A DNA stretch of 64,000 nucleotides from the NCBI RefSeq assembly GCF_001984175.1, contig NZ_MTQP01000059.1, positions 186,001 through 250,000 on the forward strand. Reading direction: 5' to 3'. The DNA is from Saccharothrix sp. ALI-22-I. GTDB taxonomy: Bacteria; Actinomycetota; Actinomycetes; Mycobacteriales; Pseudonocardiaceae. The notes under the pieces were generated by a model. The model did not search any database. It was not told where the DNA came from and saw only the letters and a program-made list of their open reading frames with translations. Below, one piece after another: positions 1-64,000 of this stretch. Position 1 is the stretch's first letter, and each line of letters opens with the position of its first letter. The position numbers were made by a program, and so were the translations under genes.

Positions 1-257
1 CCCTCGGCATGGCCGACGCGGTCGTGGTGCTCGACGTCTACGGCGCGCGCGAGGAGCCGGAGCCCGGCGTCACCGGCGCGCTGGTCTCGGGCCTGGTGCC
101 GCTCGACGTCGGGCAGGTGTTCTACGAGCCGTCGTTCGACCGGGTGCCCGCGCTGGTCGCGCGTCTGGTCGCGGAGGGCGACCTGGTCGTCACCATGGGC
201 GCGGGCGACGTCACCATGCTCGGCCCGGAGATCGTCGGGGAGCTGGACAAGGCATGA
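1..257 (+). CDS. murC: UDP-N-acetylmuramate--L-alanine ligase, C-terminal fragment
   Basis: The window opens inside this gene; the first full codon is at base 3 and about 84 C-terminal residues are present. MurC adds L-alanine to UDP-MurNAc in cytoplasmic peptidoglycan precursor synthesis. The visible part is the end of the Mur ligase C-terminal domain, with the family segments [17 protein letters not shown] and [15 protein letters not shown]. Its stop overlaps the ftsQ start (ATGA), the usual actinobacterial murC-ftsQ order. The catalytic and ATP-binding parts lie off the left edge. Confidence 0.93.
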
Positions 258-1009
258 CCACACAGGCGGCGCGTCGACGCCCGGCCACCGCCTCGGCGGC
301 GCGTCGGCGCACGTCACGCCGTCCGTCGCGCGACCTCTACCGGCGCAAGGTGCGGCGCCGGCGGATGGTCGCGATCCTCGTCATGCTCGTGGTCACCGCG
401 GTGACGATCACGGTCTGGTTCACGCCCGCGCTCGGCGTCCGGGAGGTCCAGGTGCGGGGCATCGCCAACCTGAGCGCCGACGAGGTCCGCGAGGCCGCCG
501 CGATCGAGCCCGGCACGCCGCTGGTGGAGCTGGACACCGAAGCGGTGACCGCGCGGGTCCGCGAGTTGCCCCGCGTCGCCGGGGTGCGGGTCGAACGGGT
601 GCTGCCCGGCACCGTGCGGCTCACCGTGGACGAGCGGGACCCGGTCGGGGTGGTCAACGCCGCCGACGGCGCGCACCTGGTCGACGCCACCGGCAAGGAC
701 TACGCCACCGTCGTGCAGCCGCCGTCCGGGCTGCCGGAGCTGAAGGTGGAGCCGGACGCGGTCGTCGCCGCCGTGGGTGTGCTCACCCAGATCCCCGAAG
801 CGCTGCGCCGGGAGGTGCTGGTCGTCACGGCGGGCTCGCCGTCGGACGTCCGGCTGACGTTGAGCGCCGGACGCGAGGCGCGGTGGGGTTCGTCCGCCGA
901 CACCCCGCGCAAGGCGGCCGTGCTGGAGGTCCTGCTGACCCGGCCCGGCTCGGTGTTCGACGTGTCCAGCCCCGAGCTGCCGACCGTTTCCGGAGACGCC
1001 GAGTCGTGA
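254..1009 (+). CDS. ftsQ: cell division protein FtsQ
   Basis: A 251-residue bitopic division protein that joins the FtsB/FtsL complex at the septum. The order is typical: a basic, Arg-rich cytoplasmic tail (1-37), one membrane segment (about 38-56), then a POTRA domain (about 61-130, starting [14 protein letters not shown]) and the beta domain. It starts at the ATG overlapping the murC stop, implying translational coupling. It is followed not by ftsZ but by a DinB-family gene 19 bp downstream. Confidence 0.93.
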
Positions 1010-1028
1010 GATCGGGGATACTCCGGCG

Positions 1029-1541
1029 GTGACTCAGACGCCGGTGGACAACCGGATCCAGCTGGACTTCACCGGCGACGAGCGGACCCTGCTCACGGGT
1101 TTTCTGGACTTCCTGCGCGGCACGATCGAGCTGAAGTGCGCCGGTCTGTCCGAAGAGGACGCACGGCGTTCGGTGCTCCCGTCGCAGCTCAACACGGCCG
1201 CGGGCATCGTCAAGCACCTGCGGTGGGTGGAGGCCTACTGGTTCGAGAGCGCCATCGGCGGTAAGCCCGACGCGGCGCCCTACAGCCGGGAGGACCCGGA
1301 CGCCGATTGGCGCATCGAGCCGGGCGAGACGATCTCGGGATTGCTCGCCGACTACGCTGAGCAGTGCACGGCGAGTCGCGAACTCGTCGCGGGGCTCGAT
1401 CTCGACCACGAGGTGGCGTTCCGGGGCGACAAGGTGCTTTCCGTGCGCTGGGTGCTGATCCACATGATCGAGGAAACGGGTCGGCACGCGGGCCACCTGG
1501 ACGTGGTGCGGGAACTGCTCGACGGGGTGACCGGCGAGTAG
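1029..1541 (+). CDS. DinB/DUF664 family protein, possible mycothiol-dependent transferase
   Basis: A 170-residue GTG-start protein of the DinB-like four-helix-bundle superfamily (DUF664 branch). Candidate metal ligands are the His in AAGIVKHLRWVE near the N-terminal third and the His pair in ETGRHAGHLDVVRELLDG near the C-terminus. Some actinobacterial members are thiol (mycothiol or bacillithiol) transferases or maleylpyruvate isomerases, but the substrate here is unknown. It lies between ftsQ and ftsZ, where most actinobacteria have no gene, so a division role should not be assumed from position. Confidence 0.8.
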   Translation: MTQTPVDNRIQLDFTGDERTLLTGFLDFLRGTIELKCAGLSEEDARRSVLPSQLNTAAGIVKHLRWVEAYWFESAIGGKPDAAPYSREDPDADWRIEPGETISGLLADYAEQCTASRELVAGLDLDHEVAFRGDKVLSVRWVLIHMIEETGRHAGHLDVVRELLDGVTGE

Positions 1542-1576
1542 GCACTCTCACCCGGTCGGGACACAACACGGCGTGG

Positions 1577-1616
1577 CTGCTGGACCGAGGCATTTTCGGT
1601 GCATAACGTCCAGCAG
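1577..1616 (+). terminator. inverted repeat downstream of the DinB gene
   Basis: Perfect 9-bp arms CTGCTGGAC (1577-1585) and GTCCAGCAG (1608-1616) enclose a 22-nt loop. There is no T-run. It sits between the DinB stop and the ftsZ promoter, so it may be a weak terminator or a protein site. Confidence 0.4.
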
Positions 1617-1628
1617 GAACATACGGGG

Positions 1629-1660
1629 TTGACATAACTCTGAACCTCTGGTTGAGAGTT
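1629..1660 (+). promoter_or_regulatory. ftsZ promoter with embedded palindrome
   Basis: A consensus -35 TTGACA (1629-1634) is followed directly by a near-perfect palindrome with arms AACTCTGAACC (1636-1646) and GGTTGAGAGTT (1650-1660), 10 of 11 positions matching around a TCT centre. The palindrome fills the spacer and would cover any -10 element near 1652-1657 (TTGAGA). This looks like an operator for division control. The regulator is not identifiable from the sequence. Confidence 0.6.
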
Positions 1661-1749
1661 TCAATCCGGGTGGAGATCCGTCCGGGCTGTGACACCGGTG
1701 GTCATCCACTCCAGCACATGAGCACGGACACGATCAGGAAGGCGGACCG

Positions 1750-3072
1750 ATGACGCCCCCGCACAACTACCTCGCGGTGATAAAGGTCGTCGGCATCGGC
1801 GGTGGCGGTGTCAACGCCGTCAACCGCATGATCGAGGTCGGGCTCAAGGGCGTCGAGTTCATCGCGGTGAACACCGACGCCCAGGCGCTGCTCATGTCGG
1901 ATGCCGACGTGAAGCTCGACATCGGCCGCGAACTCACCCGCGGCCTCGGCGCCGGCGCCAATCCCGAAGTCGGCCACAAGGCCGCCGAAGACCACCGTGA
2001 AGAGATCGAGGAAGTCCTCAAGGGCGCGGACATGGTGTTCGTGACCGCCGGCGAAGGCGGCGGCACGGGCACCGGTGGCGCGCCCGTGGTGGCCTCGATC
2101 GCACGCAAACTCGGCGCGTTGACCATCGGTGTGGTCACGCGACCGTTCTCGTTCGAGGGCAAGCGCCGCGCCAAACAGGCCGAAGAGGGCATCCAGGCGC
2201 TGCGCAACGAGTGCGACACCCTCATCGTGATCCCCAACGACCGGCTGCTCCAGCTCGGCGACATCGGCGTCTCGCTGATGGACGCGTTCCGCTCCGCGGA
2301 CGAGGTGCTGCTGTCCGGTGTCCAGGGCATCACCGACCTGATCACCACCCCCGGTCTGATCAACCTCGACTTCGCGGACGTCAAGAGCGTCATGTCCGGC
2401 GCGGGCAGTGCCCTCATGGGCATCGGCTCCGCGCGGGGCGAGGGCAGAGCGGTCCAGGCCGCCCAGAAGGCGATCAACTCACCGCTGCTGGAAGCGTCGA
2501 TGGAGGGTGCGCACGGTGTGCTGCTCTCGATCGCCGGTGGCAGCGACCTAGGGCTGTTCGAGATCAACGAGTCGGCCTCGCTGGTGCAGGAGGCCGCACA
2601 CCCCGACGCGAACATCATCTTCGGCACGGTCATCGACGACTCGCTCGGTGACGAGGTCCGTGTGACGGTGATCGCGGCGGGTTTTGACAGTGGCGGGCCG
2701 ACCCACAAGAAGTTGGAGCCCCAGGCTCTGTCCAGCCCGCCGCGTGGCACGCCCGTGGCCACGGCCACCGCGGGTCAGTTGAACCACACCCCGCCGCAGC
2801 CGGTGCAACCGGTGCAGCAGCAGGTGGAACACCAGCACGTGGAACACCAGCAACAGCCCTCGGTCGTGCCGCCCCGGCCGACCGTGCCGCAGCAGCCGCA
2901 GCCCAGCCAGGGCAACGGCCAGGCCCCGTACTCCGCACCGCAGCCGACCATGCCCAGGTCGCTGTCGCCGGGGATGCCGGGCACCAACAGCGGGTCGTTG
3001 CCGAACCGGGCCGTGCCGGTGACCGACGACCCCGACGACGAGGTGGACGTGCCGCCGTTCATGCGGCGGTAA
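1750..3072 (+). CDS. ftsZ: cell division GTPase FtsZ
   Basis: A 440-residue tubulin-like GTPase that forms the Z ring. The GTP-binding signature GGGTGTGG lies at about 103-110, after the [13 protein letters not shown] phosphate loop near 16-28. After the core (to about 320) comes a long Pro/Gln-rich linker, then the conserved tail [12 protein letters not shown], the usual docking site for SepF and other membrane tethers. The ATG at 1750 is preceded by AGGAAGG. It has its own promoter, and a strong hairpin follows the stop. Confidence 0.98.
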
Positions 3073-3085
3073 GCCCAGGCACGTG

Positions 3086-3126
3086 ACAGCGCCGCGTCGT
3101 CCCACTGCGGGACGGCGCGGCGCTGT
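3086..3126 (+). terminator. long stem-loop after ftsZ
   Basis: 18-nt arms (3086-3103 and 3109-3126) pair at 17 of 18 positions around a 5-nt loop, all GC-rich and without a U-run. It starts 13 bp after the ftsZ stop. It may terminate or attenuate transcription into the pgeF-yggS-sepF group, or protect the ftsZ message. A pgeF start inside this stem is therefore unlikely. Confidence 0.7.
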
Positions 3127-3145
3127 CGTCTGGGAAGCTGGTGGT

Positions 3146-3850
3146 GTGCGTATCCGTCGTGTCGTGACCACCCGCGAGGGCGGCGTGTCGAAACCGCCCT
3201 ACGACTCCTTCAACCTGGGCGACCACGTTGGTGACGACCCCGCCGCCGTCGCCGCCAACCGCCGCCGGCTGGCCGAGGGGATCGGGCTCAGCCCGGACCG
3301 GCTGGTCTGGATGGAACAGGTGCACGGCCGGACGGTCGGGGTGGTCGACGGGCCCGTCGCGGAGCCGCTGGAGGCCACTGACGCCGTGGTGACGGCCCAG
3401 GAGCGGCTGGGGCTGGTGGTGCTGACCGCCGACTGCGTGCCGGTGCTGCTGGGTGACCCGGAGGCGGGCGTGATCGGCGCCGTCCACGCCGGACGCGTCG
3501 GCGCACGGGTCGGCATCGTCCCGGCGGCCCTGGACCGCATGGTCGAGCTGGGCGCCCGGAAGGACCGCATCGAGGTGCTGCTGGGGCCGTCCATCTGCGG
3601 CAAGTGCTACGAGGTGCCCGCCGCGATGCGCGCCGACGTGGAGAAGCACCTGCCGGGCAGCGCGTCGAAGACCCGCTCCGGCAAACCGGCCCTCGACCTG
3701 CAGGCCGGCATCTGGCAGCAGCTCGCCGACGCGGGCGTCGGCAGGATCGGCGTCGACCCGCGCTGCACGTTCGAGGACAAGACGCTGTTCAGCCACCGCC
3801 GCGAACCGGGAACGGGGCGGATCGCGGGCGTCATCTGGATGGAATCGTGA
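3146..3850 (+). CDS. pgeF: peptidoglycan editing factor PgeF (YfiH/laccase-domain protein)
   Basis: A 234-residue multicopper-laccase-fold protein. E. coli PgeF hydrolyses wrongly built muropeptide precursors, and eukaryotic homologues act on purine nucleosides. Family metal/active-site segments are TADCVPVLL, AVHAGRVG and GPSICGKCYEV, with CTFEDKTLFSHRR near the end. The GTG at 3146 is chosen because GGGAAG lies 8 nt upstream; the in-frame GTG at 3083 would start within the ftsZ hairpin. It overlaps yggS by 4 nt (GTGA). Confidence 0.88.
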   Translation: MRIRRVVTTREGGVSKPPYDSFNLGDHVGDDPAAVAANRRRLAEGIGLSPDRLVWMEQVHGRTVGVVDGPVAEPLEATDAVVTAQERLGLVVLTADCVPVLLGDPEAGVIGAVHAGRVGARVGIVPAALDRMVELGARKDRIEVLLGPSICGKCYEVPAAMRADVEKHLPGSASKTRSGKPALDLQAGIWQQLADAGVGRIGVDPRCTFEDKTLFSHRREPGTGRIAGVIWMES

Positions 3851-4545
3851 ACCGGCGCGAGGAGCTGGCCCTGTCGTTGGCCGAGGTCAGGGAACGCATC
3901 GCCAAGGCCTGCGCGGCCGCCGGCCGGTCACCGGACGAGGTGGGCCTGCTGGCCGTCACCAAGACGTTCCCGGCCGAGGACGTGGCGATCCTGAGCGACC
4001 TCGGGCTCACCGACTTCGCCGAGAACCGCGACCAGGAGGCCGGCCGCAAGACGGCCGAGTTCGCCGAGCTGCGGCCGGGCGCGCCGGCGAAGTGGCACAT
4101 GGTCGGCTCGCTCCAGCGCAACAAGGCCAAGTCCGTCCTGCGCTGGGCCGACCGAATCGACACGGTCGACTCGACCCGGCTCGCCGACGCCGTCGCCAAG
4201 GCCGCCACCAAGCCGACCGAGGTGCTCATCCAGGTCAGCATCGACGGCGACGAGGCGCGCGGCGGCCATCCGATCGGTGACCTTCCGCGACTGGCCGATC
4301 ACGTAGCACTACGGAGTGAACTTCTGCTGCGAGGTGTGATGACCGTCGCACCACTGGGCATGTCTCCACAGCAGGCGTTTGCCGCTCTATACCTAGCGGT
4401 AACCCGCTTGCGGGACGATCATCCCGATGCCACCGTGATCTCGGCGGGGATGAGCGGTGACCTGGAGGATGCGATCGCGCACGGATCGACGTGCGTGCGT
4501 GTCGGAACAGCGTTGCTCGGCAGCCGGAGACTAGCCTCGCCGTAA
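3847..4545 (+). CDS. yggS: YggS family pyridoxal phosphate homeostasis protein
   Basis: A 232-residue, single-domain, TIM-barrel PLP-binding protein of the YggS/PROSC family, which buffers intracellular PLP and has no established catalytic reaction. The Schiff-base lysine is in LLAVTKTF near residue 40. Other family segments are FAENRDQEA, WHMVGSLQRNKAK and the phosphate-binding end SAGMSGDLEDAIAHGSTCVRVG. The GTG start overlaps the pgeF stop. The order pgeF-yggS-sepF is conserved in actinobacteria. Confidence 0.93.
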   Translation: MNRREELALSLAEVRERIAKACAAAGRSPDEVGLLAVTKTFPAEDVAILSDLGLTDFAENRDQEAGRKTAEFAELRPGAPAKWHMVGSLQRNKAKSVLRWADRIDTVDSTRLADAVAKAATKPTEVLIQVSIDGDEARGGHPIGDLPRLADHVALRSELLLRGVMTVAPLGMSPQQAFAALYLAVTRLRDDHPDATVISAGMSGDLEDAIAHGSTCVRVGTALLGSRRLASP

Positions 4546-4614
4546 CTGTCGGGAACCTCTGGGACGGCCGCGACGTCCTTGCGGGTAGGGATCGGCGGAG
4601 GAAGGGCTCTAGCC

Positions 4615-5229
4615 ATGAGCGGGTTTCACAAGCTGAAGGCCTACTTCGGGATGGTTCCCGCCGAGTACGCCGACGACCCGGCCGCCTACGAGGACGACCG
4701 GCGCTACGCGGACTACCGGTCCGAGTACACCGAGTCGGACGACTACGAGTACCCCGAGCAGCGGACCGCCCGTCGCCGCCCGGTCAACGGCTACCGCGCG
4801 GAGCTCGACGAGGCGGAGGACTACGAGCCCGAGCGCGGCGCACGCCCGCGTCGTTCCTGGAGCCCGGAGACGCACGGCGCGCTGGCCGTGGAGCCGCAGC
4901 GTGAGCCCGTGAACAGGCCGCGACCGACCGCCGAGCCCGCGGCCCACCCGCTGGCCCGCATCACCACGCTGCACCCGCGCAGCTACAACGAGGCGCGGAC
5001 CATCGGCGAGCACTACCGCGACGGCACACCGGTGATCATGAACCTCACCGATATGAACGACGCGGACGCCAAGCGGCTGGTCGATTTCGCGGCCGGTCTG
5101 GCCTTCGCGCTGCGCGGCTCGATCGACAAGGTCACGAACAAGGTGTTCCTTCTCTCACCTCCGAACGTCGACGTGACGGCGGAGGACCGGAGGCGGCTCG
5201 CGGAGGGTGGGTTCCTCAACCAGGGCTGA
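4615..5229 (+). CDS. sepF: cell division protein SepF
   Basis: A 204-residue FtsZ membrane tether. The N-terminus ([13 protein letters not shown]) is a likely amphipathic membrane helix. An acidic Tyr/Asp/Glu-rich linker (about 18-105) follows, and the SepF core (about 115-204) contains [18 protein letters not shown] and a [13 protein letters not shown] segment. The ATG at 4615 has an excellent GGAGGAAGGG Shine-Dalgarno 8 nt upstream (4597-4606). Its partner is the FtsZ tail encoded upstream. Confidence 0.95.
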
Positions 5230-5249
5230 GTGGTGGCACAGTTGACGAT

Positions 5250-5534
5250 GTGGATGCCCTCTGGCTCGTGGTCTACTACGTGTTGTTCTCGTTCTGGCTG
5301 CTGCTCACGGCGCGTGTCGTCGTGGAGCTCGTCCGTAGTTTCGCCAGGGGATGGCGGCCTGCGGGCGGTGTCGCGGTGGCGCTTGAGACCGTCTACACCG
5401 TGACCGATCCTCCGGTCCGCTTGCTGCGTCGGATCATCCCGACCGTGCGGATCGGGGGCATCGGTCTGGACTTGTCCATTATTGTGCTGTTGCTGGTCGT
5501 TATCATTCTGATGCGAGTAGCCGATCCCAGGTGA
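5250..5534 (+). CDS. yggT: YggT family integral membrane protein
   Basis: A 94-residue protein with two hydrophobic segments (about 4-24 and 72-91). Between them is the family motif TVTDPPVRLLRRIIP. YggT proteins lie between sepF and divIVA in Gram-positive division clusters; their molecular role is unsettled, with links to osmotic stress and division. The GTG start is 20 bp after the sepF stop. Confidence 0.9.
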   Translation: MDALWLVVYYVLFSFWLLLTARVVVELVRSFARGWRPAGGVAVALETVYTVTDPPVRLLRRIIPTVRIGGIGLDLSIIVLLLVVIILMRVADPR

Positions 5535-5579
5535 GGGGACCAGGGATGTCCACAGCCCAGGAGTGCGTGAGGTGATCTG

Positions 5580-6395
5580 ATGCCGTTGACCCCCGCGGAC
5601 GTGCACAACGTCGCGTTCAGCAAGCCGCCGATTGGCAAGCGGGGCTACAACGAGGACGAGGTGGACGCGTTCCTCGACCTGGTTGAGGGCGAGCTCGCCC
5701 GCCTGATCGAGGAGAACAACGACCTGCGCCAGCAGGTCGAGCAGCTCGACCAGCAGGTCGAGACCGCACGTGCCGACCTCGAAGACGCCCGGGCGAAGGT
5801 TGCCGCAGGCGTCGGCCCCAGCCGCGTCGTCGACGAGCCACGCAGGCTCGCCCCGGTGCCACCCCCCTCGGCCCTGGAACAGACTTCGCCGGGTGGTGGT
5901 GGTGACCACCACGTCCAGGCCGCCAAGGTGCTCGGTCTGGCCCAGGAGATGGCCGACCGGCTCACCGGGGAGGCCAAGGCCGAGGCCGATGGGATGCTCT
6001 CGGAGGCCCGGACGAAGTCCGAGCAGCTGTTGTCCGAGGCGCGGTCCAAGGCCGACACCATGGTCAACGAGGCGCGCACGCGTGCCGAGACGATGCTGAA
6101 CGACGCGCGGACCCGGTCCGAGACGTTGGAGCGGCAGGCCCGTGAGAAGGCCAGCGCGCTCGACCGCGACGCTCAGCGCAAGCACGCCGAGGTGATGGGC
6201 AACATCACCCAGGAGAAGAACACGCTCGAAAAGCAGATCGACAAGCTGCAGACCTTCGAGCGCGAGTACCGGACCAGGCTCAAGACGATGCTCGAGTCGT
6301 CGCTGCGCGACCTGCAGGACCGCGGCCCCGCCGCACCGTCCGACAGCCGCCAGCAGGGCGGGTACTCCTTCGGTGCACGCGCCGAGGCCGGCTGA
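5580..6395 (+). CDS. divIVA: polar growth/division scaffold DivIVA (Wag31)
   Basis: A 271-residue coiled-coil protein that marks poles and septa and directs apical wall synthesis in actinobacteria. The conserved N-terminal lipid-binding domain (1-65) has [31 protein letters not shown], shown here in two parts: [15 protein letters not shown] then [15 protein letters not shown] Pro-rich linker (about 75-110) separates it from a long Ala/Glu/Arg coiled coil with a repeated SEARTKS/NEARTRA pattern (about 115-245). GAGGTGAT precedes the ATG. It closes the division cluster. Confidence 0.96.
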
Positions 6396-6423
6396 TCGGC
6401 GTCGTTGATCTAGTCTGCCGGAC

Positions 6424-6942
6424 GTGCTCTACATAGTTCTGCTGTTGGTGCTGGTAGCCCTGGGGTTGCTCGTGCCCGCGCTGACCGCCGACCAGACGTT
6501 CTGGGCGTGGTTGTCCGTGGGTGCGAGCGGGGCCGCCGCCGTGGTCTTGGTGCTCGACTGGTGGCTTCGCCGCCGGTCGGGCGCCCCGGCTGCGGGCACC
6601 GGCACTGTTGATCACCAGGGTAGCGCCGGTGATCAACAGGCTGTACCGGAGGGGGTGGTGGCCACCCCGAGTTCACCCGGTCAGGTGGATGTCGAGCCTG
6701 ACGAGGAGGACACGGACGCCGCCGACTCCCTGGTCGTGAGCGACCTCACCGACGAGGTGCGGGTGCTGGACGAACGTCCGCGCTACCACTTGGTCGAGTG
6801 CACGTGGCTCGCTTCACGGCCGACCTTGGCCCTCCCGGTCGACGAGGCCCGGCAGCTGGGCTTCACCCCGTGCGCGGTGTGCCGCCCGGACTCCGGCCTC
6901 GCGGCCCGCAAGCGGGCCGCGGGCCAGTCGGAGCCTGCCTAG
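6424..6942 (+). CDS. membrane protein with C-terminal Ada-like Cys/His motif
   Basis: A 172-residue protein with two N-terminal membrane helices (about 3-20 and 27-47), an acidic variable linker (50-115) and a compact end with RYHLVECTWL and FTPCAVCRPDSGL. The H-x3-C plus C-x2-C spacing resembles the small zinc-binding knuckle of Ada-type domains, suggesting metal binding on the cytoplasmic side. The function is unknown. It overlaps the oppositely oriented next gene by 4 nt, and its linker DNA contains a perfect 12-bp inverted repeat. Confidence 0.72.
   Translation: MLYIVLLLVLVALGLLVPALTADQTFWAWLSVGASGAAAVVLVLDWWLRRRSGAPAAGTGTVDHQGSAGDQQAVPEGVVATPSSPGQVDVEPDEEDTDAADSLVVSDLTDEVRVLDERPRYHLVECTWLASRPTLALPVDEARQLGFTPCAVCRPDSGLAARKRAAGQSEPA
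6605..6639. repeat. perfect 12-bp inverted repeat inside a coding region
   Basis: Arms CTGTTGATCACC (6605-6616) and GGTGATCAACAG (6628-6639) are exact complements with an 11-nt spacer. They lie in the DNA for the linker of the membrane protein at 6424-6942. The arms are AT-richer than their surroundings. Confidence 0.7.
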
Positions 6943-7442
6943 CTGCTCAGCGTGGCGTGCGCGGAGAACGCCGGCGCGTCCGGAGCACCGCAGCGCTGCT
7001 CCACTTCCACGTCGACATCCGTCAGCCGCCCGGTCACCGGGTCGCGCTCGATGCTGTTGACGGTGAAGGTCCCGTACACCGGGGCGCAGGCGAGGCCGCG
7101 CGAGACCACCATCAAGCCCGGGTTGCTCGCGGTCGAACGCATCCGGACGTCGGTGTAGGTGCCGACCTCCAGCGGCACGTTGCCGGGCGCCGTCAGTTCG
7201 ATCGCGACGTAGTCCGCGTTCGAGACCGTGTCCTCGTCGATCCGGAGCACGTTCACCTCGCGCTCGTAGATCCGTACCTCGTACGCCGGGGTGGACCAGT
7301 AGGCCTCCCGGCCGTCCACCGGGAAGGACCCGGCTTCGGCGTGGAACTTGAACGTGGCCACGCGCTCCTCCTGCGCCACGGCCGGTGCGGCCAGGGCCGG
7401 CACGGCGGCCACGGCCAGTAAGAGCGCAATCGTCCGCTTCAC
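6939..7442 (-). CDS. secreted protein of unknown function
   Basis: A 167-residue protein with a clear Sec signal peptide: MKRT, a hydrophobic run to about residue 20, and a probable AXA cleavage site (PAVAQE) near residue 23. The mature part is beta-rich, with two Cys (GLACAPV and EQRCGAP) that could form a disulfide. No family was recognised. It converges on the membrane gene at 6424-6942 and is divergent from the ileS leader. Confidence 0.7.
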   Translation of the reverse strand: MKRTIALLLAVAAVPALAAPAVAQEERVATFKFHAEAGSFPVDGREAYWSTPAYEVRIYEREVNVLRIDEDTVSNADYVAIELTAPGNVPLEVGTYTDVRMRSTASNPGLMVVSRGLACAPVYGTFTVNSIERDPVTGRLTDVDVEVEQRCGAPDAPAFSAHATLSS

Positions 7443-7557
7443 GGTGTTCCCCCTCGTATCGCGGCCCCGGAGTGATCGGGACCTGCTCTGCCAGCCTCCC
7501 GACAGGCCCGGACGGGTCGCATGGGGGAACTACTCAAAGTGGTTTGCGCCGTTCGGC

Positions 7558-7787
7558 TACCCTGGGTGGTAGCACGGCGTTGATCCGGCCATCACCGGGG
7601 AGCCTCCGGAAGAACGGGCGCGTGCCCCAGTGGGACGCGCCTCAGTAGAACCGGACGGGAGCGGCCCGTCACAGCCGTCGAAGAGAGGCCAGAGCCTTCG
7701 TGCCCTGGCAAGCGGGGTGGTACCGCGGTGCGCCGTGACCGGCGTGTCGTCCCCGTGAGCCGGTTGACGCACGCGAGGAGCTGCACG
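7558..7787 (+). promoter_or_regulatory. ileS promoter and T-box leader, ultrashort stem I class
   Basis: A -10-like TACCCT (7558-7563) precedes a T-box RNA starting near 7570. The likely specifier ATC (Ile) is at 7591-7593, in the loop CCGGCCATCACCGG. After it come the stem II/III region and the T-box sequence GGGGTGGTACCGCGG (7713-7727), whose UGGU bulge would pair with uncharged tRNA-Ile NCCA. No U-rich terminator follows, and GAGGAG (7775-7780) ends the leader. This fits the actinobacterial translational type, in which tRNA binding frees the ribosome site. Confidence 0.9.
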
Positions 7788-10700
7788 ATGGCCTACCCGA
7801 AGGCAGGCGAGGGGTCCGTTCCCTCCCAGCCGTCCTTCCCCGCCCTCGAAGAGGGTGTGCTCGACTTCTGGAAGTCGGACCAGACCTTCCAGGCGTCGAT
7901 CGACGCCCGTCCGGCCGGGGACAACGGGTCCAACGAGTTCGTCTTCTACGACGGCCCGCCGTTCGCCAACGGCCTGCCGCACTACGGCCACCTGCTCACC
8001 GGCTACGTCAAGGACGTCGTCCCGCGCTACCAGACCATGCGCGGCAAGCACGTCGAACGCCGGTTCGGCTGGGACACCCACGGCCTGCCCGCCGAGGTCG
8101 AGGCGGAGAAGCAGCTCGGGTTCTCGTCGAAGAGCGAGATCGAGGCGTTCGGCATCGAGAAGTTCAACGAGGCCTGCCGCGCGTCGGTGCTGCAGTACAC
8201 CGGCCAGTGGCGCGACTACGTGACCCGGCAGGCCCGCTGGGTGGACTTCGACAACGACTACAAGACCCTCGACCTGGACTACATGGAAAGCGTCATGTGG
8301 GCCTTCAAGACCCTCTGGGACAAGGGCCTGGTCTACGAGGGCTTCCGGGTGCTCTGGTACTGCTGGCGCTGCGAGACGCCGCTGTCCAACACCGAGACCA
8401 AGATGGACGACACCTACCGGGACCGGCAGGACCCGGCGGTCACCGTCGGCCTGCGCCTGGAGACCGGCGAGCTGGCCCTGGTCTGGACGACGACGCCGTG
8501 GACGCTGCCGTCCAACCTGGCCGCCGCCGTGCACCCGGACGTGGACTACGTGACCGTCGAGGCCAACGGCGAGCGCTACCTGCTCGCCGAGGCCCGCGTG
8601 CCCGCGTACGCCCGTGAGCTGGGCGAGGAGCCGCCGGTCGTGGCCCGGTACAAGGGCGCCGACCTGGTCGGGCGCAAGTACGCGCCGCCGTTCGACTTCT
8701 TCGTCGGCCGGGAGAACGCCCACCAGGTGCTGGCCGCCGACTACGTCACCACCGAGGACGGCACGGGCCTGGTGCACATCGCCCCCGCCTTCGGCGAGGA
8801 CGACAAGCTCGTCACCGACGCGGCGGGCATCGAGGTCGTCGTGCCGGTCGACGCGCACGGCCGGTTCACCGCCGAGGTGCCGCCGTACGAGGGGCAGCAG
8901 GTCTTCGACGCGAACAAGCCGATCATCCGCGACCTGAAGGCAGCGGGCCTGCTGCTGCGCCACGAGACCTACGACCACCCGTACCCGCACTGCTGGCGGT
9001 GCGACAACGCGCTGATCCAGCGCGCGGTGTCGTCGTGGTTCGTCGCGGTCTCGCAGTTCAAGGACCGCATGGTCGAGCTGAACCAGCAGATCAACTGGGT
9101 GCCCGAGCACATCAAGGACGGCCAGTTCGGCAAGTGGCTGGAGAACGCCCGCGACTGGAACATCTCCCGCAACCGGTTCTGGGGCTCGCCGATCCCGGTG
9201 TGGGTGTCGGACGACCCGGCGTACCCGCGGGTGGACGTCTACGGCTCGCTGGACGAGCTGGAGCGCGACTTCGGCGTGCGCCCGGACGACCTGCACCGGC
9301 CCACGATCGACAACCTGACCAGGCCGAACCCGGACGACCCGACCGGGCAGTCGGTGATGCGGCGGGTGCCGGAGGTGCTGGACTGCTGGTTCGAGTCCGG
9401 CTCGATGTCGTTCGCCCAGGTCCACTACCCGTTCAAGAACGCGCAGTGGTTCGAGGACCACTACCCGGGCGACTTCATCGTCGAGTACAACGGCCAGACG
9501 CGCGGCTGGTTCTACACCATGCACGTGCTGGCGACGGCGTTGTTCGACCGGCCGGCGTTCCGCAACTGCGTGGCGCACGGGATCGTGCTGGGTGACGACG
9601 GGCAGAAGATGTCCAAGTCGCGCAAGAACTACCCGGACGTCAACGAGGTGTTCGACCGGGACGGCTCGGACGCCATGCGGTGGTTCCTGATGGCGTCGCC
9701 GATCCTGCGCGGCGGCGACCTGGTGGTGACCGAGCGCGGTATCCGTGACGCGGTGCGGCAGGCCGTGCTGCCGTTGTGGAACTCCTGGTACTTCCTGGCC
9801 CTGTACGCCAACGCGGACGGGGTGGAGGGGACTTGGCGGACTTCCTCGCCGCACGTGCTGGACCGGTACGTGCTGGCGAAGACGCACGACCTGGTGGCCA
9901 CCGTCACCGGTCAGCTGGACGAGTACGACATCTCGGGTGCGTGCGCGTCGATCCGGGAGTTCCTGGAGGTGCTGACCAACTGGTACGTGCGCCGTTCGCG
10001 GGACCGGTTCTGGGCGGGGGAGCAGGACGCGATCGACACCCTGCACACCGTGCTGGAGGTGGTGAGCCGGGTGGCCGCGCCGCTGCTGCCGCTGACCACC
10101 GAGTCGGTGTGGCGGGGACTGACCGGCGGCCGGTCGGTGCACCTGACCGACTGGCCCTCCGTCGACGACCTGCCGGCGGACGACGCGCTGGTGGCGGCGA
10201 TGGACCAGGTGCGGCAGGTGGCGTCCACGGCGTTGTCGCTGCGCAAGTCGAACAAGCTGCGCGTGCGGTTGCCGTTGGCGAAGCTGGTGATCGCTTCCGG
10301 TGACGTGGCGCAGCTGGAGGCGTTCACCGAGGTGCTGCGGGACGAGGTGAACGTCAAGGAGGTCGAGCTGACCACGGACGTGGACGCGCACGGCCACTTC
10401 CAGCTGGCGGTCAACGCGCGTGCCGCCGGGCCCCGGCTCGGGCCGGACGTGCAGAAGGTCATCAAGGCGGTGAAGGCCGGTGACTGGGAGGAAGTGGACG
10501 GCAAGGTCGTCGCGGCCGGGATCGAGCTGTTCCCGGAGGAGTACGAGCAGCGGCTGGTCGCCACCGACCAGGGCGCGACGGCGGCGCTGCCGAACAGCGG
10601 CGGCCTGGTCGTGCTGGACACCGTGGTGACGGAGGACCTGGCGGCCGAGGGCATCGCCCGTGACCTGGTGCGGGTGGTGCAGCAGGCGCGCAAGGACGCC

Positions 10701-10895
10701 GACCTGGACGTCTCGGACCGGATCACCCTGACGTTGCAGCTGCCGCCCGCCGTCGAGGCCGCGGTGCGCCGCTTCGAGGCGTTCCTGAAGGAGGAAACCC
10801 TCACCGAGGCGGTCGAGTACGGCGAGGTCGCCGAGGGCTCGGACGGTGTCGTCGGCGAAGGCCAGAAGGTCCGGGTCGCGGTCACCCGGGTCTGA
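7788..10895 (+). CDS. ileS: isoleucine--tRNA ligase
   Basis: A 1035-residue class I aminoacyl-tRNA synthetase. The HIGH-type motif is in [20 protein letters not shown] (about 55-74) and the KMSKS motif in [15 protein letters not shown] (about 600-614). A CP1 editing domain lies between them, with [15 protein letters not shown]. The C-terminal anticodon-binding region ends in a long beta domain of the eukaryote-like IleRS type. The ATG at 7788 has GAGGAG 7 nt upstream; the in-frame GTG at 7728 falls inside the T-box and is rejected. A Rho-independent terminator follows. Confidence 0.97.
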
Positions 10896-10943
10896 TCGGG
10901 TCTGATCGCTCGGGGGCTGACCGCCCCGGGGCTGATCGCTCAC

Positions 10944-10976
10944 GCAGGGGTCCCCGCCAAGGGGACCCCTGCTTTT
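10944..10976 (+). terminator. Rho-independent terminator of ileS
   Basis: Perfect 12-bp arms GCAGGGGTCCCC (10944-10955) and GGGGACCCCTGC (10961-10972), a 5-nt loop, then TTTT. The best intrinsic terminator in the window. Confidence 0.92.
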
Positions 10977-11093
10977 ATCCTGCCGGCGAGGTCTGACAAT
11001 TTCGGGCGGCCGGCCACGCCCTGTGGACAACCGGCAGTCGGCCGGTGGCCCTGTGGACGAAGCCGCCGTGAGACCGGTCGTCACCGCACGTGG

Positions 11094-11762
11094 TCACAGG
11101 ACACCGTCGTCTTCCAGGCGTTGGCGCAGGCTGGCCAGGCAGCGGCCGCGGGTGGGGCCGATGGAGCCACGGGGCATGGAGAGGGCTTCGGCGACGGCGC
11201 GGTATTCGGCTCGGCCGGCCAGGACGGTGAGGCGGAGGAGTTCCTGGCAGCGGCGGGACATGGTGTTGAAGGCTTGCCAGAGGCGGCGGTCGCGGTCGTC
11301 CCGGAGGGCTTCGGGTTCCGGTAGCCAGCGGTCGTCGGGCATGTCCATGGCGGAGTCGGTGGACAGGGCGGGGCGGCCGTTGCGGTCCCGCCAGGCTCGC
11401 TGCGATTCGCGGCGGGTGGCGACGATCAGCCAGCCGGCCACGGCACGGGGTTCCGCCAGGCGGTCGAGGTGGCGCAGGAGACTCAGCCAGACGGTTTGCA
11501 CCACGTCCTCGGCGGTGGCCTGGTCCAGGCCGTTGCCCCTGGCCACGTGCCAGACCAACGGGGTCAGTTCAGCCACCAGGGAGTCCAGCGCGGCCCGTGA
11601 ACCGGCGCGTGCGGCCACGACCAGGGCGGCCTGGCGCTCGTACTTCGAGGCCTGCGCCATGATCGCCGCCACGCCGAGGTCGTCCGTCCCCGGGTCCTCC
11701 GGGACGGCTTCGGTCAGCTCGGCACGCAGGTGGTCCGGTCGAGGGTCCAAGTCGTCCGCCAT
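11094..11762 (-). CDS. ECF-type sigma-70 family RNA polymerase sigma factor
   Basis: A 222-residue protein. Region 2 (about 62-130) includes LDSLVAELTPLVWHVARGNGLD and TAEDVVQTVWLSLLRHL; region 4 (about 165-215) includes RRCQELLRLTVLAG and YRAVAEALSMPRGSIGPTRGRCLASLRQRL. The ATG at 11762 follows a GGAAGGAGA site. The start overlaps the last base of an upstream stop (TGATG), which belongs to a decayed reading frame. No anti-sigma gene is adjacent, so the signal that activates it is unclear. Confidence 0.87.
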   Translation of the reverse strand: MADDLDPRPDHLRAELTEAVPEDPGTDDLGVAAIMAQASKYERQAALVVAARAGSRAALDSLVAELTPLVWHVARGNGLDQATAEDVVQTVWLSLLRHLDRLAEPRAVAGWLIVATRRESQRAWRDRNGRPALSTDSAMDMPDDRWLPEPEALRDDRDRRLWQAFNTMSRRCQELLRLTVLAGRAEYRAVAEALSMPRGSIGPTRGRCLASLRQRLEDDGVL

Positions 11763-12313
11763 CACGTCTCCTTCCCGCGCTGGGAGCCCCGCACCCGTCG
11801 CTCCCCGTTGCCGACCCGCTCGCTGACGTCCGGCAGGTTCGCCACGGCGGCCGGCGTGCTGATCAGCTCGTGCCACGTCTCGGCGTCCCGCTGCTCGGGC
11901 ATCAGGATGCGGTACGTGCCGCGCTGCCGGGCGACCACCTCGTCGGTCAGGCCACCCGGCCGCTCCCCGCCGGCGGGCCTGGTCCACCGGCAGGTTGCGG
12001 ATCGTCTTCACCAGCCAAGCACGTCTGGGCGCGGGCTCGATCACCGGCCAGTTCCGCGACGCGCCGACGAACGCCTCCTGCACGGCGGACCGGGGGTGGA
12101 GGAATCCGGTCAAGCGGGTTTCTCGGCGCTCCTCTCGGCCACCGCGCGGAGCAAGCGCACCCACGGGGACCACCTGGCCGGGTGAACGGCGGGTGGCCGG
12201 CGGCGCGGGCCGCGTTGTCGAGCAGGTCCTCGACGAGCGCGTCGTGCAACCATCCGGTCGACCAGGTGCGCGCTGTCGGATATCTGCCTGGTGTGCACGT
12301 TCTCGATCATCAC
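11762..12313 (-). pseudogene. frameshifted remnant gene upstream of the sigma factor
   Basis: No single frame reads through. Protein-like stretches switch frame along the minus strand: MIENVHTRQISDSAHLVDRMV, HDALVEDLLDNAARAAGHPPF, VRLLRAVAERSAEKPA, then AVQEAFVGASRNWPVIEP and RAWLVKTIRNLPVDQARR, and last DEVVARQRGTYRILMPEQ ending in the TGA that overlaps the sigma start. The AVQEAF...RAWL...RNLPVDQARR part resembles sigma region 2. It looks like a decayed gene in the same operon; sequencing error is the alternative. This covers the otherwise empty 11763-12340 stretch. Confidence 0.5.
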
Positions 12314-12341
12314 GACCTCCTCCGTACGGGGCCGTATGGTC

Positions 12342-12359
12342 CGCTACCGTACGGTAGCG
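12342..12359. promoter_or_regulatory. perfect 18-bp palindrome, probable TetR operator
   Basis: CGCTACCGTACGGTAGCG is fully self-complementary. It ends 9 bp before the TetR start, between the divergent remnant gene and the regulator. Related CCGTACGG and CCGTATGG words occur at 12322-12338. This placement suggests autoregulation. Confidence 0.72.
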
Positions 12360-12368
12360 TATGGAGTC

Positions 12369-12917
12369 GTGGCACGGCGGACGCAGGACGACTGGACCGG
12401 GGTGGCGCTGCGGGCGCTGGCCGAGGGCGGGGTGGCGGCGGTCGCGGTGGAACCGCTCGCGGCACGGCTCGGTGCCACCAAGGGCAGCGCCTACTGGCAC
12501 TTCCCCAACCGGGAAGCCCTGCTCAAGGCCACCCTCGAACGCTGGGAACGCGAGAACACCGAGGCCGTGACCGACATCTTGGACTCGGTGCCGGAACCGC
12601 TGGACAAGCTGCGGCTGCTGTTCGCCACCGTGCTGGAGAACGTCGAGGACAGCGCGGTCGAGTTGGCCATGCTCGCGGCCAAGGACCACCCGGCGGTGGC
12701 GCCGGTGCTCGCACGGGTCACCGACCGTCGCATCGGCTACCTGGAGGAGCTGTTCGGTCAACTCGGCTTCGCGGCCGGCGTCGCGCGCCAACGGGCCGTG
12801 CTGGCCTACTCCGTCTATCTGGGGCAGGCCCAACTGCTGTCGTCCATGCCGAAGGTGTTCAAGACGCGGCGCGCGTTGCTGGACGAGACGCTCGCCGTGG
12901 TGATGTGCCGTGCCTGA
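12369..12917 (+). CDS. TetR/AcrR family transcriptional regulator
   Basis: A 182-residue regulator with an N-terminal HTH (about 8-50), containing ALRALAEGGVAAVAVEPLAA and the recognition-helix region LGATKGSAYWHFPNREALL. The C-terminal ligand domain is family-typical but its ligand is unknown. The GTG at 12369 begins directly after the palindrome, with no clear ribosome site, so translation may be leaderless. The 3' end overlaps the DUF167 gene by 8 nt. The regulated target may have been the decayed divergent gene. Confidence 0.85.
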   Translation: MARRTQDDWTGVALRALAEGGVAAVAVEPLAARLGATKGSAYWHFPNREALLKATLERWERENTEAVTDILDSVPEPLDKLRLLFATVLENVEDSAVELAMLAAKDHPAVAPVLARVTDRRIGYLEELFGQLGFAAGVARQRAVLAYSVYLGQAQLLSSMPKVFKTRRALLDETLAVVMCRA

Positions 12918-13197
12918 GGCCGGTACGTTCCGGTTCGCGATCCGGGTCAAGCCGGGCGCGAAGCGCGAGGCCGTCGGCGGCCGGTGGGGTGACGGCGCGT
13001 TGGTCGTCGCGGTCGCCGCGCCCGCCGTGGAGGGCAAGGCGAACGAGGCCGTGCGCAAGGCGTTGGCGAAGGCGTTCGGCGTGCGCAAGCAGGACGTCGA
13101 GGTGATCGCGGGCGAACGCGGGCGGGACAAGGTCGTGCAGGTGGACCCCGCCCCCGCCGGCGCGTCCGAAGTGTTGGCGCGGCTGCTCGCCGACTGA
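12910..13197 (+). CDS. DUF167/YggU family protein
   Basis: A 95-residue protein with the family core FRFAIRVKPGAKREAVGG, VAVAAPAVEGKANEAVRKALA and VEVIAGERGRDKVV. The family is widespread, cytoplasmic and of unknown biochemical role. The GTG start lies within the end of the TetR gene, suggesting coupled translation. Confidence 0.9.
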   Translation: MPEAGTFRFAIRVKPGAKREAVGGRWGDGALVVAVAAPAVEGKANEAVRKALAKAFGVRKQDVEVIAGERGRDKVVQVDPAPAGASEVLARLLAD

Positions 13198-13331
13198 CTG
13201 TCCGTTGTGGACAGAAGAGGTGCGTGGTTCCCGTCGGTGACGACTGTGTGTCGTTCCGGATTCGTCCATCTCGGTGTCACCAGGGAGAATGACTCCGTCG
13301 GGTGACAACAGTGCCGAAGTGTGGAGGTCGA

Positions 13332-14813
13332 GTGGGTGGTGTGACGGGCTTCCTCGGCATCGCCGCCGCGGTTCTCCTGCTTTCGGTCATCGCGGTCAGG
13401 GTGTCGATCCGGCTCGGCTTGCCGTCCCTCCTGCTCTACCTCGGCATCGGCGTGCTGCTCGGCGAGGCCGTGCTGGGCATCCAGTTCGAGGACGCGGACC
13501 TGACCCGGTCGCTGGGCACGGTCGCGCTGGTGATGATCCTCACCGAGGGCGGTCTCACCACCCGGTGGAGTGAGGTGAGACCCGCGCTGGGCGTCGGTCT
13601 CGCACTGTCCACTGTGTCCGTCGGCGTGAGCATCGCGGTCACCGGGTTCGCGCTGCACTTCCTGCTGGACATGGACTGGCGCACCGCGCTGCTGTGGGGC
13701 GCGGTGCTGTCGTCCACCGACGCCGCCGCCGTGTTCAGCGTGCTGCGCGGGGTGGGCGTGGGCAAGAAGCTCATCGGCCCGCTGGAGTTGGAGTCCGGCA
13801 TCAACGACGCGCCGGTCTACATCGCCGTCGTGCTGCTCGCCTCACCCGACCCGATCACGTGGACCGCGCCGCTGCTGATGCTCTACGAACTCGTCGCGGG
13901 CGCGTTGATCGGCATCGGGCTCGGCTGGCTGGGCGGTGTCGGGCTGCGCCGGGCCGCGCTGCCCGCCACCGGTCTGTACCCGCTGGCCACGGTCGCGGTG
14001 TGCGTGCTCGCCTACACCGCGGGCGACCTCGCGCACGCGTCCGGTTTCCTCGCCGTCTACATCTCCGCGCTCGTGCTCGGCAACGCCCGGCTGCCGCACC
14101 GGGCCGACACCCTGTCGTTCGCCGAGGGGCTGGGCTGGCTCGCGCAGATCGGCCTGTTCGTGCTGCTCGGCCTGTACGCCTCGCCCGGCAGGCTGCTCGA
14201 CGCGCTGGTGCCGGCGCTGGTGGCGGGCGCGGTGCTGGTGCTGTTCGCCCGGCCGCTGTCGGTGGTGTTCGCGGCGCTGCCGTTCCGGGTGCCGTGGCGG
14301 GAACAGGTGTTCATCTCCTGGTCCGGGCTGCGCGGGGCGGTGCCGATCGTGTTCGCGCTGATCCCGTTGATCCAGGGTGTGTCGGGCGCGCAACAGCTGG
14401 TCGACGCGGTGTTCGTGCTGGTCGTGGTGCTGACCGTGGTGCAGGGCACGAGCCTGCCGTGGCTGGCCAAGTGGCTGAAGCTGGTCAAGTCCGGTGAGGC
14501 GCAGGAAGTGCAGGTCGACTCGTCGGCGCTGGACGAACTGGGCGCGGAGCTGCTCCAGGTCCGCATCCAGAGGGGCTCCAAGCTGCACGGCGTGTACCTG
14601 TCCGAACTGCGGCTGCCGCCGGGGTCGTCGGTGAGCCTGGTGGTCCGCGACGACGCGGGCTTCACCCCGCAGCCGACGACCCGCTTGCAGGAGCACGACC
14701 AGCTGCTGGTCGTGTGCACCGAGGCCATGCGCACGGCGACCGAGCAGCGCATCCGCGCCGTGGACCGCGCGGGCCGGTTCGCCCGGTGGAAGGGCGACGT
14801 CGGGCTGCCCTGA
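13332..14813 (+). CDS. CPA1-type potassium(sodium)/proton antiporter with TrkA-C domain
   Basis: About 493 residues. Roughly the first 390 residues form a 12-13 helix Na+/H+ exchanger-fold membrane domain, with the cation-site motif ESGINDAPVYIAVVLL and SSTDAAAVFSVLRG. The end (about 405-480) is a cytoplasmic TrkA-C/RCK-C domain, ELRLPPGSSVSLVVR, usually a ligand-gated regulator of K+ or Na+ efflux. The start is uncertain: GGAGG at 13323-13327 could serve GTG 13332 or GTG 13341, and GTG 13302 is also in frame. Confidence 0.88.
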   Translation: MGGVTGFLGIAAAVLLLSVIAVRVSIRLGLPSLLLYLGIGVLLGEAVLGIQFEDADLTRSLGTVALVMILTEGGLTTRWSEVRPALGVGLALSTVSVGVSIAVTGFALHFLLDMDWRTALLWGAVLSSTDAAAVFSVLRGVGVGKKLIGPLELESGINDAPVYIAVVLLASPDPITWTAPLLMLYELVAGALIGIGLGWLGGVGLRRAALPATGLYPLATVAVCVLAYTAGDLAHASGFLAVYISALVLGNARLPHRADTLSFAEGLGWLAQIGLFVLLGLYASPGRLLDALVPALVAGAVLVLFARPLSVVFAALPFRVPWREQVFISWSGLRGAVPIVFALIPLIQGVSGAQQLVDAVFVLVVVLTVVQGTSLPWLAKWLKLVKSGEAQEVQVDSSALDELGAELLQVRIQRGSKLHGVYLSELRLPPGSSVSLVVRDDAGFTPQPTTRLQEHDQLLVVCTEAMRTATEQRIRAVDRAGRFARWKGDVGLP

Positions 14814-14883
14814 TCCGGGCCTGCCTCCCAGGATGTGAACGCCTCTCGACGTGGCGCGCGCTCTGGGTTAACTTCGAAACGAA

Positions 14884-15034
14884 GGTCATGAGTGCCAGCG
14901 CTAAGCCCGGGTTTGCTGGCCGGCAACCCTCCTACCGCGGTGGGGTGCCCCCGGTGAGGACCTGGCCTGGCGCGCAGGGCGCCCGGCAAGCGCGGGCTCC
15001 CTCTCCGGTGGGGTCCCGGACCCCGGAGGGCGTC
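14884..15034 (+). promoter_or_regulatory. SAM-IV riboswitch with ribosome-site-sequestering hairpin
   Basis: The sequence follows the SAM-IV consensus from end to end: GGTCATGAGTGCCAGCG (14884-14900), GCTGGCCGGCAACCCTCC, CCGCGGTGGGGTGCCCCC, then GAGGACC (14957-14962 region) closing P1, and the 3' segment CCGGCAAGCGCGGGCTC ending near 14999. Downstream, GGGGTCC/GGACCCC (about 15010-15024) and CTCC/GGAG form a hairpin that takes in the ribosome site GGAGGG (15025-15030). SAM binding should therefore reduce translation of the aminotransferase. The aptamer identity is very secure; the platform is inferred. Confidence 0.93.
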
Positions 15035-16411
15035 ATGACCGTCGCAGTTCCCCGAATCCCCGTCAGCCTGGAGACCCTTCCCCGGGAAAAGTCGGCCCAG
15101 GAAAAGCTTGCCCAGGAAAAGTGGGCACTGCCCCGAGTCGTGGGCGCCGCGCTGCGCGTGCCGCTGGTGACCGGTGAGCGCGTCGAGTACGCCAACCTCG
15201 ACCACGCGGCCAGCGCGCCCTGTCTGGAGCAGGTCCGCGACGCCGTGGACGAGCTGCTGCCCTGGTACGCCAGCGTGCACCGGGGCGCGGGCTTCGCCTC
15301 CCAGGTCAGCACGAAGGTCTACGAGCAGGCCCGCACGTCGGTCCGCCGCTTCCTCGGCGCCCGCGAGAGCGACGCCGTCGTCTTCACCCGCAACACCACC
15401 GACGCGCTGAACCTGCTGGCCAAGAGCCTGCCCAAGCACACCGCCGTGATCCTGTTCGACACCGAGCACCACGCCGCGCTGCTGCCGTGGCGCGGCCCGA
15501 ACGTGCGCCGCCTGCGCACTCCGGCCGCACCCGCCGGGGCGGTGTCGGCGCTGGACCGGGCCCTGGGCGAGGCCCCCGTCGGCCCGCGCCTGGTCGTGGT
15601 GACCGGGGCGTCGAACGTGACCGGTGAGGTGTGGCCGGTGGCCGAGCTGGCCCGGGTGGCCCGCCGGCACGGCGCACGGATCGCCCTGGACGCCGCCCAG
15701 CTCGCACCGCACCGGCCGGTGGACGTGCGCGCGCTCGACGTGGACTACACCGTGCTGTCCGGGCACAAGATCTACGCGCCGTTCGGCGCCGGTGTGCTGG
15801 TCGGCCGGTCCGACTGGTTGCAGGCCGCCGAGCCGTACCTGGTGGGCGGCGGCGCGACGGCCCGCGTCACCGACCACGGCGACCGGCTGGGCGTGGCCTG
15901 GTCCGCGGTGCCCGAGCGGCACGAAGCCGGCACGCCGAACGTGGTGGGCGTGCACGCGCTGGCCGTGGCCTGCGACGTGCTGGGCCGGCACTGGGCGCAG
16001 ACCGCCGCGCACGAGCGCGCGCTCCTGGCGCGGCTGCGGGAGGGGCTCAAGACCGTTCCCGGCGTGCACGAGCTGGCGTTGTTCGGCGCGGACCAGGACC
16101 GGGTGGGCGTGGTGAGCTTCACCGTCGGCGGTCAGGACGTCGGCTACCTGGCCGCGGCGCTGTCCGCCGAGCACGGCATCGGCGTGCGTGACGGCGCGTT
16201 CTGCGCCCACGTGGCCGTGCACCGACTCGCGTACGGCGAGCGCGCGCTGCGTGCGTCCATCGGCCTGGGCACCACCGAGGAGCACGTGGACCGTTTCGTG
16301 GCCGCGCTGCGCACGCTCGTCACCGAGGGCTCGCGGTGGGAGTACGAACTTCAGAACGGTCGTTGGGTCCCGCTGAACGACGAGCGCGCGCTCCCGCCGT
16401 TCCTGCGCTGA
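15035..16411 (+). CDS. class V aminotransferase-fold PLP enzyme under SAM-IV control
   Basis: A 458-residue PLP-dependent enzyme of the cysteine desulfurase/class V fold. Key segments are [74 protein letters not shown] and the PLP-lysine motif [17 protein letters not shown] (about 240-256). A Cys in [12 protein letters not shown] fits a desulfurase-like loop. Regulation by a SAM riboswitch points to sulfur amino-acid metabolism, but the substrate is unknown. The N-terminus has three 5-residue repeats ([15 protein letters not shown]). The ATG has GGAGGG 4 nt upstream. Confidence 0.85.
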
Positions 16412-16434
16412 CCCGGATGCTGGACAATGGCCCG

Positions 16435-17019
16435 GTGAGCACCGATCCCAACACCGAGCCGGACACGCCGGACCAGCCGGACACACCGCTGCCCAAGCGA
16501 CGGGTCCTGCTGCTGGCCGTCATCGCACCGCTGGTGTTGGCCCTCGACCTGGTCACCAAGATCATCGCGGTGGAGAACCTGGAGGGGCGCGAGCCGATCG
16601 AGCTGTTCGGCGGCCTGCTCTACCTGCCGCTGATCCGCAACACCGGCGCCGCGTTCGGCCTGGCCGAGGGCTGGACGGTGATCCTCGCCCTGATCGCGTC
16701 GGGCGTGGTCGTGTTCATCCTGTGGATCGCGCGCCGGCTGCGTTCGACCGGCTGGGCCATCGGCCTCGGCCTGGTCCTGGGCGGCGCGATGGGCAACCTC
16801 ACGGACCGCATCTTCCGCGGACCCGGCCCGCTGCGCGGCGGCGTGGTCGACTTCATCTCGGTGCTCGACCCGTGGGGGAACTTCTTCCCGGTGTTCAACC
16901 TGGCGGACTCCGCCATCTGCGTGGGCGGCGGCGTGATCGTGCTGATGGCGCTGCTCCAGCGGGACTACGACGGCACTCGGGTGGAGAAGAAGCCCGTGGC
17001 CAAGAAGGCGAGCGAATGA
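16435..17019 (+). CDS. lspA: lipoprotein signal peptidase II
   Basis: A 194-residue aspartyl protease with four membrane helices that removes signal peptides from diacylglyceryl-prolipoproteins. Motifs present are [20 protein letters not shown], the catalytic Asp in [14 protein letters not shown] and the second Asp in [12 protein letters not shown]. It has a Pro/Thr/Asp-rich N-terminal extension and a Lys-rich tail. The GTG at 16435 is chosen; the in-frame ATG at 16417 is an alternative, and neither has a strong ribosome site. It overlaps the next gene by 4 nt (ATGA). Confidence 0.94.
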
Positions 17020-17948
17020 GCGGCTACCGGAGCCTTCCCGTGCCGGATGGACTGGACGGGATGCGGGTCGATGCCGGCCTGGCCAAGCTCCTCGGCCTGT
17101 CCCGCACGGTGGTCGCGGCGTTGACCGAGTCGGGTGACGTGGTGCTCGACGGCCACCCCGCGGGCAAGTCGGACCGGCTGGTGGCGGGCGCGGTGCTGGA
17201 GGTCACCCTCCCCGAGCCCGAGCGGCCGGTGCAGGTGCAGGCCGTGCCCGTGGAGGGCCTGAAGGTCCTGCACGAGGACGACGACGTGATCGTGGTGGAC
17301 AAGCCGGTCGGCGTGGCCGTCCACCCCAGCCCCGGCTGGACCGGTCCGACCGTGGTCGGCGGCCTGGCCGCGGCCGGCATCCGGATCTCCACGTCGGGCG
17401 CGGCCGAACGCCAGGGCGTGGTGCACCGGCTGGACGTCGGCACGACCGGCGTCATGGTGGTGGCGAAGAGCGAGCACGCCTACTCGGCGTTGAAGCACGC
17501 CTTCAAGGAGCGGACGGTCGACAAGCTCTACCACGCGCTCGTGCAGGGGCACCCGGACCCGATCAAGGGCACCATCGACGCGCCGATCGACCGGCACCCG
17601 AAGCACGACTACAAGTTCGCCGTGATGGCCAACGGCAAGCCGAGCATCACGCACTACGAGGTGGTGGAGGCATTCCGGGCCGCGTCGCTGCTCGACGTGC
17701 ACCTGGAGACCGGCCGCACGCACCAGATCCGGGTGCACTTCTCCGCGCTGAAGCACCCGTGCGTCGGGGACATCACCTACGGTGCCGACCCGTCGCTGGC
17801 CAAGCGCCTGGGCGTCACCCGGCAGTGGCTGCACGCCCGGACCCTGGGCTTCCACCACCCGGCCGACGGCCAGTGGGTGTCGTACACCAGCGAGTACCCG
17901 GACGACCTCGCCGACGCCCTGGAACTGCTCCGGGCCGAGGGTTACTGA
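17016..17948 (+). CDS. rluD: RluA/RluD family pseudouridine synthase
   Basis: A 310-residue rRNA pseudouridine synthase. The N-terminal S4 RNA-binding domain (about 12-75) has [21 protein letters not shown]; the catalytic domain has [19 protein letters not shown] and the catalytic-Asp motif [15 protein letters not shown] (about 140-154), followed by [14 protein letters not shown]. By analogy it modifies large-subunit rRNA; the exact uridines cannot be read from sequence. It is coupled to lspA, the order usual in many bacteria. Confidence 0.92.
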
Positions 17949-17971
17949 CGCTGTGTGTTCACTTCGAGGCG

Positions 17972-18004
17972 ATGTCCTACACCCGGACGCGTGACGTAGG
18001 ACAT
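17972..18004. promoter_or_regulatory. inverted repeat upstream of the MFS exporter gene
   Basis: Arms ATGTCCTAC (17972-17980) and GTAGGACAT (17996-18004) are exact complements around 15 nt. The site starts 24 bp after the rluD stop and ends 64 bp before the exporter start. It could be an operator for the exporter or a terminator of the lspA-rluD message; there is no T-run. Confidence 0.5.
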
Positions 18005-18068
18005 ATCGCTTTTCTCCCGGTCGTTCGGCTTGCGAAGCTTTTGGCACACCAGCCCGGGGGAGTGTCGG

Positions 18069-19283
18069 ATGGACAGCAGGGCAAGACTGATCGCGCTCCT
18101 GGGAGCCTTGTGCTGCCTGGGACCCCTGTCGATCGACACCTACCTGCCCGCGTTCCCCTCCATGGCGGAGGAGTTCGGCGCGGCCGAGTCGCAGATCCAG
18201 CTGTCCCTGACCACGTTCATCATCGGCCTGTCGCTGGGACAGCTGCTGGTGGGCCCGCTGTCGGACTCGTGGGGCAGGCGGCGGCCGCTGCTGTTCGGCC
18301 TCGGCAGCTACGTCGTGATCTCGCTCCTGTGCGCGGTCGCGCCCAGCGCCCTCGCGTTCGCCGGCCTGCGCCTGCTCCAGGGCCTCGGTGTGGCGGCCGG
18401 GTTCGTGGTCGCGACGGCGATCGCCCGCGACCGGTTCGAGGGTCTGGCGATGGCGCGGTTCATGTCCTTGTTGATGCTGGTCAACGGCATGGGCCCGGTA
18501 TTGGCGCCGGTCATCGGCGGCCAGCTGCTCAGGATCACCAGCTGGCGCGGCACGTTCGTCGTGCTCGGCGTCATCGCGTTGGTCCTGCTGGTCATCCTGG
18601 CCATCGGCCTGCCGGAGACGTTGCCCGAGGACAAGCGCCGCCCGCCGAACCTGCTGCTCACGCTCAAGGTGTTCGGCAGCCTGCTGGCCGACCGCAAGTT
18701 CCTCGGCTACGTGCTGGCCTCCGCGCTGGCCCTCGGTGCGCTGTTCGCGTACGTCGCGGGCGGGTCGTTCGTGCTCCAGGGCGTGTACGGGCTCACCGCG
18801 CAGCAGTTCAGCCTGGTGTTCGCGGTGAACTCGGTGGCGATCTTCCTGGCCGGCGTGCTCAACACCAGGCTGACCGGCCGGATCATGCCGCGTCCGCTGC
18901 TCAAGATCGGCCTGGCGGGCAGCGCGGTCGGCGGGGTCGGGCTGTTCGTCGGCGGTCTGGTCGGCGGTGGCCTGGCCACGTTCCTGCCGCCGCTGTTCGT
19001 GGTCACGATGAGCGTCGGCCTGCTCATGCCCAACGCCGCCACGCTGGCGATGTCCCGGCACCCGGAGGCGGCGGGCAGCGCGTCGGCCGTGCTCGGCGTG
19101 ATGACGTTCCTGGTCGGCGGTCTGATGGCACCGCTGGTCGGTGCGGGCGGCTCGGCGAGCGTGCTGCCGATGGTGAGCGTGATGGCCGGCGCGACGGTCC
19201 TGGCCGTGATCGTGTTCGCCGCCATGACCAGGGGCGACGTCGGCATCACCCGCGACACCGAACCGGCGGCTGTCCCCGCCTGA
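18069..19283 (+). CDS. Bcr/CflA-type MFS drug exporter (DHA1)
   Basis: A 404-residue, 12-helix major facilitator. The first helix ends in the Bcr/CflA-typical LSIDTYLPAFPSMAEEFGA. The loop 2-3 signature is GPLSDSWGRRRPLLFGL and the antiporter motif C region is NGMGPVLAPVIGGQLL. Family members export bicyclomycin, chloramphenicol or other small molecules by proton antiport. The ATG at 18069 follows GGGGGAG. No TetR or MarR gene is adjacent, so control, if any, is in trans through the upstream inverted repeat. Confidence 0.88.
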   Translation: MDSRARLIALLGALCCLGPLSIDTYLPAFPSMAEEFGAAESQIQLSLTTFIIGLSLGQLLVGPLSDSWGRRRPLLFGLGSYVVISLLCAVAPSALAFAGLRLLQGLGVAAGFVVATAIARDRFEGLAMARFMSLLMLVNGMGPVLAPVIGGQLLRITSWRGTFVVLGVIALVLLVILAIGLPETLPEDKRRPPNLLLTLKVFGSLLADRKFLGYVLASALALGALFAYVAGGSFVLQGVYGLTAQQFSLVFAVNSVAIFLAGVLNTRLTGRIMPRPLLKIGLAGSAVGGVGLFVGGLVGGGLATFLPPLFVVTMSVGLLMPNAATLAMSRHPEAAGSASAVLGVMTFLVGGLMAPLVGAGGSASVLPMVSVMAGATVLAVIVFAAMTRGDVGITRDTEPAAVPA

Positions 19284-19285
19284 GC

Positions 19286-19355
19286 GCGAGGTCACGAACG
19301 ACCGACTTCCAGGCGACCTCGCCCGCCGTCTGCGGAGCAGCGGCAATCAACACAG
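19286..19355 (+). repeat. structured intergenic repeat, copy A
   Basis: This copy reads GCGAGGTC, a 10-nt insert, GACTTCCAGGCGACC, then GCCCGCCGTCTGCGGAGC, AGCGGCAAT and CAACACAG. It matches copy B at 51955-52015 almost base for base over the last 50 nt. Two hairpins are possible: GAGGTC with GACCTC, and GCCG(T)CTGC with GCAGCGGC around GGA. It lies between two convergent genes. Confidence 0.8.
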
Positions 19356-19367
19356 CGGCGATCCAAC

Positions 19368-20264
19368 TCAGTCGTCGATGGTCCAGACGAGGGTGTTGAG
19401 GTCGGTTTCCGGGCGGGAGCTCCAGCGGACGGAGAACACCACGGTGTCCTCCGGTAGCACGTAGACGGTGTGGCCGCCCGCGGTCTCGCCCGGCTGGACG
19501 CCGATCTTGTGCGGCGGCCGGGAGGACAGCGACACGGGCGCCTTGCTGACCGTCTCGCCCTTGTTGGTCATCAGGACCAGGTACATGTCGGGCAGGGCGT
19601 TGAACGGCACCTGGCCGATGTTCGCCAGCTCGGTGTGCACGACCACGGCCCGCTCGCCGTCGGCCAGCTTGTAGCCGGCGGCGGTGAACAGGAAGTCCGC
19701 CGGGTCGACCACCTCGACCAGCTGGATGGTGAACCGGGCGCCCTCCAGGCCCTCGGTCTCCAACGTGCTGCCGATCTTGCCGGTGCGCGAGCGCGGCGCG
19801 GGTGCCTGGTCGCCACGAGCCCAGCCGGACGTGCCGGGCACGCCCCACGTGCTCATCGGCTCCGCCAGGGGCACCGGGCCGGACGGCGGTCCCGTCTGCG
19901 GCTGCGCCGGGAACGGCGTGCTGGGCGGCCCTTGCGGGCCGGGGTAACCGGGGTAGGGGCCTGACGGCGTGCCCTGCACCGTGCCCGGCACGGGCGGGTA
20001 CGGGCCGCTCGGCGTGCCGCGCACGGCCTGCCCGCCGGGGCCCGCGTAGTTGCCCCACGCCACGCTGTTGGCCAGCGCCTTGCGGATGCCGTTCGGGTCG
20101 CACTCCACGCCCACGAGCAGCGGCAACCCGCTACCGGACAACGTGATCAGCCGGCTGGCGGCCTCGCGCGGGTCCATGCCGAGCCGGGCGGCCACCTCGT
20201 GCACGGCGGCACGGCCCATCTCGGCGATCATGGCCAGGAGACGGGCGTCGACGGGGTCCGGCAC
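19368..20264 (-). CDS. AsnC-like winged-helix protein with Pro/Gly linker, unknown function
   Basis: A 298-residue protein in three parts. Residues 1-70 form an Lrp/AsnC-like HTH (DARLLAMIAEMGRAAVHEVAA, then RLGMDPREAASRLITL). Residues about 85-165 are a low-complexity Pro/Gly/Ser linker with repeated GTPSGPYP units. Residues 170-298 form a beta-rich domain (GARFTIQLVEVVDPADFLF, VVVHTELANIGQVPF, ending TLVWTIDD) resembling DUF4352/immunoglobulin-like folds. No membrane segment is present. The GTG at 20264 has GAGGAG 5 nt upstream. It is divergent from dnaE. Function unknown. Confidence 0.75.
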   Translation of the reverse strand: MPDPVDARLLAMIAEMGRAAVHEVAARLGMDPREAASRLITLSGSGLPLLVGVECDPNGIRKALANSVAWGNYAGPGGQAVRGTPSGPYPPVPGTVQGTPSGPYPGYPGPQGPPSTPFPAQPQTGPPSGPVPLAEPMSTWGVPGTSGWARGDQAPAPRSRTGKIGSTLETEGLEGARFTIQLVEVVDPADFLFTAAGYKLADGERAVVVHTELANIGQVPFNALPDMYLVLMTNKGETVSKAPVSLSSRPPHKIGVQPGETAGGHTVYVLPEDTVVFSVRWSSRPETDLNTLVWTIDD

Positions 20265-20371
20265 TACCACTCCTCGAACGCTACCCGCCTGGGGCGATCT
20301 TCGTGTCATCGGCCTGCCGGGGTCGGCCCGACGAGTGGCGGGGTGTCGACGTGAACCGGCCCGAATGGCGT

Positions 20372-20377
20372 TATAGG
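20372..20377 (+). promoter_or_regulatory. possible -10 element for dnaE
   Basis: TATAGG in TTATAGGGT stands out in a GC-rich divergent region. It lies 64 bp before the dnaE start. No convincing -35 was found. Confidence 0.35.
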
Positions 20378-20441
20378 GTCAGGTGAGTCTTGCCCGAGCG
20401 ATTCCAGTCCCGGGCCCGCTGCGATCTTCAGGGGGGTTTGG

Positions 20442-23400
20442 GTGTCCGACTCGTTTGTGCACCTCCACGTGCACACCGAGTACTCGATGCTCGATGGCGC
20501 GGCGAAGCTGAAGGACATGTTCGCCGAGTGCGAGCGGATGGGCATGCCCGCCGCCGCGATCACCGACCACGGCAACATGTACGGCGCGTACGACTTCTAC
20601 CGGCAGGCGACCGCCGCGGGCATCAAGCCGGTCATCGGTATCGAGGCGTACCTGGCGCCGGAGTCGCGCTTCAACAAGAAGCGCGTGCTGTGGGGCGACC
20701 CGGGGCAGAAGGCCGACGACGTCTCCGCCAGCGGCGCGTACACCCACCAGACCATCTGGGCCCGGACGAACGAGGGCCTGCACAACCTGATGAAGATGTC
20801 CAGCCGGGCCTCCACCGAGGGCCAGCTGGGCAAGTGGCCCCGGATGGACGCCGAGCTGATCGCCGAGCACTCGGCGGGGCTGATGGCGACGACCGGCTGC
20901 CCGTCCGGCGAGGTGCAGACACGGCTGCGGCTCGGCCACGAGAAGGAGGCCCTGGAGGCCGCCGCGAAGTGGCGCGACATCTACGGCGCGGAGAACTTCT
21001 TCGTCGAGCTGATGGACCACGGCATCGAGATCGAGAGCCGGGTCCGGGGCGGCCTGTTGGACATCGCCAAGAAGCTCAGCATCCCGTTCGTGGTGACCAA
21101 CGACTCGCACTACACCTACTCCGAGGACCGCGACGCGCACGCGGCGCTGCTGTGCGTGCAGACCGGCAAGACGCTGCAGGACCCGAACCGGTTCAAGTTC
21201 GACGGCACGGGCTACCACCTGAAGTCGCCGGACGAGATGCGCGCGATCGACTCGTCCGACGCCTGGCAGGAGGGGTGCCGCAACACCCTGCTGGTGGCCG
21301 AGAAGGTCGACACGACCGGCATGTTCGCGTTCCACAACCTGATGCCGCGCTACCCGACGCCGGGCGGGCAGTCGGAGGCGGAGTACTTCCGGGAAGAGGT
21401 CTGGGCGGGCATGCGCCGCCGGTTCCCGGAGGGCGTGGACGAGATCCACGAGAAGCAGGTCGAGTTCGAGATCGACGTCATCCTCCAGATGGGCTTCCCG
21501 TCCTACTTCCTGGTGGTCGCCGACTTCATCAACTGGGCCAAGGCCAACGGCATCCGCGTCGGCCCCGGTCGTGGTTCCGCCGCGGGCGCGCTGATCGCGT
21601 ACGCGATGGGCATCACCGACCTCGACCCGCTGGCGCACGGCCTGATCTTCGAGCGGTTCCTGAACCCGGACCGGGTCAGCCCGCCCGACATCGACATCGA
21701 CTTCGACGAGCGCCGGCGCGGTGACGTGATCCGGTACGTCACCGAGAAGTGGGGCGTCGACAAGGTCGCCCAGGTGATCACCTTCGGCACGATCAAGGCG
21801 AAGGCCGCGATCAAGGACTCCGCCCGCGTGCTGTACGGGCAGCCGGGGTACGCGGTGGCCGACCGGATCTCCAAGGCCATGCCGCCCGCCGTGATGGGCA
21901 AGGACATCCCGCTGGCCGGCGTGTTCGACCCGCAGCACAAGCGGTACTCCGAGGCCGCCGAGGTGCGCGCGCTGTACGAGACCGACCCGCAGGTCAAGGA
22001 GATCATCGACACCGGACGCGGACTGGAGGGCCTGATCCGCAACGCGGGCGTGCACGCCTGCGCGGTGATCATGTCCGCGGAGCCGCTGACGGACCACATC
22101 CCGGTCTGGAAGCGCCCGCAGGACGGGTCGATCATCACCCAGTTCGACTACCCGACGTGCGAGACGCTCGGCCTGCTGAAGATGGACTTCCTCGGCCTGA
22201 GCAACCTGACCACGATCGACGACGCGCTGAAGAACATCGCGCTCAACGGCAAGGGCGACGTCGACATCACCACCGTCCCCCTCGACGACCGCAAGACCTA
22301 CGAGCTGCTGGGCCGCGGCGACACGCTGGGCGTGTTCCAGCTCGACGGTGGCGCCCTGCGCGACCTGCTGCGGCTCATGCGCCCGGACAACTTCGAGGAC
22401 GTCTCGGCCGTCATCGCGCTGTACCGGCCGGGTCCGATGGGCGCGAACTCGCACACGAACTACGCGCTGCGCAAGAACAAGCAGCAGGAGATCACGCCGA
22501 TCCACCCCCAGCTGGAAGAGCCGCTGGCCGAGATCCTGGACACGACCTACGGGTTGATCGTGTACCAGGAGCAGGTCATGGCGATCGCGCGGAAGGTGGC
22601 GGGCTACACGCTGGCCCAAGCGGACCTGCTCCGCCGCGCGATGGGCAAGAAGAAGAAGGAGATCCTCGACAAGGAGTACAAGGGTTTCGAGGCGGGCATG
22701 GTGGCCAACGGCTACTCGCCCGAGGCGATCAAGACCCTGTGGGACATCCTGGTCCCGTTCGCGGACTACGCGTTCAACAAGGCGCACTCCGCCGCGTACG
22801 GCCTGATCGCGTACTGGACCGCGTACCTCAAGGCCAACTACCCCGGCGAGTACATGGCCGCGCTGCTGACCACGAACTCGGACAACAAGGACAAGTCGGC
22901 CGTCTACCTGGCCGAGTGCCGCCGGATGGGCATCACGGTGCTGCCGCCGGACGTCAACGCGTCCGAGCGGGAGTTCGTCGCGGTCGGCAACGACATCCGG
23001 TTCGGCCTGGGCGCGATCCGCAACGTCGGCGCGAACGTGGTCGACGCGATCATCAAGACCCGCAAGGAGAAGGGGAAGTTCGCCGACTTCTCCGACTTCC
23101 TGCGCAAGGTCGACGTCCAGGCGTGCAACAAGAAGGTCGTCGAATCGCTGATCAAGGCGGGCGCGTTCGACTCGCTCGGCCACCCGCGCAAGGGCCTGCA
23201 CATGGTCCACGTCGAGGCGGTCGACGCGATCATGCTGACCAAGAAGGAAGAGGCGCGCGGCCAGTTCGACCTGTTCGGCGACGGCAGCGGCGACGGTGAC
23301 GGCGCCTCGGTGTTCGACGTGAAGATCCCCGACGAGCACTGGGAGTCCAAGCACCAGCTCACGCTGGAGCGGGAGATGCTGGGCCTGTACGTGTCCGGCC

Positions 23401-23975
23401 ACCCGCTCAACGGTGTGGAACAGGTGCTGGGGTCCTATTCGGACACTTCGATCGCGCGCATCCTGGAAGGCGACGTGCCCGACGGCACGCAGGTCACGCT
23501 GGGCGGCATCCTCTCGACGGTCACCCGCCGGGTGAACAAGAACGGCGAGCCGTGGGCGTCGGCGATGCTGGAGGACCTGGCCGGTGGCATCGAGGTGCTG
23601 TTCTTCCCCAAGAGCTACATGGTCCACGGCATGCAGGTGGCCGAGGACGCGATCGTGCTGGTCAAGGCGCGGGTGGCGAAGCGGGAGGACCGGATCTCGC
23701 TGATCGCCAACGACCTGGTCGTGCCGGACCTGTCGGAGTTGGGCGCGCAGGCGTTGAAGCTGAAAGTGTCGGCGTCGCGGTGCGACCCGAAACTGGTGAC
23801 GTCGTTGAAGGAAGTCCTCTCCGCGCACCCCGGCACCACCGAGGTGCACCTCAACCTGGTCATCAACAGCAGCCGCAACACGTTGCTGAAGCTGGACGAC
23901 GCGCTCCGGGTCACGCCCACGCCGTCCCTCATGGGTGATCTGAAGGCTCTGCTCGGACCGGGGTGCTTGGGCTGA
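20442..23975 (+). CDS. dnaE: DNA polymerase III alpha subunit
   Basis: A 1177-residue replicative polymerase. The N-terminal PHP domain (about 1-270) begins [18 protein letters not shown] and has [14 protein letters not shown]. The C-family polymerase core contains the catalytic acidic motif [17 protein letters not shown] (about 410-426) and [16 protein letters not shown] helix-hairpin-helix and an OB-fold domain ([20 protein letters not shown]) follow. Length and order fit DnaE1 of actinobacteria. The GTG at 20442 follows a G-rich but weak ribosome site. Confidence 0.97.
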
Positions 23976-24019
23976 TCGGGTGACATCGACCCGGTTCGGG
24001 GACACGAGGGAGTCTCGGA

Positions 24020-24050
24020 TCGTTTGAGTAAACAGGGTTTACTCAAACGA
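24020..24050. promoter_or_regulatory. 31-bp palindrome, operator of the P450-bioA unit
   Basis: Perfect 14-bp arms TCGTTTGAGTAAAC (24020-24033) and GTTTACTCAAACGA (24037-24050) flank AGG. The right arm abuts the ribosome site GGAGGG (24051-24056). The AAC-N3-GTT centre resembles TetR-family sites, including those reported for the biotin repressor BioQ of actinobacteria; that link is inference. A bound protein or an RNA hairpin here would block expression. Confidence 0.8.
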
Positions 24051-24062
24051 GGAGGGATTCCC

Positions 24063-25292
24063 TTGGGGGAACAGATCGCCGGTCTGGACGTGCTGGGCGA
24101 GGAGTACTACGCCGACCCGCACTCCTACCACGCCAAGCTGCGCGAGCAGGCGGCGGCGACCGAGATCGTGTTGCCGCGCGGCACGAAGGCCTGGCTCGTC
24201 ACCCGGTACGAGGAAGGCCGGCTGGCGCTCGCCGACCCGCGGTTCAGCAAGCACTTCGAGCGCTTCCCGGAGGTCATGGAGCGCAACCGGGTCGCGGGCG
24301 ACCAGCCGATCACGTTCGACCAGTCCCTGGTGCAGCACATGCTGAACATGGACCCGCCGGGCCACACCCGGCTGCGCAAGCTCGTCACCAAGGCGTTCAC
24401 CGCCCGGCGGGTCGAGCAGCTGCGGCCCCGCATCCAGGAGATCACCGACCGGCTGCTCGACGAGATGGCCGGGCAGTCCGAGGTGGACCTGATCGACGCG
24501 CTGGCGTTCCCGCTGCCCATCACGGTCATCTGCGAGATGCTCGACGTGCCGATGGACGAGCGCGACGAGTTCCGCGTGTGGTCGAACGTGCTGGTCGGGG
24601 GCGGTCCGGACGTGCAGGCCGTGCAGGAGGCCGGCGCCCAGATGGCGGGCTACCTGTCGCGGCTGGTCGAGCACAAGCGGGCCAACCCCGGTGACGACTT
24701 CTTCTCGGCGCTGGTGCACGCCAGCGAGGACGGCGACCAGCTCGACCAGATGGAGCTGATCGCCATGGCGTTCCTGCTCCTGGTGGCCGGGCACGAGACG
24801 ACGGTCAACCTGATCGCCAACGGCGTCTACCACCTGATGCGCAACCCCGAGCAGCTGGACAAGCTGCGCGCCGACCGGTCGCTGCTGCCCGGCGCGGTGG
24901 AGGAGTTCCTGCGCTACGAGAGCCCGGTCAACCAGGCCACGTTCCGCTACACCACCGAGGACGTCGAACTGGGTGACGTGCTCATCCCGAAGGACAGCGT
25001 GGTGGTGGTGTCGCTGAGCGGCGGCAACCGCGACGAGTCCCGGTTCCCGGACGCGGACCGGTTCGACATCACCCGGCCCGCCGGCGGGCACCTGGCGTTC
25101 GGCCACGGCGTGCACTACTGCCTGGGCGCGCCGCTGGCCCGGATGGAGGGCGAGATCGCGGTCGGGTCGCTGCTGGACCGGTTCGACCTCACCCCGGCGG
25201 CGGAGCCGGACTCGCTGCGGTGGCGGTCGGGCGCGCTCATTCGCGGGCTCCACTCGCTGCCGGTTAGCCTGACGCCCCGTGGACCGCGATGA
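24063..25292 (+). CDS. cytochrome P450, CYP107-like, in the biotin region
   Basis: A 409-residue soluble bacterial P450. Motifs are the oxygen-binding I-helix AGHETT (242-247), ExxR in EEFLR (281-284), and the heme loop [15 protein letters not shown] with Cys353. The TTG at 24063 has GGAGGG 6 nt upstream; a TTG at 24024 lies inside the palindrome and is rejected. It overlaps bioA by 14 nt, so the two are probably translated together. By analogy with Bacillus BioI (a P450 that cleaves acyl-ACP to pimeloyl-ACP) it may supply the biotin precursor; a tailoring role for another substrate is the alternative. Confidence 0.9.
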
Positions 25293-26547
25293 GCTGCTGA
25301 AACTGGACCAGGCGCACGTCTGGCACCCGTACGGCCCGATGCCGGGCACCCACCAGCCGCTCGTGGTCTCGTCGGCGGAGGGTGTCCGGCTCCGGCTGGA
25401 CGACGGGCGCGAGCTGGTCGACGGCATGTCGTCGTGGTGGGCCGCGATCCACGGCTACCGGCACCCGGTGCTCGACGCCGCGGTGCGCGACCAGCTCGGC
25501 CGGATGAGCCACGTGATGTTCGGCGGCCTGACCCACGAGCCCGCGGTGGCGTTGTCGGCGCGGCTGGTGGAGATCACGCCCGAGCCGTTGCAGCACGTGT
25601 TCCTGTGCGACTCGGGGTCGGTGTCGGTCGAGGTCGCGATCAAGATGGCGTTGCAGTACTGGCGTTCCCGGAAGCGGCCGGAGAAGCGGCGGCTGCTCAC
25701 CTGGCGCGGCGGGTACCACGGCGACACGTTCCAGCCGATGGCCGTGTGCGATCCGGAGGGCGGGATGCACTCGCTGTGGCGGGGCGTGCTGCCGGACCAG
25801 GTGTTCGCGTCCGCGCCGCCGCGCGACCTGGAGACCGCGTACGTCCAGGAGCTGGCGGACCTGATCGAGGCGCACGCCGACGAGCTGGCCGCGGTCATCG
25901 TGGAGCCGGTCGTGCAGGGCGCGGGCGGGATGCGCTTCCACGACCCGCGCTACCTGCACGTGCTGCGCGAGCTGACGCTGGCGCACGACGTGCTGCTGAT
26001 CTTCGACGAGATCGCCACCGGCTTCGGTCGCACCGGCGAGCTGTTCGCCGCCGGCCACGCCGCGGTCAGCCCCGACATCATGTGCCTGGGCAAGGCGCTG
26101 ACCGGCGGTTACCTGTCCATGGCGGCCACGTTGTGCACCTCGCGCGTGGCGGACGGCATCTCGCGCGGTGAGGTGCCCGTGCTGGCGCACGGCCCGACGT
26201 TCATGGGCAACCCGCTGGCCTCGGCGGTGGCGCTGGCGTCCACCGACCTGCTGCTCTCGCAGGACTGGCGGGCGTCGGTGCGGCGGATCGAGGCCGGGTT
26301 GCGGTCCGGGCTGGCGCAGGCGCCCGGTGACGTGCGGGTGCTCGGCGCGATCGGCGTCGTGCAGCTCGACCACCCGGTGGACATGGCCGCCGCCACCGCC
26401 GCGGCCGTCGACCACGGCGTGTGGCTGCGGCCGTTCCGGGACCTGATCTACACCATGCCGCCGTTCGTCAGCACCGACGACGACGTGGCCGCGATCAGCG
26501 CCGCGGTCGTCGCCGCGGCCGAGGCGTCACATGCGCAGCAGGGTTGA
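25279..26547 (+). CDS. bioA: adenosylmethionine--8-amino-7-oxononanoate transaminase
   Basis: A 422-residue class III aminotransferase converting KAPA to DAPA with SAM as amino donor. Family segments are [87 protein letters not shown] and the PLP-lysine [14 protein letters not shown] and the GYHGDT loop are BioA-specific among class III enzymes. The GTG start lies inside the P450 end. The 3' end overlaps a convergent gene by 21 nt. No bioF is present in the window. Confidence 0.95.
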
Positions 26548-27192
26548 GCCCCAGATCAGCAGCAGGGTCGCGTAACCGACGCAGATCCAGCCGAAGGCCT
26601 GGTGGCCCAGCTCCTTCTTGTACCCGAACAGCTTGTTGACCAGCAGCCACCAACCCAGCCCGGCCACGATGAGCGCCAACGGCGACATGATCACGCCGTA
26701 CGCACCCGCGTACACGCCCGCCCAGAAGTCCACCGGCAGCGAGACGTCGTTGGCGTACTCGGTCGGGAAGAGCATCACCGCGACCACCGTCCACGACCAG
26801 GCGACGACCTGGAGCCCCGCCTTCGTCCCCGGCTTCGCGGTGGCGTGGTTGACGCCCACCACACCCCAGGCCATGAACGCGCCGCCGCCGAACAGCCAGC
26901 CGACCACCGTCGACACGACCGGCACCCGGCCTACCGCCTCGCCCAGGACCGGGAACACCGAGCCCCACAGGACGAAGTGCCCGCCCACCGCCGCGACGAC
27001 GGCTCCCAGGACGACGAGGACCTGCGTGCCGACCTTCTGCCGCTGGAACCAGTTCGGGTCCGCCTTCGGCTTGGTGGCCGCCCGCGCGGCGCGGCGGGCC
27101 TGCTCTTGTTCTGTCCACTGCTCTGCCCACGCTTGGCCGCGCTTGCTCTGGGCCGCCGCCTGCCGCCGCTTGCGTCTGTTCGCCTTGCCCAC
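26527..27192 (-). CDS. multi-pass membrane protein of unknown function
   Basis: A 221-residue protein with a highly basic N-terminus ([19 protein letters not shown]) and about five hydrophobic segments between residues 57 and 215. Several Trp-rich stretches are present ([13 protein letters not shown]). No family was recognised. The GTG start is 1 bp after the mycoredoxin stop, so the two form an operon. It separates bioA from bioD on the opposite strand. Confidence 0.68.
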
Positions 27193-27193
27193 C

Positions 27194-27433
27194 TCAGAGC
27201 TCCACCGCGGCGGCGAGGTCGGTGTTCGTCGGCTCGACCAGCACCCGGCCGTCGGGCAGCACGATCACCGGGATGTTCTTGCGCCCACCGGCGATCTCGA
27301 TCGCGCGGTCGCGGGCCGCGTCGTCGTGTTCGACGTCGACCTCCGTGAAGGGCACTTCGTGCTCCCGCAGCCACGCCTTGGCACGCCGGCAGTCACCACA
27401 CCAGTTCGCGCCGTACAGAACGATCTCACCCAT
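27194..27433 (-). CDS. glutaredoxin-family protein, mycoredoxin-like
   Basis: A 79-residue thioredoxin-fold protein with the active-site motif CGDC (residues 12-15, in YGANWCGDCRRAKAWL) and the cis-Pro segment NIPVIVLPDG. In mycothiol-using actinobacteria such small proteins reduce S-mycothiolated substrates. The motif differs from the CGYC or CPWC of typical members, so the electron donor is not certain. It shares a promoter region with bioD. Confidence 0.85.
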   Translation of the reverse strand: MGEIVLYGANWCGDCRRAKAWLREHEVPFTEVDVEHDDAARDRAIEIAGGRKNIPVIVLPDGRVLVEPTNTDLAAAVEL

Positions 27434-27436
27434 AGC

Positions 27437-27459
27437 GGTGACTGTAGAACGTGGTCACC
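27437..27459. promoter_or_regulatory. inverted repeat in the mycoredoxin-bioD divergent region
   Basis: Arms GGTGAC (27437-27442) and GTCACC (27454-27459) flank a spacer that contains GAAC. GAAC-GTG-GTCAC is similar to, but not the same as, TetR/BioQ-type sites. It is 34 bp before bioD. Confidence 0.4.
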
Positions 27460-27493
27460 CGCCACGCTCCGTACAGGCCTAGGGTGGGTGCCC

Positions 27494-28210
27494 GTGAGCG
27501 TCCTCGTGATCACCGGCACGGGCACCGAGGTCGGCAAGACGGTGGTCGTCGCCGCCCTGGCGGCGCTGGCCGTCGCCGACGGTCGGCGAGTCGCCGTGCT
27601 CAAGCCCGCGCAGACCGGTGTCGCCGACGGCGAGCCGGGCGACCTCGCCGAGGTGGTCCGACTCGTGGGTCCGGTCACCACTCGTGAGCTGCGCCGATAT
27701 CCCGAACCGCTGGCGCCGGCCACGGCCGCGCGCCGGTCCGGGCTGCCCACCCTGCACCCCAGCGAAGTCGCCGCGGCGGCCGTGGCGCTGGACGAGACGC
27801 ACGACCTCGTGCTGGTCGAGGGCGCGGGCGGGCTGCTGGTCCGGTTCGACGACGCGGGCTCGACCATCGCCGACGCCGCGTGGGCGCTCAACGCCCCGGT
27901 GCTGCTCGTCGCGCACGCCGGCCTCGGCACGTTGAACATGACCGCGCTGACCGCCGAAGCCGTGCTCCGCCGCGGCCTGGAATCCGTCGGCGTGGTGGTG
28001 GGCCGCTGGCCCGCCGCGCCCGACCTGGCCACCCGCACCAACCTGGTCGACCTGCCCGAGGCCGCGGGCGCGCCGCTGCTGGGCGTGCTGCCCGACGGCG
28101 CGGCGGCGCTGGACCGGTCGGAGTTCGTGGAGATGGCCCGCGAAGGCCTGTCGCCGTGGTTCGGCGGCACCTTCGACCCGGAGAAGTTCGCCGCTCCGCA
28201 CACCTGCTGA
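27494..28210 (+). CDS. bioD: dethiobiotin synthetase
   Basis: A 238-residue ATP-dependent carboxylase that closes the ureido ring of dethiobiotin from DAPA and CO2. The Walker A loop [17 protein letters not shown] is at about 6-22, followed by KPAQTG (about 37-42) and the family motif [20 protein letters not shown] (about 115-134). The GTG at 27494 is used; GTG 27488 is also in frame. bioB follows 104 bp downstream. Confidence 0.95.
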
Positions 28211-28314
28211 CCCCATGTGTCGACCGAACCCGTGATGTACGTCGCTGGGTCGGCCCCGGGTCCGTGCGGCAGACTGCACGGCGGATGACCGCCGGAGTTC
28301 CCCGAGGAGAAGTC

Positions 28315-29331
28315 GTGACCGCAGCCCCTGAACAGCTCGATGTCCTCAGCGTCGCCCGCGCGCAGGTGCTGGAGCAGGGCGTCGGACTGTCCGAGGAGCA
28401 GGTGCTCGAAGTCCTCCAGCTGCCCGACGAGCGGATTCCGGACCTGCTGGAGCTGGCGCACGCGGTGCGCATGCGCTGGTGCGGCCCGGAGGTCGAGGTC
28501 GAGGGCATCGTGTCGCTGAAGACCGGCGGCTGCCCCGAGGACTGCCACTTCTGCTCCCAGTCCGGGCAGTTCCCCTCGCCGGTGCGCTCGGCGTGGCTGG
28601 ACATCCCCGGTCTGGTGAAGGCGGCCCGGCAGACCGCCGAGACCGGCGCCACCGAGTTCTGCATCGTCGCCGCCGTGCGCGGACCGGACAAGCGGCTGCT
28701 GTCGCAGGTGCGGGACGGCATCAAGGCCATCCGCGAGGACGGCAACGACATCCAGATCGCGTGCTCGCTCGGCATGCTCACCCAGGAGCAGGTGGACGAG
28801 CTGGTGGACATGGGCGTCCACCGCTACAACCACAACCTGGAGACGGCCCGCTCGCACTTCCCCAACGTGGTCACCACGCACTCGTGGGAGGAGCGGTGGG
28901 ACACGCTGAAGATGATCCGCGCCGCGGGCATGGAGGTCTGCTGCGGCGGCATCATCGGCATGGGGGAGACGCTGGCGCAGCGCGCCGAGTTCGCCGTGCA
29001 GCTGGCCGCGCTGGAGCCCGACGAGGTGCCGCTGAACTTCCTCATCCCCAACCCCGGCACCCCGTACGAGAACTACCCGGTCGTGGAGGGCCCCGACGCG
29101 CTGCGGGCCGTCGGCGCGTTCCGGCTCGCCCTGCCGCGCACGATCCTGCGCTTCGCCGGCGGCCGTGAGCTGACCTTCGGCGACCTCGGCGCCAAGCAGG
29201 GCATGCTCGGCGGCATCAACGCGATCATCGTCGGCAACTACCTGACCAACCTCGGCCGCCCGGCCCAGGACGACCTCGACATGCTGGACGAGCTGTCCAT
29301 GCCGATCAAGGAACTGAGCAAGACCCTGTGA
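28315..29331 (+). CDS. bioB: biotin synthase
   Basis: A 338-residue radical SAM enzyme that inserts sulfur into dethiobiotin. The [4Fe-4S] triad C-x3-C-x2-C is Cys73, Cys77 and Cys80 in [14 protein letters not shown]. Other family segments are [21 protein letters not shown] and [16 protein letters not shown]. The GTG at 28315 has GAGGAGA 4 nt upstream; ATG 28285 is in frame but lacks a site. It overlaps bsaP by 4 nt. Confidence 0.97.
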
Positions 29332-29552
29332 CCACCGAGGTGGATTCTGTCGGGCTGGATGCTGTGGCGTATTGCGGATATTGCGGCAAGGCGCGCGCCG
29401 AGGGAGACCATTCGGCGTGCGCCTCGCGGCTCGGTGTGATCGACCCGCCGAGGTTCTGCGGGGAGTGCGCGCGCCGGATGGTGGTGCAGGTGACGCCCGC
29501 CGGCTGGACCGCTGCGTGCAGCCGTCACGGCGAGATCACCTCAGCGCGGTAA
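29328..29552 (+). CDS. bsaP: biotin synthase auxiliary protein BsaP
   Basis: A 74-residue Cys-rich protein with [26 protein letters not shown] and CSRHGEI. Small proteins of this kind encoded directly after actinobacterial bioB (BsaP) support biotin synthase activity, possibly by serving its iron-sulfur cluster. The four paired Cys sites suit metal or cluster binding. The GTG start overlaps the bioB stop (GTGA), indicating near-equimolar production. Confidence 0.85.
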
Positions 29553-29592
29553 CCTGCCCTGCATCTGGTCACGGGTGCAGGGAGGTCGTCGG

Positions 29593-30189
29593 GTGGCGGA
29601 GCAACCGGTGGACGAGCGGGCGATGCCCGTTCGGGTGCCACCCGCGCCGGACTTCGACTACTACTACGTGGTGCAACGGCCACGGGTAGTGGTGAAGCGC
29701 GACCTGCTGCCCGCGTTCTCCGTGCTGTCCGCGATCTCGCTGTTCGGGCTGCCCGCGGGGTGGTTGTGGGCGTGGCTCGCGCCGCCGCAGAACGTGGTGG
29801 TGCAGCAGGACGGGGCGATGATCCCGGTGACCGGTGAGAGCTACCACCGGCTCGACGGGCTGATGCTGTTCGTGCTGATGGGGCTGGCCGCCGGGGTGAT
29901 CACCGGTATCGCGGTGTGGATGCTGCGGGAACGGCGCGGGCCGGTGGTGATGCTGGCGGCCGCACTCGGTTCGGTGGTGGCGGCCTACCTGGCCCAGCTG
30001 ACCGGCACCGGGTCGGCCGCCGGCAGGTACGCCGTCGGCGCCGCGCCCGAGGTGGGTGACGTGCTCGCCTTGGCCCCGGTGCTGGAGACGTGGTGGGGCT
30101 TGCTGGCGTGGCCCTTGGGCACGGCGCTGGCGTACGGCTGCCTGGCCGCGTGGAACGGGTTGGACGACCTCGGCCGTCGGCTGGGTTAG
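29593..30189 (+). CDS. DUF2567 family membrane protein
   Basis: A 198-residue protein with four hydrophobic segments (about 42-62, 90-110, 120-140, 167-187). A similar membrane protein follows bioB and bsaP in mycobacteria, so the linkage is conserved though no biotin role is known. The GTG at 29593 has GGAGG 8 nt upstream. An in-frame GTG at 29575 precedes the ribosome site and is not used. Confidence 0.78.
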   Translation: MAEQPVDERAMPVRVPPAPDFDYYYVVQRPRVVVKRDLLPAFSVLSAISLFGLPAGWLWAWLAPPQNVVVQQDGAMIPVTGESYHRLDGLMLFVLMGLAAGVITGIAVWMLRERRGPVVMLAAALGSVVAAYLAQLTGTGSAAGRYAVGAAPEVGDVLALAPVLETWWGLLAWPLGTALAYGCLAAWNGLDDLGRRLG

Positions 30190-30199
30190 AGCCGGCCGG

Positions 30200-30952
30200 T
30201 CAGAGCTGGTACTGCGTGTCGGGCACGTCGGTGACGAACATGTGCCCCGGCGCGTGGGTGATCGCGAACGGCGGTTTCGACGCCATCACCGCGGCCTGCG
30301 GTGTCACGCCGCACGCCCAGTAGACCGGCACGTCGCCCTCGTGCGGCTCGGTGCGGTCGCCGAAGTCCGGCTGGTCCAGGTCCTCGATGCCCAGCGCCCG
30401 CGGATCGCCCACGTGCACCGGGGCGCCGTGGACGGCGGGCATGCGGGCGGTGACCCGGATCGCCGTGTCCACCAGGTCGGCGGGGATGTAGCGCATCGAC
30501 ACCACCATCGGGCCGTGCAGGCGGCCCGCCGGGCGGCACTCGCGATCGGTGACGTACATCGGGACGTTGCGCCCCTGCTCGACGTACCGGAGCGGGACGT
30601 CCGCCTGCTTCAGCGCGGACTCGAACGTGAAGCTGCACCCGATGAGGAACGCGACCAGGTCGTCCTGCCAGTACACGGACGCGTCGGGCGGCTCCTCCTT
30701 CAGCTCGCCGTGCTCCCAGATCCGGTAGCGGGGCAGGTCGCGCATGAGGTCGGCGTTGCCGGCCAGGACCGTGCTGGTGCTGCCCACGTCGGTGACGTCC
30801 AGGACCGGGCACGGTTTCGGGTTGCGCTGGGTGAACAGCAGGACGTCGTAGGCCCAGTCCTGCGGGACGGCGATCAGGTTGGCCTGGGCGTAGCCGGGCG
30901 CGAGCCCGGCCGTCGGGCCCCGGTGGTTCCGGCGCACCTGTTCCGGTGTCAT
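30200..30952 (-). CDS. DUF1445 putative hydro-lyase (YcsI/D-glutamate cyclase-like)
   Basis: A 250-residue cytoplasmic protein of the DUF1445 family with [22 protein letters not shown] (given as [15 protein letters not shown]), [30 protein letters not shown] and [20 protein letters not shown], all family landmarks. Homologues are annotated as hydro-lyases, and the mammalian relative hydrates or cyclises D-glutamate. It is 8 bp after the MFS gene, so both are one transcript; the transporter may bring in the substrate. Confidence 0.88.
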
Positions 30953-30960
30953 CGCTGCGG

Positions 30961-32226
30961 TCAATTCAGCTCCACACCCTTCGTCTCCGGGAGGCCGAGG
31001 AGGGCCACGACGGCGATGCCGTAGCCCGCCGCGCCGAAGATCATCGCGCCGCCGACGCCCATGCTCTCCGACAGGAATCCCACCAGGGTGGGGAACAGCG
31101 CGCCGACCGCGCGGCCGAAGTTGTAGGTGAAGCCCTGGCCGGTGCCGCGCAGCTCCGTCGGGTACAGCTCGGCCAGGAACGAGCCGAAGCCGCTGAAGAT
31201 CGCCGACGTGGTGAACCCGAGCGGGAACGTGACCAGCAGGATCAGCCCGTTGGCGCCCGCCGGTATCTGGGTGTACAGCACGATGAGGATGGCGCTGAGC
31301 ACCGCGAACAGGGTGAACGTGCGCTTGCGGCCGAGGCGGTCGGTCAGGAAGCCGCCGGTGATGTAGCCCGCGAACGCGCCGCTGATCAGCAGGGCCAGGT
31401 AGCCGCCGGTGCCGACGACGCTGAGGCCGCGTTCGGTCTTGAGGAACGTCGGCACCCAGCTGGCCAGCGTGTAGTAGCCGCCTTGGACACCGGTGGCCAG
31501 CAGCGCGGCGAACATCGTGGTGCGGCCCAGGTCCCCTCGGAAGATCTCCTTGAAACTGCCTTTGCGCGCGCTGGTCTTGAGCGCCCGCTCGGCCTTCGGG
31601 GCGTCCTTGACGTTGCGGCGGACGTAGAAGATGAGCAGCGCGGGGATCGCGCCGGTCCAGAACAGCACCCGCCAGGCCATGTCCTGGGGCACGAAGCTGA
31701 ACACCACGGTGTAGACGATGACGCTGAGGCCCCAGCCGACGGCCCAGGAGCTCTGGATGAACGCGACGGTCCGGCCGCGGTACTGGGGTTTGCAGTACTC
31801 GGCGACGAGGATCGCGCCGGCTGCCCACTCACCGCCGAAGCCCAGGCCCTGGAGGGCGCGGAAGACCATCAGCATCTCGTAGCTGGTGGCGAAGCCGCAC
31901 AGCACCGTGAAGACGGCGTAGGTGATGACGGTGAGCATGAGAGTGCGGACCCGGCCGATGCGGTCCGCGAGGATGCCCGCGATCGCGCCGCCGAGGGCGG
32001 AGACCACGAGGGTGACGGTGTTGAGCAGGCCCGCTTCGCCCTTGGTGATGCCGAAGTAGGCGGTGATGGCGAACAGGCTCAGGGGGAGGACCTGGAAGTC
32101 GTAGGAGTCCAGGCCGTAGCCGCCGAACGCGCCGACGAAGGCCCGCTTGCCGTTGCGGCCCAGCGTGTGGAACCACGCGAACGGGCCTGTCCTGGTGCTG
32201 TCCGTAGTGCTGTCCGTGGTGCTCAT
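30961..32226 (-). CDS. MFS metabolite:proton symporter
   Basis: A 421-residue, 12-helix transporter. [17 protein letters not shown] is the loop 2-3 signature. [22 protein letters not shown] (read as [13 protein letters not shown]) is typical of the sialic acid/organic-acid symporter branch. The ATG at 32226 has GAGGTGAT upstream. Co-transcription with the DUF1445 protein and the aroD gene upstream leaves an organic acid as the probable substrate; the specific one is unknown. A 17-bp palindrome sits upstream. Confidence 0.87.
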
Positions 32227-32276
32227 GTCGGAGATCACCTCGCAGCCGTGAGGGGGTGCCGTCCGCACACCGTAGA

Positions 32277-32293
32277 GGATTGTTGAACAATCC
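32277..32293. promoter_or_regulatory. 17-bp palindrome, GntR-like operator of the MFS-DUF1445 operon
   Basis: GGATTGTTGAACAATCC has perfect 8-bp arms around one base. It is 51 bp upstream of the MFS start. The AT-rich TTGTT-AACAA form resembles GntR/FadR-family sites. No such regulator is encoded nearby. Confidence 0.75.
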
Positions 32294-32360
32294 CACTAGA
32301 GGGCAATGGGACGAATCAACAGGTGAACACCCCCGTCACCTCACCGTCATGAGAGCGCTC

Positions 32361-33083
32361 TCACCTCCTTCGCCGGTCGTAGTACGGGTAGAACTTGCGC
32401 AGCAGGTCGACGGTCTCGGCGAAGTCGAGTTGTCCCGACGTGGGCTGGTGACCGATGAACGTGTAAGTCAACCGCGAACCGAGAGCGGGAAAGAAGATCC
32501 GCGACGCCGTGCCGATCGCGCCCATTGCGATGACGATCATCTCCGTGTCGTCCGCGTCCAGCAACAGTGACGCCAGGACTTTCACATCGGCACCGGTCGT
32601 CGCCATGGTCGAGACTTTGACGATATCCGCTCCGGCCTCTTTGGCGTCACGCACGACCGCTTTGAGCTCGTCGAGCTCCGGCGTGTTGTCGAAATTGTGG
32701 TGGGAAACGATCGCCAACGCGCCGTGCTCGTGCGCGGAATCGATCACATCGGCGAGGATCCGGCGCGACGACAGTTCCACGTCCACCGCGTCGACCAGCG
32801 ACGCGACCGCCCTGAACAGCTCAAGCCGCTCCTCCTCGGCGCCGTTCCACCCGCCGCCCTCGTGGGCCGAACGCACGGTCGCCAGAATCGGCAGACCCCG
32901 GAAAGCGTGAACCTGTTCCAGGACGTGGCCCACATCGGTTCGGGAGAACCGGTCGATGCGCAATTCGGCGATATCGACCCCGAGAGACAGTGCTTCCTTG
33001 GCGGCCTGCTCGCTGTCGTCGTCACCGAAGCTGACCGCGACAAGAGGGGCGCCACTGTCCAGCAATGCGCGCATGGTATTCAT
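32361..33083 (-). CDS. aroD: type I 3-dehydroquinate dehydratase
   Basis: A 240-residue TIM-barrel enzyme that dehydrates 3-dehydroquinate through a Schiff base. The N-terminal substrate motif is AELRIDRFSR, the catalytic His is in AIVSHHNFDNTP, and the Schiff-base Lys is in ADIVKVSTMATTGADV. Actinobacteria normally use the unrelated type II enzyme (AroQ), so this could serve quinate/shikimate catabolism or a special pathway. Its codons use more A/T at third positions (AAA, GAT) than its neighbours, suggesting transfer. Confidence 0.88.
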   Translation of the reverse strand: MNTMRALLDSGAPLVAVSFGDDDSEQAAKEALSLGVDIAELRIDRFSRTDVGHVLEQVHAFRGLPILATVRSAHEGGGWNGAEEERLELFRAVASLVDAVDVELSSRRILADVIDSAHEHGALAIVSHHNFDNTPELDELKAVVRDAKEAGADIVKVSTMATTGADVKVLASLLLDADDTEMIVIAMGAIGTASRIFFPALGSRLTYTFIGHQPTSGQLDFAETVDLLRKFYPYYDRRRR

Positions 33084-33114
33084 GCGCGATATCCTACACC
33101 GCGATTAAAGCCGG

Positions 33115-33795
33115 TCAATTGCGATGCGGCAGGTGTCCCAATTCGGACAACGGCGCGGGCACGGCGCCCAGCGCGTCCAGAATGCCCGCCTCGCGGTGCA
33201 GCACTTTCCGCACCAGGCGCAGCCGACGGGCAGGCGAGGTCTCCTCCAGCAGTCGCTGCCGGTCCTCCAACGTCAGCAGGCAGTCGCCCGCCAACGCGTA
33301 CGCCAGGTCGGCCACCGCGGTGTCCACCGCCGGCGGCCGAGGCCCCTCGCTCTGGTGCGCCGCCTCCCGGTACCTGCCGTGCGCCGCCCGCGCGCTGTCC
33401 GCCAGCAACGGCAGCACCGCCTCGATCTCCGGCGGCGCGGGGGTGTCCGGCAGCCACTCCACCGACCCGACCAGGTAGGGCGCGCTGTCCTCGTCCACCG
33501 CCAGCAGCCGGAACCGCCGACCGCCCGTGGTGGTCAGGTCGAACCGCCCGTCCGGCAGCCGCCGCGCTTCCTGGAGCACCGCCGTGCACCCGATCTGGTG
33601 CAGCGCCTCGATGTTCTCCGCCCCGACCTCCCACCCCTGCTTGATCGACACCACGCCGAACGTCCGCTCGGGCACGGCCCCCGTCACCAGGTCGACGGTC
33701 AGCTGCCGGTACCTCGGCTCGAACACGTGCAACGGCAGGGACGCCCCGGGCAGCAGCACGGTGCTCAGCGGGAAAAGGGGGAGCGTCGCGGTCAC
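33115..33795 (-). CDS. Lon N-terminal (substrate-binding) domain protein
   Basis: A 226-residue stand-alone LonN/PUA-like domain with LPLFPLSTVLLPGASLPLHV (N-terminal landmark), FEPRYRQLTVDL and FGVVSIKQGWEVGAENIEALHQIG (read as FGVVSIKQGWEVG). It has no ATPase or protease domain. Such proteins are common, and their role, perhaps as adaptor or RNA binder, is unknown. It overlaps the nrtR stop by 4 nt. Confidence 0.88.
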   Translation of the reverse strand: MTATLPLFPLSTVLLPGASLPLHVFEPRYRQLTVDLVTGAVPERTFGVVSIKQGWEVGAENIEALHQIGCTAVLQEARRLPDGRFDLTTTGGRRFRLLAVDEDSAPYLVGSVEWLPDTPAPPEIEAVLPLLADSARAAHGRYREAAHQSEGPRPPAVDTAVADLAYALAGDCLLTLEDRQRLLEETSPARRLRLVRKVLHREAGILDALGAVPAPLSELGHLPHRN

Positions 33796-34481
33796 GAACT
33801 CAAACTACGGGTGGACGGTGGCCGCAGCACGGCGAAGGGATCGGTCACCCGCATCTCGCCCGACACGAACCGGAACAGCGCCGCCGGCCGGCCACCGGAC
33901 GGTCCGGGCTGCACGGTCCCGCCCGTCGGCTCCAGCAGTCCCCGCCGCGACAGCACCCGTTGCAGGTTCGTCGCGGACACCTTGTACCCCAAGGCCGCCG
34001 AGTACAGCGAACGCAACGCGGAGATGGTGAACTCCGGTGGCGCCAACGCGAACCCCAGGTTCGTGTACGACAGTTTCGACGCCAACCGGTGCCGCGCACG
34101 GCGGCAGATCGCCTCGTGGTCGAACGCCGTCGCGGGCAGCGCGTCGACCGGGTGCCACGCCGTGTCCGACGGCACCACCGGGTCGATGTGCGACGGCACC
34201 AGACCGAGGAACGCGGTCGCCACGACCCGCGGTCCGGGGACCCGCTTCGGGTTGCTGAACACGGCCAGCTGCTCGACGTGTGACAACTGTCGCACGTCGA
34301 CTTTTTCCGCCAGCTGACGGCGGATCGAGGCCTCGACGTCCTCCAGGTCGCCCAGCCCGCCACCGGGCAGTGACCAGCGGTGAGCGTGTGGTTCCCGGGC
34401 GCGCTCCCACAGCATGACCTGGAGTGATCCGGCTCTCACCTGGAGCACCGCGGCCAAAACCTCATGTCCCGCCAGTCCCAC
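33792..34481 (-). CDS. nrtR: Nudix-related transcriptional regulator NrtR of NAD synthesis
   Basis: A 229-residue protein with an N-terminal Nudix-like domain (about 1-135; [21 protein letters not shown] keeps the fold but has a degenerate Nudix box, as in ADP-ribose sensors) and a C-terminal winged helix (about 150-220; [20 protein letters not shown]). NrtR represses NAD genes and is released by ADP-ribose. The GTG at 34481 lies 7 nt after a -10 TAGTAT (34494-34489), so it is likely leaderless. It is divergent from nadABC with a palindrome between. Confidence 0.88.
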
Positions 34482-34502
34482 TCGGCTGATACTATCGGCC
34501 GT

Positions 34503-34525
34503 GTTTTCGCCCGGTAGGCGAAAAC
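34503..34525. promoter_or_regulatory. NrtR operator candidate in front of nadA
   Basis: Arms GTTTTCGCC (34503-34511) and GGCGAAAAC (34517-34525) are exact complements around CGGTA. It lies 20 bp before the nadA ATG and 8 bp from the nrtR -10 element, so one dimer could repress both directions. Confidence 0.8.
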
Positions 34526-34545
34526 CTGGCTCAAGGGAGGAACCC

Positions 34546-35565
34546 ATGGTCGCGACCGCCTACGTGGAGCGAACCTCGGACGGTGCCTACGACGGGATCG
34601 CGCCGGATGCCGCCTGGCGGGACGAGGTGTTGGAGCTGGCGCGCAAGCGGGACGCGGTCATCCTCGCGCACAACTACCAGCTGCCCGAGATCCAGGACAT
34701 CGCCCACCACACCGGTGACTCGCTGGCGCTCAGCCGCATCGCGGCCGCGAGTGACGCCTCCACCATCGTGTTCTGCGGCGTGCACTTCATGGCCGAGACC
34801 GCCAAGATCCTCGCGCCGCACAAGACCGTGCTCATCCCGGACGAGCGGGCCGGCTGCTCGCTGGCCGACTCGATCACCGGTGACCAGCTGCGCGCGTGGA
34901 AGGCCGAGCACCCCGGCGCGGTCGTCGTCTCCTACGTCAACACCACGGCCGAGGTGAAGGCGGAGACCGACATCTGCTGCACCTCGTCCAACGCGGTGGA
35001 CGTGGTGCGGTCCATCCCGGCCGACCGCGAGGTGCTGTTCCTGCCCGACCAGTTCCTCGGCGCGCACGTCAAGCGCGAGACCGGCAGGGAGAACCTGCAC
35101 ATCTGGGCCGGCGAGTGCCACGTCCACGCGGGCATCAACGGCCCGGAGCTGGCCGAGCGCGCGGCGGCGAACCCGGACGCCGACCTGTTCATCCACCCCG
35201 AGTGCGGCTGCGCCACGTCGGCGCTCTACCTCGCGGGCGAGGGCATCGTGCCCAGCGAGCAGGTGAAGATCCTCTCGACCGGCGACATGATCACCGCCGC
35301 GCGGCGGACCAGCGCGAAGTCGGTGCTGGTGGCCACCGAGATCGGCATGCTGCACCAGCTGCGCCGGGCCGCGCCGGAGATCGACTTCCGGGCGGTGAAC
35401 GACCGGGCGTCGTGCCGGTACATGAAGATGATCACGCCGACCGCCCTGCTGCGCGGGCTGCGCGAGGGCAAGGACGAAGTGCACGTGGACCTGGAGACCG
35501 CCAAGCGGGCCCGGGGCGCGGTGCAGCGCATGATCGAGATCGGCCAGCCCGGCGGCGGCGAGTGA
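34546..35565 (+). CDS. nadA: quinolinate synthase A
   Basis: A 339-residue [4Fe-4S] enzyme that condenses iminoaspartate with dihydroxyacetone phosphate. Landmarks are [19 protein letters not shown] and Cys-bearing segments [23 protein letters not shown] and [14 protein letters not shown], with [11 protein letters not shown] near the end. GGGAGG precedes the ATG at 34546. It overlaps nadB by 4 nt (GTGA), starting the de novo NAD operon. Confidence 0.97.
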
Positions 35566-37190
35566 ATACACCCCTGTGGGAGGCCCGCGCCGACCTTGTC
35601 GTGGTCGGCACGGGTGTGGCTGGTCTGACGGCGGCGCTGCGCGCGCGTGAGCTGGGACTGCGGGTCCTGGTCGTGACGAAGGCCTTCGGCGAGGACGGCA
35701 ACACCCGCTGGGCGCAGGGCGGCGTGGCCGTCGTGCTGCCCGGTGAGCACGACGAAGGCGACACGGTCGACGCGCACGTGCGCGACACGTTGGTCGCGGG
35801 CGCCGGGCTGTGCGACGAGGCCGCGGTGGAGGCGATCATCGCGGGTGGTCCGGCGGCGGTGGCCAGGTTGCGTGAGCGCGGCGCGGTGTTCGACGCCGCG
35901 CCGACCGGTGGGCTGGCCCGTACGCGGGAGGGCGGGCACAGCGCGTTCCGGGTGGTGCACGCGGGCGGTGACGCGACCGGCGCGGAGGTGGAGCGCGCGT
36001 TGTTGGCGGCGGCGTCCGACGGCCGGGTGCCGGTGCTGGAGCAGCACGTCGCCGTGGACGCGGCGCGCACACCGCTCGGTCAGGTCTGCGGGCTGCTCGT
36101 GCTGGACGGCAACGGTGTGCCGGGCGTGCTCAGCGCGCCGGCCGTGCTGCTGGCCAGCGGTGGTCTCGGGCAGCTCTACCAGGCCACGTCCAACCCGGAG
36201 GTGGCCACCGGCGACGGCCTGGCGCTGGCGTTGCGCGCGGGCGCGGTGGCGGCGGACGTCGAGTTCGTCCAGTTCCACCCGACCGTGCTCTACACCGGGC
36301 GCGGCGCGCGTGGCCGGTGCCCGTTGGTCACCGAGGCGGTGCGCGGCGAGGGCGCGGTGCTGGTCGACGCGACCGGCGCGCGGGTCATGCGCGGCGTGCA
36401 CCCGTTGGAGGACCTGGCTCCTCGGGACGTGGTGGCCGCGGCCATCACCCGGCACATGTCGGCCGCACCCGGAGGTGTGGACGACCACGTGTTCCTGGAC
36501 GCGACCGGCATCTCCGACTTCGCGCGCAGGTTCCCGACCGTGCACGCGGCCTGCCTGGCGGCGGGCGTGGACCCGGCCGGCCAACCGATCCCGGTGGCGC
36601 CTGCGGCGCACTTCGCCTGCGGCGGTGTGGTGTCCGATGTGGACGGACGAACGGGCGTGACCGGCCTGTACGCGGCGGGCGAGGTGGCCCGGACCGGGCT
36701 GCACGGCGCGAACCGGTTGGCGTCCAACAGCCTGCTCGAAGGCCTGGTCGTCGGCACCCGGGCGGCCGAGGCGGTGGTGGCGGACCTCGCGCTGGGCGTG
36801 CTGGCCCGCTGCTCGGCCTCGGGCGTGGGGTCGGTGGAGCTGCCGACGGCGCCGGTCGCGGCCCGGGACTCGTTGCAGCGCGTCATGTCCCGGTACGCGG
36901 CGATCGGCCGTGACGCCGAGGGCCTGGCCGTGGTCGGCTCGGTGCTCGACTTGTCCACAGTGGACCGCAAGTTGGACACCCGGGAACTGGTGGAGGACGC
37001 GGCGCTCACCGTGGCCGCGCGGGCGTTGATCGCGGCGGCGGCGGAACGCGAGGAGTCGCGCGGCTGCCACGTCCGCACCGATTTCACCGAGCGGGACGAC
37101 GTGTGGTGGCCGCGCAGCCAGGTGGTCCGGCTCAATCCGTCCGGCCAGCCGGTGCTGGCCGACCCCGTGGTGGCGAGGGGAGTGGCATGA
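35562..37190 (+). CDS. nadB: L-aspartate oxidase
   Basis: A 542-residue FAD enzyme giving iminoaspartate to NadA. The dinucleotide fold is [20 protein letters not shown] (about 12-31). Family segments are [42 protein letters not shown] and [17 protein letters not shown]. The GTG start overlaps the nadA stop, and its own stop overlaps the nadC start (ATGA). It contains one of the TCCACAGTGGA words noted in the findings. Confidence 0.97.
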
Positions 37191-38035
37191 CCGAGCTCGA
37201 CATGGACGACGTGCGCCGCGTGATCGCGACCGCGTTGGAGGAAGACCTGCGGTACGGCGCGGACGCGACGACCGAGGCCACCGTGCCCGCCGACGCGGTG
37301 GCGGTGGCCGAGTTGACGCCGCGCGCGGCCGGTGTGCTCGCGGGCATCCCGGTGGCGCTGGAGGTGTTCCGCCAGGTCACCGACGTGGAGGTGCTGGAAC
37401 GGCGGGAGGACGGCGACAAGGCCGTGCCCGGCGAGCCCGCCCTGGTCCTGCGCGGACCGGTGCGCGGCCTGCTCACCGCCGAGCGCACCGCGTTGAACCT
37501 GCTGTGCCACCTGTCCGGCGTGGCCACGCTCACCGCGGCCTGGGTGGACGAGATCGCCGGCACCCGGGCGCGGGTGCGGGATTCCCGCAAGACCCTGCCG
37601 GGCCTGCGGCTGCTGGAGAAGTACGCGGTGCGCCGCGGCGGTGGCGTCAACCACCGGCTCGGCCTCGGCGATGCCGTGCTGATCAAGGACAACCACGTGC
37701 GGGCCGCGGGTTCGGTGCGGGCGGCGTTGGCCGCCGTGCGCGCCCACGCGCCGCACCTGGCGTGCGAGGTCGAGGTCGACTCGCTGGACCAGCTCGACGA
37801 AGCCGTGGTCGAGGGCGCGGAACTGGTGCTGCTGGACAACTTCACCGTCGCCGACTGCGCGGAGGCGGTGCGGCGGGCCGGGGGTGCCCGGGAGGGTGGG
37901 GTCCGACTGGAGGCGTCCGGCGGGCTGACGCTGGACGTGGCCCGGGCCTACGCCGAGACCGGCGTGGACTACCTGGCCGTCGGCGGCCTCACGCACTCCG
38001 CCCCGGCGCTCGACCTGGGGCTTGACCTGCGCTGA
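37187..38035 (+). CDS. nadC: nicotinate-nucleotide pyrophosphorylase (quinolinate phosphoribosyltransferase)
   Basis: A 282-residue enzyme turning quinolinate and PRPP into nicotinate mononucleotide, the last step of the operon. Landmarks are LTAERTALNLLCHLSGVATLT, RDSRKTLPGLRLLEKYAV, GGGVNHRLGLGDAVLIKDNH and the phosphate loop LEASGGLTLDVARAYAETGV. It starts in the nadB stop and ends just before a bidirectional hairpin. Confidence 0.97.
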   Translation: MTELDMDDVRRVIATALEEDLRYGADATTEATVPADAVAVAELTPRAAGVLAGIPVALEVFRQVTDVEVLERREDGDKAVPGEPALVLRGPVRGLLTAERTALNLLCHLSGVATLTAAWVDEIAGTRARVRDSRKTLPGLRLLEKYAVRRGGGVNHRLGLGDAVLIKDNHVRAAGSVRAALAAVRAHAPHLACEVEVDSLDQLDEAVVEGAELVLLDNFTVADCAEAVRRAGGAREGGVRLEASGGLTLDVARAYAETGVDYLAVGGLTHSAPALDLGLDLR

Positions 38036-38050
38036 CCTGTCGAGGACAGG

Positions 38051-38090
38051 GGACGTACCCGCGCCTGGGGCATGAGGCGCGGGCACGTCC
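38051..38090. terminator. stem-loop between nadC and the PRC-barrel gene
   Basis: 15-nt arms 38051-38065 and 38076-38090 pair at 14 of 15 positions around a 10-nt loop, in both directions, with no T-run. It sits between two convergent genes and can serve both. Confidence 0.75.
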
Positions 38091-38093
38091 TGT

Positions 38094-39011
38094 TCAGGAG
38101 TCGCGACGCCTGGTCCGGTCGTCGCGCTCCACGTCCACCGGTTCCACCGGTTCCATCCCCGGTTCCGTGTCCACCGGCTTCGTCCCCGGTTCCGTGTCCA
38201 CCGGTTCCATCCCCAGCTCCGTGTCCGCCAGCTCCGTGTCCGCCGGTTCCGTGTCCGCCGGTTCCGTGTCCAGCAGCTCTATCCCCAGCTCCGTGTCCGC
38301 CGGTTCCGTGTCCGCCGGCTGCACGTCCGCCGGCTGCACGTCCACCTGTTCCGTGACCAGCGGCTCGATCGCCACCGGCTCCTCCACCACCGGTTGCTGG
38401 TCGGGCACGGTCACCTCGGCCTCGTCCTCGACGGGTTCGAGCACGACGCGGACCTCCTCGTGCGTCACCGGCGCGGACGGGTCCTCCCGCTCGGTCACGA
38501 CGTGCTTGACCAGCCGAACCCGGCCGAACTCCACATCACTGGCGCTGACGTCGAGGTCTTCCAGGTACTGGGTGACCGACTCGTCCGGCGCGGCCTCATG
38601 GCGGCCGTGCCGCTCCGGGGTGGCGGTCGGCATGGGCCTGGTGTCGGCCCGATCGCCGTCCGCCGGCTGGTCGGGGCCACCGCCGCGGCGGGACGGGGTC
38701 ATGCCGTAGTACTCGTAGAGCTCGTCCTGCTGCTTCTTTGACAGGTACTGCTCCGACACGTCGATCCGCGGCGCGTCCTTCACCCGGTGCCGGTCCACCG
38801 GCACCATGATCACGCCGTTGGCCATGGTCGCGTCCTGGATCGGCACGAACGACTCCCGGTGGCCGAACAGGCGGCCGGTCCGCACCGAGGCCCAGATCGG
38901 CCTGCCGTTCTGTTCGTCGAGCCAGACCTGTTTCACCGAGCCGATGTGCTTGTTGTGCTCATCGACCACTTCGCAGTCGTACAGGAGGTCCACGTCGGCC
39001 TCGTTGATCAT
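38094..39011 (-). CDS. PRC-barrel and DUF2382 protein with acidic repeat tail
   Basis: A 305-residue protein. A PRC-barrel (about 1-75, with YDCEVVDEHNKHIGSVKQVW and WASVRTGRLFGHRESFVPI) is followed by a linker, a DUF2382-like segment (about 150-210, RVRLVKHVVTEREDPSAPV) and a tail of about 100 residues built of DTEPA/DTEL/EPVD repeats. PRC-barrel plus DUF2382 proteins are stress proteins of unknown mechanism. The ATG at 39011 follows AAGGGGA. Repeat number likely varies between strains. Confidence 0.8.
   Translation of the reverse strand: MINEADVDLLYDCEVVDEHNKHIGSVKQVWLDEQNGRPIWASVRTGRLFGHRESFVPIQDATMANGVIMVPVDRHRVKDAPRIDVSEQYLSKKQQDELYEYYGMTPSRRGGGPDQPADGDRADTRPMPTATPERHGRHEAAPDESVTQYLEDLDVSASDVEFGRVRLVKHVVTEREDPSAPVTHEEVRVVLEPVEDEAEVTVPDQQPVVEEPVAIEPLVTEQVDVQPADVQPADTEPADTELGIELLDTEPADTEPADTELADTELGMEPVDTEPGTKPVDTEPGMEPVEPVDVERDDRTRRRDS
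38130..38350 (-). repeat. imperfect 15-nt-based tandem repeats in the PRC gene
   Basis: Words such as GTGTCCGCCGGTTCC and GTGTCCACCGGTTCC recur about a dozen times in frame, coding the acidic D-T-E-P-A type tail. Unit lengths are multiples of 3, so copy changes keep the frame. Confidence 0.85.
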
Positions 39012-39121
39012 GGCCAGGGTCCCCTTCGCGTGTGGTGGCACGTCTAGAGGGGGATTCCCGGCGCTCAGGGCACCTATTCGGCTGCCGCCCATTCGTGTGG
39101 GGAACGTCCTGCGAAAGAGGT

Positions 39122-39901
39122 TCAGAGTCGGCGGTTCGCCAGCACCGGCAACGTCTGCCTCGCCCGCGTGACACTGTCGGTGTCCACATCGACCAGGATC
39201 TGGCCCGGCTCACCGGCCAACTGCTCGACCACCGCGCCCAGCGGTGAGGCCACCGTGCTGAAGCCGACGCCCGTGGGCGCGCCGCCGTGGTCGACCTGCG
39301 GATCGGCCTGGCCGCAGGCCAGCACCCACGACGTGCAGTCCAGCGCCCTGGCCCGCACCAGCAGCTCCCACTGCTCCCGCTTGCCCGGCCCCGCGCCCCA
39401 CGACGCGCACAGCAGCACGGCCGTCGCGCCCCGGTCCGCCAACGCCCGGAACAGTTCGGGGAACCGCACGTCGTAGCAGGTGGCCAGGCCGAGCGTGACG
39501 CCGTCGACCTCCACGGTCACCGGCTCGGAGCCCGGCGCGACCGTGCGCGACTCGGTGAACCCGAACGCGTCGAACAGGTGGATCTTGTCGTAACCCACGT
39601 GGTGGCCACCGCCCGTGACCAGCAGGGTGTTCGTCACCCGGCCGTCCGGCGCGGGCGTGAACATGCCCGCCACGATGACCACGGCGTGCTCGTCGGCGAT
39701 ATCGCGCACCACGCTGGCCCACACCCCGTCCAGGGGCTCGGCCACCTGCCCCAGCGGCACGCCGAACCGGCACATCGTGGCCTCGGGGAACACGACCACG
39801 CGGGCACCGCCGGCCGCCGCGCGCTTGGTCTCCGAGCGCACCAGGTCGAGGTTCGCCGCCGGGTCCGTGGACGAGTTGATCTGGCAGAGAGCGACACGCA
39901 T
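39122..39901 (-). CDS. nitrilase-superfamily amidase
   Basis: A 259-residue carbon-nitrogen hydrolase. The catalytic triad is visible: Glu in VVVFPEATMCRF, Lys in VGYDKIHLFDAFGF and Cys in LATCYDVRFPELF. The pattern is that of the Nit1/Nit2 branch, which includes deaminated-glutathione and omega-amidases; the substrate is not certain. The ATG at 39901 begins MRVALCQINS. The upstream solute-binding gene is divergent. Confidence 0.87.
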   Translation of the reverse strand: MRVALCQINSSTDPAANLDLVRSETKRAAAGGARVVVFPEATMCRFGVPLGQVAEPLDGVWASVVRDIADEHAVVIVAGMFTPAPDGRVTNTLLVTGGGHHVGYDKIHLFDAFGFTESRTVAPGSEPVTVEVDGVTLGLATCYDVRFPELFRALADRGATAVLLCASWGAGPGKREQWELLVRARALDCTSWVLACGQADPQVDHGGAPTGVGFSTVASPLGAVVEQLAGEPGQILVDVDTDSVTRARQTLPVLANRRL

Positions 39902-39930
39902 GCAGCCCACTCTAGGTAGTGTCGGGACTC

Positions 39931-41475
39931 GTGCGCCCCCTCTTGCCCCCGATCGTCGTCGCAGCCGTCCTCATCGCTGCGGGGTGCACGGGCACGACGA
40001 CACCGAACGCCGAGGGCACGGCGGACAACAGCGCGCTCGTGCTGGCCGATCCGGTCGAACCGGGCACGCTGAACCCGCTGCTCGGCTACGGCCGCGAGGG
40101 CGTGTCCAAGCTGTACGACGGCCTGGTGGAGCACCGCGCGGACGGCTCGGTGCGGCCCCAACTCGCGGTCGACGCGCCCACGCCCGGCGCGGACGGGCTG
40201 AGCTGGACGGTGAAGCTGCGCGAGGACGTGAAGTTCGCCGACGGCACGGCGTTCGGCCCCGAGGACGTGGTGGCGACCTACCGGGCGTTGCTGGACCCGG
40301 CGTCGGGCACGACCGAACGGGCCGCGTACGCGGAGCTGACCGGCGTGGAGCAGCTGGACGTGCGCACGGTCCGGTTCACGCTGGCCCGGCCGTGGGCGGC
40401 GTTCCCGCACATGCTGGTGCTCGGCATCCTGCCCAGCGAGGCGCTCGGCGGCCCGCTGGCGGACGTGAAGCCGGTCGGCACCGGCCCCTACAAGCTGGTG
40501 GACTGGCGCAAGGGCGACCGGATGGTGCTGGAGTCCAACGCCTCCTACTTCGGCGGCGAGCCGAAGGTCCGCAAGGTGACCGTGGTGTTCGTGCCGGACG
40601 ACAACACGCGCGCCCAGCGCCTGCAGGCGGGCGAGTTCGACGGCACCGAGCTGCCGCCCCGGCTGGCCGCGTCGTTCGGCTCGGTCAACGGCATGCGGGT
40701 GATCACGCACCGCAGCGCCGACCTCCGTGCCATCACACTGCCGGGTGGCCCCGTGACGGGTGACAGCGCGATCCGGGTGGCGTTGAACCACGCGGTCAAC
40801 CGCAAGGGCATGGTCGACAACCTGCTGGGCGGCAAGGGCCGGCCGGCGAGCACGCCGGTGCCGGACACGCTGCCGGAGTTCGTGGAGACCGGCGCCGGGT
40901 TCGCCTACGACAAGGCGCAGGCCGAGCTGCTGCTGGACCAGGCGGGCTGGGTGCGCGGCGCGGACGGCGTGCGTGCGCGTGACGGCGTGCCGGCCCGGTT
41001 CACCCTGATGTACCCGATCGGGGACGTGGTGCGCGCCGACCTGGCCACCGCGTTCGCCGCGGACGCCAAAGCGGTCGGGATCGACGTGCAGCTGGCCGGG
41101 CTGAGCTGGGAGGCCGTCACGCCCCGGCTCGGCGTGGACGCCCTGCTGCACGGCGGCGGCACCCCGTTCGACCCGGACCTGATGACCTACCGGCCGCTGC
41201 ACACCGGCAACCCGTGGGGCTACTCGAACCCGCAGGTCGACGCCGCCCTCGACACCGGCCGCACGCTGCTGGACCCGGCGCAGCGGGCGGCGGCGTACAA
41301 GCAGTTCCAGCGGGCGTACGCGGCGGCTCCCGGCATGGTGGTGCTGGCGTCGGTGCAGCACACGTACGTGGTCCGGGAGAACTGGAACGGTTACCAGGAG
41401 GTCGTGGACCCCTACGCGCACGGCGCGCTGTCGTGGGGCCCCTGGTGGAACCTGGAGAAGTGGACGCCCCGGTAG
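39931..41475 (+). CDS. ABC transporter solute-binding lipoprotein, family 5 (peptide type)
   Basis: A 514-residue extracytoplasmic binding protein. A short signal peptide ends in the lipobox LIAAGC near residue 18, so LspA and Lgt should process it. Family segments are PGTLNPLLGYGREGVSKLYDG and YKLVDWRKGDRMVLESNASY, with the conserved NHAVNRKGMVDNLL. TAGTGT (39917-39922) ends 8 nt before GTG 39931, which suggests a leaderless start; GTG 39919 is in frame. No permease or ATPase is adjacent, so it is an orphan binding protein. Confidence 0.87.
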   Translation: MRPLLPPIVVAAVLIAAGCTGTTTPNAEGTADNSALVLADPVEPGTLNPLLGYGREGVSKLYDGLVEHRADGSVRPQLAVDAPTPGADGLSWTVKLREDVKFADGTAFGPEDVVATYRALLDPASGTTERAAYAELTGVEQLDVRTVRFTLARPWAAFPHMLVLGILPSEALGGPLADVKPVGTGPYKLVDWRKGDRMVLESNASYFGGEPKVRKVTVVFVPDDNTRAQRLQAGEFDGTELPPRLAASFGSVNGMRVITHRSADLRAITLPGGPVTGDSAIRVALNHAVNRKGMVDNLLGGKGRPASTPVPDTLPEFVETGAGFAYDKAQAELLLDQAGWVRGADGVRARDGVPARFTLMYPIGDVVRADLATAFAADAKAVGIDVQLAGLSWEAVTPRLGVDALLHGGGTPFDPDLMTYRPLHTGNPWGYSNPQVDAALDTGRTLLDPAQRAAAYKQFQRAYAAAPGMVVLASVQHTYVVRENWNGYQEVVDPYAHGALSWGPWWNLEKWTPR

Positions 41476-41502
41476 ATCAGGGGTAGGTCGGCGCGGGTCC
41501 CG

Positions 41503-42255
41503 TCAGCGCAGGTCCCAGACGACGACCTGGAGCGAGATCGACGGGTCGAGCGGGTCGGCGGGGGACGTGCCGGTCACCGTGGCGTAGCCGATCCGCTTGC
41601 CGCGCGTGGTGAAGCAGAAGGTGTTGCCCCGACGGGCGGACGCCCTGGTGTTCCCCGCGGTGGCGCGCAGGAGATCGGCGCACTGGGCTTGCCCCGGTGG
41701 CACGTCGCCCTCCCAGTCGGCCACTTTGTCGCTGGTGACGGAGGTCGCGTCGCCGTAGGCGAGGTCCCCGACCGCGAACCCCGCCTGCGGCTCGGGGTAG
41801 TCGAAGAACCAGCCGCTGCGCGGGCCGCCGTCCCCGAGCAGCTTCACCGAGCCTTCCCACCACACCTGGACGGGAGCCGCGGCGGGGATGGTGGGCCGGG
41901 GCGGGGGAGAGGTGGTGGTCGTGGGCTCGGGAGTGGTGGTCGTCGGCTCGGTGGTCGTGGGCTCCGTCGTGGTGGTCGGCTGGTCACGGGTAGTGCTGTC
42001 CACCGCGGTCGGGCCGCTGTCGGCCGTGCCTTCGACGCCGGAATCCCGAAGCCCCCACGCCATGACGACGACCCCGCACAGCACGAGCACAGCGCCCAAC
42101 AAAGCCCACAGGTAGGAGTGGAGGTTGGCGGCCGGCGGGTGGATGTTGACCGTGTCGACCTGAGTGGCCTGGACCGACGCCCCCAGGGACCCCGTCGTGA
42201 CCTTGTTGTCGGTCGTGGGGGCGTCGGAGTGCCGCCCGGTCCCGTCCTCGGTCAT
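41503..42255 (-). CDS. single-pass membrane protein with Thr/Pro stalk and possible amyloid-like N-terminal motif
   Basis: A 250-residue protein. Residues 1-40 are cytoplasmic, with NKVTTGSLGASVQATQVDTV and then NIH, a pattern of alternating small and V/Q/A residues. Helix about 48-68 spans the membrane. Residues 72-125 are a Thr/Pro/Glu-rich stalk; the rest is an extracellular domain with two Cys (QAQCADLL, NTFCFTTRGKRIGY), probably sensing or binding. No catalytic motif was recognised. The N-terminal pattern is discussed in the findings. Confidence 0.7.
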   Translation of the reverse strand: MTEDGTGRHSDAPTTDNKVTTGSLGASVQATQVDTVNIHPPAANLHSYLWALLGAVLVLCGVVVMAWGLRDSGVEGTADSGPTAVDSTTRDQPTTTTEPTTTEPTTTTPEPTTTTSPPPRPTIPAAAPVQVWWEGSVKLLGDGGPRSGWFFDYPEPQAGFAVGDLAYGDATSVTSDKVADWEGDVPPGQAQCADLLRATAGNTRASARRGNTFCFTTRGKRIGYATVTGTSPADPLDPSISLQVVVWDLR

Positions 42256-42354
42256 CGCGTCGCCCCCTCGTCGTGCCCCTGCGACATGGTGTACACGAAT
42301 AGGTAGGGGGCCGACTCGGAAATGCCGGACCGGCCCGGAACACCAGGGGGCGCA

Positions 42355-43491
42355 GTGACGATCTTCCTCGATTCGGCCGGTTCCTCGCTGCCGCCGCGTG
42401 AGGTCCTCGACGAGGTGATCGGGCACCTGCGGCGGGAGGCCGAGATCGGCGGGTACGTCGCCGCGCGGGAGCGGGCGGAGGACCTGGAGGCCGGGTACGG
42501 GGTGTTCGCCGAACTGCTGGGCGCGTCGCCGGACGAGATCGCGTTCACCGACAGCGCCACCCGGTCGTGGCTGGCCGCGTTCGACGCGGTGCCGTTGGCC
42601 GCCGGTGACCGGGTGCTGTTCAGCGAGGCCGAGTACGCGGGCACCGCGATCCCCATCCTGCACCGGGCGCGGGAGGTCGGCGCGATCGCGGAGGCGGTGC
42701 CGTCGGACTCGTTCGGGCAGGTCGACGTGGGTGCGTTGAAGGAGATGCTGGACGAGCGGGTGAAGCTGGTCTCGCTGGTGCACGTGCCGACCAACGGCGG
42801 GCTGGTGAACCCGGCGCGCGAGGTCGCCGACGCGGCGCACGAGGTAGGCGCGCTGGTGTTGCTGGACGCGTGCCAGTCGATCGGACAGCTGCCCGTGCGC
42901 GCCGACGAGCTGGGCGTGGACCTGATCACCGGCACCGGCCGCAAGTGGCTGCGCGGGCCGCGCGGCACCGGTGTGCTGGTGGTCCGACGGGAAGCCGCCG
43001 CACGCATGAAGCCCCGGCTGGTGGACCTGCACAGCGCCCAGTGGGTGGCGCCGGGCGAGATCCGGCTGCGGGACGACGCGCGGGTGTACGAGATCTGGGA
43101 GACGAGCATCGCCGACCGGCTCGGGTTCATCGCGGCGGCCCGGTACGCGCTGGCCAAGGGCCTGGACGTGATCGAACGCGAGGTCGGCTCCCGCGCCCAG
43201 CAGCTGCGTGACGGTCTGAGCGCGCTGCCCGGCGTGACCGTGCGGGACGTGGGCCTGCGCAAGGCGGGCATCGTCACCTTCACCGTGGACGGCGTGGCGG
43301 CCGCCGACGTGCGCGACCGGCTGGCCCGCGAGGGCGTCACGGTCACCGTCAGCGAGGCGTCCTCGACCCTGCTGGACATGACCCGGCGCGGGCTCGACGA
43401 GGTGGTGAGGGCCTCACCGCATTACTTCGTCGAGCCCGCGCAGGTCGACCAGGCCGTCCGGTCCGTCGAGGTGATCAGCAGGTCGCGTTGA
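42355..43491 (+). CDS. class V aminotransferase-fold PLP enzyme
   Basis: A 378-residue PLP enzyme. Landmarks are FLDSAGSSLPPREVLDEVI, FTDSATRSWLAAFDAV, SLVHVPTNGGLVNPAREVA, LLDACQSIGQLPVRADELG and the PLP-lysine GTGRKWLRGPRGTGVLVVR (Lys about 199). It resembles the desulfurase/isopenicillin-epimerase/EgtE-like group, without a clear substrate signature. The GTG at 42355 has AGGGGG 4 nt upstream. It is not the same subgroup as the SAM-IV-controlled enzyme. It overlaps the convergent peptidase gene by 17 nt. Confidence 0.85.
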   Translation: MTIFLDSAGSSLPPREVLDEVIGHLRREAEIGGYVAARERAEDLEAGYGVFAELLGASPDEIAFTDSATRSWLAAFDAVPLAAGDRVLFSEAEYAGTAIPILHRAREVGAIAEAVPSDSFGQVDVGALKEMLDERVKLVSLVHVPTNGGLVNPAREVADAAHEVGALVLLDACQSIGQLPVRADELGVDLITGTGRKWLRGPRGTGVLVVRREAAARMKPRLVDLHSAQWVAPGEIRLRDDARVYEIWETSIADRLGFIAAARYALAKGLDVIEREVGSRAQQLRDGLSALPGVTVRDVGLRKAGIVTFTVDGVAAADVRDRLAREGVTVTVSEASSTLLDMTRRGLDEVVRASPHYFVEPAQVDQAVRSVEVISRSR

Positions 43492-44788
43492 TGATCCGCG
43501 GCGGGCAGTCGGAGTAGTCCAGGAACAGTTGCACCGCGGTGTCGTTGCGCGCCGTCTGCGCCGCGATCACCGTGTCACGCGGGTAGAAGCCGCTGGTGCC
43601 GCCGGCCGACGCGGGGTACATCTCGAACGTGTAGCTCCAGATCTTGTGCGCACCCCACATCCAGTCGTCGATGCTGCCGTCGGTGACGTACAGGTCGCTG
43701 GCCTGCTGCGGGGTGTAGCCGTTCAGCGCGGCCATCCGCCTGCCGAGGGTGGCGAAGACGTTGGCCTGAGTGGCGTTCAGGCCCGGCGCGGTGTCGTTGT
43801 AGGTGTAGCCGTACGGCCACAGGACCAGTTCCGAGTACGTGTGCCAGTCGATGTTGGACTTGATCTGCTGCACACCGCCGACCACGCGGCTGGCCACGAA
43901 GTCGCGCACGCGGGCGGTTTCCGGCGCGGAGAACGCCGACGGGCCGCGGTAGGTGTCGCTCGACCCGCTGCCGCTGGAACCGCCGCAGCAGCCCCACTGG
44001 TAGCCCCAGTTGCGGTTGGGGTCGGTGCCGGTCGCGGTGGAGTTCGGCTGCCGGTTCTTGCGCCACGCGCGGAACGAGCCGGTCGCGATGTCGTACTCCG
44101 AGCCGTCCGGGTTGACGCTGGGGATCACCCAGATCTCCCGGCTGTCGACGGTGTTCTTGATGGTCGAGTTGGACGCGTAGTTGTCCGTGTACCGCTTGAT
44201 GATGTGCAGGCACATCTCCACGGTCAGGTGCTCACGCGCGTGCTGGTTGCAGTTGAACAGCACCTCGGGCTCGGCCTCGTCGACCGACGGGTTGTCGCTG
44301 ATCTTGATCATCCACAGGTCGCGGTTCTGGTACGACTTGCCGATGCTGCGCATGGTGACCAGGTTCGGGTGGTCGGTCACCGCCTGGTTCATCTCGGCGA
44401 CCATCTCGGCGTAGTTGTGGTAGCCGGTGTAGCCGGACGGGAAGTCCAGGGCGCCGAGCTCGGGGTCGGCGAACTCCGCCTTGCCCAGGCCCGCGAGTTG
44501 GGCGTCCGCGTCACCCGTGTTCTTCATCGGCAGCCCGGTGGCGCGCAACGCCCACTGCTGCCGCGGTTCGGCGATCACAGTGAGCGTGTCGCCGTTCTGA
44601 CCGAGGACGTCGACCCCGGTCCGGGCGACCTTGGTCCGCGCTTCGGGGGTGGTGGCGGTGACCTCGAAGACGGTCCGCTCGGTGTTTTGCGCGGTCGACT
44701 GCTGAGCCGACCCGGGGTACGCAGGGAGTACCAGGGTCACGCTCGCGACCAACGCGGCGGCCACGAGGCCGCGTCGCTTGGTGAACAT
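43475..44788 (-). CDS. secreted M14 zinc carboxypeptidase
   Basis: A 437-residue precursor. The signal peptide (MFTKRRGLVAAALVASVTLV, cleavage near AQQ at about 29) is followed by a pro-region and a peptidase domain. Zinc ligands are His and Glu in FNCNQHAREHLTVEM and His in NIDWHTYSELVLWPYGY; the substrate-binding segment is SVNPDGSEYD, and the catalytic Glu is in WSYTFEMYPAS. The type resembles carboxypeptidase T. The ATG at 44788 follows GGAGGC; the TTG one codon upstream is not needed. Confidence 0.92.
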   Translation of the reverse strand: MFTKRRGLVAAALVASVTLVLPAYPGSAQQSTAQNTERTVFEVTATTPEARTKVARTGVDVLGQNGDTLTVIAEPRQQWALRATGLPMKNTGDADAQLAGLGKAEFADPELGALDFPSGYTGYHNYAEMVAEMNQAVTDHPNLVTMRSIGKSYQNRDLWMIKISDNPSVDEAEPEVLFNCNQHAREHLTVEMCLHIIKRYTDNYASNSTIKNTVDSREIWVIPSVNPDGSEYDIATGSFRAWRKNRQPNSTATGTDPNRNWGYQWGCCGGSSGSGSSDTYRGPSAFSAPETARVRDFVASRVVGGVQQIKSNIDWHTYSELVLWPYGYTYNDTAPGLNATQANVFATLGRRMAALNGYTPQQASDLYVTDGSIDDWMWGAHKIWSYTFEMYPASAGGTSGFYPRDTVIAAQTARNDTAVQLFLDYSDCPPRIINATC

Positions 44789-44824
44789 CAAGCCTCCATC
44801 ATCAGCAGGGTTTGCGACGGAGAT

Positions 44825-47986
<3,162 letters not shown>

Positions 47987-47987
47987 G

Positions 47988-48143
47988 ATGCCGAAGGAAT
48001 ACGTGGTCATCGGCCTGTTGGCGTTGGCCGGTTTCCTGATCGGCGGTGTCTACAGCACCTGGAAGACGGCCCGGGGTCTGGCGATCGTGCTGATCGTGCT
48101 CACCCTGGTCTCGTTGGGCGCCGCCCTGACCTGGCTGCTGTAG
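47988..48143 (+). CDS. small two-helix membrane protein after hisB
   Basis: A 51-residue protein with two hydrophobic segments (about 6-24 and 32-50) and a short basic loop (STWKTARG). The ATG is 1 bp after the hisB stop, so it is in the hisDCB transcript. No known role. Confidence 0.65.
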   Translation: MPKEYVVIGLLALAGFLIGGVYSTWKTARGLAIVLIVLTLVSLGAALTWLL

Positions 48144-48190
48144 CCCGCACGGGCGCGGGCGGGTTTGGCTGTCTGCGTATGGTTGGTCAC

Positions 48191-48781
48191 ATGTCGTCAC
48201 CGGGTGAGGCCATCATCACCGTCGGTCGTCCCCGGGAACGGGCCGACGCCGCCCGCAACCGGGCCCGCGTGCTCGCCGCCGCGGAAGAGGTGTTCGCGGC
48301 CGCCGGTGGGGCGGTCGGCGTGACGATGGAGGACATCGCGCGTGCTGCCGGGGTCGGCCGCGCGACGCTCTACCGGCGTTACCCGGACACGACGTCGATC
48401 GCGCAGGCGCTGCTGGACGAGCACGAGTACGAGATCCAGGAGAGCATCCTCACCGGACCGCCGCCGCTCGGGCCGGGCGCGCCACCGGACGAGCGGCTGG
48501 CCGCGTTCTACCGGACCATGGTCGGCCTGCTGGAACGGCACCTGCACCTGGTCCTCGGCGCGGAGACGGGCCGGGCCCGGTTCCGGGCCGGGGCGTACGG
48601 GTTCTGGCGGCGGCACGTCGCCGGGCTGGTGGACGGGGCTCCGACGGCCGTCGTGGACGCCCTGATGGCGCCGCTGGCCCCCGAGGTCTACCAGTACCAG
48701 AGACAGGTGCGCGGCCTCGGCCCGGACGAGGTGGTCGCGGGCTTGGACTGGCTCACGAGACGTGTTCTCGCAGGTAGTTAG
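48191..48781 (+). CDS. TetR family transcriptional regulator
   Basis: A 196-residue regulator. The HTH (about 14-58) has RNRARVLAAAEEVFAAAGG and MEDIARAAGVGRATLYRRYP; the C-terminal ligand domain is of the SBD-like type common in actinobacteria. -10 TATGGT (48178-48183) ends 7 nt before the ATG at 48191, so the message is probably leaderless; ATG 48179 lies inside the -10 and is rejected. It overlaps the convergent kptA by 29 nt. Confidence 0.87.
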   Translation: MSSPGEAIITVGRPRERADAARNRARVLAAAEEVFAAAGGAVGVTMEDIARAAGVGRATLYRRYPDTTSIAQALLDEHEYEIQESILTGPPPLGPGAPPDERLAAFYRTMVGLLERHLHLVLGAETGRARFRAGAYGFWRRHVAGLVDGAPTAVVDALMAPLAPEVYQYQRQVRGLGPDEVVAGLDWLTRRVLAGS

Positions 48782-49283
48782 GGGGCACGGCGGCAGCCAG
48801 CCACACGCCGTTCGTACTCACCCGGAACTCGTGCCCGTCGCCTGCCATGGCGGCCGCGTCGACCGCCAGCACCACCGGCTTCCCCCGGCGTGACCCGACC
48901 CGCACCGCCGTCTCGACCGAGGCGGACAGGTGCACGTCGTGCCGCGACATCGGCCGCAGCCCCTCCCGCAGGATGTCGGGCAGGTACCGGGCCACCGTCC
49001 CGTGGAACAGCACCGGCGGCGGCGGGACAACGGGCAGGTCCAGCTCCACCGCCACGGTGTGGCCCTGGCTGGCCCGGATGCGCCCGTCCACGATCTCGTA
49101 CCGCTGCTTGTCGTTGCGCGCCACGACTTCCAGCACGTTCTCGCGGCTCACGCCCAGGGCGTCGAGGAACTCGTCCAGGTCCACCCAACCCGCCGGGTCC
49201 AGGGTCAACCCCACTCGTCCCGGGTCGTGGCGGAGGTGTTTCGACATCCGCTTCGACAAGCGGATCATTTCCTTCTCTTGCAC
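48753..49283 (-). CDS. kptA: RNA 2'-phosphotransferase (KptA/Tpt1)
   Basis: A 176-residue enzyme that moves an RNA 2'-phosphate to NAD+. Landmarks are SKRMSKHLRHDPGRVGLTLD (catalytic Arg/His region), SRENVLEVVARNDKQRYE, IRASQGHTVAVELDL, LFHGTVARYLPDILREGL and DVHLSASVETAVRVGSRRGK. Bacteria lack the fungal splicing pathway, so its role may be RNA repair or 5'-phosphate ADP-ribosylation. The start is uncertain between GTG 49283 and ATG 49268. Confidence 0.92.
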   Translation of the reverse strand: MQEKEMIRLSKRMSKHLRHDPGRVGLTLDPAGWVDLDEFLDALGVSRENVLEVVARNDKQRYEIVDGRIRASQGHTVAVELDLPVVPPPPVLFHGTVARYLPDILREGLRPMSRHDVHLSASVETAVRVGSRRGKPVVLAVDAAAMAGDGHEFRVSTNGVWLAAAVPPNYLREHVS

Positions 49284-49317
49284 GACCCCCAGTGCAGCAC
49301 GACCGCGCAACCGGATA

Positions 49318-49779
49318 TCAGGTGCCGCCCTCGATGACGGGCTTCAGCTTCGGCGCCCCCGGGCCGTCCACGGCCTGCTCGTCCTCGAAGTTGTGCAGGA
49401 AGCAGCTGCGCAACGACAGGCACCCGCACCCGATGCACGACGTCAGCCGGTCCCGCAGCCGCCGCAGCGCGTCGATCCGGGCGTCCAGCTCGGTCTGCCA
49501 GCTGGTGGACAGCCTGCTCCAGTCGGACTTGGTCGGCGTGCGGTTGTCCGGCAGCGTCGCCAACGCGGCGTGCACGTCCTCCAGCGACAGCCCCACCCGC
49601 TGCGCGGTGCGGATGAACGCCAGCCGCCGCAACACCGACCGCGCGTACCGGCGCTGGTTGCCCGCCGTCCGCTCGGACGCGATCAGTCCCCGTTCCTCGT
49701 AGAACCTCAACGCGGTGTGCGGCACGCCGCTGCGTTCGGCCACCTGACCGATGGTCAACACTTCCGGCAACTTGCTCAC
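49318..49779 (-). CDS. soxR: redox-sensitive MerR-family regulator SoxR
   Basis: A 153-residue regulator. The MerR HTH (about 8-75) has LTIGQVAERSGVPHTALRFYEERGLIA in two parts: LTIGQVAERSGVPHTALRF and YEERGLIASERT. The [2Fe-2S] cluster motif C-x2-C-x-C-x5-C is CIGCGCLSLRSC (about 115-126). Actinobacterial SoxR responds to redox-active compounds, often antibiotics. The GTG at 49779 is 6 nt beyond the -10, so it is leaderless. It is divergent from the split transketolase, a possible target or neighbour only. Confidence 0.93.
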   Translation of the reverse strand: MSKLPEVLTIGQVAERSGVPHTALRFYEERGLIASERTAGNQRRYARSVLRRLAFIRTAQRVGLSLEDVHAALATLPDNRTPTKSDWSRLSTSWQTELDARIDALRRLRDRLTSCIGCGCLSLRSCFLHNFEDEQAVDGPGAPKLKPVIEGGT

Positions 49780-49785
49780 GTGCCC

Positions 49786-49816
49786 ATCCTATGGGTTGAC
49801 CTCCACCTAAGTCGAA
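49786..49816 (-). promoter_or_regulatory. soxR promoter with 19-bp MerR-type spacer
   Basis: On the minus strand, -35 TTCGAC (49816-49811) and -10 TAGGAT (49791-49786) are separated by exactly 19 bp, the long spacer MerR proteins correct. A dyad GAC-N-T...A-N-GTC overlaps it. The transketolase start at 49833 is 17 bp away. Confidence 0.6.
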
Positions 49817-49832
49817 GTTGTTTGGTGGGTGC

Positions 49833-50537
49833 ATGGCAGTCAAGAGCTCAGTCGGGAACGAGTCGGGCTTCGCGGCGATCCCCGCGTTGTTCCGGCGGAT
49901 GACAGGGGACGAGAAGCACGAGTGGGCCGCGGCGTCCACGCTGGACGTGCTCTGGGTGCTCTACGACCGGGTGCTGGACGTCTCGCCGGACCGGGTCGAC
50001 GACCCGGACCGGGACCGGTTCCTGCTGTCCAAGGGGCACGGCCCGATGGCGTACTACGCCGTGCTGGCCGCGAAGGGCTACCTAGAACCATCCACGTTGG
50101 ACACTTGGACGGCGTGGGACTCGCCGCTGGGCCAACACCCGGACCGGGTGCTGGTCAACGGCGTCGAGATCAGCAGCGGCTCGCTGGGGCACGGCCTGCC
50201 GATCGCCGTCGGCAACGCCCTGGGCCTGCGCGCCCAGGGCCGCACGGCGCGGACGTTCGTGCTGGTCGGCGACGCGGAGCTGGACGAGGGCAGCAACCAC
50301 GAGGCGATCGCGCTGGCCGGGCGGCTCGGGCTGGACCGGCTGGTCACCGTGGTGGTGGACAACAAGTCCGGCACGTACGGCTGGCCCGGCGGGGTGGCCC
50401 GGCGGTTCGAGATCGAGGGCTGGCAGACGTCCACAGTGGACGGCAAGGATCACGACGCGCTGTATGGGGCGTTCACGCAGGACCACACCGGCCGGCCGTT
50501 GGTCGTGGTGGCGGAGATCGGCAAGGGGGAGCGATGA
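49833..50537 (+). CDS. transketolase, N-terminal (TPP-binding) subunit
   Basis: A 234-residue half-transketolase. Landmarks are DRFLLSKGHGPMAYYAVLAAKG (read as DRFLLSKGHGPMAYYAVL), SSGSLGHGLPIAVGNALGL and the TPP motif GDAELDEGSNHEAIALAG followed by VVDNKS. It ends where the full-length enzyme would enter its Pyr domain. It overlaps the C-terminal subunit by 4 nt (ATGA). Split forms often serve specialised sugar or antibiotic precursor pathways as well as the pentose phosphate route. Confidence 0.9.
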   Translation: MAVKSSVGNESGFAAIPALFRRMTGDEKHEWAAASTLDVLWVLYDRVLDVSPDRVDDPDRDRFLLSKGHGPMAYYAVLAAKGYLEPSTLDTWTAWDSPLGQHPDRVLVNGVEISSGSLGHGLPIAVGNALGLRAQGRTARTFVLVGDAELDEGSNHEAIALAGRLGLDRLVTVVVDNKSGTYGWPGGVARRFEIEGWQTSTVDGKDHDALYGAFTQDHTGRPLVVVAEIGKGER

Positions 50538-51433
50538 CTTCGATGCGACAGGTGTTCGTGGACACCGTCGAGGACGTGATGCGGTACGACCCGCGGGTGG
50601 CGGTCGTGCTGGCGGAGATCTCGCGGGACGCGTTCGCACCGCACGAACGGGTGTTCAACGTCGGCATCCGGGAGCAGGCACTGGTCGGCGTCGGCAGCGG
50701 GCTGGCGTTGAGCGGGATGCGGCCCGTGGTGCACACCTACGCGCCGTTCCTGGTCGAGCGACCGTTCGAGCAGATCAAGCTGGACTTCGGCCACCAGGAC
50801 GTGGGCGGGGTGCTGGTCAGCATCGGCGGCTCCTACGACGACCCGGCGTGGGGTCGCACGCACCAGGCGCCCGGCGACGTGGCCCTGTTCGACACCCTGC
50901 CGGGCTGGACCGTGCGGGTGCCCGGCCACCCGGCCGAGGTCGAGCCGATCATCCGGGCCGCCCTGGCCGGCGACGACCGGATCTACGTCCGGCTGTCGCT
51001 GCGGCACAACGCCGCCCCGCACCCGGTGATCGAGGGGTTCACCGAGGTGCGGCGCGGCCGGCAGGGCGTGGTGGTTGCGGTCGGGCCGATGCTGGACACC
51101 GTGCTGGAGGCCAGCCGGGACGTGGACGTGACCGTGCTCTACGCGACCACCGTCCGGCCGTTCGACGCGGCCGGCCTCCAGGCCGCGGTGCACCGGGCCG
51201 ATCAGGCGGACGTGCTGCTGGTCGAGCCCTACCTGGAGGGCACGTCCGCGCACCTCGCGGCCGAGGCGCTGGCCGACGTGCCGCACCGGCTGCGGTCCCT
51301 GGGCGTGCGGCGGGATGCCGAACTGCGCGCCTACGGCACCGCCGAGGACCACGATTCGGCGCACGACCTCGACGTGCTCGGCATCGCCGCGGCCGTGCGT
51401 CGGATGTTCGGCCACTCGGCCGCTGCGGCATGA
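50534..51433 (+). CDS. transketolase, C-terminal subunit
   Basis: A 299-residue Pyr plus C-terminal domain half. Landmarks are VFNVGIREQALVGVGSGLAL, GMRPVVHTYAPFLVERPFEQ, GGSYDDPAWGRTHQAPGDVA and YATTVRPFDAAGLQAAV. Glu in NVGIREQ activates the cofactor held by the N-terminal subunit. It contacts its partner as a heterodimer pair. The gene starts in the stop of the N-subunit gene. Confidence 0.9.
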   Translation: MTSMRQVFVDTVEDVMRYDPRVAVVLAEISRDAFAPHERVFNVGIREQALVGVGSGLALSGMRPVVHTYAPFLVERPFEQIKLDFGHQDVGGVLVSIGGSYDDPAWGRTHQAPGDVALFDTLPGWTVRVPGHPAEVEPIIRAALAGDDRIYVRLSLRHNAAPHPVIEGFTEVRRGRQGVVVAVGPMLDTVLEASRDVDVTVLYATTVRPFDAAGLQAAVHRADQADVLLVEPYLEGTSAHLAAEALADVPHRLRSLGVRRDAELRAYGTAEDHDSAHDLDVLGIAAAVRRMFGHSAAAA

Positions 51434-51442
51434 TCTCTGCCT

Positions 51443-51916
51443 GTGAGCGCGCCGAGAACCCTGATCTGGACACCCGCGCCGACCGCGGGGTTGCAGCTGA
51501 ACCTGCACCGCGCGGCCGCGGGCCCGGCCGCCCTGGTCCCGGTGGCGTCCGGGACGGTGCTGCTGCCGCGCAGGCAGATCGGGTTCGCGGCGGCCTCCAG
51601 GCTGGCCGAGCAGGTCCGGGAGACCGGCGCGGCGGCGCTGCTGCTGCGCTGGTCACCCGGCGCCGAGGTGTGGACCGACGGTGAGCGGGCCGGGTCGACG
51701 GGGTCGGCCCGGCGACTGGTCGGCCTGCTCCGCTGGTGGCGGCTGGACGCCCGGCCACGCCCCGCCGACCTGCCCGCCGACGTCGCCGAGGTCCGCGCCC
51801 TGGTCGACGAGGGCCGCGCCGACACGTGGGTGACCGCCCTGCCCGACCGGGCCGGCCTGCCCATCAACACGGTCCTGCCCGTGGTCCCCGTCACCCAGGG
51901 CGGAGGCTTGACCTGA
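51443..51916 (+). CDS. protein of unknown function
   Basis: A 157-residue, Ala/Arg/Leu-rich protein without signal peptide or membrane segment. It begins TLIWTPAPTAGLQLNLHRAA and contains LLLRWSPGAEVWTDGERAG. No family was recognised. The GTG start lies 9 bp after the transketolase stop, so it may be co-transcribed. A repeat copy follows its stop. Confidence 0.55.
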   Translation: MSAPRTLIWTPAPTAGLQLNLHRAAAGPAALVPVASGTVLLPRRQIGFAAASRLAEQVRETGAAALLLRWSPGAEVWTDGERAGSTGSARRLVGLLRWWRLDARPRPADLPADVAEVRALVDEGRADTWVTALPDRAGLPINTVLPVVPVTQGGGLT

Positions 51917-51954
51917 CCACCTGAGGTCGCCTCTGCCCTTAACGCGCCCACCCC

Positions 51955-52015
51955 GCGAGGTCGACTTCCAGGCGACCGAGCCCGCCGTCTGCGGAGCAGC
52001 GGCAATCCAACACAG
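51955..52015 (+). repeat. structured intergenic repeat, copy B
   Basis: Same element as at 19286-19355 and same orientation, here without the 10-nt insert: GCGAGGTCGACTTCCAGGCG, then GCCCGCCGTCTGCGGAGC, AGCGGCAATC and CAACACAG. It ends one base before the hisH -10 (TACGCT, 52016-52021). Confidence 0.8.
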
Positions 52016-52027
52016 TACGCTGACCAG

Positions 52028-52666
52028 GTGCCTCGAGTCGTTGTGTTGGACTACGGATTCGGCAACATCCGCTCCGCCGAACGCGCGCTCCAGCGCGTTG
52101 GCGCCGACGTGGAGGTGACGGCCGACCATCGCGCCGCACTCGACGCCGACGGCCTGGTGGTGCCCGGTGTCGGCGCGTTCGCGGCGTGCATGGCAGGGCT
52201 CGACTCGATCAAGGGCGGCCGGCTCATCGGCCGGCGGCTCGCCGGCGGACGTCCGGTGCTGGGCATCTGCGTCGGTATGCAGATCCTGTTCGAGCGGGGC
52301 ATCGAGCACGGGGTGCTCACCGAGGGCTGCGGCGAGTGGCCCGGCACGGTGGAGCGGCTGGAGGCCCCGGTCGTGCCGCACATGGGCTGGAACACGGTCC
52401 GCGCGCCCGAGGACACCAGGCTGTTCGCCGGTCTCGACCCGGACACCCGGTTCTACTTCGTGCACTCCTACGGGGTGCGCGAGTGGGAGCTGGACTCCTC
52501 CTCCGGCACGCTCAAGGCGCCGCTGGTGACGTGGGCCGAGCACGGCGGTGACGAGTTCGTCGCGGCGGTGGAGAACGGGCCGCTGTGGGCCACCCAGTTC
52601 CACCCGGAGAAGTCCGGCGACGCGGGCGCGCACCTGCTGGAGAACTGGGTCAAGAGCTTCAACTAG
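52028..52666 (+). CDS. hisH: imidazole glycerol phosphate synthase, glutaminase subunit
   Basis: A 212-residue class I glutamine amidotransferase partner of HisF. The nucleophile Cys is in [14 protein letters not shown], and the His/Glu pair is in [25 protein letters not shown] is the oxyanion-side family segment. The GTG at 52028 lies 6 nt after -10 TACGCT (52016-52021), so it is probably leaderless with its own promoter next to repeat copy B. hisA follows 9 bp later. Confidence 0.96.
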
Positions 52667-52675
52667 GCTGTTCGC

Positions 52676-53410
52676 GTGACTTTCACGCTGCTCCCGGCTG
52701 TTGACGTGGCCGACGGCCTGGCCGTTCGACTGGTTCAAGGCGAGGCCGGTACCGAGACCTCGTACGGCGACCCGTTGGACGCCGCCCTCGCGTGGCAGCG
52801 CGACGGCGCCGAGTGGGTGCACCTGGTCGACCTCGACGCCGCGTTCGGCCGCGGCAGCAACCGCGATTTGCTGGCCCGCGTGGTCGGCGAGCTGGACGTG
52901 CAGGTGGAGCTGTCCGGTGGCATCCGCGACGACGCGTCGCTGGCGGCGGCGTTGGCCACCGGCTGCGCGCGGGTGAACCTGGGTACGGCCGCGCTGGAGG
53001 ACCCGGTGTGGTGCGCGAAGGTCGTCGCCGAGCACGGCGAGAAGATCGCGGTCGGCCTGGACGTGCGGATCACCGAGCAGGGCCACCGGGTGGCCGCGCG
53101 CGGCTGGACGAAGGACGGCGGCGACCTGTGGGAGGTGCTGGAGCGGCTGGACCGCGACGGCTGCGCCCGCTACGTCGTCACGGACGTGGGCAAGGACGGC
53201 ACGCTCCAGGGCCCGAACGTGGACCTGCTGCGCGAGGTGTGCGCGCGCACCGACGCGCCGGTGATCGCCTCCGGTGGCGTGTCCAGTGTGGACGACCTGA
53301 TCGCGTTGTCGGGGCTGGTCCGCGACGGCGTGGAGGGCGCGATCGTGGGCAAGGCGCTCTACGCGGGCGCGTTCACGCTCCCGGAGGCACTTGCCGCTGT
53401 GCGCGGCTGA
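52676..53410 (+). CDS. priA: PriA: bifunctional HisA/TrpF isomerase
   Basis: A 244-residue TIM barrel. Catalytic Asp residues are in [18 protein letters not shown] and [18 protein letters not shown], with phosphate loops LSGGIRDD and IASGGVSS. Arg-bearing loop segments and an actinobacterial host make it PriA-type, doing both ProFAR isomerisation in histidine and PRA isomerisation in tryptophan synthesis. The trp cluster here lacks trpF, which supports this. The 3' end overlaps a convergent gene by 38 nt. Confidence 0.93.
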
Positions 53411-54098
53411 TCGCGTCCTTGATCTCCCGGACGACGTAGGCGTCCGCGGCCTCCCAGGTCACGCCCGTGCTGGCCAGGGCCTTGGCCGCGGTGCCCTCGC
53501 CCTCGGCGAGCAGGCCGAGCAGCAGGTGCTCGGTGCCCACGAAGTGGTGGCCGTGGCGCAGTGACGCGCGCACAGCCAGTTCCAGCGCCTTCTTGCAGTG
53601 CGTGGTGAACGGCTGCTGCTCGGGCCGCTGCCGGACCGTGCCGTCCAGCTCGTTGAGCACGGCCATCCGCGTGGTGCCCTCGGCGGCTTCCAGCTTGGCG
53701 ATCGTCTTCGCGGCCAGCCCACCGGACTCGTCCAGCAGACCGAGCAGCAGGTGCTCGGTGCCGATGTGCTCGCTGAACCGGGCGTGGTGCCGGGCCAGCA
53801 CGATGACCCGCCGCGCCCGGTCGGTGTAGCGGTCGAAGCTCGGCTTGAGGTCCGGCGACTCCTTGGGCACGAACCGCTTCTGCGCGGCCTGCTTGGTGAC
53901 GCCGATGCTCTCGCCGATGTCGGTCCAACTCGCGCCCGCGCGCCGCGCCTCGTCCACGAAGTGGCCGATGAGGTGGTCGCCCAGCTCGTCGAGCTGGCCG
54001 CTCAGCTCCACGGCGGCGGCCAGCCTGCCCAGCACGTCGGGGTGTTCCGACGCGACGGTGACGATGAGGTCCGTGAGCTGGACCGGAGCGGTGACCAC
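53373..54098 (-). CDS. ClpC N-domain repeat protein with HTH segment
   Basis: A 241-residue protein without an ATPase domain. The N-terminal third (about 1-80) contains an HTH-like stretch [19 protein letters not shown]. Then come two Clp N-terminal repeats: [19 protein letters not shown] plus [14 protein letters not shown], and [20 protein letters not shown] plus [15 protein letters not shown]. It could be a DNA-binding regulator whose level or activity is tied to Clp proteolysis; that is inference. The GTG at 54098 lies 6 nt past a -10, leaderless, with palindromes over its promoter. Confidence 0.85.
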
Positions 54099-54099
54099 C

Positions 54100-54146
54100 C
54101 GTCAACTCTAGGTTGACGCGGGCCTGCGGGTCAACTTCGGGTTGAC
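54100..54146 (-). promoter_or_regulatory. ClpN/HTH gene promoter with two identical palindromes
   Basis: GTCAAC-N5-GTTGAC occurs twice: 54101-54117 (extendable by one pair to 54100-54118) and 54130-54146. On the minus strand, -35 TTGACC (54134-54129) lies in the second and -10 TAGAGT (54110-54105) in the first, 18 bp apart. Centres are 29 bp apart. Binding would block both promoter boxes. Confidence 0.82.
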
Positions 54147-54505
54147 GCCTTGATCTCGATGCCGACCGTGCCCTCGCGGCCCCGTCGGATGCGGCTGCCG
54201 AGCAGGGTGAGCCTGCCCATGACGCCGTACTTCTTCGCGATGAGGGACCGGACCCGGTCGCTGTCGGCCTGGTCGAGCAGCCGGGCGGTGGCCGGGACCT
54301 GCTCGCCGGTGGGGTTGCCCTTGAAGTCGCACGGCCCGACCTCGACCTCGCCGCTGCGGCGGATGCGCTTGACCTTGCCCGCGTCGGCGGCGGACCACGC
54401 GTACATCGTGTCGCCCTCACTGGCCACTCAGACGGGTGTCGGCACGGCGGTGCCGTTCTTGCGGTAGGTGGTCAACAACAGGTACCTCCCGGCTGCGAGA
54501 TCCAT
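54131..54505 (-). pseudogene. PPOX-class F420-dependent oxidoreductase interrupted by in-frame UGA
   Basis: From ATG 54505 the frame reads GRYLLLTTYRKNGTAVPTPV, then TGA (54430-54428), then VASEGDTMYAWSAADAGKV and on to GRLTLLGSRIRRGREGTVGI, as in whole family members. The family has Trp (PVW) at the stop, so one G-to-A change (TGG to TGA) explains it. A GTG codon follows the stop at once, so reinitiation could give a 98-residue piece without the N-terminal strand. -10 TAGCGT lies 7 nt before the ATG, so it is leaderless. Confidence 0.8.
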
Positions 54506-54536
54506 ACCGGGAACGCTAGACGCCGTGGACACGCGA

Positions 54537-54571
54537 AAGAGCCCCGCTCCCACGAGGGGAACGGGGCTCTT
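54537..54571 (-). terminator. terminator of the cold-shock gene
   Basis: Perfect 10-bp arms AAGAGCCCCG (54537-54546) and CGGGGCTCTT (54562-54571), with a 15-nt loop, followed on the minus strand by TTTCG. It starts 15 bp after the csp stop. Confidence 0.85.
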
Positions 54572-54585
54572 CAGCCACGCTCAGG

Positions 54586-54789
54586 TCAGATGACCGTCAC
54601 GTTGGTGGCCTGCGGGCCCTTAGCGCCCTGGCCGACATCGAAGCTCACGCGCTGGTTCTCTTCCAGGCTGCGGTAGCCGCCGCTCTGGATCTCCGAGTAG
54701 TGGACGAACACGTCCGCGCCACCGTCCTCGGGGGAGATGAAGCCGAAGCCCTTCTCCGAGTTGAACCACTTCACGGTGCCCTGCGCCAT
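54586..54789 (-). CDS. cold-shock protein, CspA family
   Basis: A 67-residue OB-fold RNA chaperone. RNP1 is [11 protein letters not shown] (about 15-25) and RNP2 is DVFVHYSEI (about 27-35), both intact. The ATG at 54789 has GAGGAG upstream. A long untranslated leader is likely, since the next upstream gene is 254 bp away and divergent. A Rho-independent terminator follows. Confidence 0.97.
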
Positions 54790-54867
54790 GCTTTTACTCC
54801 TCATACAGCTACCAACGGGGCGAACGCACCCGCTGGGGCCGGTCCAAACGCTGACCCTGAGGAATCA

Positions 54868-54894
54868 CACGCTCAAACGCGTTTCGCGAGCGTG
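54868..54894. promoter_or_regulatory. stem-loop in the csp-hisF divergent region
   Basis: Arms CACGCTC (54868-54874) and GAGCGTG (54888-54894) enclose AAACGCGTTTCGC, which itself contains a small palindrome. It may be part of the csp leader. Nothing else was recognised in 54790-55030. Confidence 0.35.
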
Positions 54895-55043
54895 GATGAC
54901 ACGAACACAAAACTTGCGACCTCCAATAGTGAACCACACTTTCGGCCCCACGTCTCTACCCATCGGCGTGTCCTACGTCGCCGCGCGTGTCCCACCCCCT
55001 GGGGGAGCCGGCCGCGCGGGGCGCCCGCGATAGGCTTTTACCC

Positions 55044-55817
55044 ATGTCAGTAGCGGTGCGCGTGATCCCCTGCCTCGACGTCGACCGGGGTCGGGTGGTG
55101 AAGGGCGTGAACTTCACCAACCTCGTCGACGCGGGCGACCCGGTCGAGCTGGCGCGGGCCTACGACGCCGAAGGCGCGGACGAGCTGACGTTCCTCGACG
55201 TGACGGCGTCCTCCAGCGACCGCGAGACCACGTTCGACGTGGTCCGGCGCACCGCGGAGCAGGTGTTCATCCCGCTGACCGTGGGCGGTGGCGTGCGCAG
55301 CGCGGACGACGTGGACAAGCTGCTGCGCTCGGGCGCGGACAAAGTGAGCGTGAACACAGCCGCGATCGCCCGGCCGGAGCTGCTGGGCGAGCTGTCCCGC
55401 CGCTTCGGCGCCCAGTGCATCGTGCTGTCCGTGGACGCCCGGCGCGTGCCGGAGGGCGAGCAGCCGACGCCCTCGGGGTTCGAGGTGACCACGCACGGCG
55501 GCCGCAAGGGCACCGGCATCGACGCGGTCGAGTGGGCCGCGCGGGGCCAGGAGCTGGGCGTCGGCGAGATCCTGCTGAACTCCATGGACGCCGACGGCAC
55601 CAAGGCCGGGTTCGACCTGGAGCTGATCCGGCTGACCCGCAAGGTGGTCGACGTGCCGCTGATCGCCAGCGGCGGCGCGGGCGCGGTGGAGCACTTCCCG
55701 CCCGCCGTGGCCGAGGGCGCGGACGCCGTACTCGCGGCCAGCGTCTTCCACTTCGGCACGCTGCGGATCGGCGAGGTGAAGCGCGGCCTGCGCGACGCGG
55801 GCGTGGTGGTGCGCTGA
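55044..55817 (+). CDS. hisF: imidazole glycerol phosphate synthase, cyclase subunit
   Basis: A 257-residue TIM barrel that, with HisH, makes IGP and AICAR. Landmarks are [19 protein letters not shown] with the catalytic Asp, [35 protein letters not shown] with the second Asp, and [12 protein letters not shown]. -10 TAGGCT (55031-55036) ends 7 nt before the ATG at 55044, so it is leaderless. The earlier in-frame GTG at 54987 lies upstream of that promoter and is rejected. Confidence 0.97.
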
Positions 55818-56194
55818 TGCTCAAGCCGCGCAACGCGCCCACCGAAGCGTTCTTCGCGTCCCTGATCGGCGCGGCCGGTGGCCTGCTGTTCGTCCTGATG
55901 GGTCTGATCCAGTGGCAGGTCGAGGACGACGCCGCCTGGATCAGGTTCCCGGTGATCGTCGCGGCGTTGGAGCTGCTGGCGGTGGGCGGCCTGGTGGCGG
56001 GCCTGCGCCCGGCCCGGCTGACCGCCGCGTTCCTGTTCGGCCTGGTGGCGCTGATCCACCTGCTCGCCGTGCTCAACCAGGGTCCGGTGTGGATCCGCGT
56101 GGTGTCCGGTGTGCTGTCCGCCGCGCACGTCTTCGCCGTGGTGCTGCTCAACACCCGCCCGGCCCGGATCCACTTCCTCGGAGGACAGCGGTGA
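55817..56194 (+). CDS. four-helix membrane protein between hisF and hisI
   Basis: A 125-residue protein with four hydrophobic segments (about 13-33, 43-63, 67-85, 94-112). No enzyme motif is seen. It starts in the hisF stop (TGATG) and its own stop overlaps hisI, so it is translated in step with histidine genes. Similar proteins at this place occur in related actinobacteria, with no known role. Confidence 0.7.
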
Positions 56195-56535
56195 CCAGCA
56201 CGCTCGACCCGTCCATCGCGTCCCGGCTCAAGCGCACCGCCGACGGCCTGGTGTGCGCCGTGGCGCAGCGGCGCGGCACCGGGGAGGTGCTGATGGTGGC
56301 GTGGATGGACGACGAGGCCCTGCACCGCACGCTCACCACCCGCCGTGCCACGTACTACTCGCGCAGCCGGCAGCAGCTGTGGGTGAAGGGCGAGACGTCC
56401 GGGCACACGCAGTACGTGCACGAGGTGCGGCTGGACTGCGACGGCGACACCCTGCTGCTGGTCGTGGACCAGGTCGGCGCGGCCTGCCACACCGGCGACG
56501 CGACCTGCTTCGACTCGGACGTGCTGCTCGGCTGA
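56191..56535 (+). CDS. hisI: phosphoribosyl-AMP cyclohydrolase
   Basis: A 114-residue zinc enzyme opening the adenine ring of PR-AMP. Landmarks are [34 protein letters not shown], and the metal/Cys region [14 protein letters not shown] and [12 protein letters not shown]. It is the monofunctional form without the HisE domain. GGAGG lies 6 nt before GTG 56191. It closes the second his segment. Confidence 0.95.
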
Positions 56536-56571
56536 CGTCCTGGCCGAGCCCGACCGGGCCTCGGTCGAGTC

Positions 56572-57186
56572 TCAGTCGATGTCCCCGGTGAGGTAGCGCT
56601 GGAGGTTCGGCGCGATGGCCTTGACCATCGTGTCCACGTCCGCCGACGCGAACGGCTCCAGCCTGATCACGTACCGCGCCATGCCCATGCCGAAGATCTG
56701 GCTGGCCAGCAGGGTCGCGCGGAACTCGGCGTCCGGCGCGTCGATGTGCGAGGTGAGCCGCTTCAGCAGGGTCTGCACGAAGAAGCCGCGCAGCACATCG
56801 GCGACCTGTTCGTGCGAGGTCACGCTGCGCACCAGCGCGGCGAACTGGCCGCCGCCGATGGGGTCCCACACGCCGAGGAAGTTGCGCACGATCCGTTCGC
56901 CGATCTCCTCGACCGGGCCGTCGAGCAACCGTTCCACCAGCGCGTTCGGGTCGACCGGCACCTGGAGCACGGCCTTGGCGAACAGCCCTTCCTTGCCGCC
57001 GAACCAGTGGTTGACCATCGCCGCGTCCACGCCGGCCCGCGCGGCGATGGACCGCACCGTCGCACCCTCGTAGCCGCGTTCGACGAACACCTCGCGGGCC
57101 GCGGCCAGCAGCGCGGCCTTGGTGTCCTCGCCGCCCGCCCGTCGGCCGCGGCGCTTGGGTTCGGTTTGGTCCGGGCTCTGGTTCAC
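56572..57186 (-). CDS. TetR family transcriptional regulator
   Basis: A 204-residue regulator with a basic start ([13 protein letters not shown]). The HTH (about 18-65) has [20 protein letters not shown] and [21 protein letters not shown]. The C-terminal domain (from about 80) is of the TetR_C_33-like kind. The GTG at 57186 is used. It is divergent from trpE across about 106 bp, so tryptophan genes are possible but unproved targets. Confidence 0.88.
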
Positions 57187-57292
57187 GCCATCATCATGGG
57201 TGATGGCCCGCGCTTTTTCAACGCGCGATGAAATACCGGGGGTCCAGACCGCCGGTGCGGGCACGGCTGGGACAACCGGCACAATGTCGCCC

Positions 57293-58834
57293 ATGGTGAG
57301 CGTCATCGGTGCAGGCGCGGGTCTGGGCGAGGTCAGCCCCACGCGCGAGGAGTTCCGCGAGCTGGCGGCCCAACGACGGGTCATCCCGGTGGTGCGGCGG
57401 CTGCTGGCGGACGCGGAGACACCGGTCGGCCTGTACCGCAAACTCGCGGCGGACCGTCCCGGCACGTTCCTGTTCGAGTCGGCCGAGAACGGCCGCTCCT
57501 GGTCGCGCTGGTCGTTCGTCGGCGCGCGCAGCGCGGGCTCGCTGACCGCGACCGGCGGTGAGGCGTTCTGGCAGGGACCGCACCCGGTCGGCCTGCCCGA
57601 GGGCGGCGACCCGCTGGTGGCGTTGCGGGAGACCATCGAGGTGCTGCGCACCGACCCGCTGCCCGGTCTGCCGCCGCTGACCGGCGGCATGGTCGGCTAC
57701 ATCGGCTACGACGCCGTGCGCAGGCTGGAGCGGCTGCCGTCGTTGGCCGAGGACGACCTGAAGGTGCCCGAGCTGGTCATGCTGCTGGCCACCGACCTGG
57801 CCGCGCTGGACCACCACGAGGGCACCGTCACGCTCATCGCCAACGCCATCAACTGGGACGATTCACCGGAACGGGTGGACGCGGCGTACGACGACGCGGT
57901 GGCCCGCCTCGACCGGATGACGCACGACCTGCACAGCGCGGCGCCGCCCACGATCGCGGTGTTCGCCCGACCGAAGCCGGAGTTCGTCCGCCGCCGGTCC
58001 CAGCAGGAGCACTACGCGGTGGTGGAGAAGGCCAAGGAGGCCATCCGCGCCGGTGAGGCGTTCCAGGTCGTGCTGTCGCAGCGGTTCGAGATGCGCACCA
58101 CCGCCGACCCGCTGGACATCTACCGCGTGCTGCGCACGTCCAACCCCAGCCCGTACATGTACCTGCTGCGGTTGGAAGACTTCGACATCGTCGGGTGCAG
58201 CCCCGAGTCGCTGGTGACCGTGCGCGACGGCAAGGCCACCACTCACCCCATCGCGGGCACCCGGTGGCGTGGCGTCGACGAGGAGGAAGACGCCCTGCTG
58301 GAGAAGGACCTGCTGGCCGACCACAAGGAACGCGCCGAGCACCTGATGCTGGTCGACCTGGGCCGCAACGACCTGGGCCGGGTGTGCAAGCCGGGTTCGG
58401 TGACCGTGGTCGACTTCTTCAAGGTCGAGCGGTACAGCCACGTCATGCACATCGTGTCCACGGTCAGCGGCGAACTGGCCGAGGGCAAGACGGCGTTCGA
58501 CGCGGTCGCGGCGTGCTTCCCGGCCGGCACCCTGTCCGGCGCGCCGAAACCGCGCGCGATGGAGCTGATCGAGGAACTGGAACCGACCCGGCGCGGCCTG
58601 TACGGCGGCGTGGTCGGCTACCTGGACTTCGCCGGCGACGCGGACACCGCCATCGCCATCCGGACCGCCCTGGTGCGCGACGGCGTGGCGTACGTGCAGG
58701 CGGGCGGCGGCATCGTGGCCGACTCCGACCCGGTCGCCGAGGACAACGAGTGCCTGAACAAGGCGGGTGCGGTGCTGTCGGCGATCGCCACCGCGCAGAC
58801 CATGACCACGGCGGTGGACCCGGCCCGTGTCTGA
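57293..58834 (+). CDS. trpE: anthranilate synthase component I
   Basis: A 513-residue chorismate-using enzyme. The Trp feedback site is in [19 protein letters not shown] (ES in place of the classic LLES). Catalytic segments are [40 protein letters not shown], and [23 protein letters not shown] 57293 is followed by an in-frame GTG (57296), either of which may start it. No trpG or trpD is in the window. Confidence 0.96.
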
Positions 58835-59321
58835 GGTGCCCGCGCCCGGCGTGCGGCCGGACAGGCGTCCACTGTGGATCGTGGTGGCGCTGCTGCTGCT
58901 CGGCGCGGTGGCGTTGTGGGGCGCTTCGGGGATCACCTGGGACGCTTCGGCGGACCGTAGCGGCGCGGAAGTCGTGCCCGCACTGACGCCGTTGGCGTTG
59001 CTGTGCCTGGCCGCGATCGCCGCCGTGGTGGCGCTGAGCGGCTGGGTCCGGCGCGTCCTCGGCGTCGTGGTGCTCCTCGCGGGCGGCGTGGCGGCGTTCC
59101 AAGCAGTGGGAACCGACGGGCCGGTCCTCGGCCGCGGCCTGGTGTTCGCGGGCGCGTTGCTCGTGGTCGCGGCCGGTGCGCTGCTCGTCGTGCGCGGTTC
59201 GTCCATGCCCCGCTTGGGAGGCGGCTACCAGACACCCGGCGCGGCCAAGCGGACCGCCGATCCCGAGCGAGAGCTGTGGAACGCGCTGGAACGCGGCGAC
59301 GATCCCACGGATCGGGACTGA
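58827..59321 (+). CDS. Trp operon-associated membrane protein (TIGR02234 type)
   Basis: A 164-residue protein with four hydrophobic segments (about 17-35, 53-72, 76-92, 103-122) and a hydrophilic tail ([20 protein letters not shown]). It follows trpE and precedes trpC as in many actinobacteria, where this family has no known function. The GTG lies inside the trpE end. Confidence 0.85.
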
Positions 59322-59442
59322 TCACGCGACGCCGGCCGGCGGACCGGCGGGTCCCGCACGTTTGCGCACGTCGGCTCGCAAGAACCCCGGCCATCAGCGC
59401 GAACGGGACTACCCGGTGGCCGGACGGGGTTCAGGGCGGGGT

Positions 59443-59448
59443 TAGCAT
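59443..59448 (+). promoter_or_regulatory. possible -10 element for trpC
   Basis: TAGCAT stands out 82 bp before trpC. A short frame GTG 59475-59533, 19 residues and ending in a TGA that overlaps the trpC start, follows, but it codes no Trp, so it is not a Trp attenuator leader. Confidence 0.4.
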
Positions 59449-59530
59449 CCTCGTGGCGGGAAGGGGTACATGACGTGCGGGAGCTTGCGACTGAACCGGA
59501 AGGCCTGACGGAGTCGGGCGAGGTGCTCGG

Positions 59531-60340
59531 ATGACCGTGCTCGAGTCGATCATCGAAGGCGTCCGCGAGGACCTCGCCGTGCGCGAGGCGGCACTGCCCT
59601 TCGACGTGCTCAGGGAGAAGACGGCCAAGGTGCCGCCGCCGCAGGACGTGATGTCGATCCTGCGCGGACCGGGTGTCGGCGTCATCGCCGAGGTCAAGCG
59701 GCGCAGCCCATCCAAGGGCGCGCTGGCCGAGATCCCGGAGCCCGCGGAACTCGCCGCGCAGTACGAGCTCGGCGGCGCGCGGGCGATCAGCGTGCTGACC
59801 GAACAGCGCCGCTTCGGCGGGTCCCTGGCGGACTTCGACGCGGTGCGCGCGGCGGTGGGCGTCCCCCTGTTGCGCAAGGACTTCATCGTCAGCCCCTACC
59901 AGGTGCACGAGGCGCGCCTGCACGGCGCGGACCTGGTGCTGCTGATCGTGGCCGCCCTGGAGCAGAACGCGCTGGTCTCGCTGCTCGACCGGGTCGAGTC
60001 GCTGGGCATGACCGCGCTGGTCGAGGTGCACACGGCCGAGGAGGCCGACCGCGCGCTGGAGGCGGGGGCGAGCGTCATCGGCGTGAACGCCCGCAACCTG
60101 CACACCCTGGAAGTGGACAAGGACGTCTTCGGGCGGATCGCGCCCGGCCTGCCCTTCGACACCATCAAGATCGCCGAGTCCGGGGTCACCGGGCCGGGCG
60201 ACCTGATGGCGTACGCGGGCGCGGGCGCCGACGCGGTGCTGGTCGGCGAGAGCCTGGTGACGAGCGGCGACCCCAAGGTCGCGGTGAACAAGCTGGTGAC
60301 CGCGGGTTCCCACCCGGCGTGTCCCCGGCCCAGCCGGTAA
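59531..60340 (+). CDS. trpC: indole-3-glycerol phosphate synthase
   Basis: A 269-residue TIM barrel that closes the indole ring. Landmarks are [20 protein letters not shown] (catalytic Lys), [33 protein letters not shown] (second Lys), [14 protein letters not shown] and [11 protein letters not shown]. It is monofunctional, without a TrpF domain, consistent with PriA. A 10-bp repeat run follows. Confidence 0.97.
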
Positions 60341-60360
60341 GAACCGGTAAGAACCGGTAG
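60331..60360 (+). repeat. three 10-bp tandem units at the trpC-trpB junction
   Basis: CAGCCGGTAA, GAACCGGTAA, GAACCGGTAG in a row. The first unit holds the trpC stop; the third runs into AGGAGGAG, the trpB ribosome site. Confidence 0.8.
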
Positions 60361-60371
60361 GAGGAGTGCGC

Positions 60372-61595
60372 ATGTCGCGCGGCCAGTTGGCTCCGACACC
60401 CCACGACCCGGACGAGCGGGGCCACTTCGGGCCGTGGGGCGGCCGGTTCATGCCGGAAGCGCTCATCGCCGCCGTGGACGAACTCGCCGCGTTCTACGAG
60501 AAGGCGCGGGTCGATCCGGAGTTCCTGGACGAGTTCGCCCGGCTGCTGCGCGACTTCGCCGGACGCCCCTCGCTGCTCACCGAGGCGCCCAAGTTCGCCG
60601 CCCACGCGGGCGGCGCACGGGTGTTCCTCAAGCGCGAGGACCTCAACCACACCGGCTCGCACAAGATCAACAACGTGCTGGGCCAGGCGCTGCTCACCAA
60701 GCGGATGGGCAAGAAGCGGGTCATCGCCGAGACCGGCGCAGGCCAGCACGGCGTGGCCACCGCCACCGCCTGCGCCCTGATGGGGCTTGAGTGCGTCGTC
60801 TACATGGGCGAGGTCGACACCGAGCGGCAGGCGCTGAACGTGGCCCGGATGCGGCTGCTCGGCGCGCGGGTCATCCCCGTGACGAACGGCTCCCGCACCC
60901 TGAAGGACGCCATCAACGAGGCGCTGCGCGACTGGGTCGCCAACGTCGACGACACGCACTACCTGCTCGGCACCGCCGCCGGGCCGCACCCGTTCCCGGT
61001 GCTCGTGCGCGACTTCCACCGGATCATCGGCATCGAGGCCCGTGAGCAGATCCTGGAGAAGGCCGGCCGGCTGCCCGACGTCGTCGCCGCGTGCGTCGGC
61101 GGCGGGTCCAACGCCATCGGCATCTTCCACGGGTTCATCGACGACCCGTCCGTGCGGCTGGTCGGCCTGGAGCCCGGCGGTGACGGCATCGACACCGCCC
61201 GGCACGGCGCGACGTTGACCGCCGGCACGCCCGGCTCGCTGCACGGCGCGATGTCCTACGTCCTGCAGGACTCCGACGGGCAGATCGCCGAGGCGCACTC
61301 CATCTCGGCCGGCTTGGACTACCCCGGCGTCGGGCCCGAGCACGCCCACCTGAAGGACACCGGGCGGGCCGAGTACCGGCCGGTGCCCGACGCCCAGGCG
61401 ATGGAGGCGTTCGCGCTGCTGTCACGGGAAGAAGGCATCATCCCGGCGGTCGAGTCGGCGCACGCCCTGGCCGGCGCCCTGGTGCTGGGACGCGAGCTGG
61501 GACCGGAGGGGTTGATCCTGGTGAACCTGTCCGGTCGCGGCGACAAGGACATGGACACCGCGATCAAGTGGTTCGGGCTGGGGGTGGAGTCGTGA
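60372..61595 (+). CDS. trpB: tryptophan synthase beta subunit
   Basis: A 407-residue PLP enzyme joining indole with serine. The PLP-lysine is in [20 protein letters not shown] (Lys in HK). Landmarks are [34 protein letters not shown] and [20 protein letters not shown] lies 5 nt before ATG 60372. It overlaps trpA by 4 nt. Confidence 0.97.
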
Positions 61596-62377
61596 GCAGG
61601 CTCTCTTCGCTCTTCTCGGCTTGTCGGGCCGAGTCGCGGGCAGCCCTGATCGGGTACCTGCCCGCCGGCTACCCGTCGGTGGAGGGCTCGAAGGACGTGC
61701 TGCGGACGATGGTGTCGTCCGGGTGCGACCTGGTGGAGGTCGGCCTGCCGTTCTCCGACCCGGTGATGGACGGGCCGACCATCCAGCGCGCCGCCGAGCA
61801 GGCGTTGCGCGGCGGGTTCCGGGTGCGGGACCTGTTCGGCGTGGTCGAGTCCGTGGCGGCGGCCGGTGGGCGTGCGGTCGTGATGACGTACTGGAACCCG
61901 GTGCTGGCGTACGGGGCGGACCGGTTCGCGCGCGATCTGGCGGCGGCCGGCGGGCTCGGCGTGATCACGCCTGATCTCGTGCCCGACGAGGGCGCGGAGT
62001 GGATCGCGGCCACGGACGCGCACGACCTGGACCGGATCTTCCTGGTCGCGCCGTCGTCCACCGAGGAGCGCATCGGCCTGACCGCGCGGTCGTCCCGCGG
62101 CTTCCTCTACGCGACGTCGGTGATGGGCGTGACCGGCGCCCGCGATGTCGTCTCGTCGGCCGCTCCGGCGCTGGTCAAGCGCGTGCGTGAGCACACGGAC
62201 ATGCCGATCGGCGTCGGCCTGGGCGTGCGCAACGGCGCCCAGGCGGCGGAACTGGCGGCGTTCGCGGACGGCGTGATCGTGGGCTCCGCCTTCGTGTCCG
62301 CCGTGCAGGACGACACGGTCGCGGCCCTGACCGAAGAGTTGGCCACCGGGGTGCGCCAAGCTGCTGCGGCTGTTTAG
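61592..62377 (+). CDS. trpA: tryptophan synthase alpha subunit
   Basis: A 261-residue TIM barrel cleaving indoleglycerol phosphate. Catalytic Glu and Asp are in [20 protein letters not shown]. Phosphate-binding segments are [16 protein letters not shown] and [19 protein letters not shown] start within the trpB stop (GTGA). In related genomes lgt usually follows directly; here a Uma2 gene intervenes. Confidence 0.97.
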
Positions 62378-62527
62378 TACGCACGTTCGAGTGAACTACT
62401 CCGTTCGAGGGCCTTGACGCCTCGATTTTGTCGGTGTGCGTCGGCACAGTGGGCACATGATCAAGCCCGCTCCCGACCCGGCGTGCCACACTGGCCTGCG
62501 TCGGGCTGTCTCCGGAGGTGATGTCGC

Positions 62528-63091
62528 ATGGCGATGCCGGCCGACTACGAGTATTCGCACCCATTGCTGGACCACGACGGCCCATGGACGTTGGACGACG
62601 TCATGGCACTCCCCGAGGAAACACTGCAGCGGGTCGAGCTCGTCGACGGATCGCTGCTCATGAGCCCGGGTGGCACGGTTCGACACCAGCGGCTCGCTTC
62701 CCGTATCACGGAGGCTCTCCACGCTGCCTGTCCTCCTGGCCTGGAGGCGATCGCCGGGCTCAACCTCGAGGTGTCCGACACGCGGATGCTCATCGCCGAC
62801 TTCACCGTGAACGTGGCAGGCGAAGACGGCCTGCTGCTGCCGGTGGCGGATCTACTGCTGGCCGGCGAGGTGTTGTCGCCAAGCAACAAGTTCAACGACC
62901 TCGTGCTGAAGCGGAAGCTCTACGCCGAGGCCGGTGTGCCGTTCTACCTGGTCGTAGACCCGAAGGATGCCGTGGCCGCCGCGACGTTGTTCGAACTGAA
63001 GGCAGGGGAGTACGTCGAGATCGCTCGCAGTGAGGACGGCGTGCTGAAGCTCGAACGACCCTTCCCGGTAACAATCGAGCTGTCCCTCTAG
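62528..63091 (+). CDS. Uma2/DUF820 family restriction-like nuclease
   Basis: A 187-residue PD-(D/E)XK-type protein. Family segments are ETLQRVELVDGSLLMSPGG (Glu), HQRLASRITEALHAACPPG, DFTVNVAGEDG in place of the usual PDV strand, VEVLSPSN-like AGEVLSPSNKFNDL, KRKLYAEAGVPFYLVVDPKD. The PD of the motif is replaced by AD (MLIADF), so full activity is not certain. GGAGG lies 9 nt before the ATG. Such genes are common accessory islands of one gene. Confidence 0.87.
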   Translation: MAMPADYEYSHPLLDHDGPWTLDDVMALPEETLQRVELVDGSLLMSPGGTVRHQRLASRITEALHAACPPGLEAIAGLNLEVSDTRMLIADFTVNVAGEDGLLLPVADLLLAGEVLSPSNKFNDLVLKRKLYAEAGVPFYLVVDPKDAVAAATLFELKAGEYVEIARSEDGVLKLERPFPVTIELSL

Positions 63092-63123
63092 GACGGATGG
63101 GTACACCCACTACGGTGGTGGCC

Positions 63124-64000
63124 GTGGTGACGACTTACCTCGCGACGATCCCCAGCCCCGACCAGGGTGTGTGGCAACTGGGACCGATCCCGCTCCGCGC
63201 CTACGCGCTGTGCATCATCCTCGGCATCATCCTGGCGATCTGGTGGGGTGAACGGCGCTGGGTCGCCCGAGGCGGATTGAAGGGCGAAGTCACCGACATC
63301 GCCGTCTACGCCGTCCCGTTCGGGCTGGTCGGCGGTCGGCTCTACCACGTGGCGACGGACTACCCGAAGTACTTCGGTGAGGGCCGCAACCCGCTGGAGG
63401 CACTGGCCATCTGGAACGGCGGCCTGGGCATCTGGGGCGCCATCGCACTGGGTGGTGTGGGCGCGTGGATCGGGTGTCGGCGCAAGGGCATCCCGCTGCC
63501 CGCGATGGCGGACGCGCTGGCGCCCGGCATCGTCGTGGCGCAGGCCGTCGGCCGCCTCGGCAACTACTTCAACCAGGAGCTGTACGGCGGTCCCACCACG
63601 CTGCCGTGGGGTCTGGAGATCTACGAGCGGGTCGATCCGGCCACCGGCTTCAAGGACGACCTGGGCGGCGTGGCGCTGGACCACACGCCGATCGAGATCG
63701 TGCACCCGACGTTCCTCTACGAACTGCTGTGGAACGTCGGCGTCGCGCTGCTGATCGTGTGGGCCGACCGCAAGTTCCGACTGGGTCACGGACGGGTGTT
63801 CGCGCTGTACGTCGCGGGCTACACGGCCGGCCGGTTCTGGATCGAGCTCATGCGCACCGACCCGGCCACCGAGGTGTTCGGACTGCGGATCAACGTGATC
63901 ACGTCCGTCGTCGTGTTCCTCGGCGCGATCGTCTACTTCGTGCTGGCCGCGAAGAAGGGCGACCGCGAGGTCATCGTGCGCACCGACCCCGACGAACCGA
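63124..64000 (+). CDS. lgt: prolipoprotein diacylglyceryl transferase, cut by the window edge
   Basis: At least 292 residues; the frame is open to base 64000. Lgt adds diacylglycerol to lipobox Cys, the step before LspA (16435-17019). Landmarks are QLGPIPLRAYALCIILGI, GLVGGRLYHVATDYPKYFG, WNGGLGIWGAIALGGVGAW and the signature GRLGNYFNQELYGGPTTLPW, and several membrane helices. -10 TACGGT (63111-63116) ends 7 nt before GTG 63124, favouring this start; ATG 63097 is in frame. Confidence 0.95.
   Translation, partial: MVTTYLATIPSPDQGVWQLGPIPLRAYALCIILGIILAIWWGERRWVARGGLKGEVTDIAVYAVPFGLVGGRLYHVATDYPKYFGEGRNPLEALAIWNGGLGIWGAIALGGVGAWIGCRRKGIPLPAMADALAPGIVVAQAVGRLGNYFNQELYGGPTTLPWGLEIYERVDPATGFKDDLGGVALDHTPIEIVHPTFLYELLWNVGVALLIVWADRKFRLGHGRVFALYVAGYTAGRFWIELMRTDPATEVFGLRINVITSVVVFLGAIVYFVLAAKKGDREVIVRTDPDEP

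What the first reader, a model, noticed from the sequence alone, without database searches (positions are those of the whole stretch)
14884..16411. SAM-IV riboswitch controls a class V aminotransferase-fold enzyme
The leader matches the SAM-IV consensus through both pseudoknot ends, and a hairpin can hide the ribosome site. The enzyme has a desulfurase-like fold but no assigned substrate. SAM-repressed expression makes a sulfur salvage or methionine-linked reaction likely.
Basis: partly seen in the sequence, partly recalled or inferred. Interest (0 to 1): 0.72.

Follow-up and report, generated by a model that had tools for sequence, protein, structure and literature searches.

The report
SAM riboswitch before a cysteine desulfurase
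An RNA switch that senses S-adenosylmethionine sits in front of a gene for a sulfur-releasing enzyme in a soil actinomycete; the pairing is real and already in print, but it points to a still unexplained way in which many antibiotic-producing bacteria may make methionine.

Summary
Confirmed: a full-length SAM-IV riboswitch (102.9 bits, cut-off 38) lies at 14884-14998, directly before a 458-aa class V PLP enzyme (15035-16411). It is the only SAM-IV found in this 10.3-Mb Saccharothrix-like genome. In orthologous leaders pseudoknot PK-1, absent from the Rfam model, pairs in 55 of 55 distinct aptamers with two-sided changes; a hairpin buries the ribosome site.

The enzyme is a SufS-like cysteine desulfurase of its own clade: 118 of 118 orthologs keep the PLP lysine, persulfide cysteine and substrate arginines. 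In a class-wide sample 71 of 75 orthologs have SAM-IV next to them. The pairing is in print for Streptomyces.

What looks new is the role. This genome lacks MetA, MetX, MetY and DUF39. Its two S-boxes precede a MetNQ-like transporter and a threonine-synthase paralog (ThrC2). Across 177 genomes ThrC2 always has an S-box (119 of 119), mostly a CysO-like carrier gene beside it (at least 90), and occurs in 60 of 62 genomes without MetX/MetY. I propose that the desulfurase feeds a ThrC2/carrier route to homocysteine. This link is inferred; 56 of 119 ThrC2 genomes lack this desulfurase.

The parts
14884..14998 (+). SAM-IV riboswitch aptamer (RF00634)
   Evidence: 102.9 bits, full model 1-116; only SAM-IV found in the genome
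14907..14911 (+). PK-1 5' strand (CCGGG)
   Evidence: pairs with 14950-14954; 55 of 55 distinct aptamers paired, 3 of 5 pairs with changes on both sides
14950..14954 (+). PK-1 3' strand (CCCGG)
14935..14939 (+). PK-2 5' strand (CCGCG, P3 side)
   Evidence: pairs with 14991-14995; invariant in 55 of 55, so conserved but no covariation
14991..14995 (+). PK-2 3' strand (CGCGG)
14999..15030 (+). expression-platform hairpin that pairs the Shine-Dalgarno
   Evidence: fold of 14990-15050; site better buried than with shuffled linkers in 56 of 64 distinct leaders
15025..15030 (+). Shine-Dalgarno GGAGGG
   Evidence: sequence, coordinates
15035..16411 (+). class V PLP enzyme, SufS-like cysteine desulfurase, 458 aa
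   Evidence: Pfam Aminotran_5 260.6 bits; SufS model 260.6 bits, below its 475.1 cut-off; AlphaFold model pLDDT 87.6 matches SufS structures
15767..15769 (+). codon of Lys245 (PLP lysine, SGHK)
   Evidence: aligned with SufS Lys226; invariant in all 119 rows
16202..16204 (+). codon of Cys390 (persulfide cysteine, GAFCAH)
   Evidence: aligned with SufS Cys364; invariant in all 119 rows

Best explanation
The leader is a SAM-IV riboswitch that lowers expression of a dedicated cysteine desulfurase when S-adenosylmethionine is plentiful. With SAM bound the aptamer keeps its 3' strand in PK-2 and the downstream hairpin hides the ribosome site; in some relatives premature transcription ends may add to this. 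The enzyme takes sulfur from L-cysteine onto its own Cys390 as a persulfide and releases alanine. Most likely this sulfur is meant for homocysteine: it is passed, probably through an activating protein with a rhodanese domain, to a CysO-like carrier as a thiocarboxylate. A SAM-repressed threonine-synthase paralog (ThrC2, under an S-box) would then use that carrier to replace the phosphate of O-phosphohomoserine, just as CysM uses CysO thiocarboxylate on O-phosphoserine (recalled). SHOWN by computation: aptamer, covariation, catalytic residues, regulon composition, and complementarity of ThrC2 with MetX/MetY. INFERRED: SAM repression, L-cysteine as substrate, the carrier as acceptor, and the ThrC2 reaction.
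For: SAM-IV 102.9 bits. PK-1 covariation. Ribosome-site burial. 118 of 118 orthologs keep His145, His146, Lys245, Arg385, Cys390 and Arg406. Nearest PDB sequence and fold matches are SufS. The orthologs form one clade, 100/100, apart from 21 other desulfurase-like proteins. 71 of 75 orthologs in 177 genomes have SAM-IV within 900 nt, and 34 of 39 listed SAM-IV sites in MetX/MetY-less genomes belong to this gene. Own genome: no MetX or MetY, no MetA, no DUF39; its S-boxes precede ThrC2 and a MetN-like, permease, MetQ-like transporter. G198 has SAM-IV, desulfurase, a CysQ-like gene, cysD, cysN in a row. ThrC2: S-box next to it in 119 of 119 genomes, carrier gene next to it in at least 90; neither MetXY nor ThrC2 in only 2 of 177 genomes against 20.3 expected. 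The carrier's best PDB match is 3dwg_C, the small partner of a cysteine synthase (CysO by recall). The own genome has a cluster of a JAB-domain, a ThiS-family and a CysK/CysM-family gene.
Against: 56 of 119 ThrC2 genomes lack this desulfurase and 12 of 75 orthologs occur without ThrC2, so neither needs the other. They are not neighbours: same contig in 18 of 63 shared genomes, nearest 16 kb apart in G298. 41 of 75 ortholog genomes also have MetX or MetY. In the own genome no carrier gene follows ThrC2. A review describes transsulfuration, not this route, in Streptomyces (PMC11356490, passages). For the window's own leader, folding predicts a buried ribosome site in both states (0.005 and 0.016 unpaired), so the switching step is not reproduced there. 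Counts are not corrected for phylogeny. No assay.
Confidence: 0.45

Rival explanations
1. SAM-repressed cysteine desulfurase that releases sulfur or sulfide from cysteine for homocysteine or sulfate assimilation in general, without a ThrC2/carrier partner (for instance for MetZ with a rhodanese, for MetY, or as back-flow from cysteine when methionine is short).
For: 12 of 75 orthologs lie in genomes without ThrC2, all with MetX and/or MetY. The gene is followed on the same strand by cysD-cysN in G198 and G188 and by cysN in G207. SAM-IV precedes a rhodanese-domain ORF in G008 and G049, in G008 followed by MetZ.
Against: In MetX/MetY-less genomes, such as the window's own, none of the acceptor enzymes searched (MetX/MetY, MetA, DUF39) is present; MetZ and cystathionine gamma-synthase were not searched across genomes.
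Confidence: 0.3
2. A general desulfurase for Fe-S clusters, thiamine or other thio-cofactors, as the S. lividans annotation says (thiamine metabolism), that happens to be under SAM control.
For: SufS-type sequence and fold; annotation 'Cysteine desulfurase (Thiamine metabolism)' in PMC8079986.
Against: Below the SufS cut-off (260.6 against 475.1 bits) and a separate clade. Each of the 75 ortholog genomes shows three or more class V matches, so other desulfurase-like proteins are at hand. SAM control of an Fe-S or thiamine donor has no evident logic.
Confidence: 0.13
3. A PLP enzyme on the same scaffold with another reaction (C-S lyase on cystathionine or cystine, cysteine sulfinate desulfinase, selenocysteine lyase), used for sulfur salvage.
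For: Related folds catalyse such reactions; C-S lyase chains and the EgtE and SclA models also match.
Against: The persulfide cysteine and its loop (GxFCAH), Arg385 and Arg406 are invariant in 118 of 118; C-S lyase and EgtE matches are far weaker than SufS. Some true desulfurases also act on selenocysteine or cysteine sulfinate, so this is not excluded.
Confidence: 0.12

Closest known systems
SAM-IV riboswitch (RF00634)
   Same: Full-length match, both pseudoknots, 5' leader of a sulfur gene; cryo-EM description read as passages of PMC6890682
   Different: Nothing seen in the aptamer; the regulated gene differs from the metXY targets named in PMC4239095 (passage)
SAM-IV / cysteine desulfurase pair SLIV_26975 of S. 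lividans and SAM-IV / class V enzyme CRV15_21540 of S. clavuligerus
   Same: Same riboswitch before a gene described in the same words; in print 2021 (PMC8079986, PMC8269248; passages read)
   Different: Those papers assign thiamine metabolism or no pathway. Their sequences were not fetched, so orthology with the window gene is inferred from the description and from the many SAM-IV-linked orthologs in large class genomes
SufS/CsdA group II cysteine desulfurases (E. coli SufS, 1i29/5db5)
   Same: Fold, PLP lysine, persulfide cysteine, substrate arginines
   Different: 32 per cent identity to 5db5, below the SufS cut-off, own clade, conserved tail residue (Tyr437 in 114 of 119 rows), no suf genes next to it in the window
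CysO/CysM cysteine pathway of M. tuberculosis (names and chemistry recalled)
   Same: ThiS-family carrier and a PLP enzyme acting on an O-phospho amino acid (carrier matches 3dwg_C)
   Different: Here the PLP enzyme is threonine-synthase-like and under a SAM riboswitch; product would be homocysteine
Wolinella HcyS/MetY thiocarboxylate homocysteine route (recalled, no paper read)
   Same: Would use a carrier thiocarboxylate to make homocysteine
   Different: ThrC2 is not MetY-like; no HcyS cluster sought
Desulfurase genes in methionine regulons elsewhere: metB-csd (S. pneumoniae, PMC5359408), csd under MetJ in Vibrionales (PMC4239095)
   Same: A gene called csd that follows methionine status (passages)
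   Different: Protein regulators, other enzymes; PMC5359408 places Csd at cystathionine to homocysteine

Membership tests
SAM-IV riboswitch | Covariance-model score above gathering cut-off, full length | tested here: met
   102.9 against 38 bits, 1-116 of 116
SAM-IV riboswitch | PK-1 between P2b loop and the strand before P1 3' | tested here: met
   55 of 55 distinct aptamers paired, three pairs with two-sided changes
SAM-IV riboswitch | PK-2 between P3 and the 3' end | tested here: met
   55 of 55 paired but invariant
SAM-IV riboswitch | Binds SAM and lowers expression | not testable with these tools
   needs in-line probing and reporters
Group II cysteine desulfurase | Class V fold with PLP lysine | tested here: met
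   Lys245 aligned with SufS Lys226; invariant; SufS folds best
Group II cysteine desulfurase | Persulfide cysteine and substrate arginine | tested here: met
   Cys390 on Cys364, Arg406 on Arg379; invariant
Group II cysteine desulfurase | Releases alanine and forms a persulfide from L-cysteine | not testable with these tools
   no assay
SufS subfamily (TIGR01979) | Score above curated cut-off | tested here: not met
   260.6 against 475.1 bits; separate clade
Family 2A encapsulin cargo desulfurase (NF041166) | Score above curated cut-off | tested here: not met
   223 against 800 bits
MetX/MetY direct sulfhydrylation | MetX and MetY in the genome | tested here: not met
   own genome: MetX best 29 bits; MetY best E 4.9e-62, where intact copies elsewhere score 593 bits or more
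CysO-type carrier pathway | ThiS-family carrier gene beside the PLP enzyme | tested here: inconclusive
   at least 90 of 119 ThrC2 genomes yes; own genome none after ThrC2, but a JAB/ThiS/CysK-M-family cluster elsewhere

The most novel reading that the evidence does not exclude
Actinomycetes without MetA, MetX and MetY make homocysteine by an undescribed route: a threonine-synthase paralog (ThrC2, always under an S-box in the sample) takes O-phosphohomoserine and a CysO-like carrier thiocarboxylate, and the SAM-IV-controlled desulfurase of this window is its dedicated sulfur donor. Two different SAM riboswitch classes thus gate the acceptor enzyme and the sulfur donor of one pathway.
Probability: 0.35. 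Interest if true: 0.85.

Novelty: new variant of a known kind. Interest (0 to 1): 0.6.

Why it matters
A 2024 review states that S. [quoted passage not shown] The SAM-riboswitch regulon found here names concrete genes for it: the desulfurase of this window and ThrC2 with its carrier. This makes the question directly testable with three deletions and one enzyme assay. It would also add another natural use of carrier thiocarboxylates in amino acid synthesis and would correct the present S. lividans annotations (thiamine metabolism, threonine biosynthesis).

Tried and rejected
Intrinsic terminator after the aptamer: none found. Hairpin energy as proof: rejected, z -0.32; replaced by the conservation test. 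A PK-2-tail/anti-sequestrator switch: over 76 leaders freeing the PK-2 strand opens the site only modestly (0.156 to 0.265 unpaired, higher in 58 of 76), and not in the window itself, so it is left as possible. Idea that this enzyme replaces MetX/MetY: rejected, 41 of 75 ortholog genomes have MetX or MetY; ThrC2 shows that pattern instead. Aspartate-semialdehyde route (DUF39): 0 of 177. MetA: 4 of 177. Carrier gene after ThrC2 in the own genome: not found. Literature on ThrC2/carrier homocysteine synthesis: none seen in the listings of searches of the held open-access library; the main SAM-IV paper (Weinberg 2008) is not held. Ten second, weaker ThrC-like hits were listed for other MetX/MetY-less genomes, none for the own genome in the capped list.

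How rows were counted: MetX present = 313 bits or more, plus one contig-end fragment (G303, 149 bits). Counted absent: G207 (92 bits, fragment) and four near full-length matches of 138-164 bits (G161, G181, G242, G310), which might be acyltransferases of related function. MetY present = over its cut-off, plus G281 (404 bits, split). Orthologs = 269 bits or more with 51 per cent identity or more, plus G309 (fragment, 182.5 bits, 55 per cent); the 44-47 per cent relatives in G154 and G167 were left out. Genome-wide RNA searches over 40 genomes used stricter filters, which lose weak matches. Of 81 leaders (80 relatives and the own), 76 were used; L043, L051, L052, L054 and L060 did not match the search motif and were not scanned. 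The 119 protein rows hold the window's protein twice (L082), so 118 genes. The tree used 60 of 140 proteins in hand, with long-branch warnings for three paralogs; the structure alignment 28. Carrier adjacency was counted from 93 places of a capped list, hence a lower bound.

Full report
OBSERVATION. It is the only SAM-IV found in the 10,300,059-base genome in which the window lies. The gene begins at ATG 15035 behind GGAGGG (15025-15030) and ends at 16411, 458 aa. The nearest named relatives are Saccharothrix species (83-93 per cent identity; 94 per cent over 446 columns to S. deserti among the rows of the tree).

THE RNA IS UNDER SELECTION IN THIS VERY GENE FAMILY. I took the leaders of 76 of 81 loci, the own one included; the 11 loci that I gave to cmscan, chosen because a simple motif had missed their start, score 103-115 bits in 11 of 11. 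PK-1 and PK-2 are not part of the Rfam model's pairing. In 55 distinct aptamers all five PK-1 pairs hold in 55 of 55, and three of them vary on both sides (for instance C-G, G-C, A-U and U-A at one pair); PK-2 is paired in 55 of 55 but never varies, so it tells nothing by covariation.

EXPRESSION PLATFORM. Directly after the aptamer a hairpin (14999-15004 with 15025-15030, 15010-15015 with 15019-15024) takes up the Shine-Dalgarno. Its energy is ordinary for such GC-rich sequence (z -0.32). But in 64 distinct leaders the site is unpaired with mean probability 0.154, against 0.315 when the linker is shuffled, lower in 56 of 64. Letting the whole leader fold freely opens the site further in 49 of 64 (mean 0.238 against 0.154). 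Against this: in the window's own leader the site stays closed in both computations (0.005 and 0.016). No intrinsic terminator was found, while in S. clavuligerus a premature transcript was reported for a like arrangement (PMC8269248, passage). So repression by SAM is inferred from the class; the switching step itself is not shown.

THE ENZYME. Pfam gives Aminotran_5, 260.6 bits. NCBIfam's best model is the SufS subfamily, 260.6 bits, below its cut-off of 475.1; all 22 NCBIfam matches lie below their cut-offs. The nearest PDB sequences are E. coli SufS; the AlphaFold model (mean pLDDT 87.6) matches cysteine desulfurases in all 50 rows listed, some of them titled selenocysteine lyase or CsdB. 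In the alignment with SufS, Lys245 lies on Lys226, Cys390 on Cys364, Arg385 on Arg359, Arg406 on Arg379 and His145 on His123 (numbering counted from its alignment). These five and His146 are kept in all 119 rows, that is 118 ortholog genes with the window's own. The orthologs form one side of a 100/100 branch against 21 other desulfurase-like proteins. It is therefore a cysteine desulfurase by every residue test made, but not a SufS by the curated cut-off.

HOW TIGHTLY SWITCH AND GENE GO TOGETHER. In a phylum-wide draw of 149 genomes protein matches fall into two sets: nine at 397 bits or more (own included), then nothing above 200 bits. Seven of the nine have SAM-IV upstream; in the other two (G007, G094), outside the class, no SAM-IV was found. 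In a class-wide draw of 177 genomes I count 75 orthologs; 71 have a listed SAM-IV within 900 nt. Of the other four, three genomes show none (G208, G226, G260) and one (G211) has SAM-IV whose place was not listed.

THE PAIRING IS IN PRINT. PMC8079986 (passages) lists SAM-IV before SLIV_26975, 'Cysteine desulfurase (Thiamine metabolism)', in S. lividans TK24; PMC8269248 (passages) reports SAM-IV before a class V aminotransferase-fold enzyme in S. clavuligerus. So the pairing is not new; its pathway is unassigned or assigned to thiamine.

WHAT ELSE SAM CONTROLS IN THIS GENOME. The S. lividans table also lists an S-box before 'threonine biosynthesis' genes. I therefore searched RF00162: 123 of 177 genomes have it. 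The window's genome has two S-boxes. One precedes a threonine-synthase-like gene, here called ThrC2; the other precedes a MetN-like, a permease and a MetQ-like gene, each best matched by such models though MetN and MetQ stay below the curated cut-offs. In 30 of 30 S-box loci examined the next gene is ThrC2, all 30 with STGNLA where the threonine synthase of the printed alignment has STGNTS. By protein search ThrC2 is present in 119 of 177 genomes, with a clear gap (519 bits or more against about 220 or less). All 119 have an S-box next to it, and 119 of the 127 listed S-boxes lie next to ThrC2. In at least 90 of 119 genomes a ThiS-family carrier gene is next to ThrC2; those that I read end in Gly-Gly. 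The G023 carrier's best PDB match is 3dwg_C, solved with a cysteine synthase (it is CysO of M. tuberculosis by recall). In the window's genome no carrier follows ThrC2, but a cluster of a JAB-domain gene, a ThiS-family gene and a CysK/CysM-family gene lies on another contig.

THE GAP THAT THIS WOULD FILL. The window's genome has no MetX (best 29 bits), no MetY, no MetA and no DUF39. A review says that S. [quoted passage not shown] Of 62 genomes without MetX and MetY, 60 have ThrC2; of 115 with either, 59 do (Fisher 3e-11, related genomes). Neither is found in 2 of 177 genomes where 20.3 would be expected by chance; in ten families that hold both states, 48 of 48 MetX/MetY-less genomes have ThrC2; of 53 genomes in families without ThrC2, 52 have MetX or MetY. 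This is the pattern of two alternative routes to one product. The desulfurase itself does not show it so (34 of 62 against 41 of 115) but is enriched with ThrC2 (63 of 75 ortholog genomes against 56 of 102 others). In MetX/MetY-less genomes 34 of 39 listed SAM-IV sites belong to it.

OPERON EVIDENCE FOR SULFUR ASSIMILATION. In G198 the order is SAM-IV, desulfurase, a CysQ-like gene (Pfam inositol monophosphatase family, best NCBIfam model CysQ below its cut-off), cysD (read from the frame), cysN. G188 has cysD and cysN, and G207 has cysN, on the same strand downstream. In G008 SAM-IV precedes a rhodanese-domain ORF and MetZ (754.5 bits), in G049 a rhodanese-domain ORF.

MECHANISM. I propose: low SAM opens both switches; the desulfurase makes a persulfide from cysteine; the sulfur reaches a CysO-like carrier as thiocarboxylate; ThrC2 replaces the phosphate of O-phosphohomoserine with it. 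The analogy is the CysM/CysO reaction on O-phosphoserine (recalled). A threonine-synthase descendant that uses a sulfur nucleophile has a precedent in cysteate synthase, known to me here from a title in the reference list of PMC12068725; the cysteate synthase model also matches ThrC2 weakly (76.7 bits). Steps shown: presence, conservation, regulon and co-occurrence. Steps inferred: all chemistry.

WHAT SPEAKS AGAINST.

VERDICT. The larger reading, a SAM-gated sulfur donor for an undescribed homocysteine route, is testable and I give it 0.35; that the enzyme is a SAM-controlled cysteine desulfurase serving sulfur amino acids in some way I hold at about 0.75, the sum of the best explanation and the first rival. 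No paper stating the ThrC2/carrier route was seen in the listings of searches.

Noticed in passing
L252 (G000:C58:226341-227753), and 119 genomes: Threonine-synthase paralog ThrC2 is preceded by an S-box SAM riboswitch in 119 of 119 genomes and followed or flanked by a CysO-like carrier gene in at least 90; candidate homocysteine synthase.
   Followed up: partly
G049:C75:67592-67960 (L263): An S-box on the minus strand and a SAM-IV on the plus strand lie about 165 nt apart: two SAM riboswitch classes in one divergent region.
   Followed up: no
G178:C16:1956-2291 (L284): Two divergent SAM-IV riboswitches about 100 nt apart; one faces the desulfurase, the other an ORF of 423 aa that was not identified.
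   Followed up: no
L205, L207 (G049, G008): SAM-IV precedes a rhodanese-domain ORF, in G008 followed by MetZ.
   Followed up: partly
L198, L199, L200, L201, L202, L203: Further SAM-IV sites in large genomes precede ORFs that look, by eye only, like ABC transporters or solute-binding proteins; substrates unknown.
   Followed up: no
L028:5525-5638 (Actinosynnema pretiosum): Here the SAM-IV lies about 290 nt further from the conserved part of the enzyme than in its relatives, so the N-terminal region may be longer.
   Followed up: no
G007:C3 (L275): An ortholog outside the class without SAM-IV overlaps a downstream ORF of 640 aa, lipoprotein-like by eye, by 4 nt.
   Followed up: no
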